Below, one piece after another: positions 1-64,000 of a DNA stretch of 64,000 nucleotides. Within the stretch, counting starts at the first letter, position 1. Each line of letters starts with the position of its first letter. The notes under the pieces were generated by a model. It saw nothing but the letters and a program-made list of their open reading frames with translations, ran no database searches and was not told where the DNA came from. The stretch is from Erythrobacteraceae bacterium. Its GTDB lineage: Bacteria > Pseudomonadota > Alphaproteobacteria > Sphingomonadales > Sphingomonadaceae. Made by a program: the position numbers and the translations under genes. Location: the NCBI GenBank assembly GCA_947479055.1, contig CANJYE010000004.1, forward strand, positions 1 through 64,000, written 5' to 3'.

Positions 1-145
1 ACTTGATCGAAAACCTGTTCGCCAAAATCAAGGACTGGCGGCGCATTCACACCCGATATGATCGCTGCGCCCACACCTTCATGTCCGCCATCGCAATCGC
101 CGCTACCGTCATCTTCTGGTTGTGATCAATGAGTCCTGACCCTAG
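1..145 (+). mobile_element. 3' end of an IS5-family-like insertion sequence, truncated by the window edge
   Basis: The window opens inside a transposase reading frame that stops at 125, followed by a short tail ending around 141-145. The tail carries GAGTCCTGACC (131-141), which would be the outer end of the right terminal repeat, followed by CTAG at 142-145. CTAG fits the YTAR target preference of IS5-group elements, or the central TA could be a two-base duplication. The left end lies upstream of the window, so the repeat pairing cannot be checked. The element ends directly against the start codon of the next gene. Confidence 0.7.
3..125 (+). CDS. IS5-family-like transposase, C-terminal 40 residues (partial at window start)
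   Basis: The visible residues contain NLFAKIKDWRRIHTRYDRCA followed by a hydrophobic end, ATVIFWL. This matches the usual C-terminus of IS5/IS1182-type DDE transposases, where the conserved last acidic residue and the R..TRYD motif precede a short hydrophobic tail. The N-terminal and main catalytic parts are outside the window, so it cannot be judged whether the transposase is intact. The reading frame is open from position 3. Confidence 0.75.
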   Translation: MIENLFAKIKDWRRIHTRYDRCAHTFMSAIAIAATVIFWL

Positions 146-1027
146 ATGTGCGACAAGGATACCATCGCCGATTTTGACCGGGCGCTGGCCCGGCGCGGCC
201 TGTCGCGCCGGCAATTCGCGCTGGCGGGCACGGCGGCGTTCCTCGCCAGCTGCGCCAAAGCCGGGGAAGGCATCCCGGGCGGGGGCAACACGCTCACCGA
301 ACAGACCGTCACCATCGCCACGCCTGACGGGAAAGCGGATGCCTTCTTCGTCCATCCCGCAAGCGGGCGGCATCCCGGCATCGTCATGTGGCCCGACATT
401 GCCGGGCTGCGCGATGCCAGCAAGGAAATGGGCCGCAGGCTCGCCGCTGCAGGTTTCGCGGTGCTGGTGGTGAACCAGTATTACCGCAATGCCCGCGCCC
501 CGGTGCTCACGTCTCTCCCGGAATATTTCACTCCCGAGGCACAGGTCCGGCTCCAGCCGATGCGCGATGCGATCACCCCCGCCGGGACCGTGCGCGATGC
601 CACGGCTTTCGAGACCTTCCTTGATGGGCAGGGTGCGGTCGATCCTGCGCGGAAGATCGGCACCTGCGGCTATTGCATGGGCGGACCGTTCGCGGTGCGG
701 ACGGCGGTGGCGGTGCCCGCGCGGGTGGGGGCGGTCGCTTCGATGCATGGGGCCTGGCTGGTGACCGACCAGCCCGACAGCCCGCACCGCATTTTGAAGG
801 ACAGCAAGGCGTCCTACCTGTTCGCCATCGGCCAGAATGACGATGCCAAGGCCCCCGGCGACAAGAACGCCCTGCGCGAGGCGTCGAAGGCGGCAGGGCG
901 CCCGGCCGAAATCGAGGTCTATCCCGCCGACCACGGCTGGTGCGCGCTCGACGCGCCGTTCTATGACAAGGCTCAGTCTGACCGGGCCAACGCGCGGATG
1001 ATCGCGCTGTTCAACGCGGCGCTCTAA
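146..1027 (+). CDS. dienelactone hydrolase family protein with Tat/lipoprotein-like signal
   Basis: This is a 293-residue alpha/beta-hydrolase of the dienelactone hydrolase (DLH) family. The N-terminus has a twin-arginine-like SRRQF segment (about residues 20-24), then a hydrophobic stretch ending LASCA, so export as a lipoprotein is likely. The nucleophile elbow GYCMGG puts the cysteine near residue 177, and the acid/His side is suggested by DHGWCALD near the C-terminus. A TAG stop lies directly before the ATG, so this is the first possible start. The insertion sequence ends at this point and no Shine-Dalgarno is visible, so expression may depend on the element or be impaired. It converges on the next gene with a 4-base stop overlap (CTAA). 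The substrate is unknown. Confidence 0.85.
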   Translation: MCDKDTIADFDRALARRGLSRRQFALAGTAAFLASCAKAGEGIPGGGNTLTEQTVTIATPDGKADAFFVHPASGRHPGIVMWPDIAGLRDASKEMGRRLAAAGFAVLVVNQYYRNARAPVLTSLPEYFTPEAQVRLQPMRDAITPAGTVRDATAFETFLDGQGAVDPARKIGTCGYCMGGPFAVRTAVAVPARVGAVASMHGAWLVTDQPDSPHRILKDSKASYLFAIGQNDDAKAPGDKNALREASKAAGRPAEIEVYPADHGWCALDAPFYDKAQSDRANARMIALFNAAL

Positions 1028-2028
1028 GCAAACTCCTCCGTATCGCTGGTCGCCTGCATGTCGGGCGGATAGCGCGGGCCGGCGATGGTCTGCGGGTTGA
1101 TCAGTTCATCGGCGCGAGCGAGGAACGCGGGATCGACCTGCTGGACCATGGTCGCGATGTTTTCTTCCAGATGCGGGATGCAGGCGGTGCCGGGGATGGT
1201 GTGGATATTGTCGCCGCGCGACAGCACCCAGGCGAGCGATAGCTGCGCCGGAGTGACTCCCGCCTCCTGCGCCAACGCCACAAATTGCACGATCAGCGCA
1301 TGGTTGTGCGGCCAGTTTTCCGGCGTGTAGCGCGGGAAACGGTGGCGCATGTCGTTGTCTTCCAGCTGGGCCGGATCGTTTGGCGTGCCCGCCAGCGCCC
1401 CGCGCCCTACCGGCGAGAAGGCGACGAAGGCGATCCCGAGGTCCCGGCAGGCATCCAGCACGGCGATCTCGCTGTTGCGCGACCACAGCGAATATTCGTT
1501 CTGCACGGCGGTGATCGGGAAGGCGGCATGGGCGCGGCGCACGGTCTCTGCGCCCATTTCCGACAGGCCGATCCCGCCGATCTTGCCCTGCTTCACCAGT
1601 TCGCCCAGCGCGCCGACCGATTCCTCGATCGGGATCGTGAAGTCGCGGCGGTGGAGATAATAGAGCTCGATATGATCGGTCCGCAGCAGGCGCAGACTTT
1701 CTTCCAGCGCATTGCGGATCACTTCGGGGCGGCAGTCGATCCGCCGCTTGTCGCCATCCACCAGGATGCCGGTCTTGGAGGCGAGGTAGAAATGCTTGCG
1801 CCGCCCGTGCAGCGTATCGCCGATCAGTGCCTCGCTCTTGCCCAGGCCATAGATCCGGGCGGTGTCGAGATGATCATAGCCGCAATCGAGCGCGCGGTTG
1901 AGCAGCTTTGCGCTGTCTTCCGGCGTCGGCGGAGTGCCATAGGCCCAGGCCAGGCTCATGCAGCCAAGCCCGATCGGGCAGACATCCCGCCCGCCCAAGC
2001 TCCGCGCCATGTTGGGTTGTGCGCTCAT
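1024..2028 (-). CDS. aldo/keto reductase
   Basis: A 334-residue NADPH-dependent aldo/keto reductase with the usual TIM-barrel motifs: DTARIYGLGKSE (catalytic Asp and Tyr), ASKTG (catalytic Lys) and the YYLHRRD region (catalytic His). The C-terminal SRGDNIHTIPGT segment matches the cofactor phosphate-binding loop (usual form ..IPGT..). An open frame extends about 200 bases further upstream, but the conserved domain begins soon after MSAQPN, so the ATG at 2028 is preferred; the next ATG (2010) is the alternative. It is divergent from the SPFH gene and convergent with the dienelactone hydrolase. The natural substrate cannot be inferred. Confidence 0.9.
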   Translation of the reverse strand: MSAQPNMARSLGGRDVCPIGLGCMSLAWAYGTPPTPEDSAKLLNRALDCGYDHLDTARIYGLGKSEALIGDTLHGRRKHFYLASKTGILVDGDKRRIDCRPEVIRNALEESLRLLRTDHIELYYLHRRDFTIPIEESVGALGELVKQGKIGGIGLSEMGAETVRRAHAAFPITAVQNEYSLWSRNSEIAVLDACRDLGIAFVAFSPVGRGALAGTPNDPAQLEDNDMRHRFPRYTPENWPHNHALIVQFVALAQEAGVTPAQLSLAWVLSRGDNIHTIPGTACIPHLEENIATMVQQVDPAFLARADELINPQTIAGPRYPPDMQATSDTEEFA

Positions 2029-2114
2029 CCCTCTCGTCCCTTCCCGAAATTTCAGCGGTTTCCCCCGCAGCCCGTTGGGGTTACCATGTCTGCACCATTT
2101 GTGGAGAGCTTGAA

Positions 2115-3125
2115 ATGGGCGGTTTCCTTCTCGCGCTGGTCGTTCTGACCGTGATCTTCCTTCTGATGGGGGTGCGCGTGGTCCGGCAGGGCTATGTCTA
2201 CACGATCGAACGGCTGGGCAAATATGCACTGGCGGCCAATCCCGGGCTGCACCTGATCATCCCTTTCATCGACCGGGTCGGCCACAAGGTGAACATGATG
2301 GAACAGGTGCTCGACATTCCGGGCCAGGAAATCATCACCCGCGACAATGCGATGGTCGGGGTCGATGCGGTGGTGTTCTTCCAGGTGCTGGATGCCGGCA
2401 AGGCGGCCTATGAAGTGGCCAACCTCCTCAACGCGATCATGCAGCTGACCACCACCAATCTGCGCACAGTGATGGGATCGATGGACCTCGATGAAACCCT
2501 GTCCAAGCGCGACGAGATCAACGCCAAGCTCTTGTCGGTGATCGATCATGCCACCTCGCCCTGGGGGATCAAGATCACCCGGATCGAGATCAAGGACATC
2601 CGTCCGCCCGCCGATATTTCCAACGCGATGGCCCGGCAGATGAAGGCGGAACGGGAAAAGCGGGCCCAGATTCTCGAAGCGGAAGGTTCGCGTGCCAGCG
2701 AAATCCTGCGCGCCGAGGGCGAAAAGCAGGCCCAGATCCTCCAGGCGGAAGGACGCCGCGAAGCCGCCTTCCGCGATGCCGAAGCGCGCGAGCGCGAGGC
2801 CGAGGCGGAAGCGCGCGCCACCCAGATGGTGTCCGATGCGATTGCCACTTCGGGCAGCCATGCGCTCAATTACTTCATCGCCCAGAAATATACCGAGGCG
2901 GTCGCGCTGTTTGCCACTTCGCCCAATGCCAAGACAATCCTGTTCCCGATCGAGGCGACCCAGCTGATCGGCTCGCTCGGGGGGATCGGCGAACTGGTGA
3001 AAGAGGCGCTCGGTGGCGGCAGCAGCGGCAGCGGGACGACCTCTTCCGCCCGACCTACTTCTGATCCGCCCGCCCGCCCGGTCACGCCCCGGCCAACCGT
3101 GCCGCCCACCGCGGGAGGGAAATGA
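2115..3125 (+). CDS. SPFH/Band 7 (stomatin/prohibitin-like) membrane protein, QmcA type
   Basis: A 336-residue SPFH-domain protein that forms membrane-anchored oligomeric assemblies. There is one N-terminal membrane segment (about residues 4-22), then the Band 7 domain beginning near RQGYVYTIERLGKY. A long Ala/Glu/Arg-rich coiled coil follows (about 175-250, with EKRAQILEAEGSRASE and related repeats), then a Pro/Ser/Thr-rich tail. The start is the ATG at 2115 because GGAGAG sits 6 bases upstream and the frame before it is only the antisense of the AKR gene. The stop overlaps the NfeD-like gene by 4 bases, the standard SPFH-NfeD operon. A role in membrane-domain organisation or protein quality control is known for the family; the client here is unknown. 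Confidence 0.93.
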   Translation: MGGFLLALVVLTVIFLLMGVRVVRQGYVYTIERLGKYALAANPGLHLIIPFIDRVGHKVNMMEQVLDIPGQEIITRDNAMVGVDAVVFFQVLDAGKAAYEVANLLNAIMQLTTTNLRTVMGSMDLDETLSKRDEINAKLLSVIDHATSPWGIKITRIEIKDIRPPADISNAMARQMKAEREKRAQILEAEGSRASEILRAEGEKQAQILQAEGRREAAFRDAEAREREAEAEARATQMVSDAIATSGSHALNYFIAQKYTEAVALFATSPNAKTILFPIEATQLIGSLGGIGELVKEALGGGSSGSGTTSSARPTSDPPARPVTPRPTVPPTAGGK

Positions 3126-3568
3126 TGGAAGCGCTCGACGCGCTCGATCCGCACTGGTTCTGGCTGGCGCTGGGGCTGTTCCTGGCCGCTGCCGAAATCG
3201 CGGTGCCCGGCGTGTTCCTGATCTGGCTGGCCGCTGCCGCGCTGGTCACGGGGATGATCGCCTGGGCAGTGCCGCTGGGCATGCCCTGGCAGATCGTGAT
3301 CTTTGCCGTGCTGGCGATCGTGGCGGTGTTTTCAGGCCGCCGCTTCCTGCGCGATCACCCGATCGACAGCCCCGACCCGTTGATGAACCAGCGCGGCGCG
3401 CGGCTGGTCGGGGAAACGGCGGTGGTGACCGAAGCATTCGCAGGCGGCACGGGCCGGATCCATTATGGCGACAGCGAATGGCTGGCGCGCGGCCCGGATA
3501 TCGCTGCAGGAATGCGCGTGCGGATCACCGGCAGCGACGGCGCAGTGCTGCTGGTGGAGCCGCTCTAA
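3122..3568 (+). CDS. NfeD-like membrane protein (SPFH partner)
   Basis: A 148-residue short-form NfeD protein without the protease domain of the long form. It has hydrophobic segments at about residues 12-32 and 36-75, then a soluble C-terminal OB-fold-like domain with GETAVVTEAFAGGTGRIHY and a conserved W near GDSEWLARG. It starts with ATGATG overlapping the stop of the SPFH gene, so the two are translationally coupled. NfeD proteins bind SPFH oligomers in the membrane. Nothing unusual is seen. Confidence 0.93.
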   Translation: MMEALDALDPHWFWLALGLFLAAAEIAVPGVFLIWLAAAALVTGMIAWAVPLGMPWQIVIFAVLAIVAVFSGRRFLRDHPIDSPDPLMNQRGARLVGETAVVTEAFAGGTGRIHYGDSEWLARGPDIAAGMRVRITGSDGAVLLVEPL

Positions 3569-3571
3569 GGA

Positions 3572-4543
3572 TCAGATCGCGCGCGGATCGGTGCCGAAGC
3601 GCCCGTGCGGGCGATAGCGCACCATCCAGCGGTCGAGGAACAGTTCGAGCGGGCGCGGGGCGATGCCCAGGGCCTTGAGCCCGGGGAACGCGCCCGAGGA
3701 GGTGTTGCCCGCTTCCAGCAGTGCCCATTGGTCAAGGCTCAGTGGCGCGCCGGGCAGCCAGCCAGTGAGCGCGGCGAAGGCCTTTGAGGCCCAGTCCGGC
3801 AATTCGGCAAACGCCCGCTTGCGGCCCTGCGCCGCCGCGATCTTGCGGTTGAGTTCGGCCATGGTCAGCACCTGCGGCCCGGCGATCTCGTAAGTTCTGC
3901 CGCCGTGGCTGCCGGGATCGGCCAGCGCGACGGCCACCGCGCGGGCGGCATCGTCGACGAACAGCGGCTGGAGCCTGGCTTCGGGGCCGAACACCGGGAG
4001 CACCGGCAGGGCAGCGATCAGCCCGGCAAACATGTTGATGAAGTGGTCATCCTCGCCGAACAGCACGGATGGGCGCAGGATCGTCGCACCGGGGAAAGCG
4101 GACAACACGGCTTGTTCCCCTTCCGCCTTGGTGCGGGCATAGCGCACGTCGGATTCGGCATTCGCCCCGATCGCAGAGATATAGACGAAGGCCTGGGCTC
4201 CGGCAGTCCTGGCCGCCTTTGCCGCCAGCCCCGCGCCATCGCGCTGGAGCGCCTCGACTTCGCCCGCAAAGGCCCCGACCAGATAAACCGCCGCATCCGC
4301 GCCCTGCATCGCGGCTGTGATGCTGGCGGGCCTGGTCACGTCGCAGGGGGCGAACTGGACCTGGCCAAGATTGCCCAGCGGCTTCAGCCTGAAGGCATGT
4401 TCGCCATGCCGCCCGGCGATCCGCACCCGCGCGCCCTGGCTGAGCAATTCCTGCGCGATCCGCGATCCGAAAAAGCCGCTGCCGCCAACCAGCACCACCA
4501 GTCTGCCTTCGAGCGCGTTCTTCTTCGCCATGATTCCAGCCAT
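3572..4543 (-). CDS. NAD(P)-binding atypical SDR, complex I NDUFA9-like
   Basis: A 323-residue Rossmann-fold protein with the dinucleotide motif GGSGFFGS near residue 20. The NDUFA9-like pattern continues with RPSVLFGEDDHFINMF and a membrane-proximal C-terminal part. Alphaproteobacterial homologues are related to the 39-kDa accessory subunit of complex I, and some act on ubiquinone or sugar-nucleotide-like substrates. The specific role here is not known. A second ATG (4531) gives MAKKNALEG and could be the true start. It converges on the NfeD gene with only 3 bases between the stops. Confidence 0.85.
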   Translation of the reverse strand: MAGIMAKKNALEGRLVVLVGGSGFFGSRIAQELLSQGARVRIAGRHGEHAFRLKPLGNLGQVQFAPCDVTRPASITAAMQGADAAVYLVGAFAGEVEALQRDGAGLAAKAARTAGAQAFVYISAIGANAESDVRYARTKAEGEQAVLSAFPGATILRPSVLFGEDDHFINMFAGLIAALPVLPVFGPEARLQPLFVDDAARAVAVALADPGSHGGRTYEIAGPQVLTMAELNRKIAAAQGRKRAFAELPDWASKAFAALTGWLPGAPLSLDQWALLEAGNTSSGAFPGLKALGIAPRPLELFLDRWMVRYRPHGRFGTDPRAI

Positions 4544-4618
4544 TCCTGCCGCAGGGATATTGCCTGCGCGCCATGCCGCATGGCGCGGCGCACTGCAAGG
4601 TTTGAGCGGGGCGCGGCC

Positions 4619-6049
4619 TCAGTTCCCCGCCGTCGCGTCCCAGCCGGTGCCGAGCGCCTTGGCCAGCGCGATATAGGCCAGCGTCAGGTCCGCCCGGGCG
4701 TTGACCGAGGCGACCCACACATCCGAGCGGGTGACGTAGGCCCGTTCCATCGCGATTTTCGTGTCGGTACCGGCTTCGGCTCGTTCGATCGCGATCTGGT
4801 AGATCCGCTCGTGATGGGCGGCGGCTTCCATCCTGTGCCGGTAGATCGTGCGGCTGGCCCCGTAGCGGGTCAGCGCGGTTTCGGCATCCTGCAGTGCGGC
4901 CAGCACCTTGCCCCGGTAATCGGCCAGCGCGGCATCGCGCGCCGCCTCTGATCCGCGCACCGCCGCCGCGCCTCGCCCGAAATCGAGGAACGACCAGGAC
5001 AGCCGGGGCATGGCGACATTGTTGAGCGGGCCGCTCTCGAACATGTCGCCGGCATTAGGGCCGCCCAGCCCGACCAGCCCGAGGAAGCTGATCTGCGGGA
5101 AGCGCTTCGCTTTCTCCATTCCGATCCGGGCGCTGGCGGCGGCGAGTTCGCGTTCGGCCCGGCGGATGTCGGGACGATGCTGGAGCAGGGTCGCGACATC
5201 GCCGATCGCCATTACGGCAGGTGGAAGCGGGATGTTCTCCGGCTCGCCACCCTGATCGAGGCTGGTGCCCATTGCGCCCGGTTCCTGACCGGTCAGCACT
5301 GCCAGCGCATCCTTGAGGATGGTCACTTCGCCATGGATCGCATCGACCCGGGCATGCATGATCGCCAGTTCTGCCCTGGCGTCTTCCAGTTCCTTGTCGG
5401 AGGATGCGCCCTGTGCCCTGCGCTGTTCTTCCAGCCTGAGGATGCGGGTACGCAGCGGGATGCCGCCTTCCAGCGCCAGCGTGCTGACCTGCCGCGCGCG
5501 CAAGGTCACATAGGTCCGGGCGATTTCCGCTGCGAGCGCGACCCGGGCATCGGCCAGGTTGTCATCGGCAACCTCGGCCATGGCTTTCGCCCGCTCGACA
5601 TTGCGCTGCCCGCCGCCCCACAGGTCGATTTCCCATTGCGCGTCGAAGCCGGTGTTGAACATGTCGCCCGACAGGCGGCGGTTGGCGCTCAGCACGTCGC
5701 CGGGCAGGTCGGTGTGGATGAAGGTGGTCGAGGCCGACACCGCGGGCAGGTTGGCGGCCTGCGCGGCGCTGATGCCCGAGCGGGCCTGCCTGACCCGCGC
5801 CAGCGCCGCTTCCGGCCCCGGTGCATGGGCCAGCCCTGTGGCGATCAGGTCATCCAACAGCGGATCGCCCAGCGCGGTCCACCACGCGGCGACGGCGGGA
5901 GCAGTCGTGGTCCCTTCCGGCGCGCGCACGAAGCTGCCGGGTGCGTTGGAAAGCACTTCGGGTCGAGCATAGTCCGGCCCCTGAACGCAGCCAGTGGTGA
6001 GGGCAAGCAGGGAGCAGCAGGGCGCGAGGAGGCGGATGGTTCGGGTCAA
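4619..6049 (-). CDS. outer membrane efflux lipoprotein, NodT/OprM family
   Basis: The outer membrane factor of a tripartite efflux pump, about 476 residues. It begins with a lipoprotein signal (LLALTTGCVQ, lipobox Cys at residue 21), followed by two outer-membrane-efflux repeats rich in Ala, Arg and Glu. The frame has no ATG at the right place. The TTG at 6049 overlaps the stop of the MFS gene (TTGA), which gives a normal signal peptide and fits translational coupling, so it is chosen. It is the last gene of the emrA-emrB-nodT-like operon. The open frame further upstream is a shadow of the MFS gene. Confidence 0.88.
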   Translation of the reverse strand: MTRTIRLLAPCCSLLALTTGCVQGPDYARPEVLSNAPGSFVRAPEGTTTAPAVAAWWTALGDPLLDDLIATGLAHAPGPEAALARVRQARSGISAAQAANLPAVSASTTFIHTDLPGDVLSANRRLSGDMFNTGFDAQWEIDLWGGGQRNVERAKAMAEVADDNLADARVALAAEIARTYVTLRARQVSTLALEGGIPLRTRILRLEEQRRAQGASSDKELEDARAELAIMHARVDAIHGEVTILKDALAVLTGQEPGAMGTSLDQGGEPENIPLPPAVMAIGDVATLLQHRPDIRRAERELAAASARIGMEKAKRFPQISFLGLVGLGGPNAGDMFESGPLNNVAMPRLSWSFLDFGRGAAAVRGSEAARDAALADYRGKVLAALQDAETALTRYGASRTIYRHRMEAAAHHERIYQIAIERAEAGTDTKIAMERAYVTRSDVWVASVNARADLTLAYIALAKALGTGWDATAGN

Positions 6050-7629
6050 TGCAGGCTCATTTCGAAATCGTCGGGCAGCGGTTGCAGCAGCAGGGTAAGC
6101 GGAAGGATCAGCACGGTGGCAGCGCCCATCAGGAAGAAATTGTCGGCAAAGGCCATCACCAGCGCATCGTGCGCGACCCGCGTTTCCAGCATGCGATAGG
6201 CGGCCGTCAGCCCCTCCTGTCCACCGCCCAGCGCATTGGCGGCGGCAGAGAGGCGGGATTGCAGGTCGATGTCGTTGGCCGACAGGGTCGAGAATATCTC
6301 CCACTGGTGCACGTCAAGCTGATGGTCTCGCATCGTGGCAAGAATGGCGAGGCCGAACGCCCCGCCCAGGTTGCGCGATGCGTTGAACAGTCCCGAGGCA
6401 TCGGCGGCGTCCTTCGCCCCGCCGCTGGTGATGCTGGCCTGGTTGAGCATGGCCATCGCAATCAGCATCCCGCCGCCCATGATCAGCTGCGGCCACACGA
6501 ATTGCGGGCCGGCCGTGTCGGGCGACAGCCGGCTGTTGATGAAGCACCCTGCCGCGACGAAGGCAAAACCGCCGGCCGTCGCCCAGCGGATATTCACATG
6601 CGGCAGCATCAGCGGCACCATCGGCATCAGGATCAGCGGCGGCACACCGAATATCAGCACAACCTGCCCGGCCTGGAACGGATTGTAGCCCGCCACCGCG
6701 ACGAGGAATTGCGGGGTGATGTAAGGCAGCGACAGCAGCACCATCCCGCCGACGAAGGACATCACCACGATCCCGGCAAAGTCGGGCTTTCGCAGAATCC
6801 GCAGGTGGATGACCGGGCGCTTGGCCCTAAACTGGCCCCAGCCGATCAGGACAAAGCCCAGCAGCGAGACCAGAGTCAGGTTGGTGATCAGGCTGGATTC
6901 GTACCATTGTTCGCGATGACCTTCTTCCAGCACCACGGTCAGCGCCCCGAGCCCGAGGATCATGCCGAGCACTCCGGCCCAGTCGGCCTCGAAGATTTCC
7001 GCCAAATTGGCCCGCGCCGGGCGAAGCCCCAGCATCAGCAAGGCCACCAGCACCGCGCAGATCGGCACGTTGATGAAGAAGGCATAATGCCAGCTGAAGT
7101 TCTCGGTCAGCCAGCCGCCCAGGATCGGGCCGAGGATCGGCGCAACCAGCACGGTCGAGCCGAAGGCGGCGGTGCCGATCGGCTGCTGGCGCGGCGGCAG
7201 GCGGGTGGCGATGATGATCATCGCAGTGGGGATCATTGCTCCGCCGGTCAGGCCCTGCCCGACCCGGCCGATGATCATGGTGGTGAGGTCGCCCGCCATG
7301 CCGCACATCACCGAAAAGCCGGTGAACAGGATCGCCGCCCCCAGCAGGAAGCGCCGCAGCCCGAGCATCCGTTCGAACCAGCCGGTCAGCGGGATGATGA
7401 CGATCTCGGCCACCAGATAGGCGGTCGCGACCCAGGTGCCCTCGGACGCGGATGCGCCGATCTCGCCCTGGATGGTCGGGAGCGAGGAATTGACGATCGA
7501 AATGTCGAGCGAGGCCATGAACGAGCCGAGCGAACCGGCGGTCACCGCCATCCATTCGGCCGCGCTGGCCTTGTCCGCCCGCACCGGGGCGGCGGGTTGT
7601 TCCGGAACGGCGAGGCCGGTGGCGCTCAT
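6046..7629 (-). CDS. DHA2-family MFS multidrug transporter, EmrB type
   Basis: A 527-residue inner membrane drug/proton antiporter of the 14-helix DHA2 family. The first helix contains MASLDISIVNSSLPTIQ, the family's motif D region, and motif A is seen as GWFERMLGLRRF. The motif C-like GAAFGS/GPILGGWL region follows near residues 160-180. It starts with an ATG overlapping the stop of the upstream fusion-protein gene (ATGA) and runs straight into the outer membrane factor gene. The substrate range is unknown; EmrB relatives export hydrophobic uncouplers and antibiotics. Confidence 0.93.
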   Translation of the reverse strand: MSATGLAVPEQPAAPVRADKASAAEWMAVTAGSLGSFMASLDISIVNSSLPTIQGEIGASASEGTWVATAYLVAEIVIIPLTGWFERMLGLRRFLLGAAILFTGFSVMCGMAGDLTTMIIGRVGQGLTGGAMIPTAMIIIATRLPPRQQPIGTAAFGSTVLVAPILGPILGGWLTENFSWHYAFFINVPICAVLVALLMLGLRPARANLAEIFEADWAGVLGMILGLGALTVVLEEGHREQWYESSLITNLTLVSLLGFVLIGWGQFRAKRPVIHLRILRKPDFAGIVVMSFVGGMVLLSLPYITPQFLVAVAGYNPFQAGQVVLIFGVPPLILMPMVPLMLPHVNIRWATAGGFAFVAAGCFINSRLSPDTAGPQFVWPQLIMGGGMLIAMAMLNQASITSGGAKDAADASGLFNASRNLGGAFGLAILATMRDHQLDVHQWEIFSTLSANDIDLQSRLSAAANALGGGQEGLTAAYRMLETRVAHDALVMAFADNFFLMGAATVLILPLTLLLQPLPDDFEMSLH

Positions 7630-8795
7630 TGGCTGGTTTTGTCGGGGCTGCCGCGCTCCTGCTCGGCGCGCAGCATCTCAAGCTCCTCGCGGCCGCTGCG
7701 AGTATCGACCTCGACTTCGACCGACAGGCCCGGCACCAGCGCCCGGCGCGCGGCTTCACTCAGCGGTTCCAGCCGGATGCGGACAGGCACGCGCTGGACG
7801 ATCTTGGTGAAATTGCCAGTCGCGTTCTCGGGCGGGATCAGCGAGAAATTGGCACCGGTGCCCGGCGTGATGCTTTCCACCACCCCGTGGAAGACGACAT
7901 CGGGCAAGGCGTCGATACGCACTTCGGCCGGCTGGCCCGGGCGCATCAGCCCGACCTGCGTTTCCTTGAAATTGGCTTCGACATAGACGCCCTTCAGCGG
8001 CACCAGCGTCAACAGCCGCACGCCGGGCTGGACGAACTGGCCGACCCGCACGCTCTTGTCCGCCACCCGCCCGGCGACCGGGGCCTTGAGCGTGGTTCGG
8101 GCGAGATCGTTGGTCGCGGCCTCCTTTTCGGCGCGGGCGAGACCGGTCTGGGCGCGGGCCTGCCCTTCCTGCGCGGAGATCGTGGCGATCCGGCGGCGGG
8201 CGATGTCGAGCTGGGCCTGCCGCGCGGCCAGCTGGGCGCTGGCGCGGTCACGCTCAGCCTGACGTTGGGAGAGCTTCTCCCTCGGCTCGGCCCCGCTGGC
8301 GGCCAGCGGGGTATAGCGCGCCACTTCGCGCGCGGCATAGTCGAGATCGGCCCGCGCCGCGCGGACCCCGGCCTCGGCCTCGCTGATCGCGGCCTGTGCT
8401 TCGGCGAGGGTCGCGCTCGTCACTTGTCCCTGCGACAGCGCGGCGGCGATGCCGGCATCGGCGCTGGCCGCGCGGGTGCGGAAATCGGTGGGGTCGAGCG
8501 AGACCAGCAGCGTGCCTTCAGGTACCACGGCATTGTCCGCAACCGGCACGTCCGTGACGAAACCGGCCAGCTTGGAGCTGATCGCCACCTGATCGATATG
8601 CACATAGGCGTTGTTGGTGCCTTCGAAATAGCGGCCGCGAAAATGATAGTCGAGGAACCAGCCAATCCCGCCAATCACGGTCACCGCGAGCAGGGTGAGC
8701 AGCACCCGCCTGCGCGCCGGGGGCATGCCCTGCCGGGCTTCGCCGCCTTCATCCGGGTCCTGAACATCGGCCGCAACCGGATCGGTCGAGTTCAT
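7626..8795 (-). CDS. periplasmic adaptor (membrane fusion protein), EmrA/HlyD type
   Basis: A 389-residue membrane fusion protein that links the MFS antiporter to the outer membrane factor. After a charged cytoplasmic N-terminus come one membrane segment (about residues 30-48), a biotinyl-lipoyl half (GTNNAYVHIDQVAISSKLAG), a long alpha-helical hairpin with many Ala/Arg/Glu, and the second lipoyl half (TTLKAPVAGRVADKSV). ATG 8795 is chosen because AAAGG lies 10 bases upstream; a TTG at 8804 is also in frame. It is the first gene of the efflux operon, and its promoter overlaps the palindrome described below. Confidence 0.92.
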   Translation of the reverse strand: MNSTDPVAADVQDPDEGGEARQGMPPARRRVLLTLLAVTVIGGIGWFLDYHFRGRYFEGTNNAYVHIDQVAISSKLAGFVTDVPVADNAVVPEGTLLVSLDPTDFRTRAASADAGIAAALSQGQVTSATLAEAQAAISEAEAGVRAARADLDYAAREVARYTPLAASGAEPREKLSQRQAERDRASAQLAARQAQLDIARRRIATISAQEGQARAQTGLARAEKEAATNDLARTTLKAPVAGRVADKSVRVGQFVQPGVRLLTLVPLKGVYVEANFKETQVGLMRPGQPAEVRIDALPDVVFHGVVESITPGTGANFSLIPPENATGNFTKIVQRVPVRIRLEPLSEAARRALVPGLSVEVEVDTRSGREELEMLRAEQERGSPDKTSQ

Positions 8796-8819
8796 TGGGA
8801 GCAAGCCTTTCGGAGAAAC

Positions 8820-8835
8820 GGAACGATATCGTTCC
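8820..8835. promoter_or_regulatory. 16-bp perfect palindrome, likely TetR operator
   Basis: GGAACGATATCGTTCC is a perfect palindrome just downstream of the predicted -10 of the efflux operon, covering the expected transcription start. It lies in the divergent region between the pump genes and a TetR-family gene. This is the standard layout for TetR-type local repression that is relieved by a pump substrate. Binding is inferred, not shown. Confidence 0.75.
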
Positions 8836-8837
8836 TT

Positions 8838-8866
8838 TTTCTAGCATTGAGGTCTATGGGTGACAA
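8838..8866 (-). promoter_or_regulatory. predicted sigma70-type promoter of the efflux operon
   Basis: On the minus strand a -35 box TTGTCA (8861-8866) and a -10-like TAGAAA (8838-8843) are separated by exactly 17 bases. The 16-bp palindrome begins 2 bases downstream of the -10, so a bound dimer would block initiation. The distance to the chosen start codon is about 42 bases. Confidence 0.6.
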
Positions 8867-8962
8867 GAGGCCAGCCATCTGGTCGCCATCTGGATCAAGG
8901 ACACTGGCAGTGATCGGCAATGGTCGGCCCGTTTTGATAACCGCACCGCGAAGGGGCGAGCG

Positions 8963-9604
8963 GTGAGCTGCGGCGGGGGCGACAATCCGGTGGGCGCACA
9001 GCGAGGTCGACCGACCAGCCTTCAGGCGGCGGAAATGGAAGACCGCCTGCTCGATGCCACCTGGGCCTTGCTGGCGGAGACCGGGCCAGAGCAGCTCTCG
9101 ATCGAGAAACTGGCGGCACGGGCAAGGGCCAGCAAGAAGACCATCTACGCACGCTTTGCCAACAAGCGCGACCTCCTGGAACATCTGCTGGCGCAGCGAT
9201 TGGAGCTGTTCCTGGCCGACATGGCCGACCCGGTTCCGCTTGAGGGCGAATTGGCGCAGGCGGCATTCGCGGCGCTGGCGCGCGGCCATCTCGCCGCGCT
9301 GGTGATGGGCCAGGGGCGATTGCTGGAACGGCTGGTCGACTGGCTCGATGCCACCGGAGGCGATGACGGCGGCAGCGTCAAGGCCCGTTCCTATGCGCGG
9401 GTGCTGGCTTTTCTCGAATGGCAGATTCCCGATACCGCGCGCCGGGTCGGGCTGGATATCCCCGATCCCGGGGCCTTCGCGCTCTACTGGCTCGATGGCA
9501 TCGTCGGCCATTCGCGCACCACGCTCGATTGCTCCGAGCAGGCGATCGAGCATTGGGCGCGCGGCTATACCGCGCTCTATCTCAATGCGATTGCGGCCAG
9601 CTGA
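8963..9604 (+). CDS. TetR/AcrR family transcriptional regulator
   Basis: A 213-residue TetR-family regulator. The N-terminal helix-turn-helix (about residues 25-70) contains LSIEKLAARARASKKTIYAR and then FANKRDLLEHLL, the normal TetR pattern. The C-terminal ligand domain is variable. GTG 8963 is chosen because AAGGGG lies about 7 bases upstream. It is divergent from the efflux operon, with a palindromic operator between them, so it most likely represses that operon. Its 3' end overlaps the convergent PRPP-synthetase-like gene by 28 bases. Confidence 0.9.
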   Translation: MSCGGGDNPVGAQRGRPTSLQAAEMEDRLLDATWALLAETGPEQLSIEKLAARARASKKTIYARFANKRDLLEHLLAQRLELFLADMADPVPLEGELAQAAFAALARGHLAALVMGQGRLLERLVDWLDATGGDDGGSVKARSYARVLAFLEWQIPDTARRVGLDIPDPGAFALYWLDGIVGHSRTTLDCSEQAIEHWARGYTALYLNAIAAS

Positions 9605-10467
9605 GGTTCAAGCGCTGCGGCGAGCAGTTGCGTCAGCGGAAGGCAGCCGAGTGGGCCGGGCACAGAATCCGTCGCACGGATCCGCGAAATTCCGGCGGCG
9701 TGCAAGCGGGCGATGTCTTCCCGGCTGGCGAGGCAATGGGTGGCGACCACCTCGATGCTGCGGGCGCCCGCCTGCTTCAGCAGCTGCGCCGCCGCGACCA
9801 GGGTCATGCCGCTCGATATCACATCGTCGACCAGCACCACGCTGCGCCCTGCTGCGCGTTCGATCCCTTGGATGGTGACAGCAACCTCGCGGTCGCCATT
9901 GCGCTGCTTCTCGCCGATCAGCACCTCAAGCCGGCGAGGGGCGGCGATGGCTTCGACCCATTGGCGTGATTCGCTGTCCGGGCCGACCAGCAGTTCCGCG
10001 TCATTGAGCGCGCTGGCCAGCACCGGTGCCGCCGACAGGCTGATCGCGGGAATATCCGGCACGGCCTGATCCAGCCGCTCGATCCGGTGAAGATGGGGGT
10101 CGACCGTCAGCAGGGCGTCGAAATGGGCCGCGAGTAACTGGCCGATCACCCGCTGGCTGACCGCCTCGCCGGGTCGGAAAGCCATGTCCTGGCGCATATA
10201 GGCAAGGTAGGGCGCAACCAGCAGCACCCGGCGCGCGCCGTTTTCCCGCAGCGCGGCGGCGGCGAGCACCAGCTCGACCAGCTTGGCGTTGGGATCGTCG
10301 AGCGAGCGATAGAGGATCGCGGTGGGCGGCGATGGCGGCACCCGCACCAGGCTCTCGCCATCGGGAAAGCGCCTGAGCTCGACCTCTGCGCAGGGCAAGC
10401 CAAGCGCATCAGCCAGCCGTCCGGCGGCTTGGGCGCATTCGCCGAATGTGACAATCGCCGCGCCCAT
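9577..10467 (-). CDS. ribose-phosphate pyrophosphokinase (PRPP synthetase)-like protein
   Basis: A 296-residue PRPP-synthetase-like protein, shorter than the usual bacterial Prs (about 315). It shows the N-terminal FPDGE motif, the catalytic-loop equivalent APYLAYMRQD, the DPHLHRI segment in place of the DLHADQ of classical Prs, and the PRPP-binding loop VVLVDDVISSGMTL. The DPHxxR form resembles archaeal and class III-like enzymes rather than the housekeeping Prs. Its start overlaps the stop of the upstream phosphorylase gene by one base (TGATG), so the two are probably co-translated. It may regenerate PRPP from phosphorylase products or be an ordinary PRPP synthetase; the sequence alone does not decide. 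Confidence 0.85.
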   Translation of the reverse strand: MGAAIVTFGECAQAAGRLADALGLPCAEVELRRFPDGESLVRVPPSPPTAILYRSLDDPNAKLVELVLAAAALRENGARRVLLVAPYLAYMRQDMAFRPGEAVSQRVIGQLLAAHFDALLTVDPHLHRIERLDQAVPDIPAISLSAAPVLASALNDAELLVGPDSESRQWVEAIAAPRRLEVLIGEKQRNGDREVAVTIQGIERAAGRSVVLVDDVISSGMTLVAAAQLLKQAGARSIEVVATHCLASREDIARLHAAGISRIRATDSVPGPLGCLPLTQLLAAALEPQLAAIALR

Positions 10468-11951
10468 CAGCGCAGCTCGTAGCCCGAATTCTCCGCCGCC
10501 ATCTCGCGGGCGAAGTCGAGGCCGGTCCGGGTTCCGGCATGGATCCGGTAGAGCGGATCACCGGCCCTGAGCTGGCTGCCGATCTTGGCGAACAGGTCGA
10601 TCCCCGCCGTCTTGTCGATTGGTGCACCAGCCATGCGGGCAATCCGGGCGATCAGGTGGCAATCGATCGCCGTTACCCGGCCGGCGCTGCGCGCGCGGAC
10701 CTCGAACTGGTGGTGGCCCGGCTCAAGCTTGAGCGTCTGGCGGCCCTGCGCATCGATCAGCCGCTCCATCGCCGCCAGCGCGGCGCCGGACGCCAGCATT
10801 TCCAGCGCGCGGGCATAGCCCTTGCCGCCTTCCAGCGAAGGATCGAAATCGAGCACACGCCCGGCCAGCAGCAGCGCGCGGTCGCGCAGGTCCTCGGGCG
10901 CCTCTTCGTCATTGTTCAGCACTGCCATCACGTCGCGCGCTTCCAGCACTGGGCCGATGCCCCGGCCAATCGGCTCCGAACCGTCGGTAATGACGATGTC
11001 GGTGACGATGCCGATATGCCTGGCGACATATTCGAACAGCTTGCGCAGCCTGACCGCTTCTGCCTGCGAGCGGACCTTGGCGGTCGGGCCAACCGGGATG
11101 TCGATGACGAGGTGAGTCGATCCCGCCGCCGCCTTCTTCGACATGATCGAGGCGACCATTTGCTCGAACGTATCGATCCGCAAGGGCCGCTCGACCGAGA
11201 TCAGCACGTCGTCTGCGGGTGAGAGGTTGACCCGCCCGCCCCAGGCCAGCACCGCCTTTTCGGTCGCGACGATTTCGGACATCCGTTCGGCTGTCAGGTC
11301 GACATTGGCCAGCACCTCCATGGTGTCGGCCGTGCCCGAAGGCGACGTGATCGCCCGCGACGATGTTTTCGGGATCATCAGGCCATGCGCGGCGACGATC
11401 GGCACCACGATCATCGAGGTGCGATTGCCGGGAATGCCGCCGATGCAATGCTTGTCCACCACAAGCGGCGCGTCCCAGTGCAGCCGGTTGCCGACATCGA
11501 TCATCGCCCGGGTCATCGCCAGCGTTTCTTGCGTGCTCATGAAGCTGGCGCAGGCGACCAGGAAGGCGCCGATCTCCATCGGCGAATAGCGATGCCCGGA
11601 AATGTCGCGGATAATCGCGTTCAGCTCACTTTCGCTCAGCGTATCGCCATCGATCTTGCGGCGGACATATTCGAGACTGGCCGGAGGCAGGGCCTGGGCG
11701 AATTCCACTTCCTCGCCTTCGGGCAGGCCCATCCGCCGGAAGGCCTGCTCGCCCAGCCCGATCTCGTCCGGCTCCAGAAGCGCGGGGTCATCGACCAGCG
11801 CCAGCGTGGCGAGGATTTCGCCGCAACTGCCGGTGATGCGGATCTTGCGCAGGGCCTGGAACTGCTCGGGCGAATAGCCACCGGCATGGCGCAGCAGGAA
11901 CGCCGTGTTCTCCGGATGGGTATCGATCGGGATGCGCCGGATCTTCGGCAT
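10467..11951 (-). CDS. thymidine/AMP-phosphorylase family protein (long, AMPpase-like form)
   Basis: A 494-residue nucleoside/nucleotide phosphorylase. After about 85 N-terminal residues absent from short DeoA enzymes come the helical domain, the phosphate-site segment KHCIGGIPGNRTSM (about 167-180), PKTSSRAITSPSGTAD, and the C-terminal domain. The KHxxGGxPGN and SSRAITSPxGTAD forms are those of archaeal AMP phosphorylase, not of E. coli DeoA (KHSTGGVGD, SGRGLGHTGGT). The likely reaction is NMP plus phosphate giving base plus ribose-1,5-bisphosphate, though annotation pipelines call it thymidine phosphorylase. Its partner is the overlapping PRPP-synthetase-like gene. No RuBisCO or R15P isomerase gene is present in the window. 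Confidence 0.87.
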   Translation of the reverse strand: MPKIRRIPIDTHPENTAFLLRHAGGYSPEQFQALRKIRITGSCGEILATLALVDDPALLEPDEIGLGEQAFRRMGLPEGEEVEFAQALPPASLEYVRRKIDGDTLSESELNAIIRDISGHRYSPMEIGAFLVACASFMSTQETLAMTRAMIDVGNRLHWDAPLVVDKHCIGGIPGNRTSMIVVPIVAAHGLMIPKTSSRAITSPSGTADTMEVLANVDLTAERMSEIVATEKAVLAWGGRVNLSPADDVLISVERPLRIDTFEQMVASIMSKKAAAGSTHLVIDIPVGPTAKVRSQAEAVRLRKLFEYVARHIGIVTDIVITDGSEPIGRGIGPVLEARDVMAVLNNDEEAPEDLRDRALLLAGRVLDFDPSLEGGKGYARALEMLASGAALAAMERLIDAQGRQTLKLEPGHHQFEVRARSAGRVTAIDCHLIARIARMAGAPIDKTAGIDLFAKIGSQLRAGDPLYRIHAGTRTGLDFAREMAAENSGYELR

Positions 11952-12185
11952 GCGGTGGCCTCTTGTCGCGTCATGCCGGTCTAGGAACTTCGGGCAGGCC
12001 TGTCACTAGCGCGACTGTGCTCTCTCCGCCAATTCCGGCTCATTCCCCCACGGAGCCGCGCGATTGCGGCACAGGGCAATTCGCCGGGTGGATAGCGCCG
12101 GTCCGATCGTATAGGACTGGCCCCGGACAGTTAAACGGGCGGAGCCGGGGCGACAGCGCCTGACCGCCGACAGGGGGGATACACG

Positions 12186-12959
12186 ATGTTCAAGGCAATG
12201 GTGCTGCTCAAGCGCAAGCCCGGTCTGACGCTGCAGCAATTCATCGACCATTATGAGAACAATCATGCCCCGCTGGGCGTGAAGTACCAGAAGAAGATGG
12301 TCCGCTACATCCGCCACTATCTCCACCCCTCGCCCTATCCGCTCGACGGGACGGTGGTCGAAGCCGAATATGACGTGCTGACCGAGCTGTGGTTCGAGGA
12401 CAAGCAGGCTTATGACGAAGGCATGGCGCTGATGATGGCGCCCGAAGCCAATGCCGTGCTGAGCGAGGACGAGGTGCGCTTCCTTGACCTGACGAAGAGC
12501 CGGCTGGCCTATATCGAGGAACATGAATCGGAAATCCCCGGCGGCGGGCCGGGGCCGCGCGACAACACGCATGATCTGCGCAGCATTGTCCTGCTCAAGC
12601 GCAGGCCGGACCTGGCGATCGAACAGTTCATCGATCATTACGAGAATTCTCATGCCCACCTTGGCGTCAAATATGCCGAGGTGATGGCCCGTTACCGCCG
12701 CCTGTTCCTGCGTCCTGCCCCCTATCCGCTCGACGGCACGGTGGTGGAGCCCGAATATGACGTGGCGACCGAAGTGTCCTTCGCCAGCAAGGCGGATCAG
12801 CAGCGGGCCACCGCCAACATGATGGTGCCGGAAATCAACGCCATCATCGAAGCAGACGAAGCGACTTTCATCCACAAGCCGACCCGGCGCTTCATGGGGG
12901 TCGAAACCCATGAATCCCTGCTGCCCTGGGTCGAACCGGGCCGGTTCAAGGGCTGGTGA
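12186..12959 (+). CDS. tandem EthD-domain protein
   Basis: A 257-residue protein made of two homologous EthD/dimeric alpha-beta-barrel units. The first starts MFKAMVLLKRKPGLTLQQF and the second (from about residue 131) repeats it as DLRSIVLLKRRPDLAIEQF. Both carry FIDHYEN.HA.LGVKY and YPLDGTVVE.EYD. EthD domains occur in small ferredoxin-like proteins linked to degradative pathways, often as dimers. Here duplication fuses the two halves of a dimer. A GGGGG-containing ribosome site lies 8-12 bases before the ATG. The stop overlaps the GTG of the quinoprotein dehydrogenase. The biochemical role is not known. Confidence 0.85.
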   Translation: MFKAMVLLKRKPGLTLQQFIDHYENNHAPLGVKYQKKMVRYIRHYLHPSPYPLDGTVVEAEYDVLTELWFEDKQAYDEGMALMMAPEANAVLSEDEVRFLDLTKSRLAYIEEHESEIPGGGPGPRDNTHDLRSIVLLKRRPDLAIEQFIDHYENSHAHLGVKYAEVMARYRRLFLRPAPYPLDGTVVEPEYDVATEVSFASKADQQRATANMMVPEINAIIEADEATFIHKPTRRFMGVETHESLLPWVEPGRFKGW

Positions 12960-15325
12960 GCGAGCAGGACCGGACCATGATCGAACGATCCTATCGCGGC
13001 TGGCCCTGGCGGGTCTTTGCCATCCTGCTGGGGCTTATCGGCCTCTATCTCTTCGGGATGGGCGGCCATCTCGTGCTGGTCGGCGGATCGCCCTATTATG
13101 TTCTGGCCGGGATGATGACCATCGCGGCGGGCGTGCTGGTCGGGCTGGGCAACGGGCGCGGCGGCCTGATCTACGCGCTGATGCTGGCCGCAACCGTGCC
13201 CTGGGCGCTGTGGGAAGTGGGGCTCGATCCATGGCCGCTGGTCGCCCGGCTGGTCGCGCCTACCGTGCTGGGCCTGCCGCTGCTCGGCCATGCGCTGTGG
13301 CGCCGGGGAGGGGGCAGACTGGTCGGCGTCGCGGCGGTGATGCTGGTGGCGGCGGTGACCGGCACGATCATGTCGGTGTCCGAATTCCGCCCCGGTTCGC
13401 CCGAGCCGGGTTTCGTGCCGCCCGCGCAGGCGGCCCTGGCCGATGGCGACTGGACTTCGTTCGGGCGGACCAATGATGGCCGCCGCTTTGCGCCCTTCAC
13501 CCAGATCAACCAGGCCAATGTCGGCCAGCTCAAGCCTGTCTGGAGCTATCGCGCCGGCCACAAGTTCGGCGAGAATACCCCGCTCAAGGTCGGTGACAGC
13601 CTTTATCTGTGCACCGGCGACAATGTCGTGATCGCGCTCGATGCGGAAACCGGGGCGGAGAAGTGGACATACGACCCCAAGATCGCGCCCAACGCCTATG
13701 GCCGCTGGTGCAGGGCGGTGGCCTATCATGGCCCGACTGCGGGCGCAGCGGTTGCCAGCGATGGCGGGGAATGCGTTGAGAGCATCTATGTTTCCACCCG
13801 CGATGCTCGGCTGATCGCGCTCGATGCCGCCACCGGGCGGACCTGCTCGGGCTTCGGCCGGGGCGGCACGGTCGATCTCAAGCAGGACATGGGCGGTGAC
13901 GCGGAAGGCTATCTCTATTCCAGCTCGCCGGCGCTGGTGATCGGCGATCTCGTGGTGGTGGCCAATTGCGTTTACGACGGGCAGTCGGTGAACGAGCCTT
14001 CGGGCGTGGTCCGCGCCTTCAACGCGAAGACCGGCCAGTTCGTCTGGGCCTTCGATGCCGGGCGTCCCGGTGTGACCACCCAGCCTGCGCCGGGCGAACA
14101 CTTCACCCGCGGCACGCCCAATGTGTGGAGCGTGATGAGCGCGGACGAGAAGCTCGGGCTTATCTTCCTGCCCACCGGCAATGCGACGCCCGATTATTTC
14201 GGCGGCCATCGCAAGCCGATCCTCGACAAATATGCCGCCTCCACCGTCGCGCTGGATGCGCGGACCGGTCAGGTGCGATGGGCGTTCCAGACAACGCATC
14301 ACGATATCTGGGATTATGACGTCCCGTCCCAGCCGGTGCTGTTCGATTTCCCGACGCCTGCGGGCCGGGTGCCGGCCGTGTTGCAACCAACCAAGCGCGG
14401 CGAATTGTTCGTGCTCGACCGGCGCACCGGCAAGCCGATCACAAGGGTGGTGGAGAAGCGGACCCCGCAAGGCGCGGCGAAAGGCGATTACGTCACGCGG
14501 ACCCAGCCGTTTTCGGTCGGCATGCCATCGCTGATGGACCCCGACCTGACCGAAGCGGACATGTGGGGAATGACCCCGCTTGACCAGTTGTGGTGCCGGG
14601 TGAAGTTCCGCAAGGCCCGCTATGAAGGGACGATGACCCCGATCGGGGTGCATAAGCCGAGCCTTCGCTATCCTGGCTCCTCCGGCATCTACAACTGGGG
14701 CAGCATCTCGATCGACGAGGACACCGGCGTAATGGTGGCGGCAACGCTGCACCTGGCCAATTACGACCAGCTGATCCCGCGCGGCACCACTGAGGCGCGC
14801 GCATTCGACCAGCGCGGCGCGAACGGCCATGCCGAGATCGGCCCCGGCGCGGGTGGCCCGCAACGCGGCACGCCCTATGCGGTCAGCAATCCGCCGTTCT
14901 TCTCGCCACTGGCGGTGCCTTGCACCAAACCGCCGTTTGGGCGGGTCTCGGCGATCGATCTCAACACCCGCAAGCTGTTGTGGAGCCAGCCGGTGGGCAC
15001 CACCCGTAAAAGCGGGCCGTTCGGCCTGCAACTTGGGCTGGAACTGCCGATGGGCGTGCCGGTCAGCGGCGGGATGCTGGTGACGCGCGGGGGCGTGAGT
15101 TTCTACGGCGCCTCGCAGGACGGCTATCTGCGCGCCTACGCGACGCGCAGTGGCACTCCGCTGTGGCGGACGAAGATGCCGGCCGGGACGGAATCGACAC
15201 CGATGAGCTATGTCACGCCGAAAAGTGGGCGGCAGATGGTGGTGATCACGGTGGGCGGTGCGGTCGGTTCTGCTGAATCCGCCGATTATGTCATCGCCTT
15301 TGCCCTGCCCGACAAGCGGAAGTAG
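12956..15325 (+). CDS. membrane-bound PQQ-dependent dehydrogenase (glucose/quinate/shikimate family)
   Basis: A 789-residue quinoprotein close in length to E. coli Gcd (796). Four or five N-terminal membrane helices (about residues 15-140) are followed by a periplasmic eight-bladed PQQ propeller. The first blade has the family signature DWTSFGRTNDGRRFAPFTQI. The catalytic Asp region DYDVP lies near residue 452, and W-motif repeats such as IALDAETGAEKW are present. It oxidises a sugar or polyol in the periplasm and passes electrons to ubiquinone. GTG 12956 overlaps the EthD stop (GTGA). No PQQ biosynthesis genes are in the window. Substrate identity is not determined; glucose is the default for the family. 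Confidence 0.93.
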   Translation: MSEQDRTMIERSYRGWPWRVFAILLGLIGLYLFGMGGHLVLVGGSPYYVLAGMMTIAAGVLVGLGNGRGGLIYALMLAATVPWALWEVGLDPWPLVARLVAPTVLGLPLLGHALWRRGGGRLVGVAAVMLVAAVTGTIMSVSEFRPGSPEPGFVPPAQAALADGDWTSFGRTNDGRRFAPFTQINQANVGQLKPVWSYRAGHKFGENTPLKVGDSLYLCTGDNVVIALDAETGAEKWTYDPKIAPNAYGRWCRAVAYHGPTAGAAVASDGGECVESIYVSTRDARLIALDAATGRTCSGFGRGGTVDLKQDMGGDAEGYLYSSSPALVIGDLVVVANCVYDGQSVNEPSGVVRAFNAKTGQFVWAFDAGRPGVTTQPAPGEHFTRGTPNVWSVMSADEKLGLIFLPTGNATPDYFGGHRKPILDKYAASTVALDARTGQVRWAFQTTHHDIWDYDVPSQPVLFDFPTPAGRVPAVLQPTKRGELFVLDRRTGKPITRVVEKRTPQGAAKGDYVTRTQPFSVGMPSLMDPDLTEADMWGMTPLDQLWCRVKFRKARYEGTMTPIGVHKPSLRYPGSSGIYNWGSISIDEDTGVMVAATLHLANYDQLIPRGTTEARAFDQRGANGHAEIGPGAGGPQRGTPYAVSNPPFFSPLAVPCTKPPFGRVSAIDLNTRKLLWSQPVGTTRKSGPFGLQLGLELPMGVPVSGGMLVTRGGVSFYGASQDGYLRAYATRSGTPLWRTKMPAGTESTPMSYVTPKSGRQMVVITVGGAVGSAESADYVIAFALPDKRK

Positions 15326-15336
15326 GAGAAGCACCC

Positions 15337-15846
15337 GTGCTGCTCGGTGTCCATCACGTCGCCGTCGCCACTGCCGATCTTGATCGGCTGCGCGGCTTTT
15401 ACTGCACCCATCTGGGGATGGAGCAAATCAGTGAGCGCGAGTGGGCAGACCGCCCGCAGGTCGATGCGATCGTCGGCCTGCCCGGCTCCGCTGCGCGGGT
15501 CTGCATGCTGAAGGCGGGCAATCTGGCGCTGGAAATCTTCCAGTATCTCCAGCCGAAGAGCGTGGCCGGAGACGCCAATCGCCCGGTCCACATCCCCGGC
15601 TTCACCCATTTCGGCTTCGTGGTGGACGATGTGGACGCGGAATATGCCCGGCTGTGCGCGGCAGGCGTGCGCTTCCACGGCGCGCCGTCCGACAAGGCGA
15701 TCAGCCCGGAAGAAGTGCCGCTGCGCGCAGTCTATGGCCGCGATCCCGATGGCAATGTGTTCGAACTGATGGAGTTCGTCGGCGAAACCCCGCTCGATTA
15801 TAAGCCCGGCAATGCGCAATGGCGCGGGGCGAAGGCGGCGGGGTGA
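15337..15846 (+). CDS. VOC-family (glyoxalase/dioxygenase fold) protein
   Basis: A 169-residue vicinal-oxygen-chelate protein. The beginning, GVHHVAVATADLDRLRGFY, carries the first metal-type His, a second His is in GFTHFGFVVDDVD, and the final Glu is in DPDGNVFELMEF, so a metal site is likely intact. The GTG start has AGGAG about 8 bases upstream and follows the dehydrogenase stop after 11 bases, so all three genes are probably one operon. VOC proteins include dioxygenases, lyases and epimerases; the reaction here cannot be named. Confidence 0.87.
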   Translation: MLLGVHHVAVATADLDRLRGFYCTHLGMEQISEREWADRPQVDAIVGLPGSAARVCMLKAGNLALEIFQYLQPKSVAGDANRPVHIPGFTHFGFVVDDVDAEYARLCAAGVRFHGAPSDKAISPEEVPLRAVYGRDPDGNVFELMEFVGETPLDYKPGNAQWRGAKAAG

Positions 15847-15916
15847 GGGGGCAATTGGGTTTGCCTTCACCGGCTCTTCGTCTAGACGTGCCAGCGCCAT
15901 TCAGAGCGGGCTGAGC

Positions 15917-16924
15917 ATGAAAGAAATCTATCAGTTTTCCGGAACCGACTTCGGCGACCTGCTCGGGACATTCGGCGCGTTGGTTCGCCGGGAGTTCTTT
16001 GACGGCGAATTGCGTGCGAACGTGCGCGAGCAATTCAGTATGACTGTCGAAAAGGCGATATCCCATCCCATCACGCTCATTCGGGTCGTTTCGAACTCTA
16101 CGGTCTCTTACCGCAGAGGCTGGGATCATATCCGTTCAAACAGGAGCGGCGTTCGCGTTATACGATTTGTGAGGCGGGGACATGTCGAGTTCGTGCGCTC
16201 ATCGGGCAACATTACCATAAATTCTGGAGAGTGCACGATCCTCGACTCAAGCATTCCCTTCCATGTCAAATCTGTGACAGATGGTGAGTTATTTGAGATG
16301 GTTCTTGCCATAGTTCCCGCCCATCTTTTTATACGATACTTACCATTCGTCTCAAATTTTGAAGACTTGGTCGTTTTTAATTATGAGGATCACAAGGTAT
16401 TTGAAAAAATACTAAACTATCTTTGTGATCTCGATGATAATATAAGCGCCAAGATGGCGGGCTTGCTGTCGGACGCATTTTTGGAGAGTTTTTCAGAGGT
16501 TATAAAAGATATAAATCCTCATATTTTATACAGTGACAGGCAGTTGATTAGAGAATTATCCTATATTAGAGATAAAATATCTGATAATTTACAATACTCC
16601 TCTCTAGACGGAAATAAAATGGCTTCATTGTGCGGAATTTCTATGAGAAAAATATACTATATATTGGAAAGTGAAGGAACAACATTGTCTAAGGAAATTT
16701 GGAGAATGAGGCTGGAGCGGGCGCGTGATTTAATTACCTCAATAGATATGGCGCATATCGATATTCGTGAAATCGCCTTTAAAGTCGGCTTCAAGGATGC
16801 ATCGCACTTCAGTCGTTCATTTAAAGAAGCCTTTGGGAAATCGCCTAAGCAGTTCCGCAAAGACGCCATCGCCGTTGGCCATATTGACACGATTCAACCA
16901 ACTCTGGACATGGCGAGGCTGTAA
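15917..16924 (+). CDS. AraC-family transcriptional regulator, AT-rich gene
   Basis: A 335-residue regulator with a C-terminal AraC DNA-binding domain (about residues 225-325). The first helix-turn-helix is near KMASLCGISMRKIYYILESE and the second is in DIREIAFKVGFKDASHFSRS, followed by FKEAFGKSPKQFRK. The N-terminal part resembles the ligand domain of AraC-binding-domain-like regulators (RFVRRGHVEFVRSSG). ATG 15917 is preferred over an upstream in-frame start inside the VOC gene. The gene switches abruptly to AT-rich sequence after about 16200 (15 G/C in the 60 bases from 16561) with AT-ending codons, unlike all its neighbours, which suggests foreign origin. It may control the adjacent EthD/dehydrogenase/VOC genes. 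Confidence 0.88.
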   Translation: MKEIYQFSGTDFGDLLGTFGALVRREFFDGELRANVREQFSMTVEKAISHPITLIRVVSNSTVSYRRGWDHIRSNRSGVRVIRFVRRGHVEFVRSSGNITINSGECTILDSSIPFHVKSVTDGELFEMVLAIVPAHLFIRYLPFVSNFEDLVVFNYEDHKVFEKILNYLCDLDDNISAKMAGLLSDAFLESFSEVIKDINPHILYSDRQLIRELSYIRDKISDNLQYSSLDGNKMASLCGISMRKIYYILESEGTTLSKEIWRMRLERARDLITSIDMAHIDIREIAFKVGFKDASHFSRSFKEAFGKSPKQFRKDAIAVGHIDTIQPTLDMARL

Positions 16925-17039
16925 GCCGCTCTGCATTGGCCTGGCTTCGGCAACTCCGGCAATCGGAGCGTGTTTTGGAGGGGCAGCCATTTGCAACGAC
17001 AAGTTCAAAACCGAACGAGCACAGCCCCCTCGTCCGCCC

Positions 17040-17930
17040 TTACCAGCTCCCCGGCGCGAACACGTCCACCAGGTTGAGGTTCACATCCATCATCACCTCG
17101 GGCGTGGCGCTCAATGGGCCGAGGCAGACGTGGTTGGCGCCGGCGTCCCAGTGGGCCTTGATGCGGGCGCGGATGGTGTCTTCGTCGCCCCAGGCGACGA
17201 TCGCGTCGACCAGCCGGTCGGACAGGTCGCCTTCGAAATCATCGTCCACGTAGCCCAGCCATTTGAGGTTTTCGCGGTAGTTGGGCAGGCTCATCGACAT
17301 CTTGCAATGGACCCGCGCCCCGGCCCGCGCCTTGACCGGGTCCTTTTCGAGCATGACATATTGCACCGGCGCAAGCAGCGCGTCCGGGCCCATGATTGCG
17401 CGCGCGCGGGCGGTGTGTTCGGGCGGCACCCACACCGGGATCGCCCCGTCGGCCTGCGTGGCGGACAGTTCCAGCATCTTGGGGCGCAGTGCGGCGAGGA
17501 TTGTCTTGGGCCGTTCGGCCGGCTTGGGCGCCTGATAATCGGCTTCACCCGCTTTCATCGCAGCGAGATAGGCGCGCATGGTGGCGATCGGCTTGCCATA
17601 GGTGTGGCCGCGCATGTCATGCACCAGCAGCGAATGCGACACGCCGATGCCCAGCAGGAACCGCCCGCCCGATTGTTCCGCCAGCGCGGTCTGCCCGGCC
17701 AGCATCGCCTTGGGATCGCGGGCATAGATATTGGCGATGCCGGTGCCGATCACGAGGGTTTCGGTGTGGTCCAGCAAATGCGCGGCATGGGCGAAGGGTT
17801 CGCGCCCGAAGGTTTCCGCGATCCACAGCGCGCCATAGCCCAGCCGTTCGGCCTTGCGCGCGAGGTCCACCGATTGCGCTGCGGTCAGGCAATCCTGCAC
17901 GCAATGAATGCTGAGCTTGCTGATATCCAT
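17040..17930 (-). CDS. LLM-class flavin-dependent oxidoreductase (luciferase-like)
   Basis: A 296-residue TIM-barrel flavin/F420-type oxidoreductase of the luciferase-like family. It shows AERLGYGALWIAETFGREPF, the IGTGIANIYARDP segment and GGRFLLGIGVSHS, all typical of the FMN/F420-binding barrel. The C-terminus has GANHVCLGPLS. It is annotated in many alphaproteobacterial catabolic islands. The substrate and electron donor are unknown. A 70-base gap separates it from the SnoaL-like gene upstream on the same strand. Confidence 0.9.
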   Translation of the reverse strand: MDISKLSIHCVQDCLTAAQSVDLARKAERLGYGALWIAETFGREPFAHAAHLLDHTETLVIGTGIANIYARDPKAMLAGQTALAEQSGGRFLLGIGVSHSLLVHDMRGHTYGKPIATMRAYLAAMKAGEADYQAPKPAERPKTILAALRPKMLELSATQADGAIPVWVPPEHTARARAIMGPDALLAPVQYVMLEKDPVKARAGARVHCKMSMSLPNYRENLKWLGYVDDDFEGDLSDRLVDAIVAWGDEDTIRARIKAHWDAGANHVCLGPLSATPEVMMDVNLNLVDVFAPGSW

Positions 17931-18000
17931 GACCTGCTCCTTGCCCTCTGGTGATTATTGATTGATCGCTACAGAATTGGCCGGGCCTGCGCAAGCGGCT

Positions 18001-18531
18001 TCAGGCGGCGTTGCCCTGGTGCACGCCCAGATGCGGATCGACCAGCAGCTTGAAGCCGGTCCGCCCTTCGCGCGGTTCGCAATATTCGAAAATCCGTTCG
18101 TAGCCGGTGCTGGAAATCAGCCACTCGCCATCGACCTTTTCGTAGCGGTCATAATAATAGCCCGCGCCGACCATCTCCTCGCCGCCCTTGATGTCGAAAT
18201 TCTCGTAAGCAGTGCGGTCATCGAGGAAATGGACGATGTCCTGCAACCGCCAGATGCCCTTGACGGTGGTTTCGCTCAGCCGCTCGAATTCCGGGTGCAT
18301 CACAATATGGCTGCCGATGAAGCTATTTTCGGGGATCAGCCCGGCCAGCAGGTCGACAATCGCGTCGCGCCCTTCGGTGGCGTATTTGCCGCCACTGTAC
18401 CAGGCCCGCGCATCGGGAGTGAAGCAGGTCCGCATCAGGTCCCAGTCATGGCTGTCGAGCGCGCGCAGGTAGCGGTACTTCACTTGCGCGATGTCGTGGT
18501 AAATGATCAGGTCTTCGAGTGTCGTTGCCAT
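18001..18531 (-). CDS. SnoaL-like / NTF2-fold protein
   Basis: A 176-residue NTF2-superfamily protein with YHDIAQVKYRYLRALDSHDW at the start, the common helix that packs on the cone-shaped barrel. It continues with FTPDARAWYSGGKY and a W-L-I-S edge strand. Members act as isomerases, dehydratases or non-enzymatic binders. ATG 18531 is used because AGAGGA lies about 7 bases upstream; the longer open frame runs into the DUF35 gene. It follows that gene on the same strand by 35 bases. Confidence 0.85.
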   Translation of the reverse strand: MATTLEDLIIYHDIAQVKYRYLRALDSHDWDLMRTCFTPDARAWYSGGKYATEGRDAIVDLLAGLIPENSFIGSHIVMHPEFERLSETTVKGIWRLQDIVHFLDDRTAYENFDIKGGEEMVGAGYYYDRYEKVDGEWLISSTGYERIFEYCEPREGRTGFKLLVDPHLGVHQGNAA

Positions 18532-18566
18532 TGTCGGATCCTCTTTCTGTGTCAGCTGGCCCAGCT

Positions 18567-18968
18567 TCAGTTGGATGGCCGGAACTGGGGCAGCATGACC
18601 GGCCCACGTTCCTCGAAAGTCACTTCCACCCGCATGCCGATGCCCACGCTTGCCGGATCGCAATCGACGATGTTGGCCATCATCCGTACGCCTTCGTCCA
18701 GCTCGACCAGCACCAGTGCATAAGGCACTTCGGCGGCATAGGCCTCATACGGCGGAACATGGATCACGGTGTAATTGGTCACCGTGCCCTTGCCGCTGGT
18801 CGCTTCCATGCCGAGTTCGGCCGAGCCGCATTGCGGGCACCAGCCATGGTTGAAGCGGAACTTCGCATCGCAGCTGAGGCAGGTCCGCAGCCGCAGCTCG
18901 CCCAGCGCGGTGCCTTCCCAGTATTCCCGGGTGACGTCGTTGATCTCGGGTACCAGCTTGCCGCTCAT
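18567..18968 (-). CDS. Zn-ribbon/OB-fold protein (DUF35)
   Basis: A 133-residue DUF35 protein with an N-terminal helix (REYWEGTALGELRLRTC), a zinc ribbon C-x2-C-x10-C-x2-C (CLSCDAKFRFNHGWCPQC) and a C-terminal OB-fold. DUF35 proteins partner thiolase-like enzymes, for example in steroid side-chain retro-aldolases. The ATG at 18968 overlaps the stop of the upstream thiolase gene by 4 bases, so a complex with that protein is strongly suggested. Confidence 0.93.
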   Translation of the reverse strand: MSGKLVPEINDVTREYWEGTALGELRLRTCLSCDAKFRFNHGWCPQCGSAELGMEATSGKGTVTNYTVIHVPPYEAYAAEVPYALVLVELDEGVRMMANIVDCDPASVGIGMRVEVTFEERGPVMLPQFRPSN

Positions 18969-20137
18969 GATTCGCGCCCCAGGATGAGAGTGACATGGTC
19001 GAACATCATGCCGCCATAGCAATGGACCAGCCCGCGATCGGCCCTGGCAACTTGTCGTTCCCCGGCCTCGCCCATTACCTGGCGCACCCCTTCGATCAGC
19101 ACCGACATGCCCGAGGCGTCGCCGGTGTGGCCGTAGGAAATCAACCCGCCATAGGTGTTGACCGGCATTGTCCCGCCCGGGTCCATCCCCCCGCCCTGAA
19201 CGAATTCGCCCGAACCTCCCTCGTCCACGAATTTTAGGTTTTCCAGCAGCAGCAGCGGGGTGGAGGTGAAGGCGTCATACAATTGCGCGACATCGATGTC
19301 GGACGGGCTCAGCCCGGCCCGGCGGAACGCTTCCGCGCCCGACTGGACCGCGCCGGTCTCGATCAGGCTGCCGGGCGAGCTGATCGTGCCGCGCGGATGG
19401 GCCTCGCCATAGCCCAGCACATAGGCCGGTTGCCGCGCCCATTTGCGCCCGAGATCGCCCCGCGTCACCAGCACCGCCCCGCCGCCTTCGGAGGGGATCG
19501 AGCAATCGAGAAAGTTGAACGGCCAGGCGATCGGGCGCGATGCCAGCACGTCCTCGATCGCGATGGCGCCCGCGCCATGCATCCGGGCATCGGGATTGCG
19601 CAGCGCCCATTGCCGCTCCGCCACTGCCACCCGGGCGAGATCGCGCTTGGTAATCCCGCGCTTGTGCATGAATTCGGATGCGATCAGCGCATAGAGGCCG
19701 GGGATAAAGGTGCCATAAGGCGCTTCCAAGTCCGGTTCGCTGATCATCTTCGCGGCCTCGCCACCGCCTGCGCTTATCTTGAGAAACTTGCCGGCCGAAA
19801 TGCACAGCACCGCGTTGGCCCGCCCGTCGGCAATCGCCATCGCCGCGCGGTGGACCATCATCGGGAAAGTCGCCCCGCCGGCGTTCAACGTTTCGGCAAA
19901 GGTCGGGCGGATGCCCATCTCGGAAATGATCTTGTCGTGGATATAGGCGTCGATCCCCGCGCCGCCTGCCTGCCCGCTGGGCGTGACCAGCAGCCCGTCG
20001 ATATCCTTCGGCCCGACCGGCCAGGCCTGCAATGCGCCCTTGATGATGTCGCGCAGCAGATCATGCCCGCTCTTGTCCGGGTAGCGACCCGGTTTCAGCT
20101 CGAAGCTGGCGGCGATGGTAACGTCGGCCAAGGCCAT
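18965..20137 (-). CDS. SCP2-type thiolase family protein
   Basis: A 390-residue thiolase-like protein of the type that works with DUF35 partners. The start MALADVTIAASF and the segments GGATFPMMVHRAAMAIADG and YDAFTSTPLLLLENL fit the family. The C-terminus has YGGLISYGHTGDASG, where a conserved His of the SCP2-thiolase group is expected. The usual nucleophilic Cys position is not obvious in the N-half (NAGGAT is present instead), as in Ltp2-like retro-aldolases. ATG 20137 is preferred over the upstream in-frame start at 20167. A likely role is C-C bond cleavage or formation on acyl-CoA substrates. Confidence 0.85.
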   Translation of the reverse strand: MALADVTIAASFELKPGRYPDKSGHDLLRDIIKGALQAWPVGPKDIDGLLVTPSGQAGGAGIDAYIHDKIISEMGIRPTFAETLNAGGATFPMMVHRAAMAIADGRANAVLCISAGKFLKISAGGGEAAKMISEPDLEAPYGTFIPGLYALIASEFMHKRGITKRDLARVAVAERQWALRNPDARMHGAGAIAIEDVLASRPIAWPFNFLDCSIPSEGGGAVLVTRGDLGRKWARQPAYVLGYGEAHPRGTISSPGSLIETGAVQSGAEAFRRAGLSPSDIDVAQLYDAFTSTPLLLLENLKFVDEGGSGEFVQGGGMDPGGTMPVNTYGGLISYGHTGDASGMSVLIEGVRQVMGEAGERQVARADRGLVHCYGGMMFDHVTLILGRES

Positions 20138-20251
20138 TCTCTCCCGTTGATCCTCTGCTGCCAGCAACCATAAGCCGTTGCGCTTGGCAACCGCCTCGAT
20201 TGTGCTGGCGCTGCAATCGCGCTGGCCCGGATAGCCCCGATTGTGACCCGC

Positions 20252-20280
20252 TTGGTCAGTTTCCCGGCCTTCATTATCTT
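20252..20280 (+). promoter_or_regulatory. possible ftsH promoter
   Basis: TTGGTC (20252-20257) and TATCTT (20275-20280) are separated by 17 bases and lie 54 bases before the ftsH start. The match to the consensus is moderate. No heat-shock sigma32-type boxes were recognised. Confidence 0.35.
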
Positions 20281-20333
20281 GCCATTCACCCCCGCGCGCC
20301 TACATTCATCGGTGAAAAGGATGGAATGACACG

Positions 20334-22286
<1,953 letters not shown>

Positions 22287-22332
22287 TAGATCGCCATAGC
22301 TGGGGAAAGTCGCCCCCTCCCGTACCCCCGCG

Positions 22333-22755
22333 TCAGCCTTCGGTTCCGGTCCATTCATAGTGAATACCCGGGTCTTTCCAGAACACGTCGATCCGGGAAA
22401 TTAGTCCGACATCGTTGATATGGTTCTCGATCAGCATGCGGATCGCGACCACCTTCTCGGCGGAATTGGGTTCGAGCGAATCGATTTCGGTGCAGCGGAC
22501 GTAGGCGCGCCTGCCGTCGGGCGAGGCGCTGATTTCCTCGACGAAACTTTCGTGAATGCGCTTCTGGGTCGGATAGACCTCTGTCAGGAAGGCGATATAG
22601 GCATCGCGCCCATGGATGACGTTGTTGGCATCGCCGACCCGTGGGCCGTCGCGGACGAGGTCCGGTGCCATGTGCGCAGCGGCACCGGCGAAATCGCCTG
22701 CAACGAATTGCTGGTACCATCGCGCCCGCTCCAGCGCATTTGCGGTGTCGTTCAT
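22333..22755 (-). CDS. SnoaL-like / NTF2-fold protein
   Basis: A 140-residue NTF2-like protein with ARWYQQFVAGDFAGAAAHMA, then RDGPRVGDANNVIHGRDAYI and an edge strand ISRIDVFWKDP. The sequence pattern is that of ester-cyclase/ketosteroid-isomerase relatives with unknown substrate. ATG 22755 has GGGGAG about 10 bases upstream. It is 19 bases from the OYE gene on the same strand and likely co-transcribed with it. Confidence 0.8.
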   Translation of the reverse strand: MNDTANALERARWYQQFVAGDFAGAAAHMAPDLVRDGPRVGDANNVIHGRDAYIAFLTEVYPTQKRIHESFVEEISASPDGRRAYVRCTEIDSLEPNSAEKVVAIRMLIENHINDVGLISRIDVFWKDPGIHYEWTGTEG

Positions 22756-22774
22756 CCGATGTTCTCCCCTTTTG

Positions 22775-23941
22775 CTAGTCGCCACCTGAATACGGCTTGA
22801 GCGCGGTCGATTCCGCCATGATCGCGGGCGTGAATGGGATGAGCGCATCGAAGCGGCGGTCCTGCACTTTCACCGGCCAGTCGGGATCGGCGAGCAGCGA
22901 ACGCCCGACCGCCACGAGGTCGAAATCGCCGCGCTCCATCATTGCGATCAGCCCATCGAGGCTGCGGGCTTCGGGCGCGCGGGCCTGCCCCATGCTGGCC
23001 AGCATATCGACATCAAGACCGACCGAGCCGACCGCGATGGTCGGAAGTCCCGAAACCTTCTTCACCCAGCCGGCCAGATTGAGCGGGCTGCCGGCGAATT
23101 CCGGCTCCCAGAACCGGCGTTGGGAACAGTCGAACATGTCGACGCCGGCATCGACAAGCGGGCCGAGCCATTGTTCCATTTCCTGCGGGTCGCGCGCCAC
23201 CTTGGCATCGTAATCCTGCAGCTTGAACTGCGAGATGCGCATTACGATCGGGAAGTCAGGGCCGACGCCGTGGCGGATTTCGGCCACGATTTCAGCCGCG
23301 AACCGCGCCCGGTTGCGCACCGATCCGCCATAGCCGTCCGTCCTGCGGTTGAAGCCTTCCCAGAAGAACTGGTCGATCAGATAGCCGTGCGCACCATGCA
23401 GTTCGACCGCGTCGAACCCGATCGCTTGCGCCATCTCGGCGCCGCGGGCGAAGGCATCGATCACCGCATCGATCTGCGCCTGGTTCATGCCATCCGCCAC
23501 CTTGCGGTTTGGCATGATGTAGCCCGATGGGCTGATCTGGCCTTCTTCCGGCCGGAAGACCGGCTCCAGCCCCTTGAGCACGTCCTCGGTGCGATAGATC
23601 AGCCCGACATGCCACAATTCCGGGATCAGCCGGCCACCGGCAGCATGGACCCGCCGCACCACCTGCGCCCAGCCGTTGAGCGGGTTTTCGCCATGGAAGC
23701 GCATCAGGATCGGATTGTTACCCGACACCGGATGGTCGATATAGACACCCTCGGTGAACATCAGGCCCACTTGCCCGTTGGCACGGCGGGCATAGAAATC
23801 GGCCACATCATCGCCCGGCACGCCGCCATCCGCGCCATGGAAACCCATCGCCGGCATCACGATGCGGTTGGGCAGTTCCAGCCCCTTCAGCCGGAAGGGA
23901 CGAAACAGTACCTCTGTTGAACGATGGGTCGTGTTATCCAT
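22775..23941 (-). CDS. NADH:flavin oxidoreductase, Old Yellow Enzyme family
   Basis: A 388-residue FMN-dependent ene-reductase-like TIM barrel. Motifs include LFRPFRLKGLELPNRIVMPA at the N-terminus, the active-site ELHGAHGYLIDQFFW with the His-x2-His pattern, and FNRRTDGYGGSVRNRARF. The C-terminal FMN phosphate region DFDLVAVGRSLLADPDW is intact. It probably reduces an activated alkene or demethylates a small substrate. It lacks the C-terminal FAD/4Fe-4S part of the long 2,4-dienoyl-CoA reductase type. It lies upstream of a SnoaL-like gene on the same strand. Confidence 0.92.
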   Translation of the reverse strand: MDNTTHRSTEVLFRPFRLKGLELPNRIVMPAMGFHGADGGVPGDDVADFYARRANGQVGLMFTEGVYIDHPVSGNNPILMRFHGENPLNGWAQVVRRVHAAGGRLIPELWHVGLIYRTEDVLKGLEPVFRPEEGQISPSGYIMPNRKVADGMNQAQIDAVIDAFARGAEMAQAIGFDAVELHGAHGYLIDQFFWEGFNRRTDGYGGSVRNRARFAAEIVAEIRHGVGPDFPIVMRISQFKLQDYDAKVARDPQEMEQWLGPLVDAGVDMFDCSQRRFWEPEFAGSPLNLAGWVKKVSGLPTIAVGSVGLDVDMLASMGQARAPEARSLDGLIAMMERGDFDLVAVGRSLLADPDWPVKVQDRRFDALIPFTPAIMAESTALKPYSGGD

Positions 23942-24027
23942 GCCAGCGCATCCCCCACGATCGAGCCTACCAACTCGCCCCGGCGATGCAACGCCCCACC
24001 CGCGATCATCCGGGCAACCCGGCCAAC

Positions 24028-24057
24028 AAAAAAGGCCCCGGTCGCCCGGAGCCTTTC
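24028..24057 (-). terminator. rho-independent terminator downstream of rpoZ
   Basis: On the minus strand the sequence reads as a GC-rich hairpin (AAAGGC stem ends paired with GCCTTT, with CCGG inner pairs) followed by a run of T from 24033 to 24028. It lies about 25-55 bases beyond the rpoZ stop, in the expected direction. Confidence 0.8.
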
Positions 24058-24082
24058 CTGCAATCGCAATGGATCACATCCA

Positions 24083-24427
24083 TCAGCCGTCGTAATCGCC
24101 GCCCAGCGAAGTGTTGCGCGCGGGGGCAGCGGCGGTGATGCGGAGAGCTTCGGCCGACTGGGTGAGCGAGCCGATTTCATCCGCCTCGTCCTCGTCGTCG
24201 GGCAGCACGCGCTGCAGCGACTGAACGAGGCTTTCCTTCAGGTTGCGCGGCTGGACAGTTTCGTCGGCGATCTCGCGCAGCGCGACCACCGGATTCTTGT
24301 CGCGGTCGCGATCCACGGTCAGTTCCGCGCCACCGGAAATCTCGCGGGCACGTTGTGCCGCAAGTAGCACGAGGTCGAAACGGTTGGGAACCTTGTCGAC
24401 GCAATCTTCGACTGTAACGCGCGCCAT
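24083..24427 (-). CDS. rpoZ: DNA-directed RNA polymerase omega subunit
   Basis: A 114-residue omega subunit, which promotes assembly of beta' into RNA polymerase. The start [20 protein letters not shown] and AAQRAREI are the diagnostic conserved parts. The acidic linker and Ala-rich tail are typical of alphaproteobacterial omega. ATG 24427 gives the canonical N-terminus; a GTG two codons upstream is in frame but not needed. A weak TTGACT box lies upstream on the minus strand. Confidence 0.95.
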
Positions 24428-24568
24428 GGGCACTCCGGTCAGAATCAGTTGTCAGGGAAGGCGGCGGGTTAGGGGGGGGATCGCCGAAAGTCAAGGAAAT
24501 CGCAGGGCTCGTAGCGTGGGCCGGTCGGGGCTTGCTGGCAATGGGCCCGAACCCTAGTCTGCCATGCC

Positions 24569-25741
24569 ATGTCCGACGCGCAAGCCAGCACGCTCTATCG
24601 CGATCCGCCGCCCTTCACCGCGGCAGCGTCTGGGCATGCCCTCACCTTCCTGCCGGGCGGGGCGGACCGGCTGGAGGCGCTGCTGCGGCTGGTGGACGAG
24701 GCCCGCTCGCAACTGTGCGCCTGCTTCTATACCTTCGATGCCGACGCCACCGGTGAGCGGGTGCGCGATGCGCTGGCGGCGGCAGCGCGGCGCGGGGTGG
24801 CGGTGACGCTGATCGTGGACCGCTTCGGCTCGGCCGCGAACGACAGCTTCTTTACTCCGCTGCGCGAGGCTGGCGGGAGGCATCTCTATTTCAGCCCGCG
24901 CTGGAGCCGCCGCTACCTGATCCGCAATCACCAGAAGATGGTGATCGCCGATGGAGCGAGGGCGCTGGTTGGCGGATTCAACATTGCCGATGCCTATTTC
25001 GAGCCGCCGACGCAAGATGGCTGGAATGATCTCGGTCTGCTGGTGGAAGGTCCGGCGGTGGCGGCGCTGCTGCGCTGGTTCACGGGGCTCGACGCCTGGG
25101 TCACCGACGGGCGGGCACATTGGCGCACCATCCGCCGGATGGTGCGCGGCTGGGATCCGGGAGATGGCCCGGTGCGCGTGCTGGTGGGCGGGCCGACCCG
25201 CGCGCTCAACAGCTGGGCGCGGCAGGTCAAGCGCGACCTCGACCCGGGTGGTCGTCTCGACATGATGATGGCCTATTTCACCCCATCGCCCGGGATGGTG
25301 CGGCGATTGCGGCGGATCGCGCGGCTGGGTCAGACGCGGCTGCTGCTGGCCGCCCGGTCCGACAATGGCGCGACGGTGGGGGCCAGCCGTCTGCTTTATG
25401 GCACGCTGCTGGAACAGGGCGCGGCAATCTGGGAATTCAGCCCCTGCAAGCTCCACACCAAGCTGATCGTGCTGGACGATGCGGTCTATGTCGGCTCCGC
25501 CAATTTCGACATGCGCAGCCTGTTCCTCAATCTCGAACTGATGCTGCGGATCGAGGATGCTGCGCTGGCCGAGCGGATGCGCAGCTATATCGGCCAGCAC
25601 ATTGCTGCCTCCGAGCAGATTACCCCCGCGTTGCACCGCCGCCAGGCGACCGTCTGGAACCGGTTGCGCTGGGCGCTGAGCTGGTTCCTTGTCGCGGTGA
25701 TCGACTACACCGTCTCGCGTCGGCTGAACCTGGGGCTGTGA
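24569..25741 (+). CDS. phospholipase D / cardiolipin synthase family protein
   Basis: A 390-residue PLD-superfamily enzyme with two HKD motifs: NHQKMVIADG near residue 121 and HTKLIVLDDAVYVGSANFD near residue 296. The first motif is followed by GGFNIAD, as in cardiolipin synthases, but no N-terminal membrane helices are present. A C-terminal hydrophobic segment (LSWFLVAVIDYTV) may anchor it to the membrane. It probably transfers phosphatidyl groups or hydrolyses phospholipids. Its stop overlaps the GTG of the acyltransferase gene, so both may work on envelope lipids. Confidence 0.9.
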   Translation: MSDAQASTLYRDPPPFTAAASGHALTFLPGGADRLEALLRLVDEARSQLCACFYTFDADATGERVRDALAAAARRGVAVTLIVDRFGSAANDSFFTPLREAGGRHLYFSPRWSRRYLIRNHQKMVIADGARALVGGFNIADAYFEPPTQDGWNDLGLLVEGPAVAALLRWFTGLDAWVTDGRAHWRTIRRMVRGWDPGDGPVRVLVGGPTRALNSWARQVKRDLDPGGRLDMMMAYFTPSPGMVRRLRRIARLGQTRLLLAARSDNGATVGASRLLYGTLLEQGAAIWEFSPCKLHTKLIVLDDAVYVGSANFDMRSLFLNLELMLRIEDAALAERMRSYIGQHIAASEQITPALHRRQATVWNRLRWALSWFLVAVIDYTVSRRLNLGL

Positions 25742-27603
25742 GCGCCGGTCCGGAAGCGGGCGGGCTCGCCTATCGCCCCGAGATCGACGGGCTGCGGGCG
25801 GTGGCGGTGGTGGCCGTCATCCTGTTCCACGCCGGGTTCGAGCGGTTCGGTGGCGGCTATCTGGGTGTCGACCTGTTCTTCGTCATCAGCGGATTCCTGA
25901 TTACCTCGATCATCCTCGCTGCTGACGAGCGGGGCAGCTTCAGCCTCGTTTCCTTCTACCTGCGCCGGATCAGGCGGATCGTGCCGGCGCTGCTCTTGAC
26001 GATGCTGGCGACCATCCCTTTCGCCGTCGCCTGGCTGATGCCCGACCAGTTGACCGATTACGGCAGGTCGCTGGTGGCGACGACCGCCATGGCCAACAAT
26101 GTCATGCTGTGGCTGAGCACCGGCTACTGGAGCATGCAGAACGAATTCCGGCCGCTGACCCACACCTGGTCGCTTGGGGTTGAAGAACAGTTCTATCTTC
26201 TCTTTCCTCCGCTGACGGCGTTGCTGTTGCGCCGGGCTCATCGCCGCTGGCTCGCGCCTTTACTGGCGGTGGCGGGCGTGGCGAGCATGGTGCTGGCCGA
26301 GGTCCTGCCGGACTATGATTTCGAGGCCAGCTTCCTGCTGCTGCCGACGCGCATCTGGGAACTGGCGCTCGGGGCGCTGGCGGGGCTGGCCCATTGCAGC
26401 GGCTGGCTAAAAGTCGGCAGACTGCGTCCGTGGCTGGCGGCGATCGGGGCGATTGCGGTGATCGTGCCGGTGCTGGTGTTCACCGGGGATGACTCCGCTC
26501 CCTCCATGCCCACGCTCGTTCCTGTTGTGGGCTGCGCGCTGGTGTTGCTTTATGGCCGCGCGAGGGAAGGCGTCTGCCGCGTGCTGGCGATGCGACCGGT
26601 GGTGGCGGTCGGGTTGGTCAGCTACAGCCTTTATCTGTTCCACCAGCCGGTGTTCGCCTTCGCCAGGGTGCTGTCGTTCGACGAGCCTTCGCCATGGCTT
26701 CTGGCAGGGTTCGTGCCGGCGATCTTCGCATGCTCGTTGTTGAGCTGGCGTTATGTGGAGCGGCCGTTCCGCGATACGTCGCAGGTGGGTAACCGGGCCT
26801 TGCTGGCCATCTGCGCAGGGGGCGCGATCGCGGCGGTGGCGGTCGGGCTGGTGTTGCATGGCACGCACGGCTTTGCAGCGCGCTGGGCTGCGCTTGGGGG
26901 CTACGGCGTGGACGGGCGTCCTAACCGGAACGAGGCCTATGTCGATGCACCGTTCCGCTATAGCGGGGTCAAGCTGGACCCCGCTGCACGCAAGCAGAAT
27001 GTCCTGTTCGTCGGGAACAGCTTCGCCCGCGACGTGATCAACATGGCGAAAGAGAACGGCGTGCTGGCCGATGGTCAGATCGCCTACATCTTCACCAATG
27101 ACTGCAATCCCGCTGTAATGCGCGAGGCTCTGACCTATGCAGGCTCGGTCGATACAGCGATCTTTGCCACTGGCCTGCCGCCGGAGGAACTCCGCTGCTA
27201 CGGAGACTGGGCGGCGCGGCTTGCGGTGAACGGCATCGGCCATGTCCGGATCATCGGCCCCAAGCAGTTCGGCTACAGCATTGCGGCGCTGCTGCACCTG
27301 CCCCCAGCGGAACGCTATCGCGCGCGGTTCAGCGCGGATCCCTATGTGGTGAACAGCAGCCGCCAGGCTGCGCGGCAATTGCCGGCAGGCGTCTATGTCG
27401 ATGTTCTCTCGCTGCTCGACCGGGGAGATGGCCGCCTGCCCGGCTATACGCCGGACCGCAAACTGGTCAGCATGGACACCAGGCACCTGACCCCGGCCGG
27501 AGCGCGCTGGGTCGGCGGCAAGCTGTTTGCGCTACCGGCCCTCGCTCATCTGCGTTCTAATCATACCGCGAACCGGCCATCGATTCGTCCGCCAAGTCGC
27601 TGA
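25738..27603 (+). CDS. OafA/YrhL-type acyltransferase fused to SGNH domain
   Basis: A 621-residue membrane protein. About residues 12-340 form the acyltransferase-3 domain with around ten helices, starting YRPEIDGLRAVAVVAVILFH and carrying the RIRRIVPALLL loop and THTWSLGVEEQFYL. The C-terminal half has an SGNH hydrolase-like domain with FVGNSFARD as the block I (Gly-Asn-Ser) variant and DTRHLTPAGA as the Asp-x2-His block. It likely O-acetylates an extracytoplasmic glycan or polysaccharide. GTG 25738 overlaps the stop of the PLD gene. The 3' end overlaps the convergent dnaB gene by 47 bases. Confidence 0.9.
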   Translation: MSAGPEAGGLAYRPEIDGLRAVAVVAVILFHAGFERFGGGYLGVDLFFVISGFLITSIILAADERGSFSLVSFYLRRIRRIVPALLLTMLATIPFAVAWLMPDQLTDYGRSLVATTAMANNVMLWLSTGYWSMQNEFRPLTHTWSLGVEEQFYLLFPPLTALLLRRAHRRWLAPLLAVAGVASMVLAEVLPDYDFEASFLLLPTRIWELALGALAGLAHCSGWLKVGRLRPWLAAIGAIAVIVPVLVFTGDDSAPSMPTLVPVVGCALVLLYGRAREGVCRVLAMRPVVAVGLVSYSLYLFHQPVFAFARVLSFDEPSPWLLAGFVPAIFACSLLSWRYVERPFRDTSQVGNRALLAICAGGAIAAVAVGLVLHGTHGFAARWAALGGYGVDGRPNRNEAYVDAPFRYSGVKLDPAARKQNVLFVGNSFARDVINMAKENGVLADGQIAYIFTNDCNPAVMREALTYAGSVDTAIFATGLPPEELRCYGDWAARLAVNGIGHVRIIGPKQFGYSIAALLHLPPAERYRARFSADPYVVNSSRQAARQLPAGVYVDVLSLLDRGDGRLPGYTPDRKLVSMDTRHLTPAGARWVGGKLFALPALAHLRSNHTANRPSIRPPSR

Positions 27604-29086
27604 AGCGGGTGATGCGCGCTTCGAAGCGCATGCGGACCTTGCCGGTGGAACCGTGGCGCTGCTTGGCGACGATCAGCTCTGCGAGGCCATAGACCCGCTC
27701 CATATCCGCTGCCCAGGCCTGATGCGCGTCATGGGTTTTGGCATCGTCGGTTTCGACCGGGCGCTTGGGCTCCTTGGCGGCGATGTAGTAATCCTCGCGG
27801 AACACGAACCACACCATGTCTGCGTCCTGTTCGATCGAGCCGGATTCGCGCAGGTCCGACAGCTGCGGGCGCTTGTCGTCGCGCTGTTCGACCGCGCGGG
27901 ACAGCTGGGACAGCGCGATCACCGGCACGTCGAGTTCCTTGGCGAGCGTCTTGAGGCCCCGGCTGATTTCCGAAATCTCGTTGACGCGGTTGTCGTTGGC
28001 CCGGCCGCTGCCCTGAAGCAGCTGGAGATAGTCGACGATGATCAGGCCGATGTCGTGCCGCCGCTTCAGCCGCCGGGCGCGGGCGCGCAGCGCGGCGATG
28101 GAAAGGGCGGGGGTATCGTCGATATAGAGCGGCAGGTCGGCCAGCCGCTGGCTGGCATAGGACAGCTGGCTGAAATCCTCGCGGCTGATCTTGCCCATGC
28201 GCAGCGATTCGCTGCTGATCCCGGCCTGTTCGGCGAGCACGCGGGTGGCCAGCTGGTCCGCGCTCATTTCCAGGCTGAAGAACGCGACCGCCGCGCCGAC
28301 CGAATCCTTGGCCGAAATTCCGTCGGCAAGGTCGGTCAGCAGGCGGTTGGCGGCGTTGAAGGCAATGTTGGTGGCTAGCGAGGTCTTGCCCATGCCGGGA
28401 CGGCCAGCCAAGATGATGAGGTCGGAATCGTGCAGTCCGCCGACCTTCTCGTTGATGCTGGTGAGGCCGGTGGTGATGCCCGAGATATGGCCGCCCGATT
28501 TCAGCGCCTTTTCGATCATCATCAGCGATTTGTGGGTGGCCACGCCGAAGCTGGCCGCCTCGCTGCCGCTGGCAGCGCCTTCGGCCACGGCGTAGAGCTG
28601 GGCCTCGGCCTTCTCGATCTGCTCCATCGGCGCGACTTCGTCCGAGGTGTCGAGCGCGTTTTCCACCAGGCTGCGCCCGACGCTGACCAGTTCGCGCAGC
28701 AGCGCAAGGTCATAGATCTGCTCGGCCAGGTCGCGCGCGCCCAGCAGGCCCTGCCCGTCGGCGGTCAGCCGCGCGAGGTAATTGATCCCGCCCAGTTCGC
28801 GCAGTGCTTCGTCCGCTTCGAAATAGGGTTTGAGCGTGACCGGCGTGACCACTGCCTGCCGGTCGACCAGCGTCAGGATCCGCTCATAGATGCGGGCGTG
28901 CAGCGGTTCGAAGAAATGTTCCGGCCGCAGCGGCGTGCGCAGTTCCTCGATCACCCGGTTGTCGATCAGCACCGCGCCAAGATAGGCCGCCTCCGCCTCG
29001 ATATTGGCGGGCAGGGCGCGGGCGGCGTTTTCGGCGCTCTCGGTGGTGCGGATCATCAGGTCTTGCTCGGGCATGGCGGCGGACAT
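27557..29086 (-). CDS. dnaB: replicative DNA helicase DnaB
   Basis: A 509-residue hexameric replicative helicase. The N-terminal primase-interacting domain has PANIEAEAAYLGAVLIDNRV. The RecA-like domain has Walker A AGRPGMGKTS (near residue 227), Walker B LIIVDYLQLL and VIALSQLSRAVEQR, then LSDLRESGSIEQDADMV. A roughly 25-residue Lys/Asp-rich stretch near the C-terminus (EPKRPVETDDAKTHD) is typical of alphaproteobacterial DnaB. ATG 29086 (MSAAMPEQD) is chosen; 29074 is an alternative. No intein is present. Confidence 0.96.
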   Translation of the reverse strand: MSAAMPEQDLMIRTTESAENAARALPANIEAEAAYLGAVLIDNRVIEELRTPLRPEHFFEPLHARIYERILTLVDRQAVVTPVTLKPYFEADEALRELGGINYLARLTADGQGLLGARDLAEQIYDLALLRELVSVGRSLVENALDTSDEVAPMEQIEKAEAQLYAVAEGAASGSEAASFGVATHKSLMMIEKALKSGGHISGITTGLTSINEKVGGLHDSDLIILAGRPGMGKTSLATNIAFNAANRLLTDLADGISAKDSVGAAVAFFSLEMSADQLATRVLAEQAGISSESLRMGKISREDFSQLSYASQRLADLPLYIDDTPALSIAALRARARRLKRRHDIGLIIVDYLQLLQGSGRANDNRVNEISEISRGLKTLAKELDVPVIALSQLSRAVEQRDDKRPQLSDLRESGSIEQDADMVWFVFREDYYIAAKEPKRPVETDDAKTHDAHQAWAADMERVYGLAELIVAKQRHGSTGKVRMRFEARITRFSDLADESMAGSRYD

Positions 29087-29220
29087 GCGCTCAGGCCGTC
29101 GGGGGCGCAAGGGCGGCGTGAGCGCGCGGGGGCATCGGGGGCTGTGGATATCGGGGATGATTGAAGGGTCGCATTTGGCGCTTGCCCCACAGCCTTCGCA
29201 TCTGCGAAAAGCGCGCGACC

Positions 29221-29703
29221 ATGGCCGACCACCGCATTTCCGATATCGCGCTCGACGAGACGACGATCGTGCACCGCAACGCCGAGATCGAGCGCGAGCG
29301 GGCGGTGGCGATCGCCGACCTGATCGACGAGAACAGCTTCCGCCTGCTGCGCGCCGCGGAACTGGGGTATGGAGGCCCCTACCGCGTGCGGCTGGCAGTG
29401 CCGGACGGGCGGCTGAGCCTTGCGATCGAGACCGAGGATGGCAGGCCATTGCAGACCCTGCTGCTGGGCCTTGCCCGCTTCCGCCGCCCGATCCGCGATT
29501 ATTTCGCGATCGTCGAAAGCTACTACAAGGCGGTGCGCAAGGCCTCGCAGCACGAGATCGAAACCACCGACATGGCCCGGCGCGGCGTGCATGACGATGC
29601 CGCGCGCCTGCTGATCGAGCGGCTGGAAGGCAAGGTCGAGCTGGATTTCGCCACCGCCCGGCGGCTGTTCACGCTGATCTGCGTGCTGCATATCAAGGGC
29701 TGA
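29221..29703 (+). CDS. UPF0262 family protein
   Basis: A 160-residue conserved alphaproteobacterial protein. The diagnostic stretch is ADHRISDIALDETTI at the start and FRRPIRDYFAIVESYYKAVR in the middle. It is divergent from dnaB by 134 bases, a frequent arrangement in this class. The function is unknown. No signal peptide or membrane segment is seen. Confidence 0.92.
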   Translation: MADHRISDIALDETTIVHRNAEIERERAVAIADLIDENSFRLLRAAELGYGGPYRVRLAVPDGRLSLAIETEDGRPLQTLLLGLARFRRPIRDYFAIVESYYKAVRKASQHEIETTDMARRGVHDDAARLLIERLEGKVELDFATARRLFTLICVLHIKG

Positions 29704-29711
29704 ACTGCGCC

Positions 29712-30431
29712 ATGGCCAGGACACGAGCAGGCTTGCGGGGCCGGGGCCGAAGGCCATGGCTGTGGCGGTTGCTGGCGGCGTTGCTGCTGGTGGCGCTGGT
29801 GGCGGGCGGCGCGGGCTGGTGGAAGTTCGTCCACTGGACCCCTTCGCGCGAAGCCTATCCGGTGCAGGGGATCATTGCCGGGGCGCAGGATGGCGGCACC
29901 AATTTCCGTGCCTTCCGCGCGATCGGGGCCGATTTCGCCTATCTGGAAGCCAGCGACGGGGCGAGCGCGCGCGATGCCACCTTCGACCGCAATTTCGCGG
30001 CAGCGCGCGAGGCGGGGCTGAAGATCGGGGTGATCCACCGCTTCGATCCCTGCGCCCCGGCGGAGCGGCAATCGGCCAATTTCGTCACCATCGTTCCGCG
30101 TGATGCCCGCCTACTGCCACCGGCAGTGGAGCTGGACCGGATCGCTTCCGACTGCCCGCAGCGGGTGGTCGAGGCGGCGGTGGAAAGCGAGCTGATGACC
30201 TTCCTCAACCAGATCGAGGGCCATGTCGGCAAGCCCGCGCTGCTCAAGGTCTCGCCCCGGTTCGAACAGCATTACCACATCTCGCGAATGCTGGAGCGCA
30301 ACCTCTGGCTGGAACGCGACGGGCTGCAACCGACCTATGCCGGCCGCCCGTGGACGCTGTGGACTGCCAACAGCCTCTTGCGCACCGAAGCAAGCGAAGG
30401 GCCGATCCGCTGGGTGGTGGTGCAGCCTTGA
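29712..30431 (+). CDS. GH25-like (lysozyme-fold) protein with altered catalytic residues
   Basis: A 239-residue protein with one N-terminal membrane segment (about 17-36) and a glycoside-hydrolase-25-like domain. It has the framework of the fold: FRAIGADFAYLEASDGAS, DRNFAAAREAGLKIGVIHRF and ANFVTIVPRD..LPPAVELD. In active GH25 enzymes the first strand carries GxDVS with an Asp and the later segment is DLE. Here the first is GIIAG (residues 53-57, no Asp) and the second is ELD (140-142), so it may be catalytically inactive or altered. It follows the UPF0262 gene on the same strand after 8 bases. Confidence 0.75.
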   Translation: MARTRAGLRGRGRRPWLWRLLAALLLVALVAGGAGWWKFVHWTPSREAYPVQGIIAGAQDGGTNFRAFRAIGADFAYLEASDGASARDATFDRNFAAAREAGLKIGVIHRFDPCAPAERQSANFVTIVPRDARLLPPAVELDRIASDCPQRVVEAAVESELMTFLNQIEGHVGKPALLKVSPRFEQHYHISRMLERNLWLERDGLQPTYAGRPWTLWTANSLLRTEASEGPIRWVVVQP

Positions 30432-30508
30432 GTGACCATTTGCGGATTCGCGCTGGCGCGGTGTGACAAAACGGCTAGGCTGCTGTGAAGTCACAAGGAG
30501 AGCGTGCC

Positions 30509-30697
30509 ATGTTCGTCAAATTCGTCAGCACCGACCGTGTCCCGACCGTGGTGAACGCGGCGCAGGTCACCTTCATTTCCTCGGTCGACGAAGGCACCCG
30601 CATCCGCTTCGGCGAAGGCCGCAGCGTGACCGTGACCGAACCGATGGACGAGGTGCTGGACAAGCTCAACCGGACGCATTCGTTCCCGCAGGATTAG
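30509..30697 (+). CDS. small conserved protein of unknown function
   Basis: A 62-residue protein, MFVKFVSTDRVPTVVNAAQV..., ending in a charged helix (DEVLDKLNRTHSF). An AAGGAG ribosome site lies 8 bases before ATG 30509, so translation is likely. An in-frame ATG at 30485 lacks such a site. The fold looks like a small alpha-beta protein. No known family motif is recognised. Confidence 0.65.
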   Translation: MFVKFVSTDRVPTVVNAAQVTFISSVDEGTRIRFGEGRSVTVTEPMDEVLDKLNRTHSFPQD

Positions 30698-30708
30698 GGA
30701 AGAAAGGT

Positions 30709-31851
30709 CTACCCCTCCAGCCACTCCGCCAGCGCCCCCAGGCACTCGCGCGCCAGCAGCATCGAGCGTTCCGGGCTCCAGCCGTGGAGCGGGTCGGGCA
30801 GGTCGCGGTTGTCCTTGAACGGCATTTCGAGCGTAAAGGCGACGCAGCCGTGGCTGGGGCCGAAGCGTTCGGCCAACTGGTTGGTGGCCATGGTCAGATT
30901 GGCCTTGCCCGCCCCGGCGCGGGGATAGCCGAGCGCGGTCTGGAAATCGGGGGTGCGCCGCGCCAGGATCGCGCGGTAGCGGTCATAGCCCGCACCCTGC
31001 GCCTCGGCCCATGACGGGATACCGTCAAACCCGGCGATGAAGGCGGCGGGGATCGCCTCGTCGCCATGGACGTCCATCGCGAAGTGGACGCCGGTGGCAT
31101 CCATCGCGTTGCGGATCGCCAGCACTTCGGGCGAGCGTTCGATGGTGGGATCGTGCCATTCGCGGTTGAGGTTCACGCCCGCGACATTGGTGCGCAGATG
31201 GCCCCGGCACGATCCATCGGGATTGGCGTTGGGAACGATGTGGAAGCGGCATTTGGCACGCAGCAGCCGCGCCACCGGATCGGCCGGATCGGTCAGCAGC
31301 GCGAGCGCGCCTTCCATCCACCATTCGGCCATGCTTTCGCCCGGATGCTGGCGGGCGAACAGCCACACCTGCTTTGCGCCATCGCCCAGTTCGAGGCAGT
31401 CGATCGGCTGGCCTTCGATGCTCTGGCCAAGGCAGCGGTAGCTCACCCCTTCGGCTGCGGCGGCACTGGCGACCAGATCGTGGTGCCGCTCGATCGAATA
31501 GGGGGCGAAATAGGCGAACCAGGCGATGTCGCTTTCGGGAGTGTGGCGGATGGTCAGCGTGCCGCCATCTTCCTCGCGGTTCCATTGCGTTGCGGCGCGG
31601 GTCCACTGCTCGCGGTCTTCCGACACGCAGGCGCGATAATCGGGCCAGCCCTGCGGATAGGCCGAGGCGGCAAGGCCGGTCAGCTTCAGCACCAGTTCGC
31701 GCCCGGCTGCACCGGCCACGCGGAAGTGGAACCACTGGAAGAAATCCGATTGCCGGTCCTTGCGGATCGTCAGCCGTGCTTCGGCCCCGCTGATGGCCAG
31801 CACTTCGATATTGCCGCTGTCGAAGGCGGCGGTGACGTGGATGTCGCTCAT
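30709..31851 (-). CDS. M14-family zinc carboxypeptidase-like protein
   Basis: A 380-residue M14 metallopeptidase of the cytosolic carboxypeptidase (AGBL/CCP-like) branch. The zinc site has HPGES (His169, Glu172) and the distant His262 in [12 protein letters not shown]. The substrate-binding [11 protein letters not shown] (Asn229-Arg230) and the late catalytic Glu in TLEMPFKDN are also present. The N-terminal 120 residues form the beta-sandwich domain typical of CCPs. The start ATG overlaps the stop of the DUF4136-type gene (ATGA), so they are in one operon. The peptide substrate is unknown. Confidence 0.9.
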
Positions 31852-32444
31852 CTCACTTCGACCGTTTCGCCCGAATTGCCGGGGAAGTCGCGGAACAGGG
31901 CCTCAGCGATCTTGCCTGCGCCCAGCGCGGTCTGTGCCAGCGGGGCATCGGCCCGCACGGTGAAGCTGGCGCGGCCTTCCCAGACCGGCTGGTTGCTGGC
32001 CCGGTCGCGCAATGTCACCTGCATCCGCGTGGTCACCTGCTTGGGCGGCGGGCCGGACAGGTCCAGCCCGATGCCCATCCCGACCCCGGAGCCATAGCCG
32101 CCGGTCCCCGCGCCCATCCCGAGGCTTATCGGACTGCCGCCGCGTTCCGGCTGATAGGCCGAACGATCGACCCGGACCAGCGCCACCAGCGCGCCTTGTC
32201 CCGCCGCGGCTTCGGTATAGCCAAGCCTGACCAGTTCGCGCGCGACGGCGGATTTGTAGCTTTCCAGTTCGAGCGAATCGCCTGTCGTACCAGGGGCGGT
32301 TTCGACCGCAACCGTGCCCCGCCCGACCCGTTCGAGCGCGGCGGCATCGTGGAAGCGGGTCACCTCCACCGGGCCGATCGGCGTGGCGCAACCCGAAAGC
32401 GCAGTGGCGGCGAGAGCGGCGAGGGAAAGGATTACACGCTTCAT
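31848..32444 (-). CDS. DUF4136-like lipoprotein (paralogue 1)
   Basis: A 198-residue exported lipoprotein with signal [20 protein letters not shown] (lipobox ALSGC). It is followed by a [16 protein letters not shown] segment, a Gly-rich middle and a C-terminal block ending [14 protein letters not shown]. The same C-terminal FPGxSGET block occurs in the next gene upstream and in the protein encoded at 60402-61085, which defines a small paralogue family like DUF4136. The function is unknown; a cell-envelope role is inferred from export. It is co-transcribed with the M14 peptidase. Confidence 0.8.
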
Positions 32445-32613
32445 TGTCGGGCAACTCCGGCTTCGACCTGTCGGCAGCGTTCTGGGTCCGGAAGCGCGGC
32501 GATGCAAGCGGTGCTGGAGTGCTGCCTTTGATTGCATCAATGGCAGCAATCCAGGTTATTGTTTTACCAATATATCTTAGTCACCAGATGATCCCATCCG
32601 GTTCGAAATTACT

Positions 32614-33312
32614 CTATCGCGAAGTAATCGTTTCGCCCGAGTGGCCGGGGAAGCCGTCGAACAGCGCCTGTGCCAGCCGGGTGGCGACAGCCTGCCCGCT
32701 CCAGTCCGGATCGCCCGCACGGGTGGCGATATCGGCGCGGCCTTCCCACAGCACCTGATTGCTCGCCCGGTCGCGAATGCGCACTTCGAGCCGGGTGGAC
32801 ATCAGCGCCGCGCGCGGCTTGGTCATGTCGATGTTCAGTTCCATGCCCATCATCGAGCCACGGTTGCCAACCCCCACGCTCATCGCGCCGCTGACCGGCT
32901 TGTGCGGGGCTTCCTGCGGCTGGAGCATGGCATGCGTGACGCGCACTTCGGTCAGCTGGCCAGCGGCGGGATCGGGGGTGGCGGTGTCATATCCGGCGTG
33001 GGCGAGCTGATCGATCACTGCCGCTTCACATGTTGCGAGCTCGCGCGGATCGGCGGGCTGGTCGCCTTCGGGCGTCGCGCTGACGGCGATCCGGCCATGG
33101 CCCAGCACCTCTGCCGTCGCGCCGTCGGCCATGAAGCGGTTGACCACCACCTTGCCTTCAGCATCGGAGCCGGTGCGGTCCCGGCGGTCGTGCTCCATCG
33201 ATCCCCATCCAGGGTTGCCCCAGCCCGGTCCGCCTGGATGCGCCAGCACCGGTGCGGCACAGGCCAGGGCGGACAGGGCAAGGAAACTGGCGAGCGGAAC
33301 GGATTTGTGCAT
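32614..33312 (-). CDS. DUF4136-like secreted protein (paralogue 2)
   Basis: A 232-residue protein with a cleavable signal peptide (SALACAAPVLAHP) instead of a lipobox. It has a Gly/Pro-rich N-terminus and the shared domain with RIRDRASNQVLWEGRADIA, matching [17 protein letters not shown] in paralogue 1, and ends LFDGFPGHSGETITSR. This is clear homology to the neighbouring gene, so the two arose by duplication. AGGTGG lies just before the ATG. The 170-base gap to paralogue 1 is AT-richer and contains no gene. The function is unknown. Confidence 0.8.
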   Translation of the reverse strand: MHKSVPLASFLALSALACAAPVLAHPGGPGWGNPGWGSMEHDRRDRTGSDAEGKVVVNRFMADGATAEVLGHGRIAVSATPEGDQPADPRELATCEAAVIDQLAHAGYDTATPDPAAGQLTEVRVTHAMLQPQEAPHKPVSGAMSVGVGNRGSMMGMELNIDMTKPRAALMSTRLEVRIRDRASNQVLWEGRADIATRAGDPDWSGQAVATRLAQALFDGFPGHSGETITSR

Positions 33313-33413
33313 GATCCACCTGCTACGCCCGCCCCGCTTGATGGCGCCTGAACGAAAAATTGTGGGGCAAGTTAATGACTTCGCGGGCCCTCCATGCTAA
33401 CGCGCGCGGCATC

Positions 33414-34418
33414 ATGACCCAGAATATTCCTGTGCTCGTCACCGGTGGCGCCGGCTATATCGGCAGCCACGCTGTTCTCGCCCTGGTCGATGCTGGCTGG
33501 AAGGTGGCCGTGATCGACAATCTCACCACCGGTTTCCGCTTTGCGGTACCCGAAAGTGTGCCGCTGTATGAAGGCGATATCGAGGATGCGGGCCTGCTGG
33601 CGCGGATCTTTGCCGAGCAGGGCACGCAGGCGATCATGCATTTCGCCGGTTCGATCATTGTGCCGGAATCGGTCGAGAATCCGCTCAAATATTATCACAA
33701 CAACACCGCAAAGAGCCGCGCGCTGCTGGAAGCGGCGGTGAAGGGCGGGCTGAAGCATTTCATCTTCAGCTCCACAGCCGCCACCTATGGCATCCCTGAA
33801 GTCTCGCCGGTCAGCGAAGACAGTCCGAAGCTGCCGATCAATCCCTATGGCATGTCCAAGCTGATGACCGAATTCATGCTGGCAGACACCGCGCGGGCGC
33901 ATCCGCTGAACTATTGCGCGCTCCGCTATTTCAACGTCGCCGGGGCCGATCCGCAGGCTCGCAGCGGGCAATCGACCGCCGGGGCGACCCATCTGATCAA
34001 GGTCGCTGTCGAGGCTGCGCTCGGCAAGCGCAGCCATGTCGAGGTGTTCGGCACCGATTACGACACGCCCGATGGCACCGGCGTGCGCGACTATATCCAT
34101 GTCAGCGATCTGGCCGCCGCCCATGTGCTGGCGCTGGAAGCGCTGATGGCCGGGCCGGAGCGTTCGCTGACGATGAACTGCGGCTATGGCCGGGGCTTTT
34201 CGGTGCTGGAAGTGCTGGACGCGGTCGACCGGGTGACCAACCAGAAGCTCGACCGGCGAATGAGCCCGCGCCGGGCGGGCGATCCCGATGCGCTGATTTC
34301 CGACAACCGCCGGATCAAGGCAACGCTGCCGTGGCAACCGCAATATGCCGATCTCGACCAGATCATCACTCATGCCATGGCGTGGGAACGCAAGCTGACA
34401 GAAATCAGGGGCGGTTGA
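33414..34418 (+). CDS. galE: UDP-glucose 4-epimerase
   Basis: A 334-residue extended SDR that interconverts UDP-glucose and UDP-galactose for exopolysaccharide or LPS precursors. The NAD motif TGGAGYIGS is at residues 8-16. The catalytic SSTAATYG with Tyr-x3-Lys (YGMSK, near 145) and RYFNVAGAD are canonical. ATG 33414 (MTQNIPV) gives the usual N-terminus; an in-frame ATG 13 codons upstream exists. It is divergent from the DUF4136-type gene and convergent with the putative oxygenase, 11 bases apart. Confidence 0.95.
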   Translation: MTQNIPVLVTGGAGYIGSHAVLALVDAGWKVAVIDNLTTGFRFAVPESVPLYEGDIEDAGLLARIFAEQGTQAIMHFAGSIIVPESVENPLKYYHNNTAKSRALLEAAVKGGLKHFIFSSTAATYGIPEVSPVSEDSPKLPINPYGMSKLMTEFMLADTARAHPLNYCALRYFNVAGADPQARSGQSTAGATHLIKVAVEAALGKRSHVEVFGTDYDTPDGTGVRDYIHVSDLAAAHVLALEALMAGPERSLTMNCGYGRGFSVLEVLDAVDRVTNQKLDRRMSPRRAGDPDALISDNRRIKATLPWQPQYADLDQIITHAMAWERKLTEIRGG

Positions 34419-34429
34419 TCAGGCCCCAA

Positions 34430-35206
34430 TCAGGCCAGCTCCTCGCGATATCTGGTGGTGCGCACGAAGACCCCGTCCGGTCGGCAATGGAACCCGCCCT
34501 GGTAATTGCCGCTCAGCATCTCGCCCCACTGCTCCATCCTGTCCGTTCCGAACTGCAGGGCCAGCAGCACAGCCGGCTTGTCGGATTGGCCGGGTGCCGT
34601 GGAATGATTGAAGAAATCGGCGAACATGATCCCCTTGCCCTTGCGGTAACGATAGGTCCGGATCTCATTGCGGATGTCGCGATAATCGAGGTCAATGTCG
34701 CCGCAATTGTCGCTGACCGGTGTCAAAAAGGTGAAGCCGTCGTTGTTGCTGCCGGACCAATCGGTGTGCCAGTAATGTTCCCGGCAATGGCTGCGCGAGA
34801 CGAACATCGCGTTGTAGAGCCTGATCTCGCGGTCGAACGCGATATGGTCGGCAACGTGCTCAGCCACGCCCAGTGCGTGGAACAGGGTTTCGAAATGGCG
34901 GTAGGTCGCCTCGTCGTCCGCCGCGATCCAAAGCAGATCGCTGTTCCAGGAGGTTGGATGCAGCACTTCCATATTGAGCCCGCCGGGCAGGGTCAGTCGT
35001 TCGACCTGTCGGGTGATCTTCTGGATTTCGGGCCCAAGCGCGATGATCGGGGCCAGACGGTCGAGCGAAACGTCTACTTCCCTGACATTGGGCGCCAGCA
35101 GCTGGGGATTGATGAAATGCTTGCGGCTGGGCTCCAATGTCCTGACCCCTCGACTGGCTGCGCGGTGAAACGCTGACCGCTTATGGGCTGGCGTGACCGG
35201 GCGCAA
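34430..35206 (-). CDS. putative Fe(II)/2-oxoglutarate-type oxygenase
   Basis: A 258-residue protein with an HxD...H arrangement: HYWHTDW gives His147 and Asp149, FFNHSTAPG gives His201, and Lys210 ten residues later could bind the 2OG carboxylate. The spacing fits double-stranded beta-helix oxygenases. The family is unnamed to me (DUF6445-like). TTG 35206 is chosen because AGAGGA lies 6 bases upstream and the frame overlaps the end of the FAD oxidase gene by 26 bases; TTG 35137 is an alternative. The adjacent enzyme is LhgO-like, which links both genes to 2OG chemistry. The substrate is unknown. Confidence 0.65.
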   Translation of the reverse strand: MRPVTPAHKRSAFHRAASRGVRTLEPSRKHFINPQLLAPNVREVDVSLDRLAPIIALGPEIQKITRQVERLTLPGGLNMEVLHPTSWNSDLLWIAADDEATYRHFETLFHALGVAEHVADHIAFDREIRLYNAMFVSRSHCREHYWHTDWSGSNNDGFTFLTPVSDNCGDIDLDYRDIRNEIRTYRYRKGKGIMFADFFNHSTAPGQSDKPAVLLALQFGTDRMEQWGEMLSGNYQGGFHCRPDGVFVRTTRYREELA

Positions 35207-36308
35207 TGCCCATCCTCTCGATCACCAGTCCGGCGATCGCGAGGCTGGCGGTGAGGCCGGGTGATTCGATCCCGAACAGATTGACCAGCCCGGCCCGCCC
35301 ATGCGCCTCCGGCCCGTCGATCCGGAAATCCGCGGCCGGCTCGCCCGGGCCGGACAGCTTGGGGCGTATCCCGGCGTAGCCCGGTTCCAGCCGCTCGGGA
35401 TCGAGCGTGGGCCAGATCGCCTGCGCGGCCGCAACAAACCCCGCCTTGCGTTCCGGATCGACCGTGAAATCCGGTTCTTCGATCCATTCCACATCCGGCC
35501 CGAAGCGCACCTGCCCGGCCATGTCGAGCGTCAGATGCGTGCCCAGACCGCCCGGCACCGGCACCGGATAGATCAGCCGGGTGAAGGGTTGCCGACCGGC
35601 ATAGGTGAAATAATTGCCGCGCGCATAGCGGACCTGGGGGACATGGCCGGGCCCGAGCCCTTCGGTCCGCGCGGCGATGGCGTGGGCGCCGAGGCCCCCG
35701 GCATTGACCACCCGCGCGGCCAACACCGCCGGTTCCTCGCTGCCCTCGATATGCACCGCCCAGCCGCCGCTTGCGCGGGTGAGCGCTGTCACCCGGCAAT
35801 GCGGCACGAACTGGCCACCGTCGTTCTCCGTATCGGCCAGCAGCTGGAGCATCAGCGCATGGGCATCAATAATCCCGGTCGAGGGGGAAAGCAGCGCCTG
35901 ATAGCAATCCAGCGCCGGTTCCAGCGCGGCGGCTTCGCGCCCGTCCAGCCGGACCAGATCGTCCACTCCCGCGCTCGCCGCGCTGCGCTCGATCGCGTCC
36001 AGCGCCGGGATCTCTGCCGGGTTGGCGGCGATCACCAGCTTGCCCAGGCGCTTGTGCGGCACGCCGCGATCCGCGCAATAGCGGTAGAGCATCGCCCGCC
36101 CCGCTACGCACAACCGGGCCTTCAGAGAGCCGGGCGGGTAATAGAGCCCGGCATGGATCACCTCGCTGTTGCGCGAACTGATCCCCTGTCCGAACGATCC
36201 GGCCGCGTCGAGCACGAGCGGCGCCAGCCCCGCCAGGGAGCAGGCGCGCGCGATGGCAAGGCCGACCACGCCGGCCCCGATCACTACAATGTCGGCCTGC
36301 TCGCTCAC
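35181..36308 (-). CDS. FAD-dependent oxidoreductase, LhgO (L-2-hydroxyglutarate dehydrogenase)-like
   Basis: A 375-residue DAO-family flavoprotein. The FAD Rossmann motif IVVIGAGVVGLAIARACS is near the N-terminus. ISSRNSEVIHAGLYYPPGS and RLGKLVIA resemble LhgO/YgaF, which oxidises L-2-hydroxyglutarate to 2-oxoglutarate with electrons going to the respiratory chain. The C-terminal GIRPKLSGPGEPAADFRI supports this. GTG 36308 is used because GGAAAG lies about 9 bases upstream; the extended frame is not supported. It overlaps the putative 2OG oxygenase gene downstream. Confidence 0.85.
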   Translation of the reverse strand: MSEQADIVVIGAGVVGLAIARACSLAGLAPLVLDAAGSFGQGISSRNSEVIHAGLYYPPGSLKARLCVAGRAMLYRYCADRGVPHKRLGKLVIAANPAEIPALDAIERSAASAGVDDLVRLDGREAAALEPALDCYQALLSPSTGIIDAHALMLQLLADTENDGGQFVPHCRVTALTRASGGWAVHIEGSEEPAVLAARVVNAGGLGAHAIAARTEGLGPGHVPQVRYARGNYFTYAGRQPFTRLIYPVPVPGGLGTHLTLDMAGQVRFGPDVEWIEEPDFTVDPERKAGFVAAAQAIWPTLDPERLEPGYAGIRPKLSGPGEPAADFRIDGPEAHGRAGLVNLFGIESPGLTASLAIAGLVIERMGIAPGHASP

Positions 36309-36415
36309 AATCGGGGCTTTCCGGTTGACTTCGCCATGCCTGACCCCTAACGGCCCGGGCTTGTTTTTCCAGCCAGAGAATTGTCTCCGGCGCACTGATT
36401 CTTTGGACCGAAACG

Positions 36416-36541
36416 ATGAAGATCCGCAACAGCCTCAAGTCGCTCAAGGGCCGCCACCGGGATAACCGCGTGATTCGCCGTCGTGGCCGCACCTATGTGA
36501 TCAACAAGACCAACCGCCGCTTCAAGGCGCGCCAGGGCTGA
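36416..36541 (+). CDS. rpmJ: 50S ribosomal protein L36
   Basis: A 41-residue protein starting [19 protein letters not shown] and ending in [10 protein letters not shown], typical of alphaproteobacterial L36. It is the long type with no CxxC...C zinc residues, so it is the zinc-independent form. It is too short to stand out among long frames. It is divergent from the LhgO-like gene and precedes a HAD-family gene. Confidence 0.95.
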
Positions 36542-36593
36542 TCTCGCGGTTCCGGCGCAGACGGGCTTGCCCCTTCGCCGGAGCGACAAGACC

Positions 36594-37196
36594 ATGACCG
36601 CCGTAGTGTTCGACGTGGGCCGGGTACTGGTCCAGTGGGACCTGCGCTGCCTGTTCCGCAAGCTGATCGACGATTCGGACCGGTTGGAATGGTTCGTGAC
36701 CCATGTTGTCACTGAACAATGGCATCACCAGCATGACGCAGGCCGCGACCTCGACGAGATGGTGGCGGAACGGATTGCGCTCTATCCCGATAGTGCCGGG
36801 CTGATCCGGGCCTACGCCACCCGCTTTACCGAGACGATACCCGGGCTGGTTCCCGGCACGCCCGAGCTGGTCGAACGGCTGGCTGCGCGCGCAGTGCCGC
36901 TGTTCGCGCTGACCAATTTCGCCGATCGCTTCTGGCAGGAATTCCGCCCGCTCCATCCGTTGTTCGACCATTTCCGCGATATCGTGGTCTCGGGGGTGGA
37001 AAAGGTCGCCAAGCCCGATCCGGCGATCTACCGCATTGCCGAACAGCGCTTCGGCCATCCGCCGCAGGACCTGTTCTTCATCGATGACAATCCCGCCAAT
37101 ATCGCCGCCGCGCAGGCGCGCGGCTGGCAGGGGCATTTGTTCCACGATGCCGCCGCGCTGGAAGCCGAGCTGATCGCGCGCGCGCTTCTTTCCTGA
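36594..37196 (+). CDS. HAD-superfamily hydrolase (haloacid dehalogenase/YihX-like)
   Basis: A 200-residue HAD hydrolase. Motif I is FDVGRVLVQWD, motif II is ALTNFADRF, the motif III Lys is in EKVAKPDPAIY, and motif IV is FIDDNPANI. The DxG form of motif I is common in the YihX-like subgroup, so a phosphatase with broad sugar- or nucleotide-phosphate specificity is likely. ATG 36594 follows a GGAG about 13 bases upstream. It lies 52 bases downstream of rpmJ. Confidence 0.9.
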   Translation: MTAVVFDVGRVLVQWDLRCLFRKLIDDSDRLEWFVTHVVTEQWHHQHDAGRDLDEMVAERIALYPDSAGLIRAYATRFTETIPGLVPGTPELVERLAARAVPLFALTNFADRFWQEFRPLHPLFDHFRDIVVSGVEKVAKPDPAIYRIAEQRFGHPPQDLFFIDDNPANIAAAQARGWQGHLFHDAAALEAELIARALLS

Positions 37197-37349
37197 TTAC
37201 CAAACTGGCGATTGCGCCGACCGGGCAGGCACGGTAGCCCCTCCTTTACAGTCATTCCGGGAGGGGAAGACTCGTGTGATTGCCGACATCATGATCGGCG
37301 TGGCGTGCCGACCAGCGCGGCCCGGTGCGTGGCAACAAGGAGAGCCTGA

Positions 37350-37727
37350 ATGACCCCGATTGAAACCGTCACCCGCTTCCTCGATCGCTGGAATGTCGGC
37401 ATCGATGAAATCCGCGCCGCCCTGCGCGAAAGCCTTGGCACCGATGGGGTGTGGGACAATGTCAACATGTCGGTCACGCGCGGCGCGGAAGAAGCGATGC
37501 CGATGATCGACGCTTTCGTGGAACAGGCCGGCTTCGCGCGCATGCCGGTGGACATGCTGGCCATCTGCGCCGACGGCAACCGGGTGTTCACCGAACGGGT
37601 CGACCGCTTCGTCAACGCCGAAGGGCAGGAATTCCTGGCGCTGAGAGTGATGGGCATCTTCGAAATCGGCGACGACGGCAAGATTCTCGCCTGGCGGGAC
37701 TATTACGACAGCCGCGCAATGGGCTGA
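37350..37727 (+). CDS. limonene-1,2-epoxide hydrolase family protein
   Basis: A 125-residue NTF2-fold protein with ETVTRFLDRWNVGIDEIRAA and WDNVNMSVTRGAEEAM, matching the LEH family. The conserved Arg/Asp set is partly present (VDRFV, WRDYYD near the end). It may hydrolyse an epoxide or only bind a small ligand. AAGGAG lies 8 bases before the ATG. The MFS gene follows on the same strand. Confidence 0.8.
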   Translation: MTPIETVTRFLDRWNVGIDEIRAALRESLGTDGVWDNVNMSVTRGAEEAMPMIDAFVEQAGFARMPVDMLAICADGNRVFTERVDRFVNAEGQEFLALRVMGIFEIGDDGKILAWRDYYDSRAMG

Positions 37728-37775
37728 GGTTCCGGCACCAGGCCGGCCAAAAAGACAGCAAGCGGGAGAGCAGAC

Positions 37776-39023
37776 ATGGGCAGCACCACCGGCACGGCAT
37801 GGAAAATGGCCGGCATCGCATCCGTTCTCCAGAACTGGGGAGTGGTGACTTCGATCGTCGCCTATGGTGCGGCGCTTGCCACGATCGAGCATGATCTTGC
37901 CACGACCCGGGCGATGGCGTCGATCGCCACCAGCCTGCAACTTCTCGCGCTTGGTCTGATGTCTCCTGTTGTTGGTATCCTGCTGCAACGCGTACCCTTG
38001 CGGGTGCTGCTGGTCGCCGGGGTCGCGCTGGGTGCCGCCGGCAGCCTGGTCGTCGCCTTCGCTCCGCATATCTACTGGGTGCTTGCCGCCTATGCCCTGC
38101 TGATCGGGCCCAGTTCCTGCATTCTGGGGCCAGTGACGGTGGCCACTCTGGTCAGCCGCTGGTTCGACAAGGATCGCGGCAAGGCGCTCAGCCTCGCCAA
38201 TGTCCCCATATTCCTGCTGGTCGTCCCGCCCGGCGCGGCCTGGCTGATCGAGGCGGGCGGGCGGCCATTGCTGTTTGGCGTGCTGGCCGCCGGATATCTC
38301 CTGCTGCTGCCGCTGATCGCGATGGTGCGCGAACGGCCGGACGCCGTGGCCGCGCTGGCGGTGGCGGCGGACGATGTCGTGCCCATGCCCCAGCCTTCCG
38401 CAATCCTGACAAATGGCCAGTTGCTGGCGAGATGGCGTTTCTGGGTGCTCAACCTGGGCGTCGGCGTACTCACCGGCTCGGGCGTGGCCTATACCACCCA
38501 TGGCTACCAGATCATCGCCGACAAGGGGATCGACCTCACGCTCGCGGCGTCCGTCCTGTCGGCCTATGGCCTTGGCACGGTGCTGGGCGTGTTCGTGTTC
38601 GGCTGGCTGATCGACCGGATCGGCGCGCTGCCTTCGCTGGTGCTGGGCGGCGGGATTCTCGCCGGCTTGTGGATCGCCTTTGGCCTCGTGCTCCAGCTCC
38701 AGCCGCTCTACCTCATCTCCGGCCTGTTCGGGGCGACGATGGGTTCGGTGGTGGCGATGCATGGCGCGGCGATCACCGAACTGTTCGGGCCGGCCAATGT
38801 CAGCCGGGCGATGGGTCTCGCCTATTTCCTCAAGATCCCGTTCCTGTTCGGCTTCCCCTATCTGCTCGGCAAGCTCCACGACATGCAGCATGATTACGTC
38901 ATGTCTCTGGTGATCACGGCCGTGCTGGTGGCGGTGGCGGCGGCGATGTTCACGATCCTCGCCCTGGCCAGCCGAGGCGGGAAGGATTCAGACTCTCACG
39001 CCCTGGGCGCGACCCTGCGGTAG
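37776..39023 (+). CDS. MFS transporter (oxalate/formate or monocarboxylate-like)
   Basis: A 415-residue, 12-helix major facilitator protein. The N-half has GVVTSIVAYGAALATIEHDL, and LVSRWFDKDRGKALSLAN is the motif-A-like loop of the OFA/monocarboxylate group. The second half repeats the loop as FGWLIDRIGALPSL. It probably moves a small carboxylate or related solute. The substrate is unknown. Its C-terminal codons overlap convergent comM by 28 bases. Confidence 0.9.
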   Translation: MGSTTGTAWKMAGIASVLQNWGVVTSIVAYGAALATIEHDLATTRAMASIATSLQLLALGLMSPVVGILLQRVPLRVLLVAGVALGAAGSLVVAFAPHIYWVLAAYALLIGPSSCILGPVTVATLVSRWFDKDRGKALSLANVPIFLLVVPPGAAWLIEAGGRPLLFGVLAAGYLLLLPLIAMVRERPDAVAALAVAADDVVPMPQPSAILTNGQLLARWRFWVLNLGVGVLTGSGVAYTTHGYQIIADKGIDLTLAASVLSAYGLGTVLGVFVFGWLIDRIGALPSLVLGGGILAGLWIAFGLVLQLQPLYLISGLFGATMGSVVAMHGAAITELFGPANVSRAMGLAYFLKIPFLFGFPYLLGKLHDMQHDYVMSLVITAVLVAVAAAMFTILALASRGGKDSDSHALGATLR

Positions 39024-40510
39024 CTGAGCGCTTCGGCCACGTGGATTCGGCCGATCCCCTCCGCCCCGGCAAGATCGGCGATGGTGCGGGCCACGCGCAG
39101 CATGCGGGTATAGCCGCGCGCGGACAGGTGCATCGCTGCTGCTGCCTGCATCAGCAACTGCCGCCCCGGCTCGTCCGGTGTGGCATGGGCTTCCAACGCG
39201 TCGCCATCGAGTTCGGCATTGCCGCGCATGGTTGTGCCTTCCAGCCGCGCGGTCTGGATCGCGCGGGCCTGCGCCACGCGGGCGGCCACCTGGGCCGATC
39301 CTTCCGTCGGCGGGGGCAGGGCCAGATCGGCGGCGCTGACCGGATCGACTTCGACATGCAGATCGATCCGGTCCAGCAGCGGGCCGGAGACGCGTGACTG
39401 GTAATCGGCGGCGCAGCGCGGCGCGCGCGAACAGGCCAGCGCCGGATCGCCCAGATGGCCGCAGCGGCACGGGTTCATCGCCGCGATCAGCTGGACCCGC
39501 GCCGGGAACGTGACATGGGCATTGGCCCGCGCCACGCTGACTTCGCCGGTTTCCAGCGGCTGGCGCAGCGAATCGAGCACCGGGCGCTGGAATTCGGGCA
39601 ATTCATCCAGAAACAGCACGCCAAGATGCGCAAGGCTCACCTCGCCCGGCCGGACTTTCAGCCCGCCGCCGGTCAGCGCTGCCATCGAGGCCGAATGGTG
39701 AGGCGCGCGGAACGGGCGGGTGCGGCTGATCCGCCCTTCTTCCAGCGTCCCGGCGACCGAGGCGACCATCGAGACTTCCAGCGCCTCGGCCGGGGTCAGT
39801 TCGGGCAGGATGCCGGGCAGGCAGCTGGCCAGCAGGGACTTGCCCGCGCCCGGCGGTCCGATCATCAGCAGATTGTGCCCGCCGGCCGCCGCGATTTCCA
39901 GCGCGCGGCGGGCGGTTTCCTGGCCCTTGACCTGCTTCAGATCCGGCCCCGGCGCGCGCGCCTCGGCCTCGCCCAGCCGGGGCTGGGGCAGGGTCTGCGT
40001 GCCCTTGAGGTGGTTGAGCAGGCTGACGAGGTCGGGCGCGGCGCAGATCGGGATGCCGCTGGCCCAGCGCGCTTCGCCGCCCTGCACCGCCGGGCAGATC
40101 AGCCCCTTGTCCAGCCCGCTGGCGCGGATCGCGGCCAGCAGCACGCCGGGCGAGGCGACGATCCGCCCGTCCAGCGACAATTCGCCCACCGCCACCCAGT
40201 CCTGTAATTGTTCGGCATCGGTCACGCCCATCGCGGCGAGCAGCGCCAGCGCGATCGGCAGATCGTAATGCGAGCCTTCCTTGGGCAGGTCAGCCGGGGA
40301 GAGGTTGATGGTTATCCGCTTGGGCGGCAGTGACAGACCCATGGCCGCCAGCGCGGCCTGCACCCGTTCGCGGCTTTCGCCCACCGCCTTGTCGGGCAGG
40401 CCGACGATGGCGAAGCGCGGCAGGCCCGGCGCGACCTGACACTGCACTTCGACCCCGCGCGCTTCAAGCCCGAGATAGGCCACCGTCGATACCAGTGCGA
40501 CCACGCGCAA
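38996..40510 (-). CDS. comM: YifB/ComM-type Mg-chelatase-like AAA ATPase
   Basis: A 504-residue ComM/YifB protein, a hexameric helicase that promotes branch migration during recombination of transforming DNA in competent bacteria. The N-terminal Lon-like domain has RVVALVSTVAYLGLEARGVE. The AAA module has Walker A GPPGAGKSLLA (near residue 217), FLDELPEFQ as Walker B and sensor AAMNPCRCG. The C-terminus has SARGYTRMLRVARTIADL. Full length and intact. It does not prove natural competence, because the family is widespread. Confidence 0.95.
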   Translation of the reverse strand: MRVVALVSTVAYLGLEARGVEVQCQVAPGLPRFAIVGLPDKAVGESRERVQAALAAMGLSLPPKRITINLSPADLPKEGSHYDLPIALALLAAMGVTDAEQLQDWVAVGELSLDGRIVASPGVLLAAIRASGLDKGLICPAVQGGEARWASGIPICAAPDLVSLLNHLKGTQTLPQPRLGEAEARAPGPDLKQVKGQETARRALEIAAAGGHNLLMIGPPGAGKSLLASCLPGILPELTPAEALEVSMVASVAGTLEEGRISRTRPFRAPHHSASMAALTGGGLKVRPGEVSLAHLGVLFLDELPEFQRPVLDSLRQPLETGEVSVARANAHVTFPARVQLIAAMNPCRCGHLGDPALACSRAPRCAADYQSRVSGPLLDRIDLHVEVDPVSAADLALPPPTEGSAQVAARVAQARAIQTARLEGTTMRGNAELDGDALEAHATPDEPGRQLLMQAAAAMHLSARGYTRMLRVARTIADLAGAEGIGRIHVAEALSYRRVAPRA

Positions 40511-40638
40511 ACCCCCTCAAGCCCCTGTAATGGAGACGATAGCGCAAGGTGCGGCGCTGTCGAGGGGGCGCAGCGTTAGCGTGAAACTAACCGCCTTTGT
40601 TGGGAATCCCGCAGGCCGGATGGCTGCATGCCTGCACC

Positions 40639-41313
40639 ATGCGCAGTTTGCTTGCCATCATGGCCCTGATGCTGACGATGCTGTCCGGCCCTGCATGGGC
40701 TGGCGAAGGGGCGGCGCGGCTCGTTGCCGCACAGTCCCGCACAGACGAAGCCTACGGTCCGTTCCGGGTGATCGACGCTACCCGCGCCGCGCTGGATGGG
40801 GTGACGGACGCCCGCTCACCGGCGCAGTTTGCCGCGATGCTGCGCGACCATCCGGGGCTGGCCCTGCTGGAAATGCGCGACTGCCCGGGCACGGAGGACG
40901 ATCTCGCCAATCTTCGACTTGGCAGGATGATTCGCGCCGCCGGGCTGCAAACCCATGTGCCCGATGGCGGATCAGTCCGCTCCGGCGCGGTCGAGCTGTT
41001 CCTGGCCGGTGTCAGTCGCCGGATCGATGACGGGGCGGAATTCGCCGTCCACGCGTGGTTGGACGAAAGTGGGCTTCAGGCCGGCGACTTTTCTGCTAAT
41101 GCCCCGGAAAACCGCCGATACCTGGCCTTTTACCGCGAAATGGGCATGGCCGAGGACGAGGCGACCGCCTTCTATGCGATGACCAATTCGGTGCCTTTTT
41201 CCGAGGCGCGCTGGCTGAGCGCGCAGGATATGCGCCAGTGGGTGAAGGCCGATCGCTCGCAACAGGCCGCGCCGATGTTGGCCTATCTTGACTTGGGGCC
41301 GCTGCTCCACTAA
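40639..41313 (+). CDS. secreted COG3904-like (ClpP/crotonase-fold) protein
   Basis: A 224-residue protein with a signal peptide (about residues 1-20: LLAIMALMLTML..AWA). The core has SGAVELFLAGVSRRI, EFAVHAWLDESG and FYREMGMAEDEATAFY, which resemble the periplasmic ClpP-fold-like family COG3904. The Ser in the SGAVELF position could be catalytic. ATG 40639 gives a normal signal sequence. The family has no established function. It stands alone between comM and rpmH. Confidence 0.65.
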   Translation: MRSLLAIMALMLTMLSGPAWAGEGAARLVAAQSRTDEAYGPFRVIDATRAALDGVTDARSPAQFAAMLRDHPGLALLEMRDCPGTEDDLANLRLGRMIRAAGLQTHVPDGGSVRSGAVELFLAGVSRRIDDGAEFAVHAWLDESGLQAGDFSANAPENRRYLAFYREMGMAEDEATAFYAMTNSVPFSEARWLSAQDMRQWVKADRSQQAAPMLAYLDLGPLLH

Positions 41314-41360
41314 CCGCCGCGCCCATGCAATGGCTGTCCCCTTCGGGGCTGGCGGCTGTT

Positions 41361-41389
41361 TTGTTGGTGCCGCAGCGGCTGCCAATAAT
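41361..41389 (+). promoter_or_regulatory. predicted sigma70-type promoter of rpmH
   Basis: TTGTTG (41361-41366) and AATAAT (41384-41389) are separated by 17 bases, and the start codon of rpmH is 20 bases downstream. Both boxes are close to consensus, and the position fits strong expression of the ribosomal protein and RNase P genes. Confidence 0.6.
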
Positions 41390-41409
41390 GAATTCTAGAG
41401 GGTTTCAAA

Positions 41410-41544
41410 ATGAAGCGCACTTTCCAGCCCAGCAATCTCGTGCGCGCCCGCCGCCACGGCTTCCGTGCCCGCACGGCCACTGTCGGCGGCCGTGCCGTCC
41501 TGCGCGCCCGCCGCGCTCGTGGCCGCAAGAAGCTGTCCGCCTGA
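41410..41544 (+). CDS. rpmH: 50S ribosomal protein L34
   Basis: A 44-residue protein [20 protein letters not shown]... ending KKLSA, a full L34. AGAGGG lies 8 bases before the ATG. It is the first gene of the run rpmH-rnpA-yidD-yidC-engB. The next gene begins within or just after it. Confidence 0.97.
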
Positions 41545-41579
41545 GCGAATCCGCTCGCGAACCCGCAGGGGAGCCGCCG

Positions 41580-41942
41580 CTGGCGGTTCTGACGCGTCGC
41601 TCCGATTTCGTTGCTGCCAACCGGGGCTTGCGCGTGGCAAGGCCCGGTTTCGTGCTGCTGGCCCGCCCCAACGGCGGACAGGGAAAGCGGTTCGGCATCA
41701 CGGTCACCAAGCGGATCGGCAATGCCGTGGTCCGCAACCGGATGAAGCGCCGCTTTCGCGAGCTGCTGCGCGCGGCCCTGCCCCGCGAAGGGCTGGCTGA
41801 CCATGATCACGTGCTGATAGGCCGCGAAGGCGGGGTGGAACGCGATTTCGGCAAGCTGCGGGAAGAACTCTCGCTGGCGCTGGCCCGGGCCGCTGAGGGC
41901 AAGGGCGATCCGCCGCGCAAGCCAAGAGGACCGAGGAAGTGA
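41580..41942 (+). CDS. rnpA: ribonuclease P protein component, apparently CTG-initiated
   Basis: About 120 residues of RnpA with [18 protein letters not shown] and the RNR signature [16 protein letters not shown]. The mature protein usually begins near LTRRSDF. No ATG, GTG or TTG exists in frame between rpmH and this point. AGGGGAG (41567-41573) sits 6 bases before CTG 41580, which would encode the start of [10 protein letters not shown]. An alternative CTG at 41541 overlaps the rpmH stop, but has a poor ribosome site. Starts further upstream (41325, 41388) would lie before rpmH. RnpA processes the 5' leader of tRNAs with the M1 RNA. Confidence 0.85.
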
Positions 41943-42148
41943 AGCGGCTGCTGATCCTCCTCGCCCGCGCCTGGCAGCTTGGCCCCTCGCGCATCCTGCA
42001 GCCGAGTTGCCGCTTCGCTCCGTCGTGCTCGGAATATGCGATAGAGGCCCTGCAGCGGCATGGTGCAATCAAGGGTGGATGGCTGGCGGCGAAGCGTCTA
42101 TTGCGCTGCCACCCGTGGGGGGGGCACGGGTATGATCCGGTGCCCTGA
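41939..42148 (+). CDS. yidD: membrane protein insertion efficiency factor YidD
   Basis: A 69-residue YidD. It carries [14 protein letters not shown] with the conserved Cys pair and [14 protein letters not shown]. The N-terminal amphipathic helix is rich in Leu and Arg. GTG 41939 overlaps the rnpA stop (GTGA). It assists YidC-dependent insertion of inner membrane proteins. Confidence 0.96.
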
Positions 42149-42203
42149 ACTGCAATCTGGCCGCGCAACAAGCCGATCAGGCGAATCGAATTAAGGATCA
42201 CAA

Positions 42204-43973
42204 GTGAGCAATCAGCGGAACCTGATATTGGCCGTGCTGCTGTCCGGGCTGCTGCTGTTCGGATCGGAATATGCGATCCGGTGGTTCTATCCGAACGCCG
42301 GCAAGCCCGCAGTCACGCAGAAGGCCGATGCGCCCGCAGCCAGTGCCGCCGTCAAGCCCAAGCCGACCCGCGAAGGCGGGCTGACCGATCCGGTCCAGAT
42401 CGCCGAGGAAGCGCGCGATCTCGTCACCGCGCTGAAATCGCCCGGCCGCGTGCCGATCGATGCGCCGGGGCTGGCCGGTTCGGTCAACCCGGTCGGCGCG
42501 GTGATCGACGATCTCACCATTCGCCGCCACCGTGCCCATGTGGAGAAGGACAGCGGCCCGACCCGGCTGTTCTCCCCGGCCGGCACGCCCGCGCAATATT
42601 TCGCCCAGTTCGGCTGGGTGGGTGAAGGGGCGCAATTGCCCGGCCCCGCCACAGTCTGGCAGGTCGAAGGGCAGAAGTTGACCCCGGCCACCCCCCTGAC
42701 GCTGCGCTGGACCAATCTCACCGGCCAGAGCTTCGCGATCCGGCTCGAGATCGACCGGGACTATCTCATTACTGCTACCCAGACGGTGACCAACCGCGGC
42801 CAGACAATGATGGTCGCGCGGCCCTTTGCGCTGATCAACCGGACCGATGCCACCGCCAGCACCGACACCTGGAATGTCCATTCCGGGCCGCTCGGCGCCT
42901 TTGACGGGTCAGTCAATTTCAGCAACAATTACAAGGATGTTGCGGAAGCGGGCAAAGTCGCCCCGACCGGCCGGGTCAACTGGATCGGCTTTACCGACAT
43001 CTACTGGCTGTCCGCGCTGGTGCCGCAGGTGGGGGCTAGCCCCTCGGGCGATTTCCGCGCGGTCGATCCCGGGCATTTCCGCGCCGACCTGATCTACCAG
43101 CCGGTCACGGTCGGTGCCGGCCAGCAGGTCAGCCGCACCACCAGGCTGTTTGCCGGGGCCAAGGAAAGCGCGGTGCTCGATCGCTACGAGGCAAGCGGGA
43201 TCGAGAAATTCGGCCTGTCGATCGACTGGGGCTGGTTCCGCTGGTTCGAACGGCCGATCTTCCTGCTGCTCGACAAGCTGTTCAGCCTGTCCGGCAATTT
43301 CGGCGTGGCGATCATCCTGCTCACACTGATCATCCGTGGTGTGATGTTCCCGATCGCCCAGCGCCAGTTCGCCTCGATGGCGGCGATGCGGGCGATCCAG
43401 CCCAAGCTGAAAGTGCTGCAGGAACGCTACAAGGATGACCGCGCCAAGCTCCAGCAGGAAACCATGGCGCTGTATAAGCAGGAAGGGGTCAATCCGCTGG
43501 CCGGCTGTCTGCCGATCCTGGTGCAGATCCCGATCTTCTTCGCACTTTACAAGACCCTGCTGCTGACGATCGAAATGCGCCACCAGCCCTTCGTGCTGTG
43601 GATCAGGGATCTGTCCGCGCCCGATCCGCTGCATATCCTCAACCTGTTCGGCCTCCTGCCGTTCACCCCGCCCAGCTTCCTCGCGATCGGCGTTCTCGCC
43701 GTGCTGCTGGGGATTACCATGTATCTCCAGTTCAAGCTCAACCCGGCGGCGATGGACCCGGTCCAGCAGCAGGTCTTCGCGATCATGCCGTGGGTGCTGA
43801 TGTTTGTGATGGCACCGTTCGCGGCGGGGCTGCTGATCTACTGGATCACCTCCAACGTGCTGACCATTGCCCAGCAGCAGTTCCTCTACAGCCGCCATCC
43901 TCAGCTCAAGGTGCAGGTCGACAAGGACAAGACCAATCTGGCCAGGAAGAAGGAGCGTGGGGATCAGGCCTGA
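42204..43973 (+). CDS. yidC: membrane protein insertase YidC
   Basis: A 589-residue insertase for inner membrane proteins. One N-terminal helix (about 5-20) is followed by the large periplasmic beta domain (50-340). The C-terminal insertase core (about 355-570) has FGVAIILLTLIIRGVMFPIA with the conserved Arg of the hydrophilic groove, and KEGVNPLAGCLP-like QEGVNPLAGCLPILVQIPIF. AAGGATCACAA precedes GTG 42204. The gene follows yidD by 55 bases in the usual operon. Confidence 0.97.
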   Translation: MSNQRNLILAVLLSGLLLFGSEYAIRWFYPNAGKPAVTQKADAPAASAAVKPKPTREGGLTDPVQIAEEARDLVTALKSPGRVPIDAPGLAGSVNPVGAVIDDLTIRRHRAHVEKDSGPTRLFSPAGTPAQYFAQFGWVGEGAQLPGPATVWQVEGQKLTPATPLTLRWTNLTGQSFAIRLEIDRDYLITATQTVTNRGQTMMVARPFALINRTDATASTDTWNVHSGPLGAFDGSVNFSNNYKDVAEAGKVAPTGRVNWIGFTDIYWLSALVPQVGASPSGDFRAVDPGHFRADLIYQPVTVGAGQQVSRTTRLFAGAKESAVLDRYEASGIEKFGLSIDWGWFRWFERPIFLLLDKLFSLSGNFGVAIILLTLIIRGVMFPIAQRQFASMAAMRAIQPKLKVLQERYKDDRAKLQQETMALYKQEGVNPLAGCLPILVQIPIFFALYKTLLLTIEMRHQPFVLWIRDLSAPDPLHILNLFGLLPFTPPSFLAIGVLAVLLGITMYLQFKLNPAAMDPVQQQVFAIMPWVLMFVMAPFAAGLLIYWITSNVLTIAQQQFLYSRHPQLKVQVDKDKTNLARKKERGDQA

Positions 43974-43992
43974 GGCCTGCCCCGCATCCGCT

Positions 43993-44640
43993 ATGGACGA
44001 CACCCAGCCCGATACGGACCTGACCGAACGCGCCCGCAAGCTCTTTTCCGGGCGGGTGGAGTTCCTGAAGTCTGCCCCTTCCTTGCAGTTCCTGCCCGAT
44101 CCGGTGGTGCCGGAAATCGCCTTCTGCGGCCGTTCCAACGTCGGCAAGAGCTCGCTGCTCAACGCGTTGACCGGGCGCAAGTCGATCGCCCGCACTTCGG
44201 TCACGCCTGGCCGGACGCAGGAGCTGAATTTCTTCGAAGTGGGCGAGCCCACGCTGTTCCGGCTGGTCGACATGCCCGGCTACGGCTTTGCCAAGGCCCC
44301 GCTCCAGGTGGTCGACAAATGGCGCAAGCTGGTGCGCGATTTCCTGCGCGGGCGGGCGGTGCTGAAACGCACGCTTGTGCTGGTCGATGCGCGCCACGGG
44401 GTGAAGGAGGTCGACCGCGAGATGATGACCATGCTGGACGAGGCAGCAGCAGTCTATCGCGTGGTGCTGACCAAGGCCGACAAGATCAAGGCGAGCGAAC
44501 TCGCCGCAGTGCTGGCCGAAACCGAAGCGGAGGCGAGGAAACACCCGGCGGCCTTCCCGGTCGTGCATGTCACCTCGTCGGAAAAGGGCATGGGCATCGC
44601 CGAACTGCGCGCCGCGGTGCTGGCGGACGCGGAGATTTAG
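43993..44640 (+). CDS. engB: ribosome biogenesis GTP-binding protein EngB/YsxC
   Basis: A 215-residue GTPase needed for late 50S subunit assembly. G1 is GRSNVGKSS (46-54), G3 is DMPGYG (near 93), and G4 is TKAD (near 160). RTSVTPGRTQELNFF is the switch I region. ATG 43993 gives the standard N-terminus and starts 20 bases after yidC stops. Nothing unusual is seen. Confidence 0.96.
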   Translation: MDDTQPDTDLTERARKLFSGRVEFLKSAPSLQFLPDPVVPEIAFCGRSNVGKSSLLNALTGRKSIARTSVTPGRTQELNFFEVGEPTLFRLVDMPGYGFAKAPLQVVDKWRKLVRDFLRGRAVLKRTLVLVDARHGVKEVDREMMTMLDEAAAVYRVVLTKADKIKASELAAVLAETEAEARKHPAAFPVVHVTSSEKGMGIAELRAAVLADAEI

Positions 44641-44647
44641 GCCCTCC

Positions 44648-45022
44648 TCACCGCACCTTGACGAACAGCCCCTCGGCCTCGGCGCACAGCACGTCGCCCG
44701 CATACAACTGGCCGCGCACCCTGCATTTGCGGCCTTCGCGCTCGACCGGCTGGACAATCGCGCGCAGCATCTGGCCGATCGGGCTGGGCGCGCGGTAATC
44801 GATGTGCAGGCTGGCGGTGGCCCACCAGTCGCCGGGCGCATGATTGGCGACCGCACCGAGCAGTTCGTCGAAATACATCGAAATCACTCCGCCATGGACC
44901 ACCCCTTCGACGCCACAGAACCGCGCCGGAAAGAAGATGGTGGAGGCATGGCTGCCGTCCCCCTGGGGGGTGAGCGGATAGTCGGGCAGAATGCCGCCGG
45001 GTGGCGTGGCGATGAAGTCCAT
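44648..45022 (-). CDS. PaaI-type hotdog thioesterase
   Basis: A 124-residue hotdog-fold thioesterase. The core VEGVVHGGVISMYFDELLG contains HGG and the catalytic Asp/Glu helix, and ATASLHIDYRAPSPIG is the substrate loop. It hydrolyses acyl-CoA of a small or aromatic acid. ATG 45022 is used because the extended frame has no family content. It converges on engB with 7 bases between the stops. Confidence 0.87.
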   Translation of the reverse strand: MDFIATPPGGILPDYPLTPQGDGSHASTIFFPARFCGVEGVVHGGVISMYFDELLGAVANHAPGDWWATASLHIDYRAPSPIGQMLRAIVQPVEREGRKCRVRGQLYAGDVLCAEAEGLFVKVR

Positions 45023-45192
45023 GGTTGTTCCGATGGGTGGTCTGGCGTCGTGGCGCCTGCCTATAATGCGCGAGTCGGGACGGCAAGCCTGGCGCGTTAC
45101 CGCATCCGCTATTGTCGCGCAGGCCACCCGTTCAGCCTCGACAGCGCCAGCCTGAACGACTAGATCGGCCTTCACGGCAATCAGGGCGTTCC

Positions 45193-45864
45193 ATGAAACT
45201 CATCATCGGCAACAGGAACTACTCCAGCTGGTCGCTGCGCGGCTGGCTGGCGGCCAAGCAATCGGGCCTTTCCTTCGAGGAAATCACGGTCAACATTTCG
45301 GGCGACGACTGGGAAGAGGCCAAGCGCGAGTGGGGCGAGATCGCGCCGTCATCGGGCAAGGTGCCGATCCTGTGGGATGGCGATGCGGTGATCTGGGACA
45401 GTCTCGCCATCGTCGAATATCTCGCCGACAAGGTCGGGCGCGACCGGTTCTGGCCGAAGGAGGATGCCGCGCGCGGGATGGCCCGTTCGATGGTGGCGGA
45501 AATGCACAGCTCCTACCTGCCGCTGCGCCGCCAGATGCCGATGAACGTGCGCAAGCGGTTCACGGGGCTGGACTTCCCCGACGAGGTGCAGGTCAACATC
45601 GTGCGCATCCTCACCCTGTGGGCGGAGGCGCGGGCGCGCTTCGGCAGCGGCGGACCGTTCCTGTTCGGCACCTTCAGCGCCGCCGACATCTTCTATGCCC
45701 CGATCGCCAGCCGCTTTCTCACCTATGGCGTCCGCCTGCCCGGCTTCGCCCAGGCCTATGTCGATGCGCTGTGGGAGCATGAATGGATGCAGGCCTGGGT
45801 TCAGGGCGCCGAGGACGAGGAATGGGTGATCGCGCAATGGGAAGCCCCGCAGGCAACGCCATGA
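45193..45864 (+). CDS. glutathione S-transferase family protein
   Basis: A 223-residue GST. The thioredoxin-like N-domain has GNRNYSSWSLRGWLAAKQSG with the catalytic Ser region, and GKVPILWDGDAVIWDSLAIVEY carries the cis-Pro and the glutathione-binding segment. The C-domain has GTFSAADIFYAPI with the N-capping Asp. The product conjugates glutathione to electrophiles or acts as a reductase. The stop overlaps dapE (ATGA). Confidence 0.93.
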   Translation: MKLIIGNRNYSSWSLRGWLAAKQSGLSFEEITVNISGDDWEEAKREWGEIAPSSGKVPILWDGDAVIWDSLAIVEYLADKVGRDRFWPKEDAARGMARSMVAEMHSSYLPLRRQMPMNVRKRFTGLDFPDEVQVNIVRILTLWAEARARFGSGGPFLFGTFSAADIFYAPIASRFLTYGVRLPGFAQAYVDALWEHEWMQAWVQGAEDEEWVIAQWEAPQATP

Positions 45865-47009
45865 GCGAGACTTCCGACGTCGTCGAACTGGCCGAGGCGC
45901 TGATCGCCTGCCCCAGCGTGACCCCGGCCGAGGGGCTGGTGTTCGATTGCCTCGAAGCGATGCTGGTGCCGGTAGGCTTCACAATCCACCGCGCGCTGGC
46001 GGGCGAAGCGCCCGACGGGCCGGTCGAGAACCTGTTCGCGATCCGCCAGGGTCCGCCCGGCTCGCGCCATTTCGCCTTTGCCGGCCATCTCGACGTGGTT
46101 CCGCCGGGCGAAGGCTGGACCAGCGCGCCGTTCATGCCCGAGCGACGCGGAGACCTGCTCTACGGGCGCGGCGCGGTCGATATGAAGGGTTCGATCGCGG
46201 CGATGGTGGCAGCGGTGCGCGACATTCCGCCCGAAGCGGGCACGCTTAGCCTCATCATCACCGGCGACGAGGAAGGCGCGGCCACTTTCGGCACGCCGGT
46301 GTTGATGGACGCGATCCGCGCGCTCGGCACCATTCCCGACCTCTGCCTGGTGGGCGAGCCGACCTCGGCCAGCCGGCTGGGCGACATGATGAAGATCGGG
46401 CGGCGCGGTTCGGTCAATATCTGGCTGGAAGTGGCCGGCACGCAGGGCCACGTTGCCTATCCGCATCTTGCCGACAATCCGGTGCCCCGGCTTCTCGCGC
46501 TGCTGGTGGAACTGGACGCGCTGGTGCTGGACGAGGGGACGGACTGGTTCCAGCCCTCCAACCTCGAGATTACCGATATCTCGGTCGGCAATACCGCCAC
46601 CAATGTCATCCCGGCGAAGGCCACGGCCCGTATCTCGATCCGCTTCAATGATTGCCACAGCGGCAAGAGCCTGTCGCAAATGGTCGCGGAAATCGCCGCA
46701 CGCCATGGCGGCAGCGCCCGCGCGGTGATTTCGGGCGAACCGTTTCTGACCCCGCCCGGAGCCTTTTCGGCGATGGTCGCGGCGGCGGTGAAAGCGGAAA
46801 CGGGGATCGAACCCGAAGCCTCGACCAGCGGCGGCACGTCCGACGCGCGCTTCCTCAAGCATTTCTGCCCGGTGATCGAGTTCGGCCTCGCCAATGCCAC
46901 CATGCACAAGCGCGACGAGGCGGTGGCAATGGCTGACCTGACGGCATTGGCCCGGATTTACCGGCGGATTGCCGAGGCCGGTTTGCGTCTTTCGACAAGC
47001 TCAGGATGA
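45861..47009 (+). CDS. dapE: succinyl-diaminopimelate desuccinylase
   Basis: A 382-residue M20 zinc hydrolase of the lysine/peptidoglycan pathway that converts N-succinyl-LL-DAP to LL-DAP. Zinc motifs are GHLDVV (near 75), GRGAVDMKG (near 104) and DEEG (near 137). The dimer-domain motif GNTATNVIPAKA and the end FGLANATMHKRDE are standard. The ATG overlaps the GST stop. The last residues, GLRLSTSSG, run into a 19-bp inverted repeat, so the C-terminus and the stop lie inside the repeat arm. Confidence 0.95.
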   Translation: MSETSDVVELAEALIACPSVTPAEGLVFDCLEAMLVPVGFTIHRALAGEAPDGPVENLFAIRQGPPGSRHFAFAGHLDVVPPGEGWTSAPFMPERRGDLLYGRGAVDMKGSIAAMVAAVRDIPPEAGTLSLIITGDEEGAATFGTPVLMDAIRALGTIPDLCLVGEPTSASRLGDMMKIGRRGSVNIWLEVAGTQGHVAYPHLADNPVPRLLALLVELDALVLDEGTDWFQPSNLEITDISVGNTATNVIPAKATARISIRFNDCHSGKSLSQMVAEIAARHGGSARAVISGEPFLTPPGAFSAMVAAAVKAETGIEPEASTSGGTSDARFLKHFCPVIEFGLANATMHKRDEAVAMADLTALARIYRRIAEAGLRLSTSSG

Positions 47010-47051
47010 ACGGGTCCCGGCGAAACTTCCGCTCATCCTGAGCTTGTCGAA
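46991..47051. repeat. 19-bp perfect inverted repeat (REP-like palindrome), overlapping the dapE stop
   Basis: The left arm TTCGACAAGCTCAGGATGA (46991-47009) and the right arm TCATCCTGAGCTTGTCGAA (47033-47051) are perfect inverted copies with a 23-base spacer. The dapE stop codon (47007-47009) lies at the end of the left arm. The sequence resembles palindromic repeats that are dispersed in sphingomonad genomes. It could act as a terminator-like or mRNA-stabilising hairpin between dapE and the transporter gene. Confidence 0.85.
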
Positions 47052-47078
47052 GGATGCGCGCAGCACAAGGTAGCAGGC

Positions 47079-48380
47079 ATGGCGAAGCGGCTGACACTCT
47101 ATATCATCCTCGCCATGGTGCTGGGCATTGCGGTGGGCTTTGCGCTCAACCAGCGCGGCGGCGAGGATATCGCGGCCATTGCCGATTATCTCAAGCTGCT
47201 GCCCGACGTCTTCCTCAAGCTGATCAAGATGATCATCGCCCCGCTGGTGTTCGCCACTATCGTCACCGGGATCGCCGGGATGGGCGACAGCGCCGCGCTC
47301 GGCCGGATCGGGGCGAAGGCGCTGGGCTGGTTCATCAGCGCCAGCCTCATTTCGCTCAGCCTCGGCATGGTGCTGGTCAATGCTTTCCGCCCGGGTGAAA
47401 GCCTCGCGCTGAAGGCCGCGCCCGAAGTGGGCGAACTGGCGACGAAGGACTTGTCGCTGCGCCATTTCGTGCTGGAAATCTTCCCGACCAGCGCCTTCGA
47501 CGCGATGGCGCAGAACAATATTCTTCAGATTCTCGTGTTCTCGCTGTTCACCGGCATCGCGCTGACCGCGATCCGCGAGAAGGGCGAAGTGCTGGTGCGG
47601 GGGTGCGAGGCGCTGGCCGAGCTGATGCTCCAGATCACCGATTATGTGATGCGCTTTGCCCCCTTCGCGGTGTTCGGGGCGATTGCCAGCGTGGTGGCGA
47701 CCAAGGGTCTGGGGATCATCGCCACTTATGGCGTGCTGGTGAGCGAATTCTATTTCGGCCTCGCTCTGCTGTGGATCATCCTGCTGACGCTGGGTGGACT
47801 GTTCCTGGGACGGCGGATCTTCACCCTGATCCGCTATATCCGCGAGCCGGTGCTGGTGACCTTCTCCACCGCCAGTTCGGAAGCGGGGCTGCCCAAGCTG
47901 TTCGAACAGCTCGACCGCTTCGGCGTGCCGCGCCGCATTTCGGGTTTCATCCTGCCGCTGGGCTACAGCTTCAATCTCGACGGCTCGATGATGTACATGA
48001 GCTTTGCGACGATTTTCATCGCGCAGGCCTATGGGATCGAGCTGACGCTGACCCAGCAGGTGCTGATGTTGCTGACGCTGATGGTGACGTCCAAGGGCAT
48101 TGCCGGGGTGCCAAGGGCGAGCCTGGTGGTGATTGCCGCCACGCTCAGCCAGTTCGGCCTGCCGGTGGAAGGGATCGCGCTCCTGCTGGGGGTCGATACC
48201 TTCCTCGACATGGGCCGGTCAGCCACCAACATCGTCGGCAATGCGGTGGCGACATCGGTGATCACCCGCAGCGAAGGCATGCTCCAGCCGCTGCTGCCGC
48301 CAGAGGAAGAACCGCCGCACGCACCAGCCCACACCGCCGCCGATGGGCGCCGCGGGCTCAATCTCGATCCGGAGCAGTAG
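47079..48380 (+). CDS. dicarboxylate/amino acid:cation symporter (DAACS family)
   Basis: A 433-residue glutamate-transporter-fold symporter (GltP/DctA-like). The substrate and sodium-site regions GYSFNLDGSMMYMSFATIFIA and GVPRASLVVIAATL are present, and the C-terminal DMGRSATNIVGNAVAT carries the conserved Asp/Asn substrate contacts. It imports C4-dicarboxylates or acidic amino acids. It is separated from dapE by the inverted repeat. Confidence 0.94.
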   Translation: MAKRLTLYIILAMVLGIAVGFALNQRGGEDIAAIADYLKLLPDVFLKLIKMIIAPLVFATIVTGIAGMGDSAALGRIGAKALGWFISASLISLSLGMVLVNAFRPGESLALKAAPEVGELATKDLSLRHFVLEIFPTSAFDAMAQNNILQILVFSLFTGIALTAIREKGEVLVRGCEALAELMLQITDYVMRFAPFAVFGAIASVVATKGLGIIATYGVLVSEFYFGLALLWIILLTLGGLFLGRRIFTLIRYIREPVLVTFSTASSEAGLPKLFEQLDRFGVPRRISGFILPLGYSFNLDGSMMYMSFATIFIAQAYGIELTLTQQVLMLLTLMVTSKGIAGVPRASLVVIAATLSQFGLPVEGIALLLGVDTFLDMGRSATNIVGNAVATSVITRSEGMLQPLLPPEEEPPHAPAHTAADGRRGLNLDPEQ

Positions 48381-48386
48381 TCTTAG

Positions 48387-48779
48387 TTACTTCACCAGTT
48401 CGACCGGCACGAACTGGCCGAGGCCGCAGGACGCCCCGTGATCCGGCGTGCCGCCCGTACTGCGCAGGACATGGATGATGTCGGTGCTGCACAGCTGCGA
48501 CAGCGAGGTCTCGTAGGAGAACGCCTTCTCGAAGCCGAGGCCGGGGCAGCGATAGGGCAGGGTGTTGCGATAGGTCCGGCTGCCGGCCTTGAAGTCGATG
48601 GTGTAATCATCATGCACGGTGGTGCCGTTCATCGAAGTAATCGACAGGCAATCCTCGGCTGGCCCCACCACCTTGGCGGCAGGGGCTCTGGAGACAGCAT
48701 TGCTGCCGGGGTGATCTTCGTTGCAGCCGGCCAGCGCCAGCAGCGCCAGCGGAGCAATCAGGAGTGGAAGCTTGGTCAT
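48387..48779 (-). CDS. putative lipoprotein of unknown function
   Basis: A 130-residue protein with signal MTKLPLLIAPLALLALAGCN (lipobox LAGC). The mature part has four Cys that could form disulfides, in DCLSITSMNG, YRCPGL, SQLCST and ASCGL. No family is recognised. It sits between the symporter (convergent, 6 bases apart) and nth on the same strand. Confidence 0.75.
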   Translation of the reverse strand: MTKLPLLIAPLALLALAGCNEDHPGSNAVSRAPAAKVVGPAEDCLSITSMNGTTVHDDYTIDFKAGSRTYRNTLPYRCPGLGFEKAFSYETSLSQLCSTDIIHVLRSTGGTPDHGASCGLGQFVPVELVK

Positions 48780-48808
48780 CGTATGTCCTCCAATGAATCA
48801 ATGACGGA

Positions 48809-49495
48809 TCAGGACGCCATTTTCCGCAGTGTCTTTTCGGCAACTTTCGCACCGGCCTTTGGTTCCAGCACCTTCTGCCGGAAACCGCATGGCCCTGCCA
48901 CCGGGCAGCGCCAGCATTCCGGCTGCCGCGCCTTGCAGGTATAACGGCCCAGCAGGATCAGCCACTGATGGGCATGGCGCCGGAACGGTTGCGGCACCCG
49001 CTTCTCCAGCAGGGCCTCGACCTTCTCCACGCTCTTGCCCTTGGCGAGGCCAGTGCGGTTGGAGACGCGGAAGACATGGGTATCGACCGCGAAAGTCTCC
49101 GCTCCGAAGGCGCAGTTCATCACCACATTGGCGGTCTTGCGGCCGACGCCGGGCAGGGTGGTCAAAAGGTCGCGGTCCTGCGGAACTTCGCCGCCGAACC
49201 GTTCGATCAGGAGCCCGGACAGGGCGATCACGTTCTTCGCCTTGGCGTTGAACAGGCCGATGGTCCTGATGTGCTGCTTGAGCCCTTCCTCGCCCAGCTC
49301 GATCATCTGGTGCGGGGTCTTGACCGCGCTGAACAGCTTTCTGGTGGCCTTGTTGACGCCCACGTCGGTCGCCTGTGCAGACAGCACCACTGCGACCAAC
49401 AGCTGGTAAACATTGCCGAATTCGAGCTCCGTCTCGGGCGAGGGGTTATCCTCGGCGAGAATGCGGAAAAATTCGAAGATCTGGTCTCTGGTCAA
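48809..49495 (-). CDS. nth: endonuclease III (base-excision DNA glycosylase/AP lyase)
   Basis: A 228-residue enzyme that removes oxidised pyrimidines. The helix-hairpin-helix LPGVGRKTANVV and the catalytic Lys/Asp pair (Asp in VDTHVFR) are present, and the C-terminal 4Fe-4S loop CKARQPECWRCPVAGPC has spacing C-x6-C-x2-C-x5-C. TTG 49495 overlaps the dapB stop (TTGA) and gives a canonical N-terminus. It is co-transcribed with dapB. Confidence 0.96.
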   Translation of the reverse strand: MTRDQIFEFFRILAEDNPSPETELEFGNVYQLLVAVVLSAQATDVGVNKATRKLFSAVKTPHQMIELGEEGLKQHIRTIGLFNAKAKNVIALSGLLIERFGGEVPQDRDLLTTLPGVGRKTANVVMNCAFGAETFAVDTHVFRVSNRTGLAKGKSVEKVEALLEKRVPQPFRRHAHQWLILLGRYTCKARQPECWRCPVAGPCGFRQKVLEPKAGAKVAEKTLRKMAS

Positions 49496-50220
49496 AGGCC
49501 CAGCACGTCACGCATGACATGGCGTCCGGCGGGCTGGGCCAGCAGCCATTGGGCTGCGCGGACCGCACCATGGGCGAAGATGATGCGGTCCTCCGCACTG
49601 TGCGACAGGGTGATGCGTTCCCCGTCTCCCGCCAGGATCACGCTGTGTTCCCCGGCCACCGTGCCGCCCCGCAGCGAGGCGAAGCCGATCGCCCCGGTCG
49701 CGCGGGCGCCGGTGTAGCCATCACGCCCGCGCTCGCTGTGGGAAGCCAGATCGATCCCACGCCCTGCCGCCGCCGCTTCGCCTAGCAGCAGCGCGGTGCC
49801 GGAAGGCGCATCGACCTTCATGCGGTGGTGCATCTCGACCACTTCCACATCCCAGTCCGCGCCCAGTCGCGCGGCGGCCTCCTGTACGAGATGGGCCAGC
49901 AGGGTCACTCCCAGCGAAGTGTTGCCGGTCTGGAGAATGGCGATCCTGTCTGCTGCCGCATCGATCGCCGCATGGTTGGCTGCGGAAAGGCCGGTCGTGC
50001 CGACCACCATCGGAATGCCGACCGCAACCGCCGCTTCGAGATTGGCCTGAAGCGCGCCGGGGGCGGAGAAATCGACAAGCACGTCGCTGGCCTTTGCCAG
50101 AGCGACGGGATCGCCACCCTGATCGATCCCGCCCGAAAGCGTGCAGCCCGCCGCGTCTACCGCGCGTGCCAGCGCCTGGCCCATGCGCCCTGCGCTGCCG
50201 ATAATGCCGATTCTTGCCAT
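49492..50220 (-). CDS. dapB: 4-hydroxy-tetrahydrodipicolinate reductase
   Basis: A 242-residue enzyme of the diaminopimelate branch. The NAD(P)H motif GIIGSAGRMGQAL is at the N-terminus, and the catalytic MHHRMKVDAPSGTALLLGE carries the His/Lys and the substrate-binding residues. It is divergent from the sirtuin gene and overlaps nth downstream. dapE at 45861 works later in the same pathway but in a separate unit. Confidence 0.97.
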   Translation of the reverse strand: MARIGIIGSAGRMGQALARAVDAAGCTLSGGIDQGGDPVALAKASDVLVDFSAPGALQANLEAAVAVGIPMVVGTTGLSAANHAAIDAAADRIAILQTGNTSLGVTLLAHLVQEAAARLGADWDVEVVEMHHRMKVDAPSGTALLLGEAAAAGRGIDLASHSERGRDGYTGARATGAIGFASLRGGTVAGEHSVILAGDGERITLSHSAEDRIIFAHGAVRAAQWLLAQPAGRHVMRDVLGL

Positions 50221-50246
50221 TGCCTGTCCCTGATTGTGCGTGCTTC

Positions 50247-50957
50247 ATGGGCGACATGGAACGTCCACGCAATATCGTCATCCTCACCGGCGCGGGAATA
50301 AGCGCCGAAAGCGGCATCGACACGTTCCGCGATAGTGGTGGGCTGTGGGAACAGCACCGGGTGGAAGATGTCGCCACGCCCGAGGCCTTTGAGCGCGATC
50401 CCAATTTGGTCCTGCGCTTCTACGACCTGCGGCGCGAGGCGGTGCAGGCCAAGCTGCCCAATTTCGCGCATGAAGCGCTGGCGATCCTCGATGCGCAGTG
50501 GAAGGGCGAGTTGCTGCTCGTCACCCAGAATGTCGATGATCTGCACGAGCGGGCCGGGTCAAGGCGCGTGCTGCACATGCATGGCGAGCATCTCAACGCC
50601 TGGTGCACTGCCTGCGACCGGCGCTCGCGCTGGACCGGGCCGCTGATCGACCGGCCGGCCTGTCCAGCATGCGGAGCCCGTGCTTTGCGGCCCGATGTCG
50701 TGTGGTTCGGCGAGATGCCCTACGGGATGGAGCGGATCTATGCCGCGATCCGGCAGGCGGACCTGTTCGTTTCGATCGGGACCTCCGGCGCGGTCTATCC
50801 GGCCGCCGGCTTCGTGCGCGATGCGCGCGAATGCGGGGCGCGGACACTTGAGCTCAATCTCGAACCGAGCCAGGGATCGGTCTGGTTCCACGAATCGCGG
50901 CTTGGCCCGGCCACCGACGTGGTGCCGGAGTGGGTGGCGGAGATGCTACAGTCCTGA
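50247..50957 (+). CDS. cobB: NAD-dependent protein deacylase (sirtuin), CobB type
   Basis: A class III sirtuin of about 236 residues. NAD motifs are TGAGISAESGIDTFRD and TQNVDDLHERAG, with the catalytic His in LHMHGEH. The zinc site is CTAC...CPAC. The FYDLRREA segment matches the Tyr-x2-Arg pair that in E. coli CobB supports desuccinylation. Starts at 50247 and 50256 are both in frame with no clear ribosome site. It overlaps the convergent MoeB-like gene by 12 bases. Confidence 0.94.
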   Translation: MGDMERPRNIVILTGAGISAESGIDTFRDSGGLWEQHRVEDVATPEAFERDPNLVLRFYDLRREAVQAKLPNFAHEALAILDAQWKGELLLVTQNVDDLHERAGSRRVLHMHGEHLNAWCTACDRRSRWTGPLIDRPACPACGARALRPDVVWFGEMPYGMERIYAAIRQADLFVSIGTSGAVYPAAGFVRDARECGARTLELNLEPSQGSVWFHESRLGPATDVVPEWVAEMLQS

Positions 50958-51716
50958 ACAGATCCGGCAGGCCGGGTCCTTGGCGATGGTGAGTGTGCGC
51001 AGCGCCGGTTTCAGCCCGTCGAGCAGGTGCAGACGCCCCCATTGCGGGTCGCCCAGCGCGCTCACTCCTTCCAGGATCACCCGCAGGGCCTGCATAGCGG
51101 CGAGACTGGCAGTCCATCCCGCCATCGCGCCCAGCATCCCGTCGTCGGCACAGCTGTCGCAATCCTCGGCATCGAAAGCATAGCCCACGAAGCAGCGATA
51201 GCAGGCATGGCCGGGCAGATGCCCGGCAAAGGCGGCGACCTGCCCCTGGAATCGCCCGACCGCAGCGCTGACCAGCGGCACCCGGGCAGCGACACAAGTG
51301 TCCGATACGGCAAGACGGGTGGCAAAATTGTCGCAGCCGTCCAGAACCACGCTGGCACCCGCGATCAGTTCGTCGGCGTTGGCGGCAGTGATTCGCACTG
51401 GTAGCGCGGTGCAATCCAGCACCGGATCGAACCGGGCAACCCATGCGCCCGCCGCCTCGGCCTTCAGCCGACCGAGGTCGTCGCTGGCGAAGATCGTCTG
51501 GCGCTGGAGATTGCTTTCCTCGACCCGGTCGTCGTCGATCAGGGTCAGCCGCCCGATCCCCGCGCCGGCCAGATATTGCAACGCAGGGCTGCCGATCCCG
51601 CCCAGCCCGACCAGCACGACATGCGCGCCCGCCAGCGCCACCTGCCCCGCCCCACCGATCTCGGGCAGGACGATGTGGCGGGCAAAGCGGGAAAGGCGTT
51701 CGGGCGGCAACGTCAT
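50946..51716 (-). CDS. HesA/MoeB/ThiF-family adenylyltransferase
   Basis: A 256-residue E1-like enzyme that adenylates the C-terminus of a small sulfur-carrier protein (MoaD or ThiS). The ATP-binding VVLVGLGGIGSPALQYLAGA and the DDDRVEESNLQRQ motif are intact. Four Cys (CYRC... and CRIC) fit the structural zinc. There is no C-terminal rhodanese domain. ATG 51716 overlaps the DUF983 stop (ATGA). Confidence 0.92.
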   Translation of the reverse strand: MTLPPERLSRFARHIVLPEIGGAGQVALAGAHVVLVGLGGIGSPALQYLAGAGIGRLTLIDDDRVEESNLQRQTIFASDDLGRLKAEAAGAWVARFDPVLDCTALPVRITAANADELIAGASVVLDGCDNFATRLAVSDTCVAARVPLVSAAVGRFQGQVAAFAGHLPGHACYRCFVGYAFDAEDCDSCADDGMLGAMAGWTASLAAMQALRVILEGVSALGDPQWGRLHLLDGLKPALRTLTIAKDPACRICSGL

Positions 51717-52111
51717 TCCAGCCCCGTCGGTCGTTCCCTGACGAAGCCGTGCATGCCGAACCACCATTGCGCCGCGATCACCGCGCCCTTGGCCGGTTGC
51801 AGCATGCCCAGCATCAGCACCAAGACCAGCGGAATGATGATTGCGAACATGGCGAGCGGCGAGAGATCGAATTCGAGCGACAACATGATGATGATCGGTG
51901 CGACCAGATGGCCGGTCAGCAGGATGGCGATATAGGCCGGGAAATCGTCTGCCCGCTGGTGGGTCAGGTCGATCAGGCAGGACGGGCAGCGATCCACCGG
52001 CTTCAGCCACTGGCGAAACAGCCGGGCACCGCCGCAACGCGGGCAATGCCCGGGAATGCCGCGCAAGATCGCTTGCCACAGGGAGGCAGGAAGGGCGGCG
52101 GCGTGAGTCAT
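51713..52111 (-). CDS. DUF983 family membrane protein
   Basis: A 132-residue protein with a CPRCG...CPSC zinc-ribbon-like N-terminal part and two hydrophobic segments (about residues 58-78 and 84-104). The DUF983 motif GHCPRCGGARLFR is typical. The function is unknown. It is co-transcribed with the MoeB-like gene. Confidence 0.93.
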   Translation of the reverse strand: MTHAAALPASLWQAILRGIPGHCPRCGGARLFRQWLKPVDRCPSCLIDLTHQRADDFPAYIAILLTGHLVAPIIIMLSLEFDLSPLAMFAIIIPLVLVLMLGMLQPAKGAVIAAQWWFGMHGFVRERPTGLE

Positions 52112-52202
52112 GCCAAGCCGCTTAGAGCAGGATGGCTTTCAGGACAACGCGCCGGATGAGGTTCACACGCCTGTTCAAAAGCTGTGACAAGACTGTCGAC
52201 AA

Positions 52203-53699
52203 TCAGCTTTCCAGCTGGCGCAGCAGGCTGCGGACGTCGCCATCCATGTCGGCATCGCGCTGGCGCAGATCCTCGATCAGGCGGACGGCGTGGATCACGG
52301 TCGAATGATCGCGCCCGCCGAACTTGCGGCCGATTTCCGGGTAGCTGCGCGGGGTCAGCACCTTGGCGAGATACATCGCCACCTGTCGCGGGCGGACCAC
52401 CGCGCGGGCGCGGCGCTTGCTCGACATCTCGGAGCGGTCGACCCGGTAGAACTGGCAGACGGTGCGCTGGATCTCGTCGATGGTGATCCTGCGGCGGTTG
52501 GCCGAGAGGATGTCGGTCAGCTGTTCCTCGGCCAGCTGGAGCGAGACTTCCTGCCCGGTCAGCTGGGCATAGGCGATCAGCTTGTTGAGGCCGCCGACCA
52601 GTTCGCGCACGTTGCGGTTGATCGTGCGGGCGAGGAATTCGATCACGTCCGACGGCACTTCGAGCGGGGCGAACTTGGTCAGCTTGGAATCGAGGATCAG
52701 GCGGCGCAGCTCGATATCGGCAGGCTGCATGTCGGCGACAAGGCCCATCGACAGGCGCGACAGCAGGCGCTGCTCCACCCCGTCCAGCGCCTGCGGGGCA
52801 CGATCGGCGGCGAACACCAGCCGCTTGCCTTCGGCCAGCAGCGCATCGATCGTGTAGAGCAGTTCCTCCTGCGCGGCGGCCTTGCCGATGATGAACTGGA
52901 TATCGTCCACCAGCAGCAGGTCGAAGCCGCGCAGCCGGGCCTTGAACTCGATCGTCTCGTTCTGGCGCAGCGCCTGGACGAATTCGACCATGAAGCGTTC
53001 GGCCGAGCAGTAAAAAATCCGTGCGCGGGGATGGGCACCGAGATAGGCATGGCCAATCGCGTGAAGCAGGTGGGTCTTGCCCTGGCCGGTCGATGCCTTG
53101 AGGTACAGTGGCGAAAATTGGGGCGCTTCGACCTTGGCCATTCGTTCGGCCGCGTTGCAGGCCAGCACGTTGGACTTACCGGTGACGAAAGCCGCAAAAG
53201 TCAGCGAGGGGTCGAGCCCGACCGAAGAGGTGAAGCCCTGCGCGCCGATCGTGCCGGCCGCCATCGGCATGCCGCCTTCCGCGCCATCATTAGCGGCACG
53301 GCCGCCGCCGCGCAGCATTGGTTCGCCCGAAATGCTCAGTTCGGAAATCTGGCGCCGACCGGGATGGACCGAGATGCGGACGTGGCGCACTTCGGCACGA
53401 GCGATTTTCCAGGCCAGTGAAAGCCGGTCGGCGAAACGGTCCTGCACCCAGTTGGCGGAAAATTCGGTTGGCAGGAACAGGTCGAGGGTGCCGGTTTCCT
53501 TGCAGAAGGTGCCAAGCTGGATCGGCTTGATCCACTGGCTGTGCAACTGCTGGCCAAGATCCTTGCGCAGCCCCTGGCTGATGTCGGCCCAATCCGCCGC
53601 CAGGTTTACTGCCTCCGCATCTTCCACAATGTTCTCACCCGTTGCGCGCCTCTTGGCGGTCGGCGACCGTTGATCGCCGTAAGTGCCATTCTTGGTCAT
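52203..53699 (-). CDS. dnaA: chromosomal replication initiator DnaA
   Basis: A 498-residue initiator. Domain I has QLHSQWIKPIQLGTF, Walker A is STGQGKTHLLHAIGHA (near 202), Walker B is LLLVDDIQFI, and the DNA-binding domain IV signature GGRDHSTVIHAVRLIE is at the C-terminus. The ribosome site GGGGGATTGA lies just before ATG 53699. No dnaN or recF follows, so the gene is detached from the classical oriC cluster, as is common in alphaproteobacteria. Confidence 0.98.
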   Translation of the reverse strand: MTKNGTYGDQRSPTAKRRATGENIVEDAEAVNLAADWADISQGLRKDLGQQLHSQWIKPIQLGTFCKETGTLDLFLPTEFSANWVQDRFADRLSLAWKIARAEVRHVRISVHPGRRQISELSISGEPMLRGGGRAANDGAEGGMPMAAGTIGAQGFTSSVGLDPSLTFAAFVTGKSNVLACNAAERMAKVEAPQFSPLYLKASTGQGKTHLLHAIGHAYLGAHPRARIFYCSAERFMVEFVQALRQNETIEFKARLRGFDLLLVDDIQFIIGKAAAQEELLYTIDALLAEGKRLVFAADRAPQALDGVEQRLLSRLSMGLVADMQPADIELRRLILDSKLTKFAPLEVPSDVIEFLARTINRNVRELVGGLNKLIAYAQLTGQEVSLQLAEEQLTDILSANRRRITIDEIQRTVCQFYRVDRSEMSSKRRARAVVRPRQVAMYLAKVLTPRSYPEIGRKFGGRDHSTVIHAVRLIEDLRQRDADMDGDVRSLLRQLES

Positions 53700-54141
53700 T
53701 CAATCCCCCGCCAGCCACACACGCAACAGGCATGGTTCCCACAGTGGCATGTCCCACGTCCCTCTACGCAGGCATATGCCACGCCAACGGGAAGCCAGAG
53801 GAGCCCCGCTGGGAAAACCGATATCCGTCTTGTGAAGCCCGTGCCGTCAGCCCGGGCGTGGCCTGTTTATGAAGCCCTTGAGCCAAGGAGCAAAGGGGGC
53901 GAGGCGTAAAAAAACTGAAATAAAGATGTTGACTCATCCGAACCCCGCAGGGGAGTGTTTAGGGGTCTGTTTACCAAGGAAATTCCTGCTCGGACTGCGC
54001 GAATCGCGGGAAGCCCTAGGCTTTGCGCGATTTGCCGCGTCGCGGCATTGCAGATGCAAAAAAGGCCGGGGGAATTGCCCCCGGCCCTGTTCCATTTCCG
54101 TTCCGTGACAGCGCCCCTGGAGGCGCGAATCGGATGCCTGC
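53700..54141. other. 442-base region upstream of dnaA
   Basis: Apart from the rpsT terminator at 54058-54086 I see no gene here. The short open frames lack ribosome sites and family content. No DnaA boxes (TTATCCACA-like) were recognised, so this does not look like oriC. An AT-richer patch near 53910-53930 may hold the dnaA promoter, but no clear -35/-10 pair was found. Confidence 0.5.
54058..54086 (-). terminator. rho-independent terminator downstream of rpsT
   Basis: GGCCGGGGG (54064-54072) and CCCCCGGCC (54078-54086) form a 9-bp GC-only stem with a five-base loop. On the minus strand it is followed by a run of T (54063-54058). It is about 55 bases beyond the rpsT stop. Confidence 0.9.
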
Positions 54142-54402
54142 TCAGAGAGCGGCGACTCGCTTGGTGAGTCGCGACATCTTGCGGGCAGCGGTGTTCCTGT
54201 GAAGCACGCCACGGGCGATCCCGCGGGCCAGTTCCGGCTGGGCATCCTTGAGGGCAGCCTGGGCGGCGGGCTTGTCACCACCGGCAATGGCGGCTTCGAC
54301 CTTCTTCACGAAGCTGCGAATGCGGCTAATGCGGGCACCGTTGATTTCGGCGCGGCGGTCGTTGCGGCGGATGCGCTTGCGGGCTTGCGGCGTATTGGCC
54401 AT
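54142..54402 (-). CDS. rpsT: 30S ribosomal protein S20
   Basis: An 86-residue S20 with [20 protein letters not shown] at the start and [16 protein letters not shown] near the end. AAGGA lies 6 bases before the ATG. The terminator follows directly. It is on the same strand as dnaA, a common neighbour pair in this class. Confidence 0.97.
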
Positions 54403-54423
54403 GTCTATCCTTCACTTGCGCCG

Positions 54424-54452
54424 TATCGATACAGCGCGCTTTTCTGTGTCAA
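54424..54452 (-). promoter_or_regulatory. predicted rpsT promoter
   Basis: On the minus strand TTGACA (54447-54452) is followed after 17 bases by TCGATA (54424-54429), 22 bases before the start codon. The -35 box is consensus; the -10 is weak. Confidence 0.5.
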
Positions 54453-54572
54453 TTCCGTAGAAACGCGGGACCCGGAACTGTCATGAAACAGCCCTGCCCC
54501 GCGATTGAAGCGCGGCCCTTAGCGGCAGGGGCCCGGATCGTCAAGCTGATGCGCGGACCTGAGTTGCCGCTG

Positions 54573-55385
54573 TTACTTCTGGCATCTGGCGCACCACCAG
54601 CTGCTGCGTCCGCCCTGGGCAAAGCGCTCGACCGTGCCGCCGCAGGGGCAGGCCTCCCCCTCGCGGCCATAGACCCGCCAACTACTGGCGAAATAGCCAA
54701 GTTCCCCGTCGGGTTGGACGTAATCGCGGATGGTCGAGCCGCCCGCTTCGATCGCTTCGGCCAGCACCGCTTTGATTGCCGGGACCAGCCGGGCCAGCGC
54801 GGGCTTGCCGATCTGTCCGGCCGGGCGGTGCGGGCTTATTCCTGCCCGGTTCAGCGCCTCGCAGACATATATGTTGCCCAACCCCGAGACGATCTTCTGG
54901 TCGAGCAGCATAAGCTTGATCGCGGCGATTCGCCCGGCCAGTGCGCGGTGGAGATGGGCAGGGGTAAATTCCCCGCCCAGCGGTTCCGGCCCCATCGCCC
55001 GGAAGCCCTGCCAGTTGGTCAGCGCCGCGGTTTCGGCGAGGTCGACCGAGCCGAATCGGCGCGGGTCGTTCAGCGCCAGCACATGGCCCCTCGCGGTTTC
55101 GAGCAGCAGGTGATCGTGCTTGTCCGGCACTTCGGGATCGATCCGCCAGCGCCCGCTCATCCCCAGGTGGAAGATCATGGTGAGCTCGCGATCGGTATGG
55201 ATCAGCCCGTATTTGGCGCGGCGGCCCAGCCCGGTCACGGTCGCGCCGGTCAGCGCCTGTACCAGGTCAGGCGGGAAGGGGCGGCGCAGATCGGGGCGGT
55301 TGACCGCCACGCGAGTCAGCTGCTGACCATCCAGAACCCTGGCCAGTCCGCGCACGGTGGTTTCGACTTCGGGAAGTTCCGGCAT
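54573..55385 (-). CDS. mutM: formamidopyrimidine-DNA glycosylase
   Basis: A 270-residue DNA glycosylase/AP lyase for 8-oxoguanine. The N-terminal catalytic MPELPEVETTVRGL is intact, with Lys in RRAKYGLI. The C-terminal zinc finger CPCGG...CARCQ is present. It is divergent from ubiE with 56 bases between starts. Together with nth it completes the base-excision set in the window. Confidence 0.97.
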   Translation of the reverse strand: MPELPEVETTVRGLARVLDGQQLTRVAVNRPDLRRPFPPDLVQALTGATVTGLGRRAKYGLIHTDRELTMIFHLGMSGRWRIDPEVPDKHDHLLLETARGHVLALNDPRRFGSVDLAETAALTNWQGFRAMGPEPLGGEFTPAHLHRALAGRIAAIKLMLLDQKIVSGLGNIYVCEALNRAGISPHRPAGQIGKPALARLVPAIKAVLAEAIEAGGSTIRDYVQPDGELGYFASSWRVYGREGEACPCGGTVERFAQGGRSSWWCARCQK

Positions 55386-55441
55386 GGCAACTTCCCTAAC
55401 ACCCTTTGCCCCCGCTGCAATTGCCCCTAAAGCGCCGGACC

Positions 55442-56173
55442 ATGAATGATCGCGTTTCCTTCGGCTACGAAGAGGTCAGCCCCGAGGAGAAGACCGAGCG
55501 CGTGGGCGCCGTCTTCTCGCAAGTCGCGCGCAAGTACGACATCATGAACGATGCCATGTCGGCCGGCATGCACCGCTTGTGGAAGGACCGCTTCGTGCGG
55601 CGCGTGAAGCCCCGGCCCGGCGAAGCGATCCTCGACATGGCCGGCGGCACCGGCGACATCGCCTTCCGCCTTGCGGCCGAGGGTGCCGAGGTGACGGTGT
55701 CGGACATCAATCAGGACATGCTCGATGTCGGGATCGAACGGGCGATGCAACGGGGGATCGACAGCCTGGTATGGTCGCGCCAGAATGCGGAGGAGCTGAG
55801 CTTCCCGGCACGTTTTTTCGACGCCTACACGATTGCTTTCGGTATCCGCAACGTCACCCGGATCGATCTTGCCCTGGCCGAGGCGTTCCGCGTGCTCAAG
55901 TTTGGCGGGCGGTTTTTCTGTCTTGAATTCTCGACCACCGAATGGCCGGGCTTCAAGGAAATCTACGATCTCTATTCGCACAAGCTCGTTCCTCAGCTGG
56001 GACAGGCGATTGCCGGGGACGCGGACAGCTATCGCTATCTGGTCGAATCGATCCGCCGCTTTCCGCCGATGCCGGAATTCGAAGCGATGATCCGGCACGC
56101 CGGGTTCACCCGCACAAAGGTGGAACCGATCCTGGGCGGCTTGGTGGCAATCCATTCCGGCTGGAAGATCTGA
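55442..56173 (+). CDS. ubiE: ubiquinone biosynthesis C-methyltransferase
   Basis: A 243-residue SAM-dependent methyltransferase of the ubiquinone pathway. VSPEEKTERVGAVFSQVARK is the family start, ILDMAGGTGDIAFRL is the SAM motif, and LVPQLGQAIAGDADSYRYL is the diagnostic C-terminal block. ATG 55442 is chosen; the frame is open upstream but the family begins here. ubiB follows after 4 bases. Confidence 0.96.
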   Translation: MNDRVSFGYEEVSPEEKTERVGAVFSQVARKYDIMNDAMSAGMHRLWKDRFVRRVKPRPGEAILDMAGGTGDIAFRLAAEGAEVTVSDINQDMLDVGIERAMQRGIDSLVWSRQNAEELSFPARFFDAYTIAFGIRNVTRIDLALAEAFRVLKFGGRFFCLEFSTTEWPGFKEIYDLYSHKLVPQLGQAIAGDADSYRYLVESIRRFPPMPEFEAMIRHAGFTRTKVEPILGGLVAIHSGWKI

Positions 56174-56177
56174 CCGG

Positions 56178-57725
56178 ATGACGGGTCCGGCATCGCATGT
56201 CTGGCGTCTGCTATGCTGGGGCCGCACCCTCGCCCGCCATGGCGCGCTGCGCGGGATCGAGCGGGATGGCAATACACCCGTTCAGGTCCGGCGGCTGTTG
56301 CGGCTCGCCCGCTTAGGCACTTTCCAGCCGCAAGAGCCGGACTACGCCGGCGCATTCCAGGCGATCGGCCCGGCGGCGATCAAGCTTGGCCAGACCCTGG
56401 CCACCCGGCCCGATCTGGTGGGCGAAGGCGCGGCCCGCAATCTCCTCAGCCTGCAGGACAGCCTGCCGCCCGTGCCGTTCGAAGCGATTCGCGCCGAGAT
56501 CGAGCGCAGCTTCGCCCAGCCGATCGACAACCTGTTCGCCTCGATCGATCCGGTGCCGGTCGGCGCGGCCTCGATCGCACAGGTCCACCGGGCGGTGACC
56601 AACGATGGCCGGACGGTGGCAGTCAAGGTGCTGCGCCCGGGCATCCGTGAACGGTTCGCCCGCGACATCGCCACCTATGAATGGGCCGCGGCCCATCTCG
56701 AGGCGCTGGGCGGCGAGGCGGGGCGACTGCGGCCGCGCCTGACCATCGCCAATTTCAAGCGCTGGACCAACAGCGAACTGGACCTGCGGCGCGAGGCCGC
56801 CTCCGCGAGCGAACTGGCCGAAGCGATGAAAGGCTATCCGCTCTATCGCGTGCCCGACATCGACTGGGACCGCACCAATGGCCGGGTCCTGACGATTGCA
56901 TGGGTCGATGGCATCAAGATCAGCGATCTCGCGGCGCTGCGTGCGGCGGGACATGATCTGCCGGGCCTTGCCAGCCGGCTGGTTCTGGCCTTTCTCACCC
57001 AGGCGATCGACGGCGGGTTCTTCCATGCCGATATGCATCAGGGCAATCTGTTCGTGCAGGCCGACGGGACCATCGCAGCGATCGATTTCGGAATCATGGG
57101 CCGGATCGACCGGCGCGCCCGGCAATGGTTGGCCGAGATCCTCTACGGCCTGACCACCGGCAATTACCGCCGCGTCGCCGAGATTCATTTCGAGGCGCAA
57201 TACGTGCCGAGCTACCACTCGATCGATGAATTCGCCACCGCGCTGCGGGCCGTGGGCGAACCGATGCGGGGCAAGCCGGTGAGCGAGCTGTCGGTTGGCC
57301 AGATGCTGGACGGGCTGTTTGCCATCACCCGCGATTTCGACATGCAGACCCAGCCGCACCTGCTGCTGCTGCAAAAGACCATGGTGATGGTCGAGGGGAT
57401 CGCCACCCAGCTCGATCCGCAGATCAACATGTGGGACGTTTCTGCGCCCTATGTGCGCGCCTGGATCCGCGACGAACTTGGGCCTGAAGCCGCGCTGGCC
57501 GACAAATTGCGCGAAACGGCGCAAACCCTGCTGCGCCTGCCCGCTCTGGTGCAGCGGCTGGAAGACAAGTTCCCGGCCAGAGGTGGCGCGCCCGAAGCGC
57601 CGCCGCTGCCGGAAATCCCGCTGGTGTGGGACAGGCGGCGCAGCGGCGCGTGGGGCTATGTTCTGGCGGCCCTTGCGGGCGGCGGCGCGATCTGGGCCGC
57701 CGCCACGCTTGGCTGGGTGGGTTAG
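56178..57725 (+). CDS. ubiB: ubiquinone biosynthesis accessory kinase-like protein UbiB
   Basis: A 515-residue ABC1/ADCK-family protein. GAASIAQVHRAVTNDGRTVA is the invariant Ala-rich loop and Lys region, FHADMHQGNLFVQ has the catalytic-like block, and IDFGIMGRI is the metal-binding motif. One hydrophobic C-terminal segment (about 490-510) anchors it to the membrane. It converges on a small membrane protein gene with a 4-base overlap. Confidence 0.96.
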   Translation: MTGPASHVWRLLCWGRTLARHGALRGIERDGNTPVQVRRLLRLARLGTFQPQEPDYAGAFQAIGPAAIKLGQTLATRPDLVGEGAARNLLSLQDSLPPVPFEAIRAEIERSFAQPIDNLFASIDPVPVGAASIAQVHRAVTNDGRTVAVKVLRPGIRERFARDIATYEWAAAHLEALGGEAGRLRPRLTIANFKRWTNSELDLRREAASASELAEAMKGYPLYRVPDIDWDRTNGRVLTIAWVDGIKISDLAALRAAGHDLPGLASRLVLAFLTQAIDGGFFHADMHQGNLFVQADGTIAAIDFGIMGRIDRRARQWLAEILYGLTTGNYRRVAEIHFEAQYVPSYHSIDEFATALRAVGEPMRGKPVSELSVGQMLDGLFAITRDFDMQTQPHLLLLQKTMVMVEGIATQLDPQINMWDVSAPYVRAWIRDELGPEAALADKLRETAQTLLRLPALVQRLEDKFPARGGAPEAPPLPEIPLVWDRRRSGAWGYVLAALAGGGAIWAAATLGWVG

Positions 57726-58129
57726 TCGCCCACATCCTTCAGGGCATGATGCGGGAGCACGCTGCGAGACCACAGGAATATCGCGGCGAACAGCAATTCG
57801 AGGCCGATGACGCCGCCGAGCCCTTCAAATCCGCCATCCTGCGAATAGCCGACAAAGCGGCCGATCACGACGATGATCATTGCGAGGGCGGGCAGCAGCA
57901 GCAGGTCACCCCGGCATTTCCATGCGCCCCACAGGGCGCTGATCCCGACGATGCCGAAAAACCCGGCGAAATCGCCCCGCAAGGTCGACATGGTATGCGG
58001 ATCGCCGGCCGGATTGACCGCCACCATGGCCGAGACCGACAGCGGTGTCAGGATGAACGCCAGAGCCATCCCGACGAAAAACAAGCCAATCAGGAATACC
58101 AGCGCGGTAAGCATCAGTCGCATGTGCAT
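57722..58129 (-). CDS. small membrane protein of unknown function (DUF4345-like)
   Basis: A 135-residue protein with four predicted membrane helices (about 5-30, 53-70, 76-95 and 103-122). LRGDFAGFFGIVGISALWGAW is the most conserved-looking stretch and resembles DUF4345. Start choices ATG 58129 or 58123 are both plausible. The function is unknown. Confidence 0.75.
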   Translation of the reverse strand: MHMRLMLTALVFLIGLFFVGMALAFILTPLSVSAMVAVNPAGDPHTMSTLRGDFAGFFGIVGISALWGAWKCRGDLLLLPALAMIIVVIGRFVGYSQDGGFEGLGGVIGLELLFAAIFLWSRSVLPHHALKDVGD

Positions 58130-58228
58130 TCTCCCCTCTTTTCCCTATCGCCCAAGCTTGTTGCGCGTTAACCATACTAAGTAAAGCGAATGCGTATAGT
58201 GCCGTGCCATCGCAACTTCGGGTAAACC

Positions 58229-59872
58229 ATGGCTGAGCCGAAAATCCTTCTGGTCGTCGGTGGCGGGATCGCTGCCTACAAGGCCTGCGAACTTGTCCGC
58301 CTGATCCGTCGGGGCGGGGGGGTGGTGACTTGCGTCCTGACCGAGGGCGGTTCCCAGTTCGTTACCCCGATGAGCCTTGCCGCGCTGAGCGAGAATCCGG
58401 TCTATACCACGCTGTGGGATCTCAAGAACGAGGCCGAGATGGGCCATATCCAGCTCAGCCGCGAAGCCGATCTGGTGGTGGTGTGCCCGGCCACGGCTGA
58501 TCTCCTCGCCAAGATGGCCGCCGGGATTGCCGACGATCTCGCCACCACGTTGATCCTTGCCACCAACAAGCCGGTCATGGCCGTGCCGGCGATGAATGTG
58601 CGGATGTGGGAGCACGAGGCAACCGCCCGCAACGTAATGTGGCTGCGCAAGGCCGGCGTTCATGTGCTGGAACCGGACGAGGGGCCGATGGCCTGCGGCG
58701 AGTTCGGCCCCGGGCGCCTGCCTGAGCCGACCGAGGTCTGGGCCGCGATCGCCGCAATGGTGGGCGGCGAGGGGGGCGTTCCGGCACACGGCGATTGGGG
58801 TGACGAGCCGGGCGAGGACGACGGCGGCAGCCGGATCAGTCTTGGCAACCTGCTGGCCTCGATCATTCCCCGCAGCATCCGGCGCGACGAGGCGGCTGTA
58901 TCGGCTGAAGATTGGGGGCCGGATGACGAGTGGGCGCCGGTCGAGCTACTGCCCGGGGAAGTGCCGCTGCCGGGCAGCGATCTGCCTGAACCGACCCCCG
59001 GCGGGCCAGTGCTGGCGGTCAAGGGCAAGGCGCGGGCAGCGCCGCCGACCGATGCCGAGGCGATCAACCACGAAGTTAATCCGATGCAGTCCCCGCCCGA
59101 GGTGTTCGGCGCGGACGGCGGCGTCGATCCGCTGACGCTGGAGGATATCCCTAGCGTGCCGCTGCCGGGCGATCCGCTTGCCGACCCGCTCGCAGGCCAG
59201 CCCGATTTCGAGCTCGCGCCGGAACATCGTCCGCTGTTCGGCAAGCATGTCCTCGTTACTGCCGGGCCGACGCATGAGCCGATCGATCCGGTGCGCTATA
59301 TCGCCAACCGTTCGTCCGGGCGGCAGGGCTATGCCATCGCCGGGGCGGCGGCGGCCTTGGGCGCGCGGGTGACGCTGGTGTCCGGGCCGGTCGCGCTGCC
59401 AACCCCGCCCGGGGTCGATCGGATCGATGTCGAATCAGCCCGCGAAATGGCTGCGGCGGTGAAAAAGGCGCTGCCGGCCGATGCCGCCGTGATGGTGGCG
59501 GCCGTGGCCGACTGGCGGACCGAGGAGGTGGCGACATCCAAGATGAAGAAGCGCCAGAGCGCACCTCCCGCGCTGCGGCTGGTCGAAAATCCCGATATTC
59601 TCGCAACCATTGCTTCGGGCACTAAGCGTCCGGCGCTGGTAGTTGGCTTTGCGGCAGAAACCGATGACGTGATCGAACATGCCAAGTCCAAGCGGCTGCG
59701 CAAGGGCGCGGACTGGATCGTGGCCAATGATGTGTCGGGCGATGTCATGGGCGGCACCGACAACCGCGTCCACATCGTTACCGAGGACGGCGTGGACAGC
59801 TGGGATAATCTGCCCAAGGACGAGGTCGCGCGGCGGCTGATGGAGAAGATTGCCGATGCCCTCACCAATTGA
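58229..59872 (+). CDS. coaBC: bifunctional phosphopantothenoylcysteine decarboxylase/synthetase with large insert
   Basis: A 547-residue CoaBC (Dfp), far longer than the usual 400. The CoaC half (1-178) has the catalytic His73 in [15 protein letters not shown] and [12 protein letters not shown]. The CoaB half (337-547) has [20 protein letters not shown] and KMKK. Between them lies an insert of about 158 residues (about 179-336) rich in Pro, Asp, Glu and Gly, with no detectable domain. Both catalytic halves look complete. It makes 4'-phosphopantetheine for CoA. dut overlaps its 3' end by 17 bases. Confidence 0.95.
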
Positions 59873-60329
59873 TGTCCCGGTCCAGGTCAGGCGCCTGCCG
59901 CATGGCGAAGGGCTGGAACTGCCGCGCTACGCCACCACCGGTGCCGCCGGGATGGATGTGTTGGCGGCAGAGGACGTGACGCTGGAGCCGGGCGCGCGCC
60001 GTGCGGTGGCGACCGGGCTTTCGGTGGCGATCCCGGAAGGTTTCGAAATCCAGGTCCGCCCGCGTTCCGGCCTTGCGCTCAAGCATGGCATCAGCGTGCC
60101 GAACACCCCGGGGACGATCGACTCCGATTATCGCGGCGAGTTGAAAGTGATCCTGATCAACCATGGCACCGAAAGTTTCGCAATCCATCGCGGCGATCGG
60201 GTGGCGCAGCTGGTGCTGGCTCCGGTCACGCGCGCGGGCTGGATCGAAGTGGCGGAACTGGACGAGACGACGCGCGGCAGCGGCGGCTTCGGCTCAACCG
60301 GCGGGGTGGAGAACCTGCGTCAAGGCTGA
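59856..60329 (+). CDS. dut: dUTP diphosphatase (dUTPase)
   Basis: A 157-residue trimeric dUTPase. The five motifs are seen as [47 protein letters not shown] and [13 protein letters not shown] 59856 has GGAGAAG about 8 bases upstream. It overlaps the end of coaBC, the same order as in E. coli. A terminator hairpin follows. Confidence 0.97.
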
Positions 60330-60337
60330 GCCAATCG

Positions 60338-60370
60338 AAAAGGGCGGAGCCGTTGCCGGATCCGCCCTTT
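60338..60370. terminator. bidirectional terminator between dut and a DUF4136-like gene
   Basis: AAAGGGCGGA (60339-60348) and TCCGCCCTTT (60361-60370) form a 10-bp perfect stem with a 12-base loop. A tract of A on the left and T on the right can serve both convergent genes. Confidence 0.85.
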
Positions 60371-60401
60371 GAAATGATTGCCTACGCGGCGGCCAGTCGC
60401 C

Positions 60402-61085
60402 CTACTTCTTTTTGGCGGCTGTCTTCTCGGGCGCGATCGAGATGCGGACCGTTTCGCCGGTATTGCCGGGGAAGTCGGTGAACATCGCCTCGACCAGGTT
60501 CGGCACCAGATATTGCAGGCGGTTGGATGTGGAGACCGCTTCGGCCTTGCCTTCGAACAGGCGGGCCTTGTCGGCGGCGCGGTCGATCTTCAGCTCGATG
60601 CCGCTCGTGTAGACGGTGTAGCTTTCCACCCCGCCGCCCATGAAGGAATCGTTCCAGCCATAGCCCCAGCCGCCGAAGCCGCCGTGATAGAACCCGCCGC
60701 GTCCCCAATAGGGGCGATAGCCGTACCACGGCGAATAGAACGGATCACTGAAGCCGGAGGTGGTGACCTTTTCCCGACCCTGATCGACGCCATAGTCGAA
60801 GCGGACCAGCAGGCTGGCCTGTTCGGGCGCGGCTTCGGTGTAGCCCAGCTTGAGCATCTGGGCGCGGACGTAGCCCGCATATTGCGCGAATTCTAGCCCG
60901 CCCGCCAGCGCGGGATCATCTGCCACCACCGCGAAGCTCTGGCCTTGCGGGGCGGGCAGCTGGCTCTGGAAGCGCTTCACATCGGCGTTGAACGGCGAGG
61001 CGCAGGCGGCCAGTCCGGCCAGCATCAGCGCCACCACCGCAATTTTCAGGCTGCGACCCAGCGTTATTGCCTTATCGGTCATCAT
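60402..61085 (-). CDS. DUF4136-like lipoprotein (paralogue 3)
   Basis: A 227-residue lipoprotein with signal SLKIAVVALMLAGLAACASP (lipobox LAAC). The middle is Gly/Tyr/Trp-rich (YRPYWGRGGFYHGGFGGWG). The C-terminal block TDFPGNTGETVRISIA matches [14 protein letters not shown] of the 31848 gene, so this is the third member of the family in the window. GGAGAG lies 6 bases before ATG 61085. The C-terminus is Lys-rich. The function is unknown. Confidence 0.8.
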   Translation of the reverse strand: MMTDKAITLGRSLKIAVVALMLAGLAACASPFNADVKRFQSQLPAPQGQSFAVVADDPALAGGLEFAQYAGYVRAQMLKLGYTEAAPEQASLLVRFDYGVDQGREKVTTSGFSDPFYSPWYGYRPYWGRGGFYHGGFGGWGYGWNDSFMGGGVESYTVYTSGIELKIDRAADKARLFEGKAEAVSTSNRLQYLVPNLVEAMFTDFPGNTGETVRISIAPEKTAAKKK

Positions 61086-61228
61086 AAATTCTCTCCAAAC
61101 GGGTCGGCTACCGGAGGGTTTCAAGTGTCCGGGCGCCACTTGCCCATCATGTGCCGCAATTATGGCGAATGGCAACTGAATAGCCCTTGAATGAAACGGC
61201 CCGCCCCCTTTTGGTGCAGGACATGCGA

Positions 61229-62245
61229 TCAGCCACGCACCAGCCCAAGCGCGGCATAGGCTGCGGCCAGGGTCGGTGCGGCCCGTTCCCGGGCCCTGAC
61301 CGCGCCCTTGGCGAGGATGGCTTCGAGTGCGGTACGGTCATCCTTGAGCGCCACGAAGCGGGCGTTGATCGGCGCGAGGTGGCTGACCAGCAGTTCGCCC
61401 AGGGCCGGCTTGAACGCGCCAAAGCCCTTGCCGGCAAAATCGCGCAGCACGCTGTTCACCGATATGCCTTCCAGCGCGGCATAAATGCCGACCAGATTGG
61501 CGGCTTCGGGCCGACCTGCCAGCCCTTCCGGTTCGCCCGGCAGGGGTTCGGGATCGGTCCGGGCCTTCTTCACCTTCTGCATGATGGTGTCGGCATCGTC
61601 GGTCAGGTTGATCCTGCTCATATCCGAGGGATCGGACTTGCTCATCTTGGCCGAACCGTCGCGCAGGCTCATGATCCGGGCCGCTTCTGGCGGGATGATC
61701 GGATCGGGCAGGGTGAAGATGTCCGTACCGTTGCCGAAGTCGTTGTTGAACTTCTGGGCAATGTCGCGCGCCAGTTCGAGATGCTGCTTCTGGTCTTCGC
61801 CCACCGGGACATGCGTGGCCTGGTAAAGCAGCACGTCGGCGGCCTGCAGCACCGGATAGGTGAACAGCGCGACCGAAGCCCCTTCGCGGTTCTTGCCGGA
61901 TTTGTCCTTGAACTGGGTCATGCGATTGAGCCAGCCCATCCGGGCGGTACCGTTGAGCAGCCATTGCAGCTCGGCATGGGCTGGCACCTGCGCCTGGTTG
62001 AACAGCACCGAACGTTCCGGATCGATCCCGCAGGCGACCAGCGCGGCGGCCATCTCGCGGGTGTTTCCGGCCAGTTCGGCCGGGTTGTGGGGCATTGATA
62101 TGGCGTGGAGGTCGGCCAGGAAGAACAGGCATTCCCCGCCGGTGCGAACCATGTCCGCCTGCATCCGCACCCAGTTGCGGATCGCGCCGAGGTAATTGCC
62201 GAGGTGGAGATTGCCGGTGGGCTGGATTCCGGAAACGACGCGCAT
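61229..62245 (-). CDS. trpS: tryptophanyl-tRNA synthetase
   Basis: A 338-residue class I synthetase. The HIGH-type motif is GNLHLGNY (near 12-19), and the KMSKS motif is at about 199-203 ([13 protein letters not shown]). [16 protein letters not shown] is the tRNA-Trp-specific block. ATG 62245 ([11 protein letters not shown]) gives the usual N-terminus; the longer frame reads antisense sequence of murJ. It follows murJ by 14 bases. Confidence 0.97.
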
Positions 62246-62259
62246 GAAGTTCTGACCTG

Positions 62260-63834
62260 TTACCTGCGAAAAAATTGGGCTTTCAGCTCCGGCAGCGAAT
62301 AGGCCCGGAACAGCAGCGCCGCCGCCCCATAGACCAGCGCGCCGCCGCCGCAAAGCACGCCAAGCGCGACGATCCGCTCGATCGTCCCGCCCGCCATGAA
62401 GGGATCGGCGATTGGGTTCATCAGCCACAGCGCCACACCCATTACCGCGCCGGCCGCGATGATCCGCAGCGCCTTGGCGCGAAACCGCGCGTCCAGTTGC
62501 AACTGGCCGCGCCGGTGCAGCGTCCCGTAAAGCAACAGCATGTTGATCCAGGCTGAAAACGCGGTGGCGATGGCCACACCGACATGGGCGAAGTGCCAGA
62601 TCAGCACGAGATTGCCGACGAGATTGAACAGCATCGAGATCACCGCGATCCGCACCGGCGTTTTCGTGTCCTGGCGGGCGTAGAAGCCGGGGGTCAGCAC
62701 CTTGATCAGGACATAGGCCGGAACGCCGAAGGAAAAGGCGGCCAGCGCACCGGCCGTGCCGATCGTGTCGGCGGCGGTGAAGGCGCCATGCTGGAACACG
62801 CCCCGCACCAGCGGCGTGGCTGATACGACCAGCGCAATGGCGGCAGGCAGGCCCAGGAACAGCGCCAGTTCCAGAGCGCGGTTCTGGGTGTGGCTGGCCG
62901 CCGCGTCATTGCCGCCGCCGATCTGGCGCGACAGCAGCGGCAGGATTGCGGTCCCGATGCCGATGCCGAGCAGGCCGAGCGGCAACTGGTTCAGCCGGTC
63001 GGCATAATAGAGATAGGATACCGCGCCTTCGTGAAGGTAACGCGCGGCGAGCGAGGTCGAGACCAGCAGGTTGAACTGGATCGCACCTTGCCCCACCGCC
63101 GCCGGGCCGATCAGCCACAAGAGGTTCCTGACATCGGGAGAAAGGCGCGGGCGCGACAGCGTCAGCACCACGCCCGACTGGCGGCAGGCCAGCACCAGCC
63201 AGGCCAGTTGCATCGCGCCCGAGACAGTGACGGCGATCGCCTGCGTTTGCGCCGTTTCCAGCTGGGTATCGCCCCGGAAGAACAGCAGTGCGGAAATCAT
63301 GCAGAGATTGAGCAGGATCGGCGCGGCCGCATTCACCCAGAAACGATTGAGCGAATTGAGGATTCCGCCCAGCAGCGAGACAAGGCTGATCAGGGCGAGA
63401 TAGGGGAACGTGATCTGGGTCAGATGTTCGGCCAGCGCGAACTTGACCGGCCCGCCGTCGGGAAAGCCGCCGGTCATGGCCCACACCACCGGCCCGGTGA
63501 GAGCAATCATCAGCGCGGTGAACACCGCCAGAAACGGGAACAGCACCGACAGCACTTCACCTGCGAAGGCGATCGCGGCGGCCTTGCCGCTGCCTTCTTT
63601 GCGCGCATCGGCTTCGGCCATGCGGCGGTTGAACAGCGGCACGAATACTGCGGCAAAGGCCCCTTCGGCAAACAGCGCGCGGAACAGGTTGGGCAGCCGC
63701 CAGGCGATCAGGAAGGCGTCGGACGCCAGCCCCGCGCCGACGAAGCGAGCCATCAGCATGTCGCGCACCATGCCCAGGATGCGGCTGATCAGGGTCAGTC
63801 CGCCGATCGTTCCGGTGGCGCGAAGGATGTTCAT
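62260..63834 (-). CDS. murJ: lipid II flippase MurJ (MviN)
   Basis: A 524-residue, 14-helix MOP-superfamily flippase that moves lipid II across the inner membrane. [39 protein letters not shown] and [20 protein letters not shown] are diagnostic. Helix 1 and the charged central cavity (Arg residues in RILGMVRD) are intact. ATG 63834 is chosen; an upstream in-frame extension reads into secB. trpS follows closely. Confidence 0.96.
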
Positions 63835-63859
63835 CTGCCTGTGACCCAGGCGGGCCGGC

Positions 63860-64000
63860 TCAAGCGTTGCCGGCCGGAGGGCCTTCGGCGGCGGCGGCCT
63901 GCTGTTCGGCATGGCGCTGCTGCAATTGCTGGAGATAGAGCCCCTGGAAGTCGATCGGCTCCAGCATCAGCGGCGAGAAGCCGGCATCGCGCACCGAATT
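63860..64000 (-). CDS. secB: protein-export chaperone SecB, C-terminal 46 residues (partial)
   Basis: The last 46 residues of SecB are visible: FSPLMLEPIDFQGLYLQQLQ is the diagnostic C-terminal block, followed by an Ala/Gln/Pro tail. The gene runs off the window end; its start is beyond 64000. SecB keeps preproteins unfolded for SecA. The usual gene order secB-murJ-trpS supports the call. Confidence 0.9.
   Translation of the reverse strand, partial: NSVRDAGFSPLMLEPIDFQGLYLQQLQQRHAEQQAAAAEGPPAGNA

Follow-up and report, generated by a model that had tools for sequence, protein, structure and literature searches.

An archaeal-type nucleotide phosphorylase and its PRPP-synthetase-like partner in bacteria: a possible variant of the NMP shunt

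Why would a bacterium join the gene for an archaeal-type nucleotide phosphorylase to one for a PRPP-synthetase (PRS)-like protein, and what becomes of the sugar phosphate that the phosphorylase is expected to release? The question is raised by two genes in the window, the 64,000-nucleotide stretch of Erythrobacteraceae DNA analysed here. P0001, an NMP (AMP)-phosphorylase-type protein of 494 aa whose homologues are labelled "thymidine phosphorylase family protein", is encoded on the minus strand at 10467–11951. P0002, a PRPP-synthetase-like protein of 296 aa from the NF005537/PRK07199 subfamily, follows on the minus strand at 9577–10467. A sequence-only reading of this DNA had claimed that the two genes share one base, and both open reading frames and the sharing were confirmed: base 10467 belongs to the P0001 stop codon (10467–10469) and to the P0002 start codon (10465–10467), in a minus-strand TGATG junction (10465–10469) that reads ...CGC TGA TG GGC. 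Translational coupling through the TGATG is likely. Among 80 related loci, 48 of the 58 homologous pairs measured share a 4-nt overlap (ATGA), and thus an overlap of the P0001/P0002 type is not chance. The P0001 gene is preceded by a divergent EthD-domain gene (12186, plus strand), and downstream a convergent TetR gene (8963–9604, plus strand) overlaps P0002 by 28 bases at its 3′ end. The operon here appears to consist of P0001 and P0002, with no further gene. Judged by its closest relatives, the genome belongs to the Sphingomonadales.

By its sequence, P0001 is a homologue of the archaeal-type NMP/AMP phosphorylases. It exceeds the NCBIfam cut-offs of NF003338 (678 bits) and of the archaeal-type model TIGR02645 (597 bits). 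The AMP_phos equivalog, TIGR03327, is not reached (479 bits versus a cut-off of 535), and P0001 is therefore filed in the archaeal-type subfamily, not as a proven AMP phosphorylase. Its best solved relative is the AMP phosphorylase of Thermococcus kodakarensis (4ga5, 314 bits); the best pyrimidine-nucleoside phosphorylase among solved relatives scores 132 bits. The match to 4ga5 is full-length and includes an N-terminal domain missing from DeoA, and the AlphaFold model of P0001 (pLDDT 92) has a TM of 0.88 to 4ga5 over the full length. The presence of archaeal AMP phosphorylase forms rather than those of DeoA, as first read from the letters, is borne out in two stretches. The archaeal-type phosphate-binding loop KHCIGGIPGN occupies residues 167–176 (11424–11453, minus strand), and SSRAITSPSGTAD occupies residues 197–209 (11325–11363, minus strand), where the T. 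kodakarensis enzyme has it and DeoA and PyNP do not. Across 40 P0001 homologues most residues of the loop and of the SSRAITSP motif are invariant, and so, mostly, are the base-site residues R255, S268 and K272, which align with those of the T. kodakarensis enzyme. Given homology to a characterised enzyme and the conserved base- and phosphate-site residues, NMP phosphorolysis by P0001 is likely; it would convert an NMP and Pi to the base and ribose-1,5-bisphosphate (R15P). The existing annotation would instead make P0001 a plain thymidine/uridine phosphorylase with an incidental neighbour. The 56 bits by which the AMP-phosphorylase equivalog is missed agree with this, but bacterial DeoA and thymidine phosphorylase models give 197 bits at most, against 678 for the archaeal-type subfamily. 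The archaeal N-domain, the SSRAITSP motif and obligate co-occurrence with the PRS-like gene also speak against the annotation, and we consider it highly improbable.

That co-occurrence was surveyed with profiles NF003338 and NF005537, at cut-off, in an even set of 249 Pseudomonadota genomes. Each profile is exceeded in 30 genomes, the two sets are identical, and neither is exceeded elsewhere (0/219). The Fisher p value of about 2e-39 assumes independent genomes and so is indicative; the sturdier point is the family-level spread, as the 30 genomes span 19 genera, 13 families and at least two classes. The pair is adjacent in nearly all copies; in one genome (G154) the members of one copy lie about 4 kb apart, and in another (G236) the pair is broken by contig ends. 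Sixteen genomes were checked in which the phosphorylase (TP) locus had no neighbouring PRS call. A PRS-like gene (316–393 bits) was still found in 12, ten over the NF005537 cut-off and two just below it (321 and 317), and was not found in the other four of the 16, namely two Ferrovibrio, Desertibaculum and one Rhodospirillales MAG. An 1860-aa PRS fusion in Azospirillum halopraeferens was rejected, being merely a long open frame across a normal TP-PRS-MBL cluster.

An MBL-TP-PRS cassette is also carried on plasmids of Alpha-, Beta- and Gammaproteobacteria, Chlamydiota and Bacteroidota, which are often conjugative, and it often lies by copper-resistance genes. Co-occurrence outside close relatives had been set beforehand as a test of the pairing; it is seen in the same 30 genomes from two classes and again on the plasmids of Betaproteobacteria, Chlamydiota and Bacteroidota. 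The TP-PRS pair is a mobile, widely conserved module, and both the gene module and the functional coupling of P0001 and P0002 are well supported.

What, then, does the partner contribute? P0002 exceeds the NF005537 cut-off (343 bits versus 322) and does not reach the archaeal equivalog NF002095 (187 bits versus 296). By sequence and by Foldseek it is nearest to the class III archaeal PRPP synthetases 1u9y and 3mbi, to which its model (pLDDT 95) has a TM of 0.81–0.92. Every canonical PRPP-synthetase catalytic residue that was mapped is retained, and the residues kept include F34, D36, E38, R92, Q93, D94, H125, D164, K187, R189, D214, D215 and T222. Among them are the counterparts of E. coli F35, D37, H131, D170, D220, D221 and T228, which bind adenine, metal or ribose-5-phosphate (R5P) (PMC9232217). 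The R5P-binding loop DDVISSGMT (residues 214–222; 9802–9828, minus strand) is likewise kept. That everything for ordinary PRPP synthesis is retained in P0002 is a point against an R15P role for the protein.

The differences lie in three motifs. The short PRPP-synthetase-like gene had been singled out earlier by a DPHxxR motif; this reads DPHLHR and is a signature of the subfamily. In HLHR (residues 125–128; 10084–10095, minus strand), H125 is the canonical metal/ATP-phosphate ligand, and L126-H127-R128 is invariant only in the subfamily. In GPDSES (residues 162–167; 9967–9984, minus strand), D164 is the canonical Mg/R5P ligand, with E166-S167 in place of the canonical GG/GA. In the catalytic loop KQRNGD (residues 187–192; 9892–9909, minus strand), K187 and R189 are canonical and D192 is subfamily-specific. 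Measured against seven canonical sequences, L126-H127-R128, G162, E166 and D192 are subfamily-invariant differences, and S167 and W170 are nearly so. The HLHR, GPDxES and KxRxGD changes surround the metal/phosphate site, and the same three motifs are found in divergent plasmid copies, including the chlamydial one. We infer that P0002 has a PRPP-synthetase fold in which the nucleotide, R5P and metal sites are intact and the phosphate pocket is remodelled.

A further difference carries little weight. E. coli R99 touches the β-phosphate (PMC9232217), and the basic residues after RQD (R99/R100 in E. coli) are missing in P0002. Only the window-type subgroup shows this loss, since RQDRR or RQDKR is kept in the plasmid subgroup, and a change of chemistry on this ground was rejected as not family-wide. 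A different precedent comes from human PRS1, in which the H130A protein makes no AMP and releases ADP at near-wild-type kcat, in a study that left the sugar product without identification (PMC4363470). It follows that a PRS site can be switched from pyrophosphoryl transfer to β-γ bond breaking. H130 is the equivalent of P0002 H125, a position not mutated in the P0002 family. The literature searched held no biochemistry of the P0002 subfamily.

Is P0002 simply a PRPP synthetase paralogue for base recycling? It would then make PRPP from R5P, and phosphoribosyltransferases would rebuild NMPs and rebalance nucleotide pools. The conserved catalytic residues for R5P and ATP agree with this proposal, as do the true class III PRPP synthetases among the best matches and a phosphoribosyltransferase gene near the pair in six loci. 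However, the P0001/P0002 genome already has a separate canonical housekeeping prs (contig C16), the subfamily-invariant HLHR/GPDxES/GD motifs are unlike every canonical PRS compared, obligate pairing with a phosphorylase is not expected of generic PRPP supply, and R15P would be left without a sink in most pair genomes. Thus weighed, this explanation is unlikely, though it deserves serious attention.

The matter of the sink can be followed through the 30 pair genomes. A sink other than the archaeal R15P isomerase and RuBisCO had been predicted, and R15P isomerase (TIGR00511) is over cut-off in none of the 30, that of the window included; sub-cut-off matches (139–180 bits versus 314) were rejected as probable MtnA-like relatives. 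RuBisCO is found in 16 of the 30 and is absent from the P0001/P0002 genome. PhnN, the known R15P-to-PRPP enzyme of the E. coli phosphonate pathway, is over cut-off in four. Weaker PhnN matches (45–73 bits versus a cut-off of 156) were rejected as probable guanylate-kinase-like relatives, and one at 135 bits is ambiguous. Only the PRS-like gene is both a candidate for handling R15P and present alongside the phosphorylase in all 30 genomes.

The sequence-only reading had proposed that the pair recycles nucleotides, with R15P feeding PRPP. The coupling of the two genes stands; the PRPP link is less supported, because the substrate of PRPP synthetase is R5P, not R15P, and because PhnN occurs in so few of the genomes. 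Conversion of R15P to PRPP by P0002 would be an unprecedented PhnN-like activity. It has a product-side logic, and the lack of PhnN in most pair genomes would suit it, but the enzyme would have to phosphorylate a phosphate rather than an alcohol at an otherwise canonical PRS site, and the phosphoketolase and FixK2 context described below, which favours R5P as the product, would be left unexplained. We regard this conversion as quite improbable.

The neighbours of the pair bear on the direction of the pathway. A β-CASP metallo-β-lactamase gene (Beta-Casp, RMMBL and Lactamase_B domains) lies in or near the operon in 54 of the 80 related loci. Such a gene is present in 18/30 pair genomes versus 28/219 others (p about 5e-8) and is adjacent to the pair in 11 genomes. 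Its position varies, ahead of the phosphorylase in some genomes and behind the PRS in others, so the association probably formed more than once. In the genome of the window the β-CASP gene is unlinked to the pair (contig C65); this third, RNase-like member was overlooked in the earlier reading. At several gammaproteobacterial loci DUF1614 takes the place of β-CASP. Universal stress proteins, PEP synthase and Ca-type P-ATPases are also encoded nearby. Gene orders that include central carbon enzymes are MBL-TP-PRS-phosphoketolase in Legionella fallonii, phosphoketolase-glgP-ATP cone-MBL-TP-PRS-acetate kinase in Criblamydia and PRS-phosphoketolase family-MBL-TP on an Agrobacterium plasmid. Phosphoketolase as a requirement for the pair was rejected, its genome-wide association being weak (7/30 pair genomes versus 23/219 others, p 0.07); it is absent from the P0001/P0002 genome.

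In Bradyrhizobium diazoefficiens the trio bll3117-bll3116-bll3115, which matches the phosphorylase, PRS-like and β-CASP module, is listed as microoxia-induced (PMC6515984). FixK2 is given as the activator of the operon, which has a box at -74, and the FixK2 table and regulon also contain the phosphoketolase-acetate kinase genes bll2518-2517 (PMC9104804). Of the 80 loci, 28 carry an FNR/FixK-like box scoring 9 or 10 of 10 upstream of the phosphorylase, versus 1.2 expected from mononucleotide shuffles. No such box lies upstream of P0001, where the best site has 7/10. Together, clustering with phosphoketolase/acetate kinase and activation by FixK2 suggest a link to R5P and to energy metabolism at low oxygen. 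The chemistry might also run the other way: P0002 would make R15P from R5P and ADP or ATP, and P0001 would join R15P to a free base, a cheap PRPP-independent salvage of NMPs. The reversed reactions should be thermodynamically favoured, ADP release is possible in the PRS fold (human PRS1 H130A), and such salvage would be useful at low energy charge. Clusters with a β-CASP RNase and with phosphoketolase and acetate kinase indicate breakdown, however, and the anabolic direction is distinctly unlikely.

The explanation that we favour, tentatively and at close to even confidence, is that β-CASP RNase, NMP phosphorylase and PRS-like protein form a three-component module, with the two-gene operon as its core, that salvages the ribose and energy of RNA or nucleotides when respiration is limited, with P0002 turning R15P into R5P. 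The proposed steps are as follows. The β-CASP protein or other RNases would degrade RNA to 5′-NMPs, from which P0001 would release R15P. Next, P0002 would phosphorylate ADP or AMP with the phosphate from C1 of R15P and so form R5P and ATP or ADP, a single-phosphate counterpart of the PRPP-synthetase reaction in reverse. R5P would feed the pentose phosphate pathway and, in genomes that have them, phosphoketolase and acetate kinase. Phosphate transfer from C1 of a sugar to ADP is energetically unfavourable under standard conditions; therefore, low energy charge and a drain on R5P would be required. Also counting against the explanation are the four TP-bearing genomes that lack a PRS-like gene, the weak genome-wide association with phosphoketolase, and the absence of both phosphoketolase and an FNR box in the case of P0001/P0002. 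The R15P step of P0002 is the novel part of the scheme and the least certain; it is suggested by the lack of alternatives, the remodelling of the site, the precedent of H130A and the linkage to phosphoketolase. In its most specific form the proposal is that P0002 is a neofunctionalised PRPP synthetase, acting as an R15P:ADP (or AMP) phosphotransferase in a widespread, often plasmid-borne pentose-bisphosphate shunt that makes RNA an emergency energy reserve of oxygen-limited bacteria. We hold this as possible, somewhat short of even confidence.

If the proposal is true, the archaeal NMP shunt extends, with a different sink, to many ordinary bacteria; the PRK07199 branch of PRPP synthetases gains a function; many "thymidine phosphorylase" labels would be corrected; and there is a concrete mechanism by which RNA could supply carbon and energy in microoxia. 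The last is directly testable in Bradyrhizobium, where the regulation of the operon is already mapped. In the literature searched, mostly outside subscription journals, the bacterial NMP-phosphorylase/PRS pair was met only in expression tables. A pan-domain PRPS survey (2026 preprint, PMC13252144) describes many bacterial classes, none of them named as a TP-PRS pair in the available part of its text; the P0002 clade may be among its numbered classes, with no mention of the operon.

How does the pair compare with known systems? The Bradyrhizobium operon has a FixK2 box and a linked RNase gene, whereas the P0001/P0002 copy has neither a FixK-like box nor a linked RNase; the available parts of the two sources treat the Bradyrhizobium trio as differentially expressed genes and assign no function (PMC6515984, PMC9104804). 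The class III PRPP synthetases of M. jannaschii (1u9y) and T. volcanium (3mbi) share the fold and all the mapped catalytic and binding residues of P0002, but P0002 differs in HLHR, GPDxES, D192 and the near-invariant W170, is tied to a phosphorylase and coexists with a housekeeping prs. E. coli PhnN, an R15P phosphokinase, is also a bacterial R15P-using enzyme, but its family is unrelated to P0002 and is sparse among the pair genomes. Closest is the archaeal NMP shunt, or pentose bisphosphate pathway, of Thermococcus, which consists of NMP phosphorylase, R15P isomerase and RuBisCO (PMC9700705). The first enzyme is homologous and the predicted intermediate, R15P, is the same, but the bacterial phosphorylase has a PRS-like gene as its partner in place of the isomerase, and the genome of the window dispenses with RuBisCO. 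The P0001/P0002 system is accordingly filed as a variant of the archaeal NMP shunt.

The gene pair formed by the AMP-phosphorylase homologue (TP) and the PRPP-synthetase-like protein (PRS) is flanked in the window by two groups of genes. An EmrA/EmrB-like efflux operon, including a NodT-type outer-membrane factor, lies on the minus strand with a divergent TetR regulator alongside (window 4619-9604), and the 3′ ends of the TetR gene and the PRS-like gene overlap convergently by 28 bases. On the plus strand, consecutive genes at window 12186-16924 encode a tandem-EthD protein, a membrane-bound PQQ-dependent dehydrogenase, a VOC/glyoxalase protein, and an AraC-type regulator, a row that is possibly a catabolic cluster.

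The beta-CASP metallo-beta-lactamase (MBL) gene of the same genome is located away from the pair, at L086 1483-3081, where its neighbours are a gene resembling those of low-molecular-weight phosphatases and an ORF similar to retropepsin-like aspartic proteases. In nine related loci, mostly gammaproteobacterial (L057, L060, L063, L069, L070, L072, L077, L081, and L085), a DUF1614 membrane protein gene adjoins TP-PRS in place of the beta-CASP gene; several of the nine have an ECF sigma factor gene upstream.

Copper/heavy-metal resistance islands on plasmids repeatedly house the TP-PRS-MBL cassette (L113, L119, L120, L122, and L123). On one Chlamydiota plasmid and one Bacteroidota plasmid, an 'ATP cone' domain protein gene precedes MBL-TP-PRS (L114 3771-4613 and L118 1972-2817); its product may regulate the module by sensing nucleotides.

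On an Agrobacterium plasmid, the gene between PRS and MBL (L112 5221-7590) is labelled 'xylulose 5-phosphate 3-epimerase'. Its product matches the phosphoketolase domains, XFP at 134 bits and XFP_N at only 45 bits, and is thus predicted to be a divergent phosphoketolase. On the Novosphingobium plasmid pLA3, an F0F1 ATP synthase operon (atpD, epsilon, AtpZ/I, A, C, B, and alpha) immediately adjoins TP-PRS-MBL (L117 7001-15479), an arrangement in keeping with an energy role of the module.
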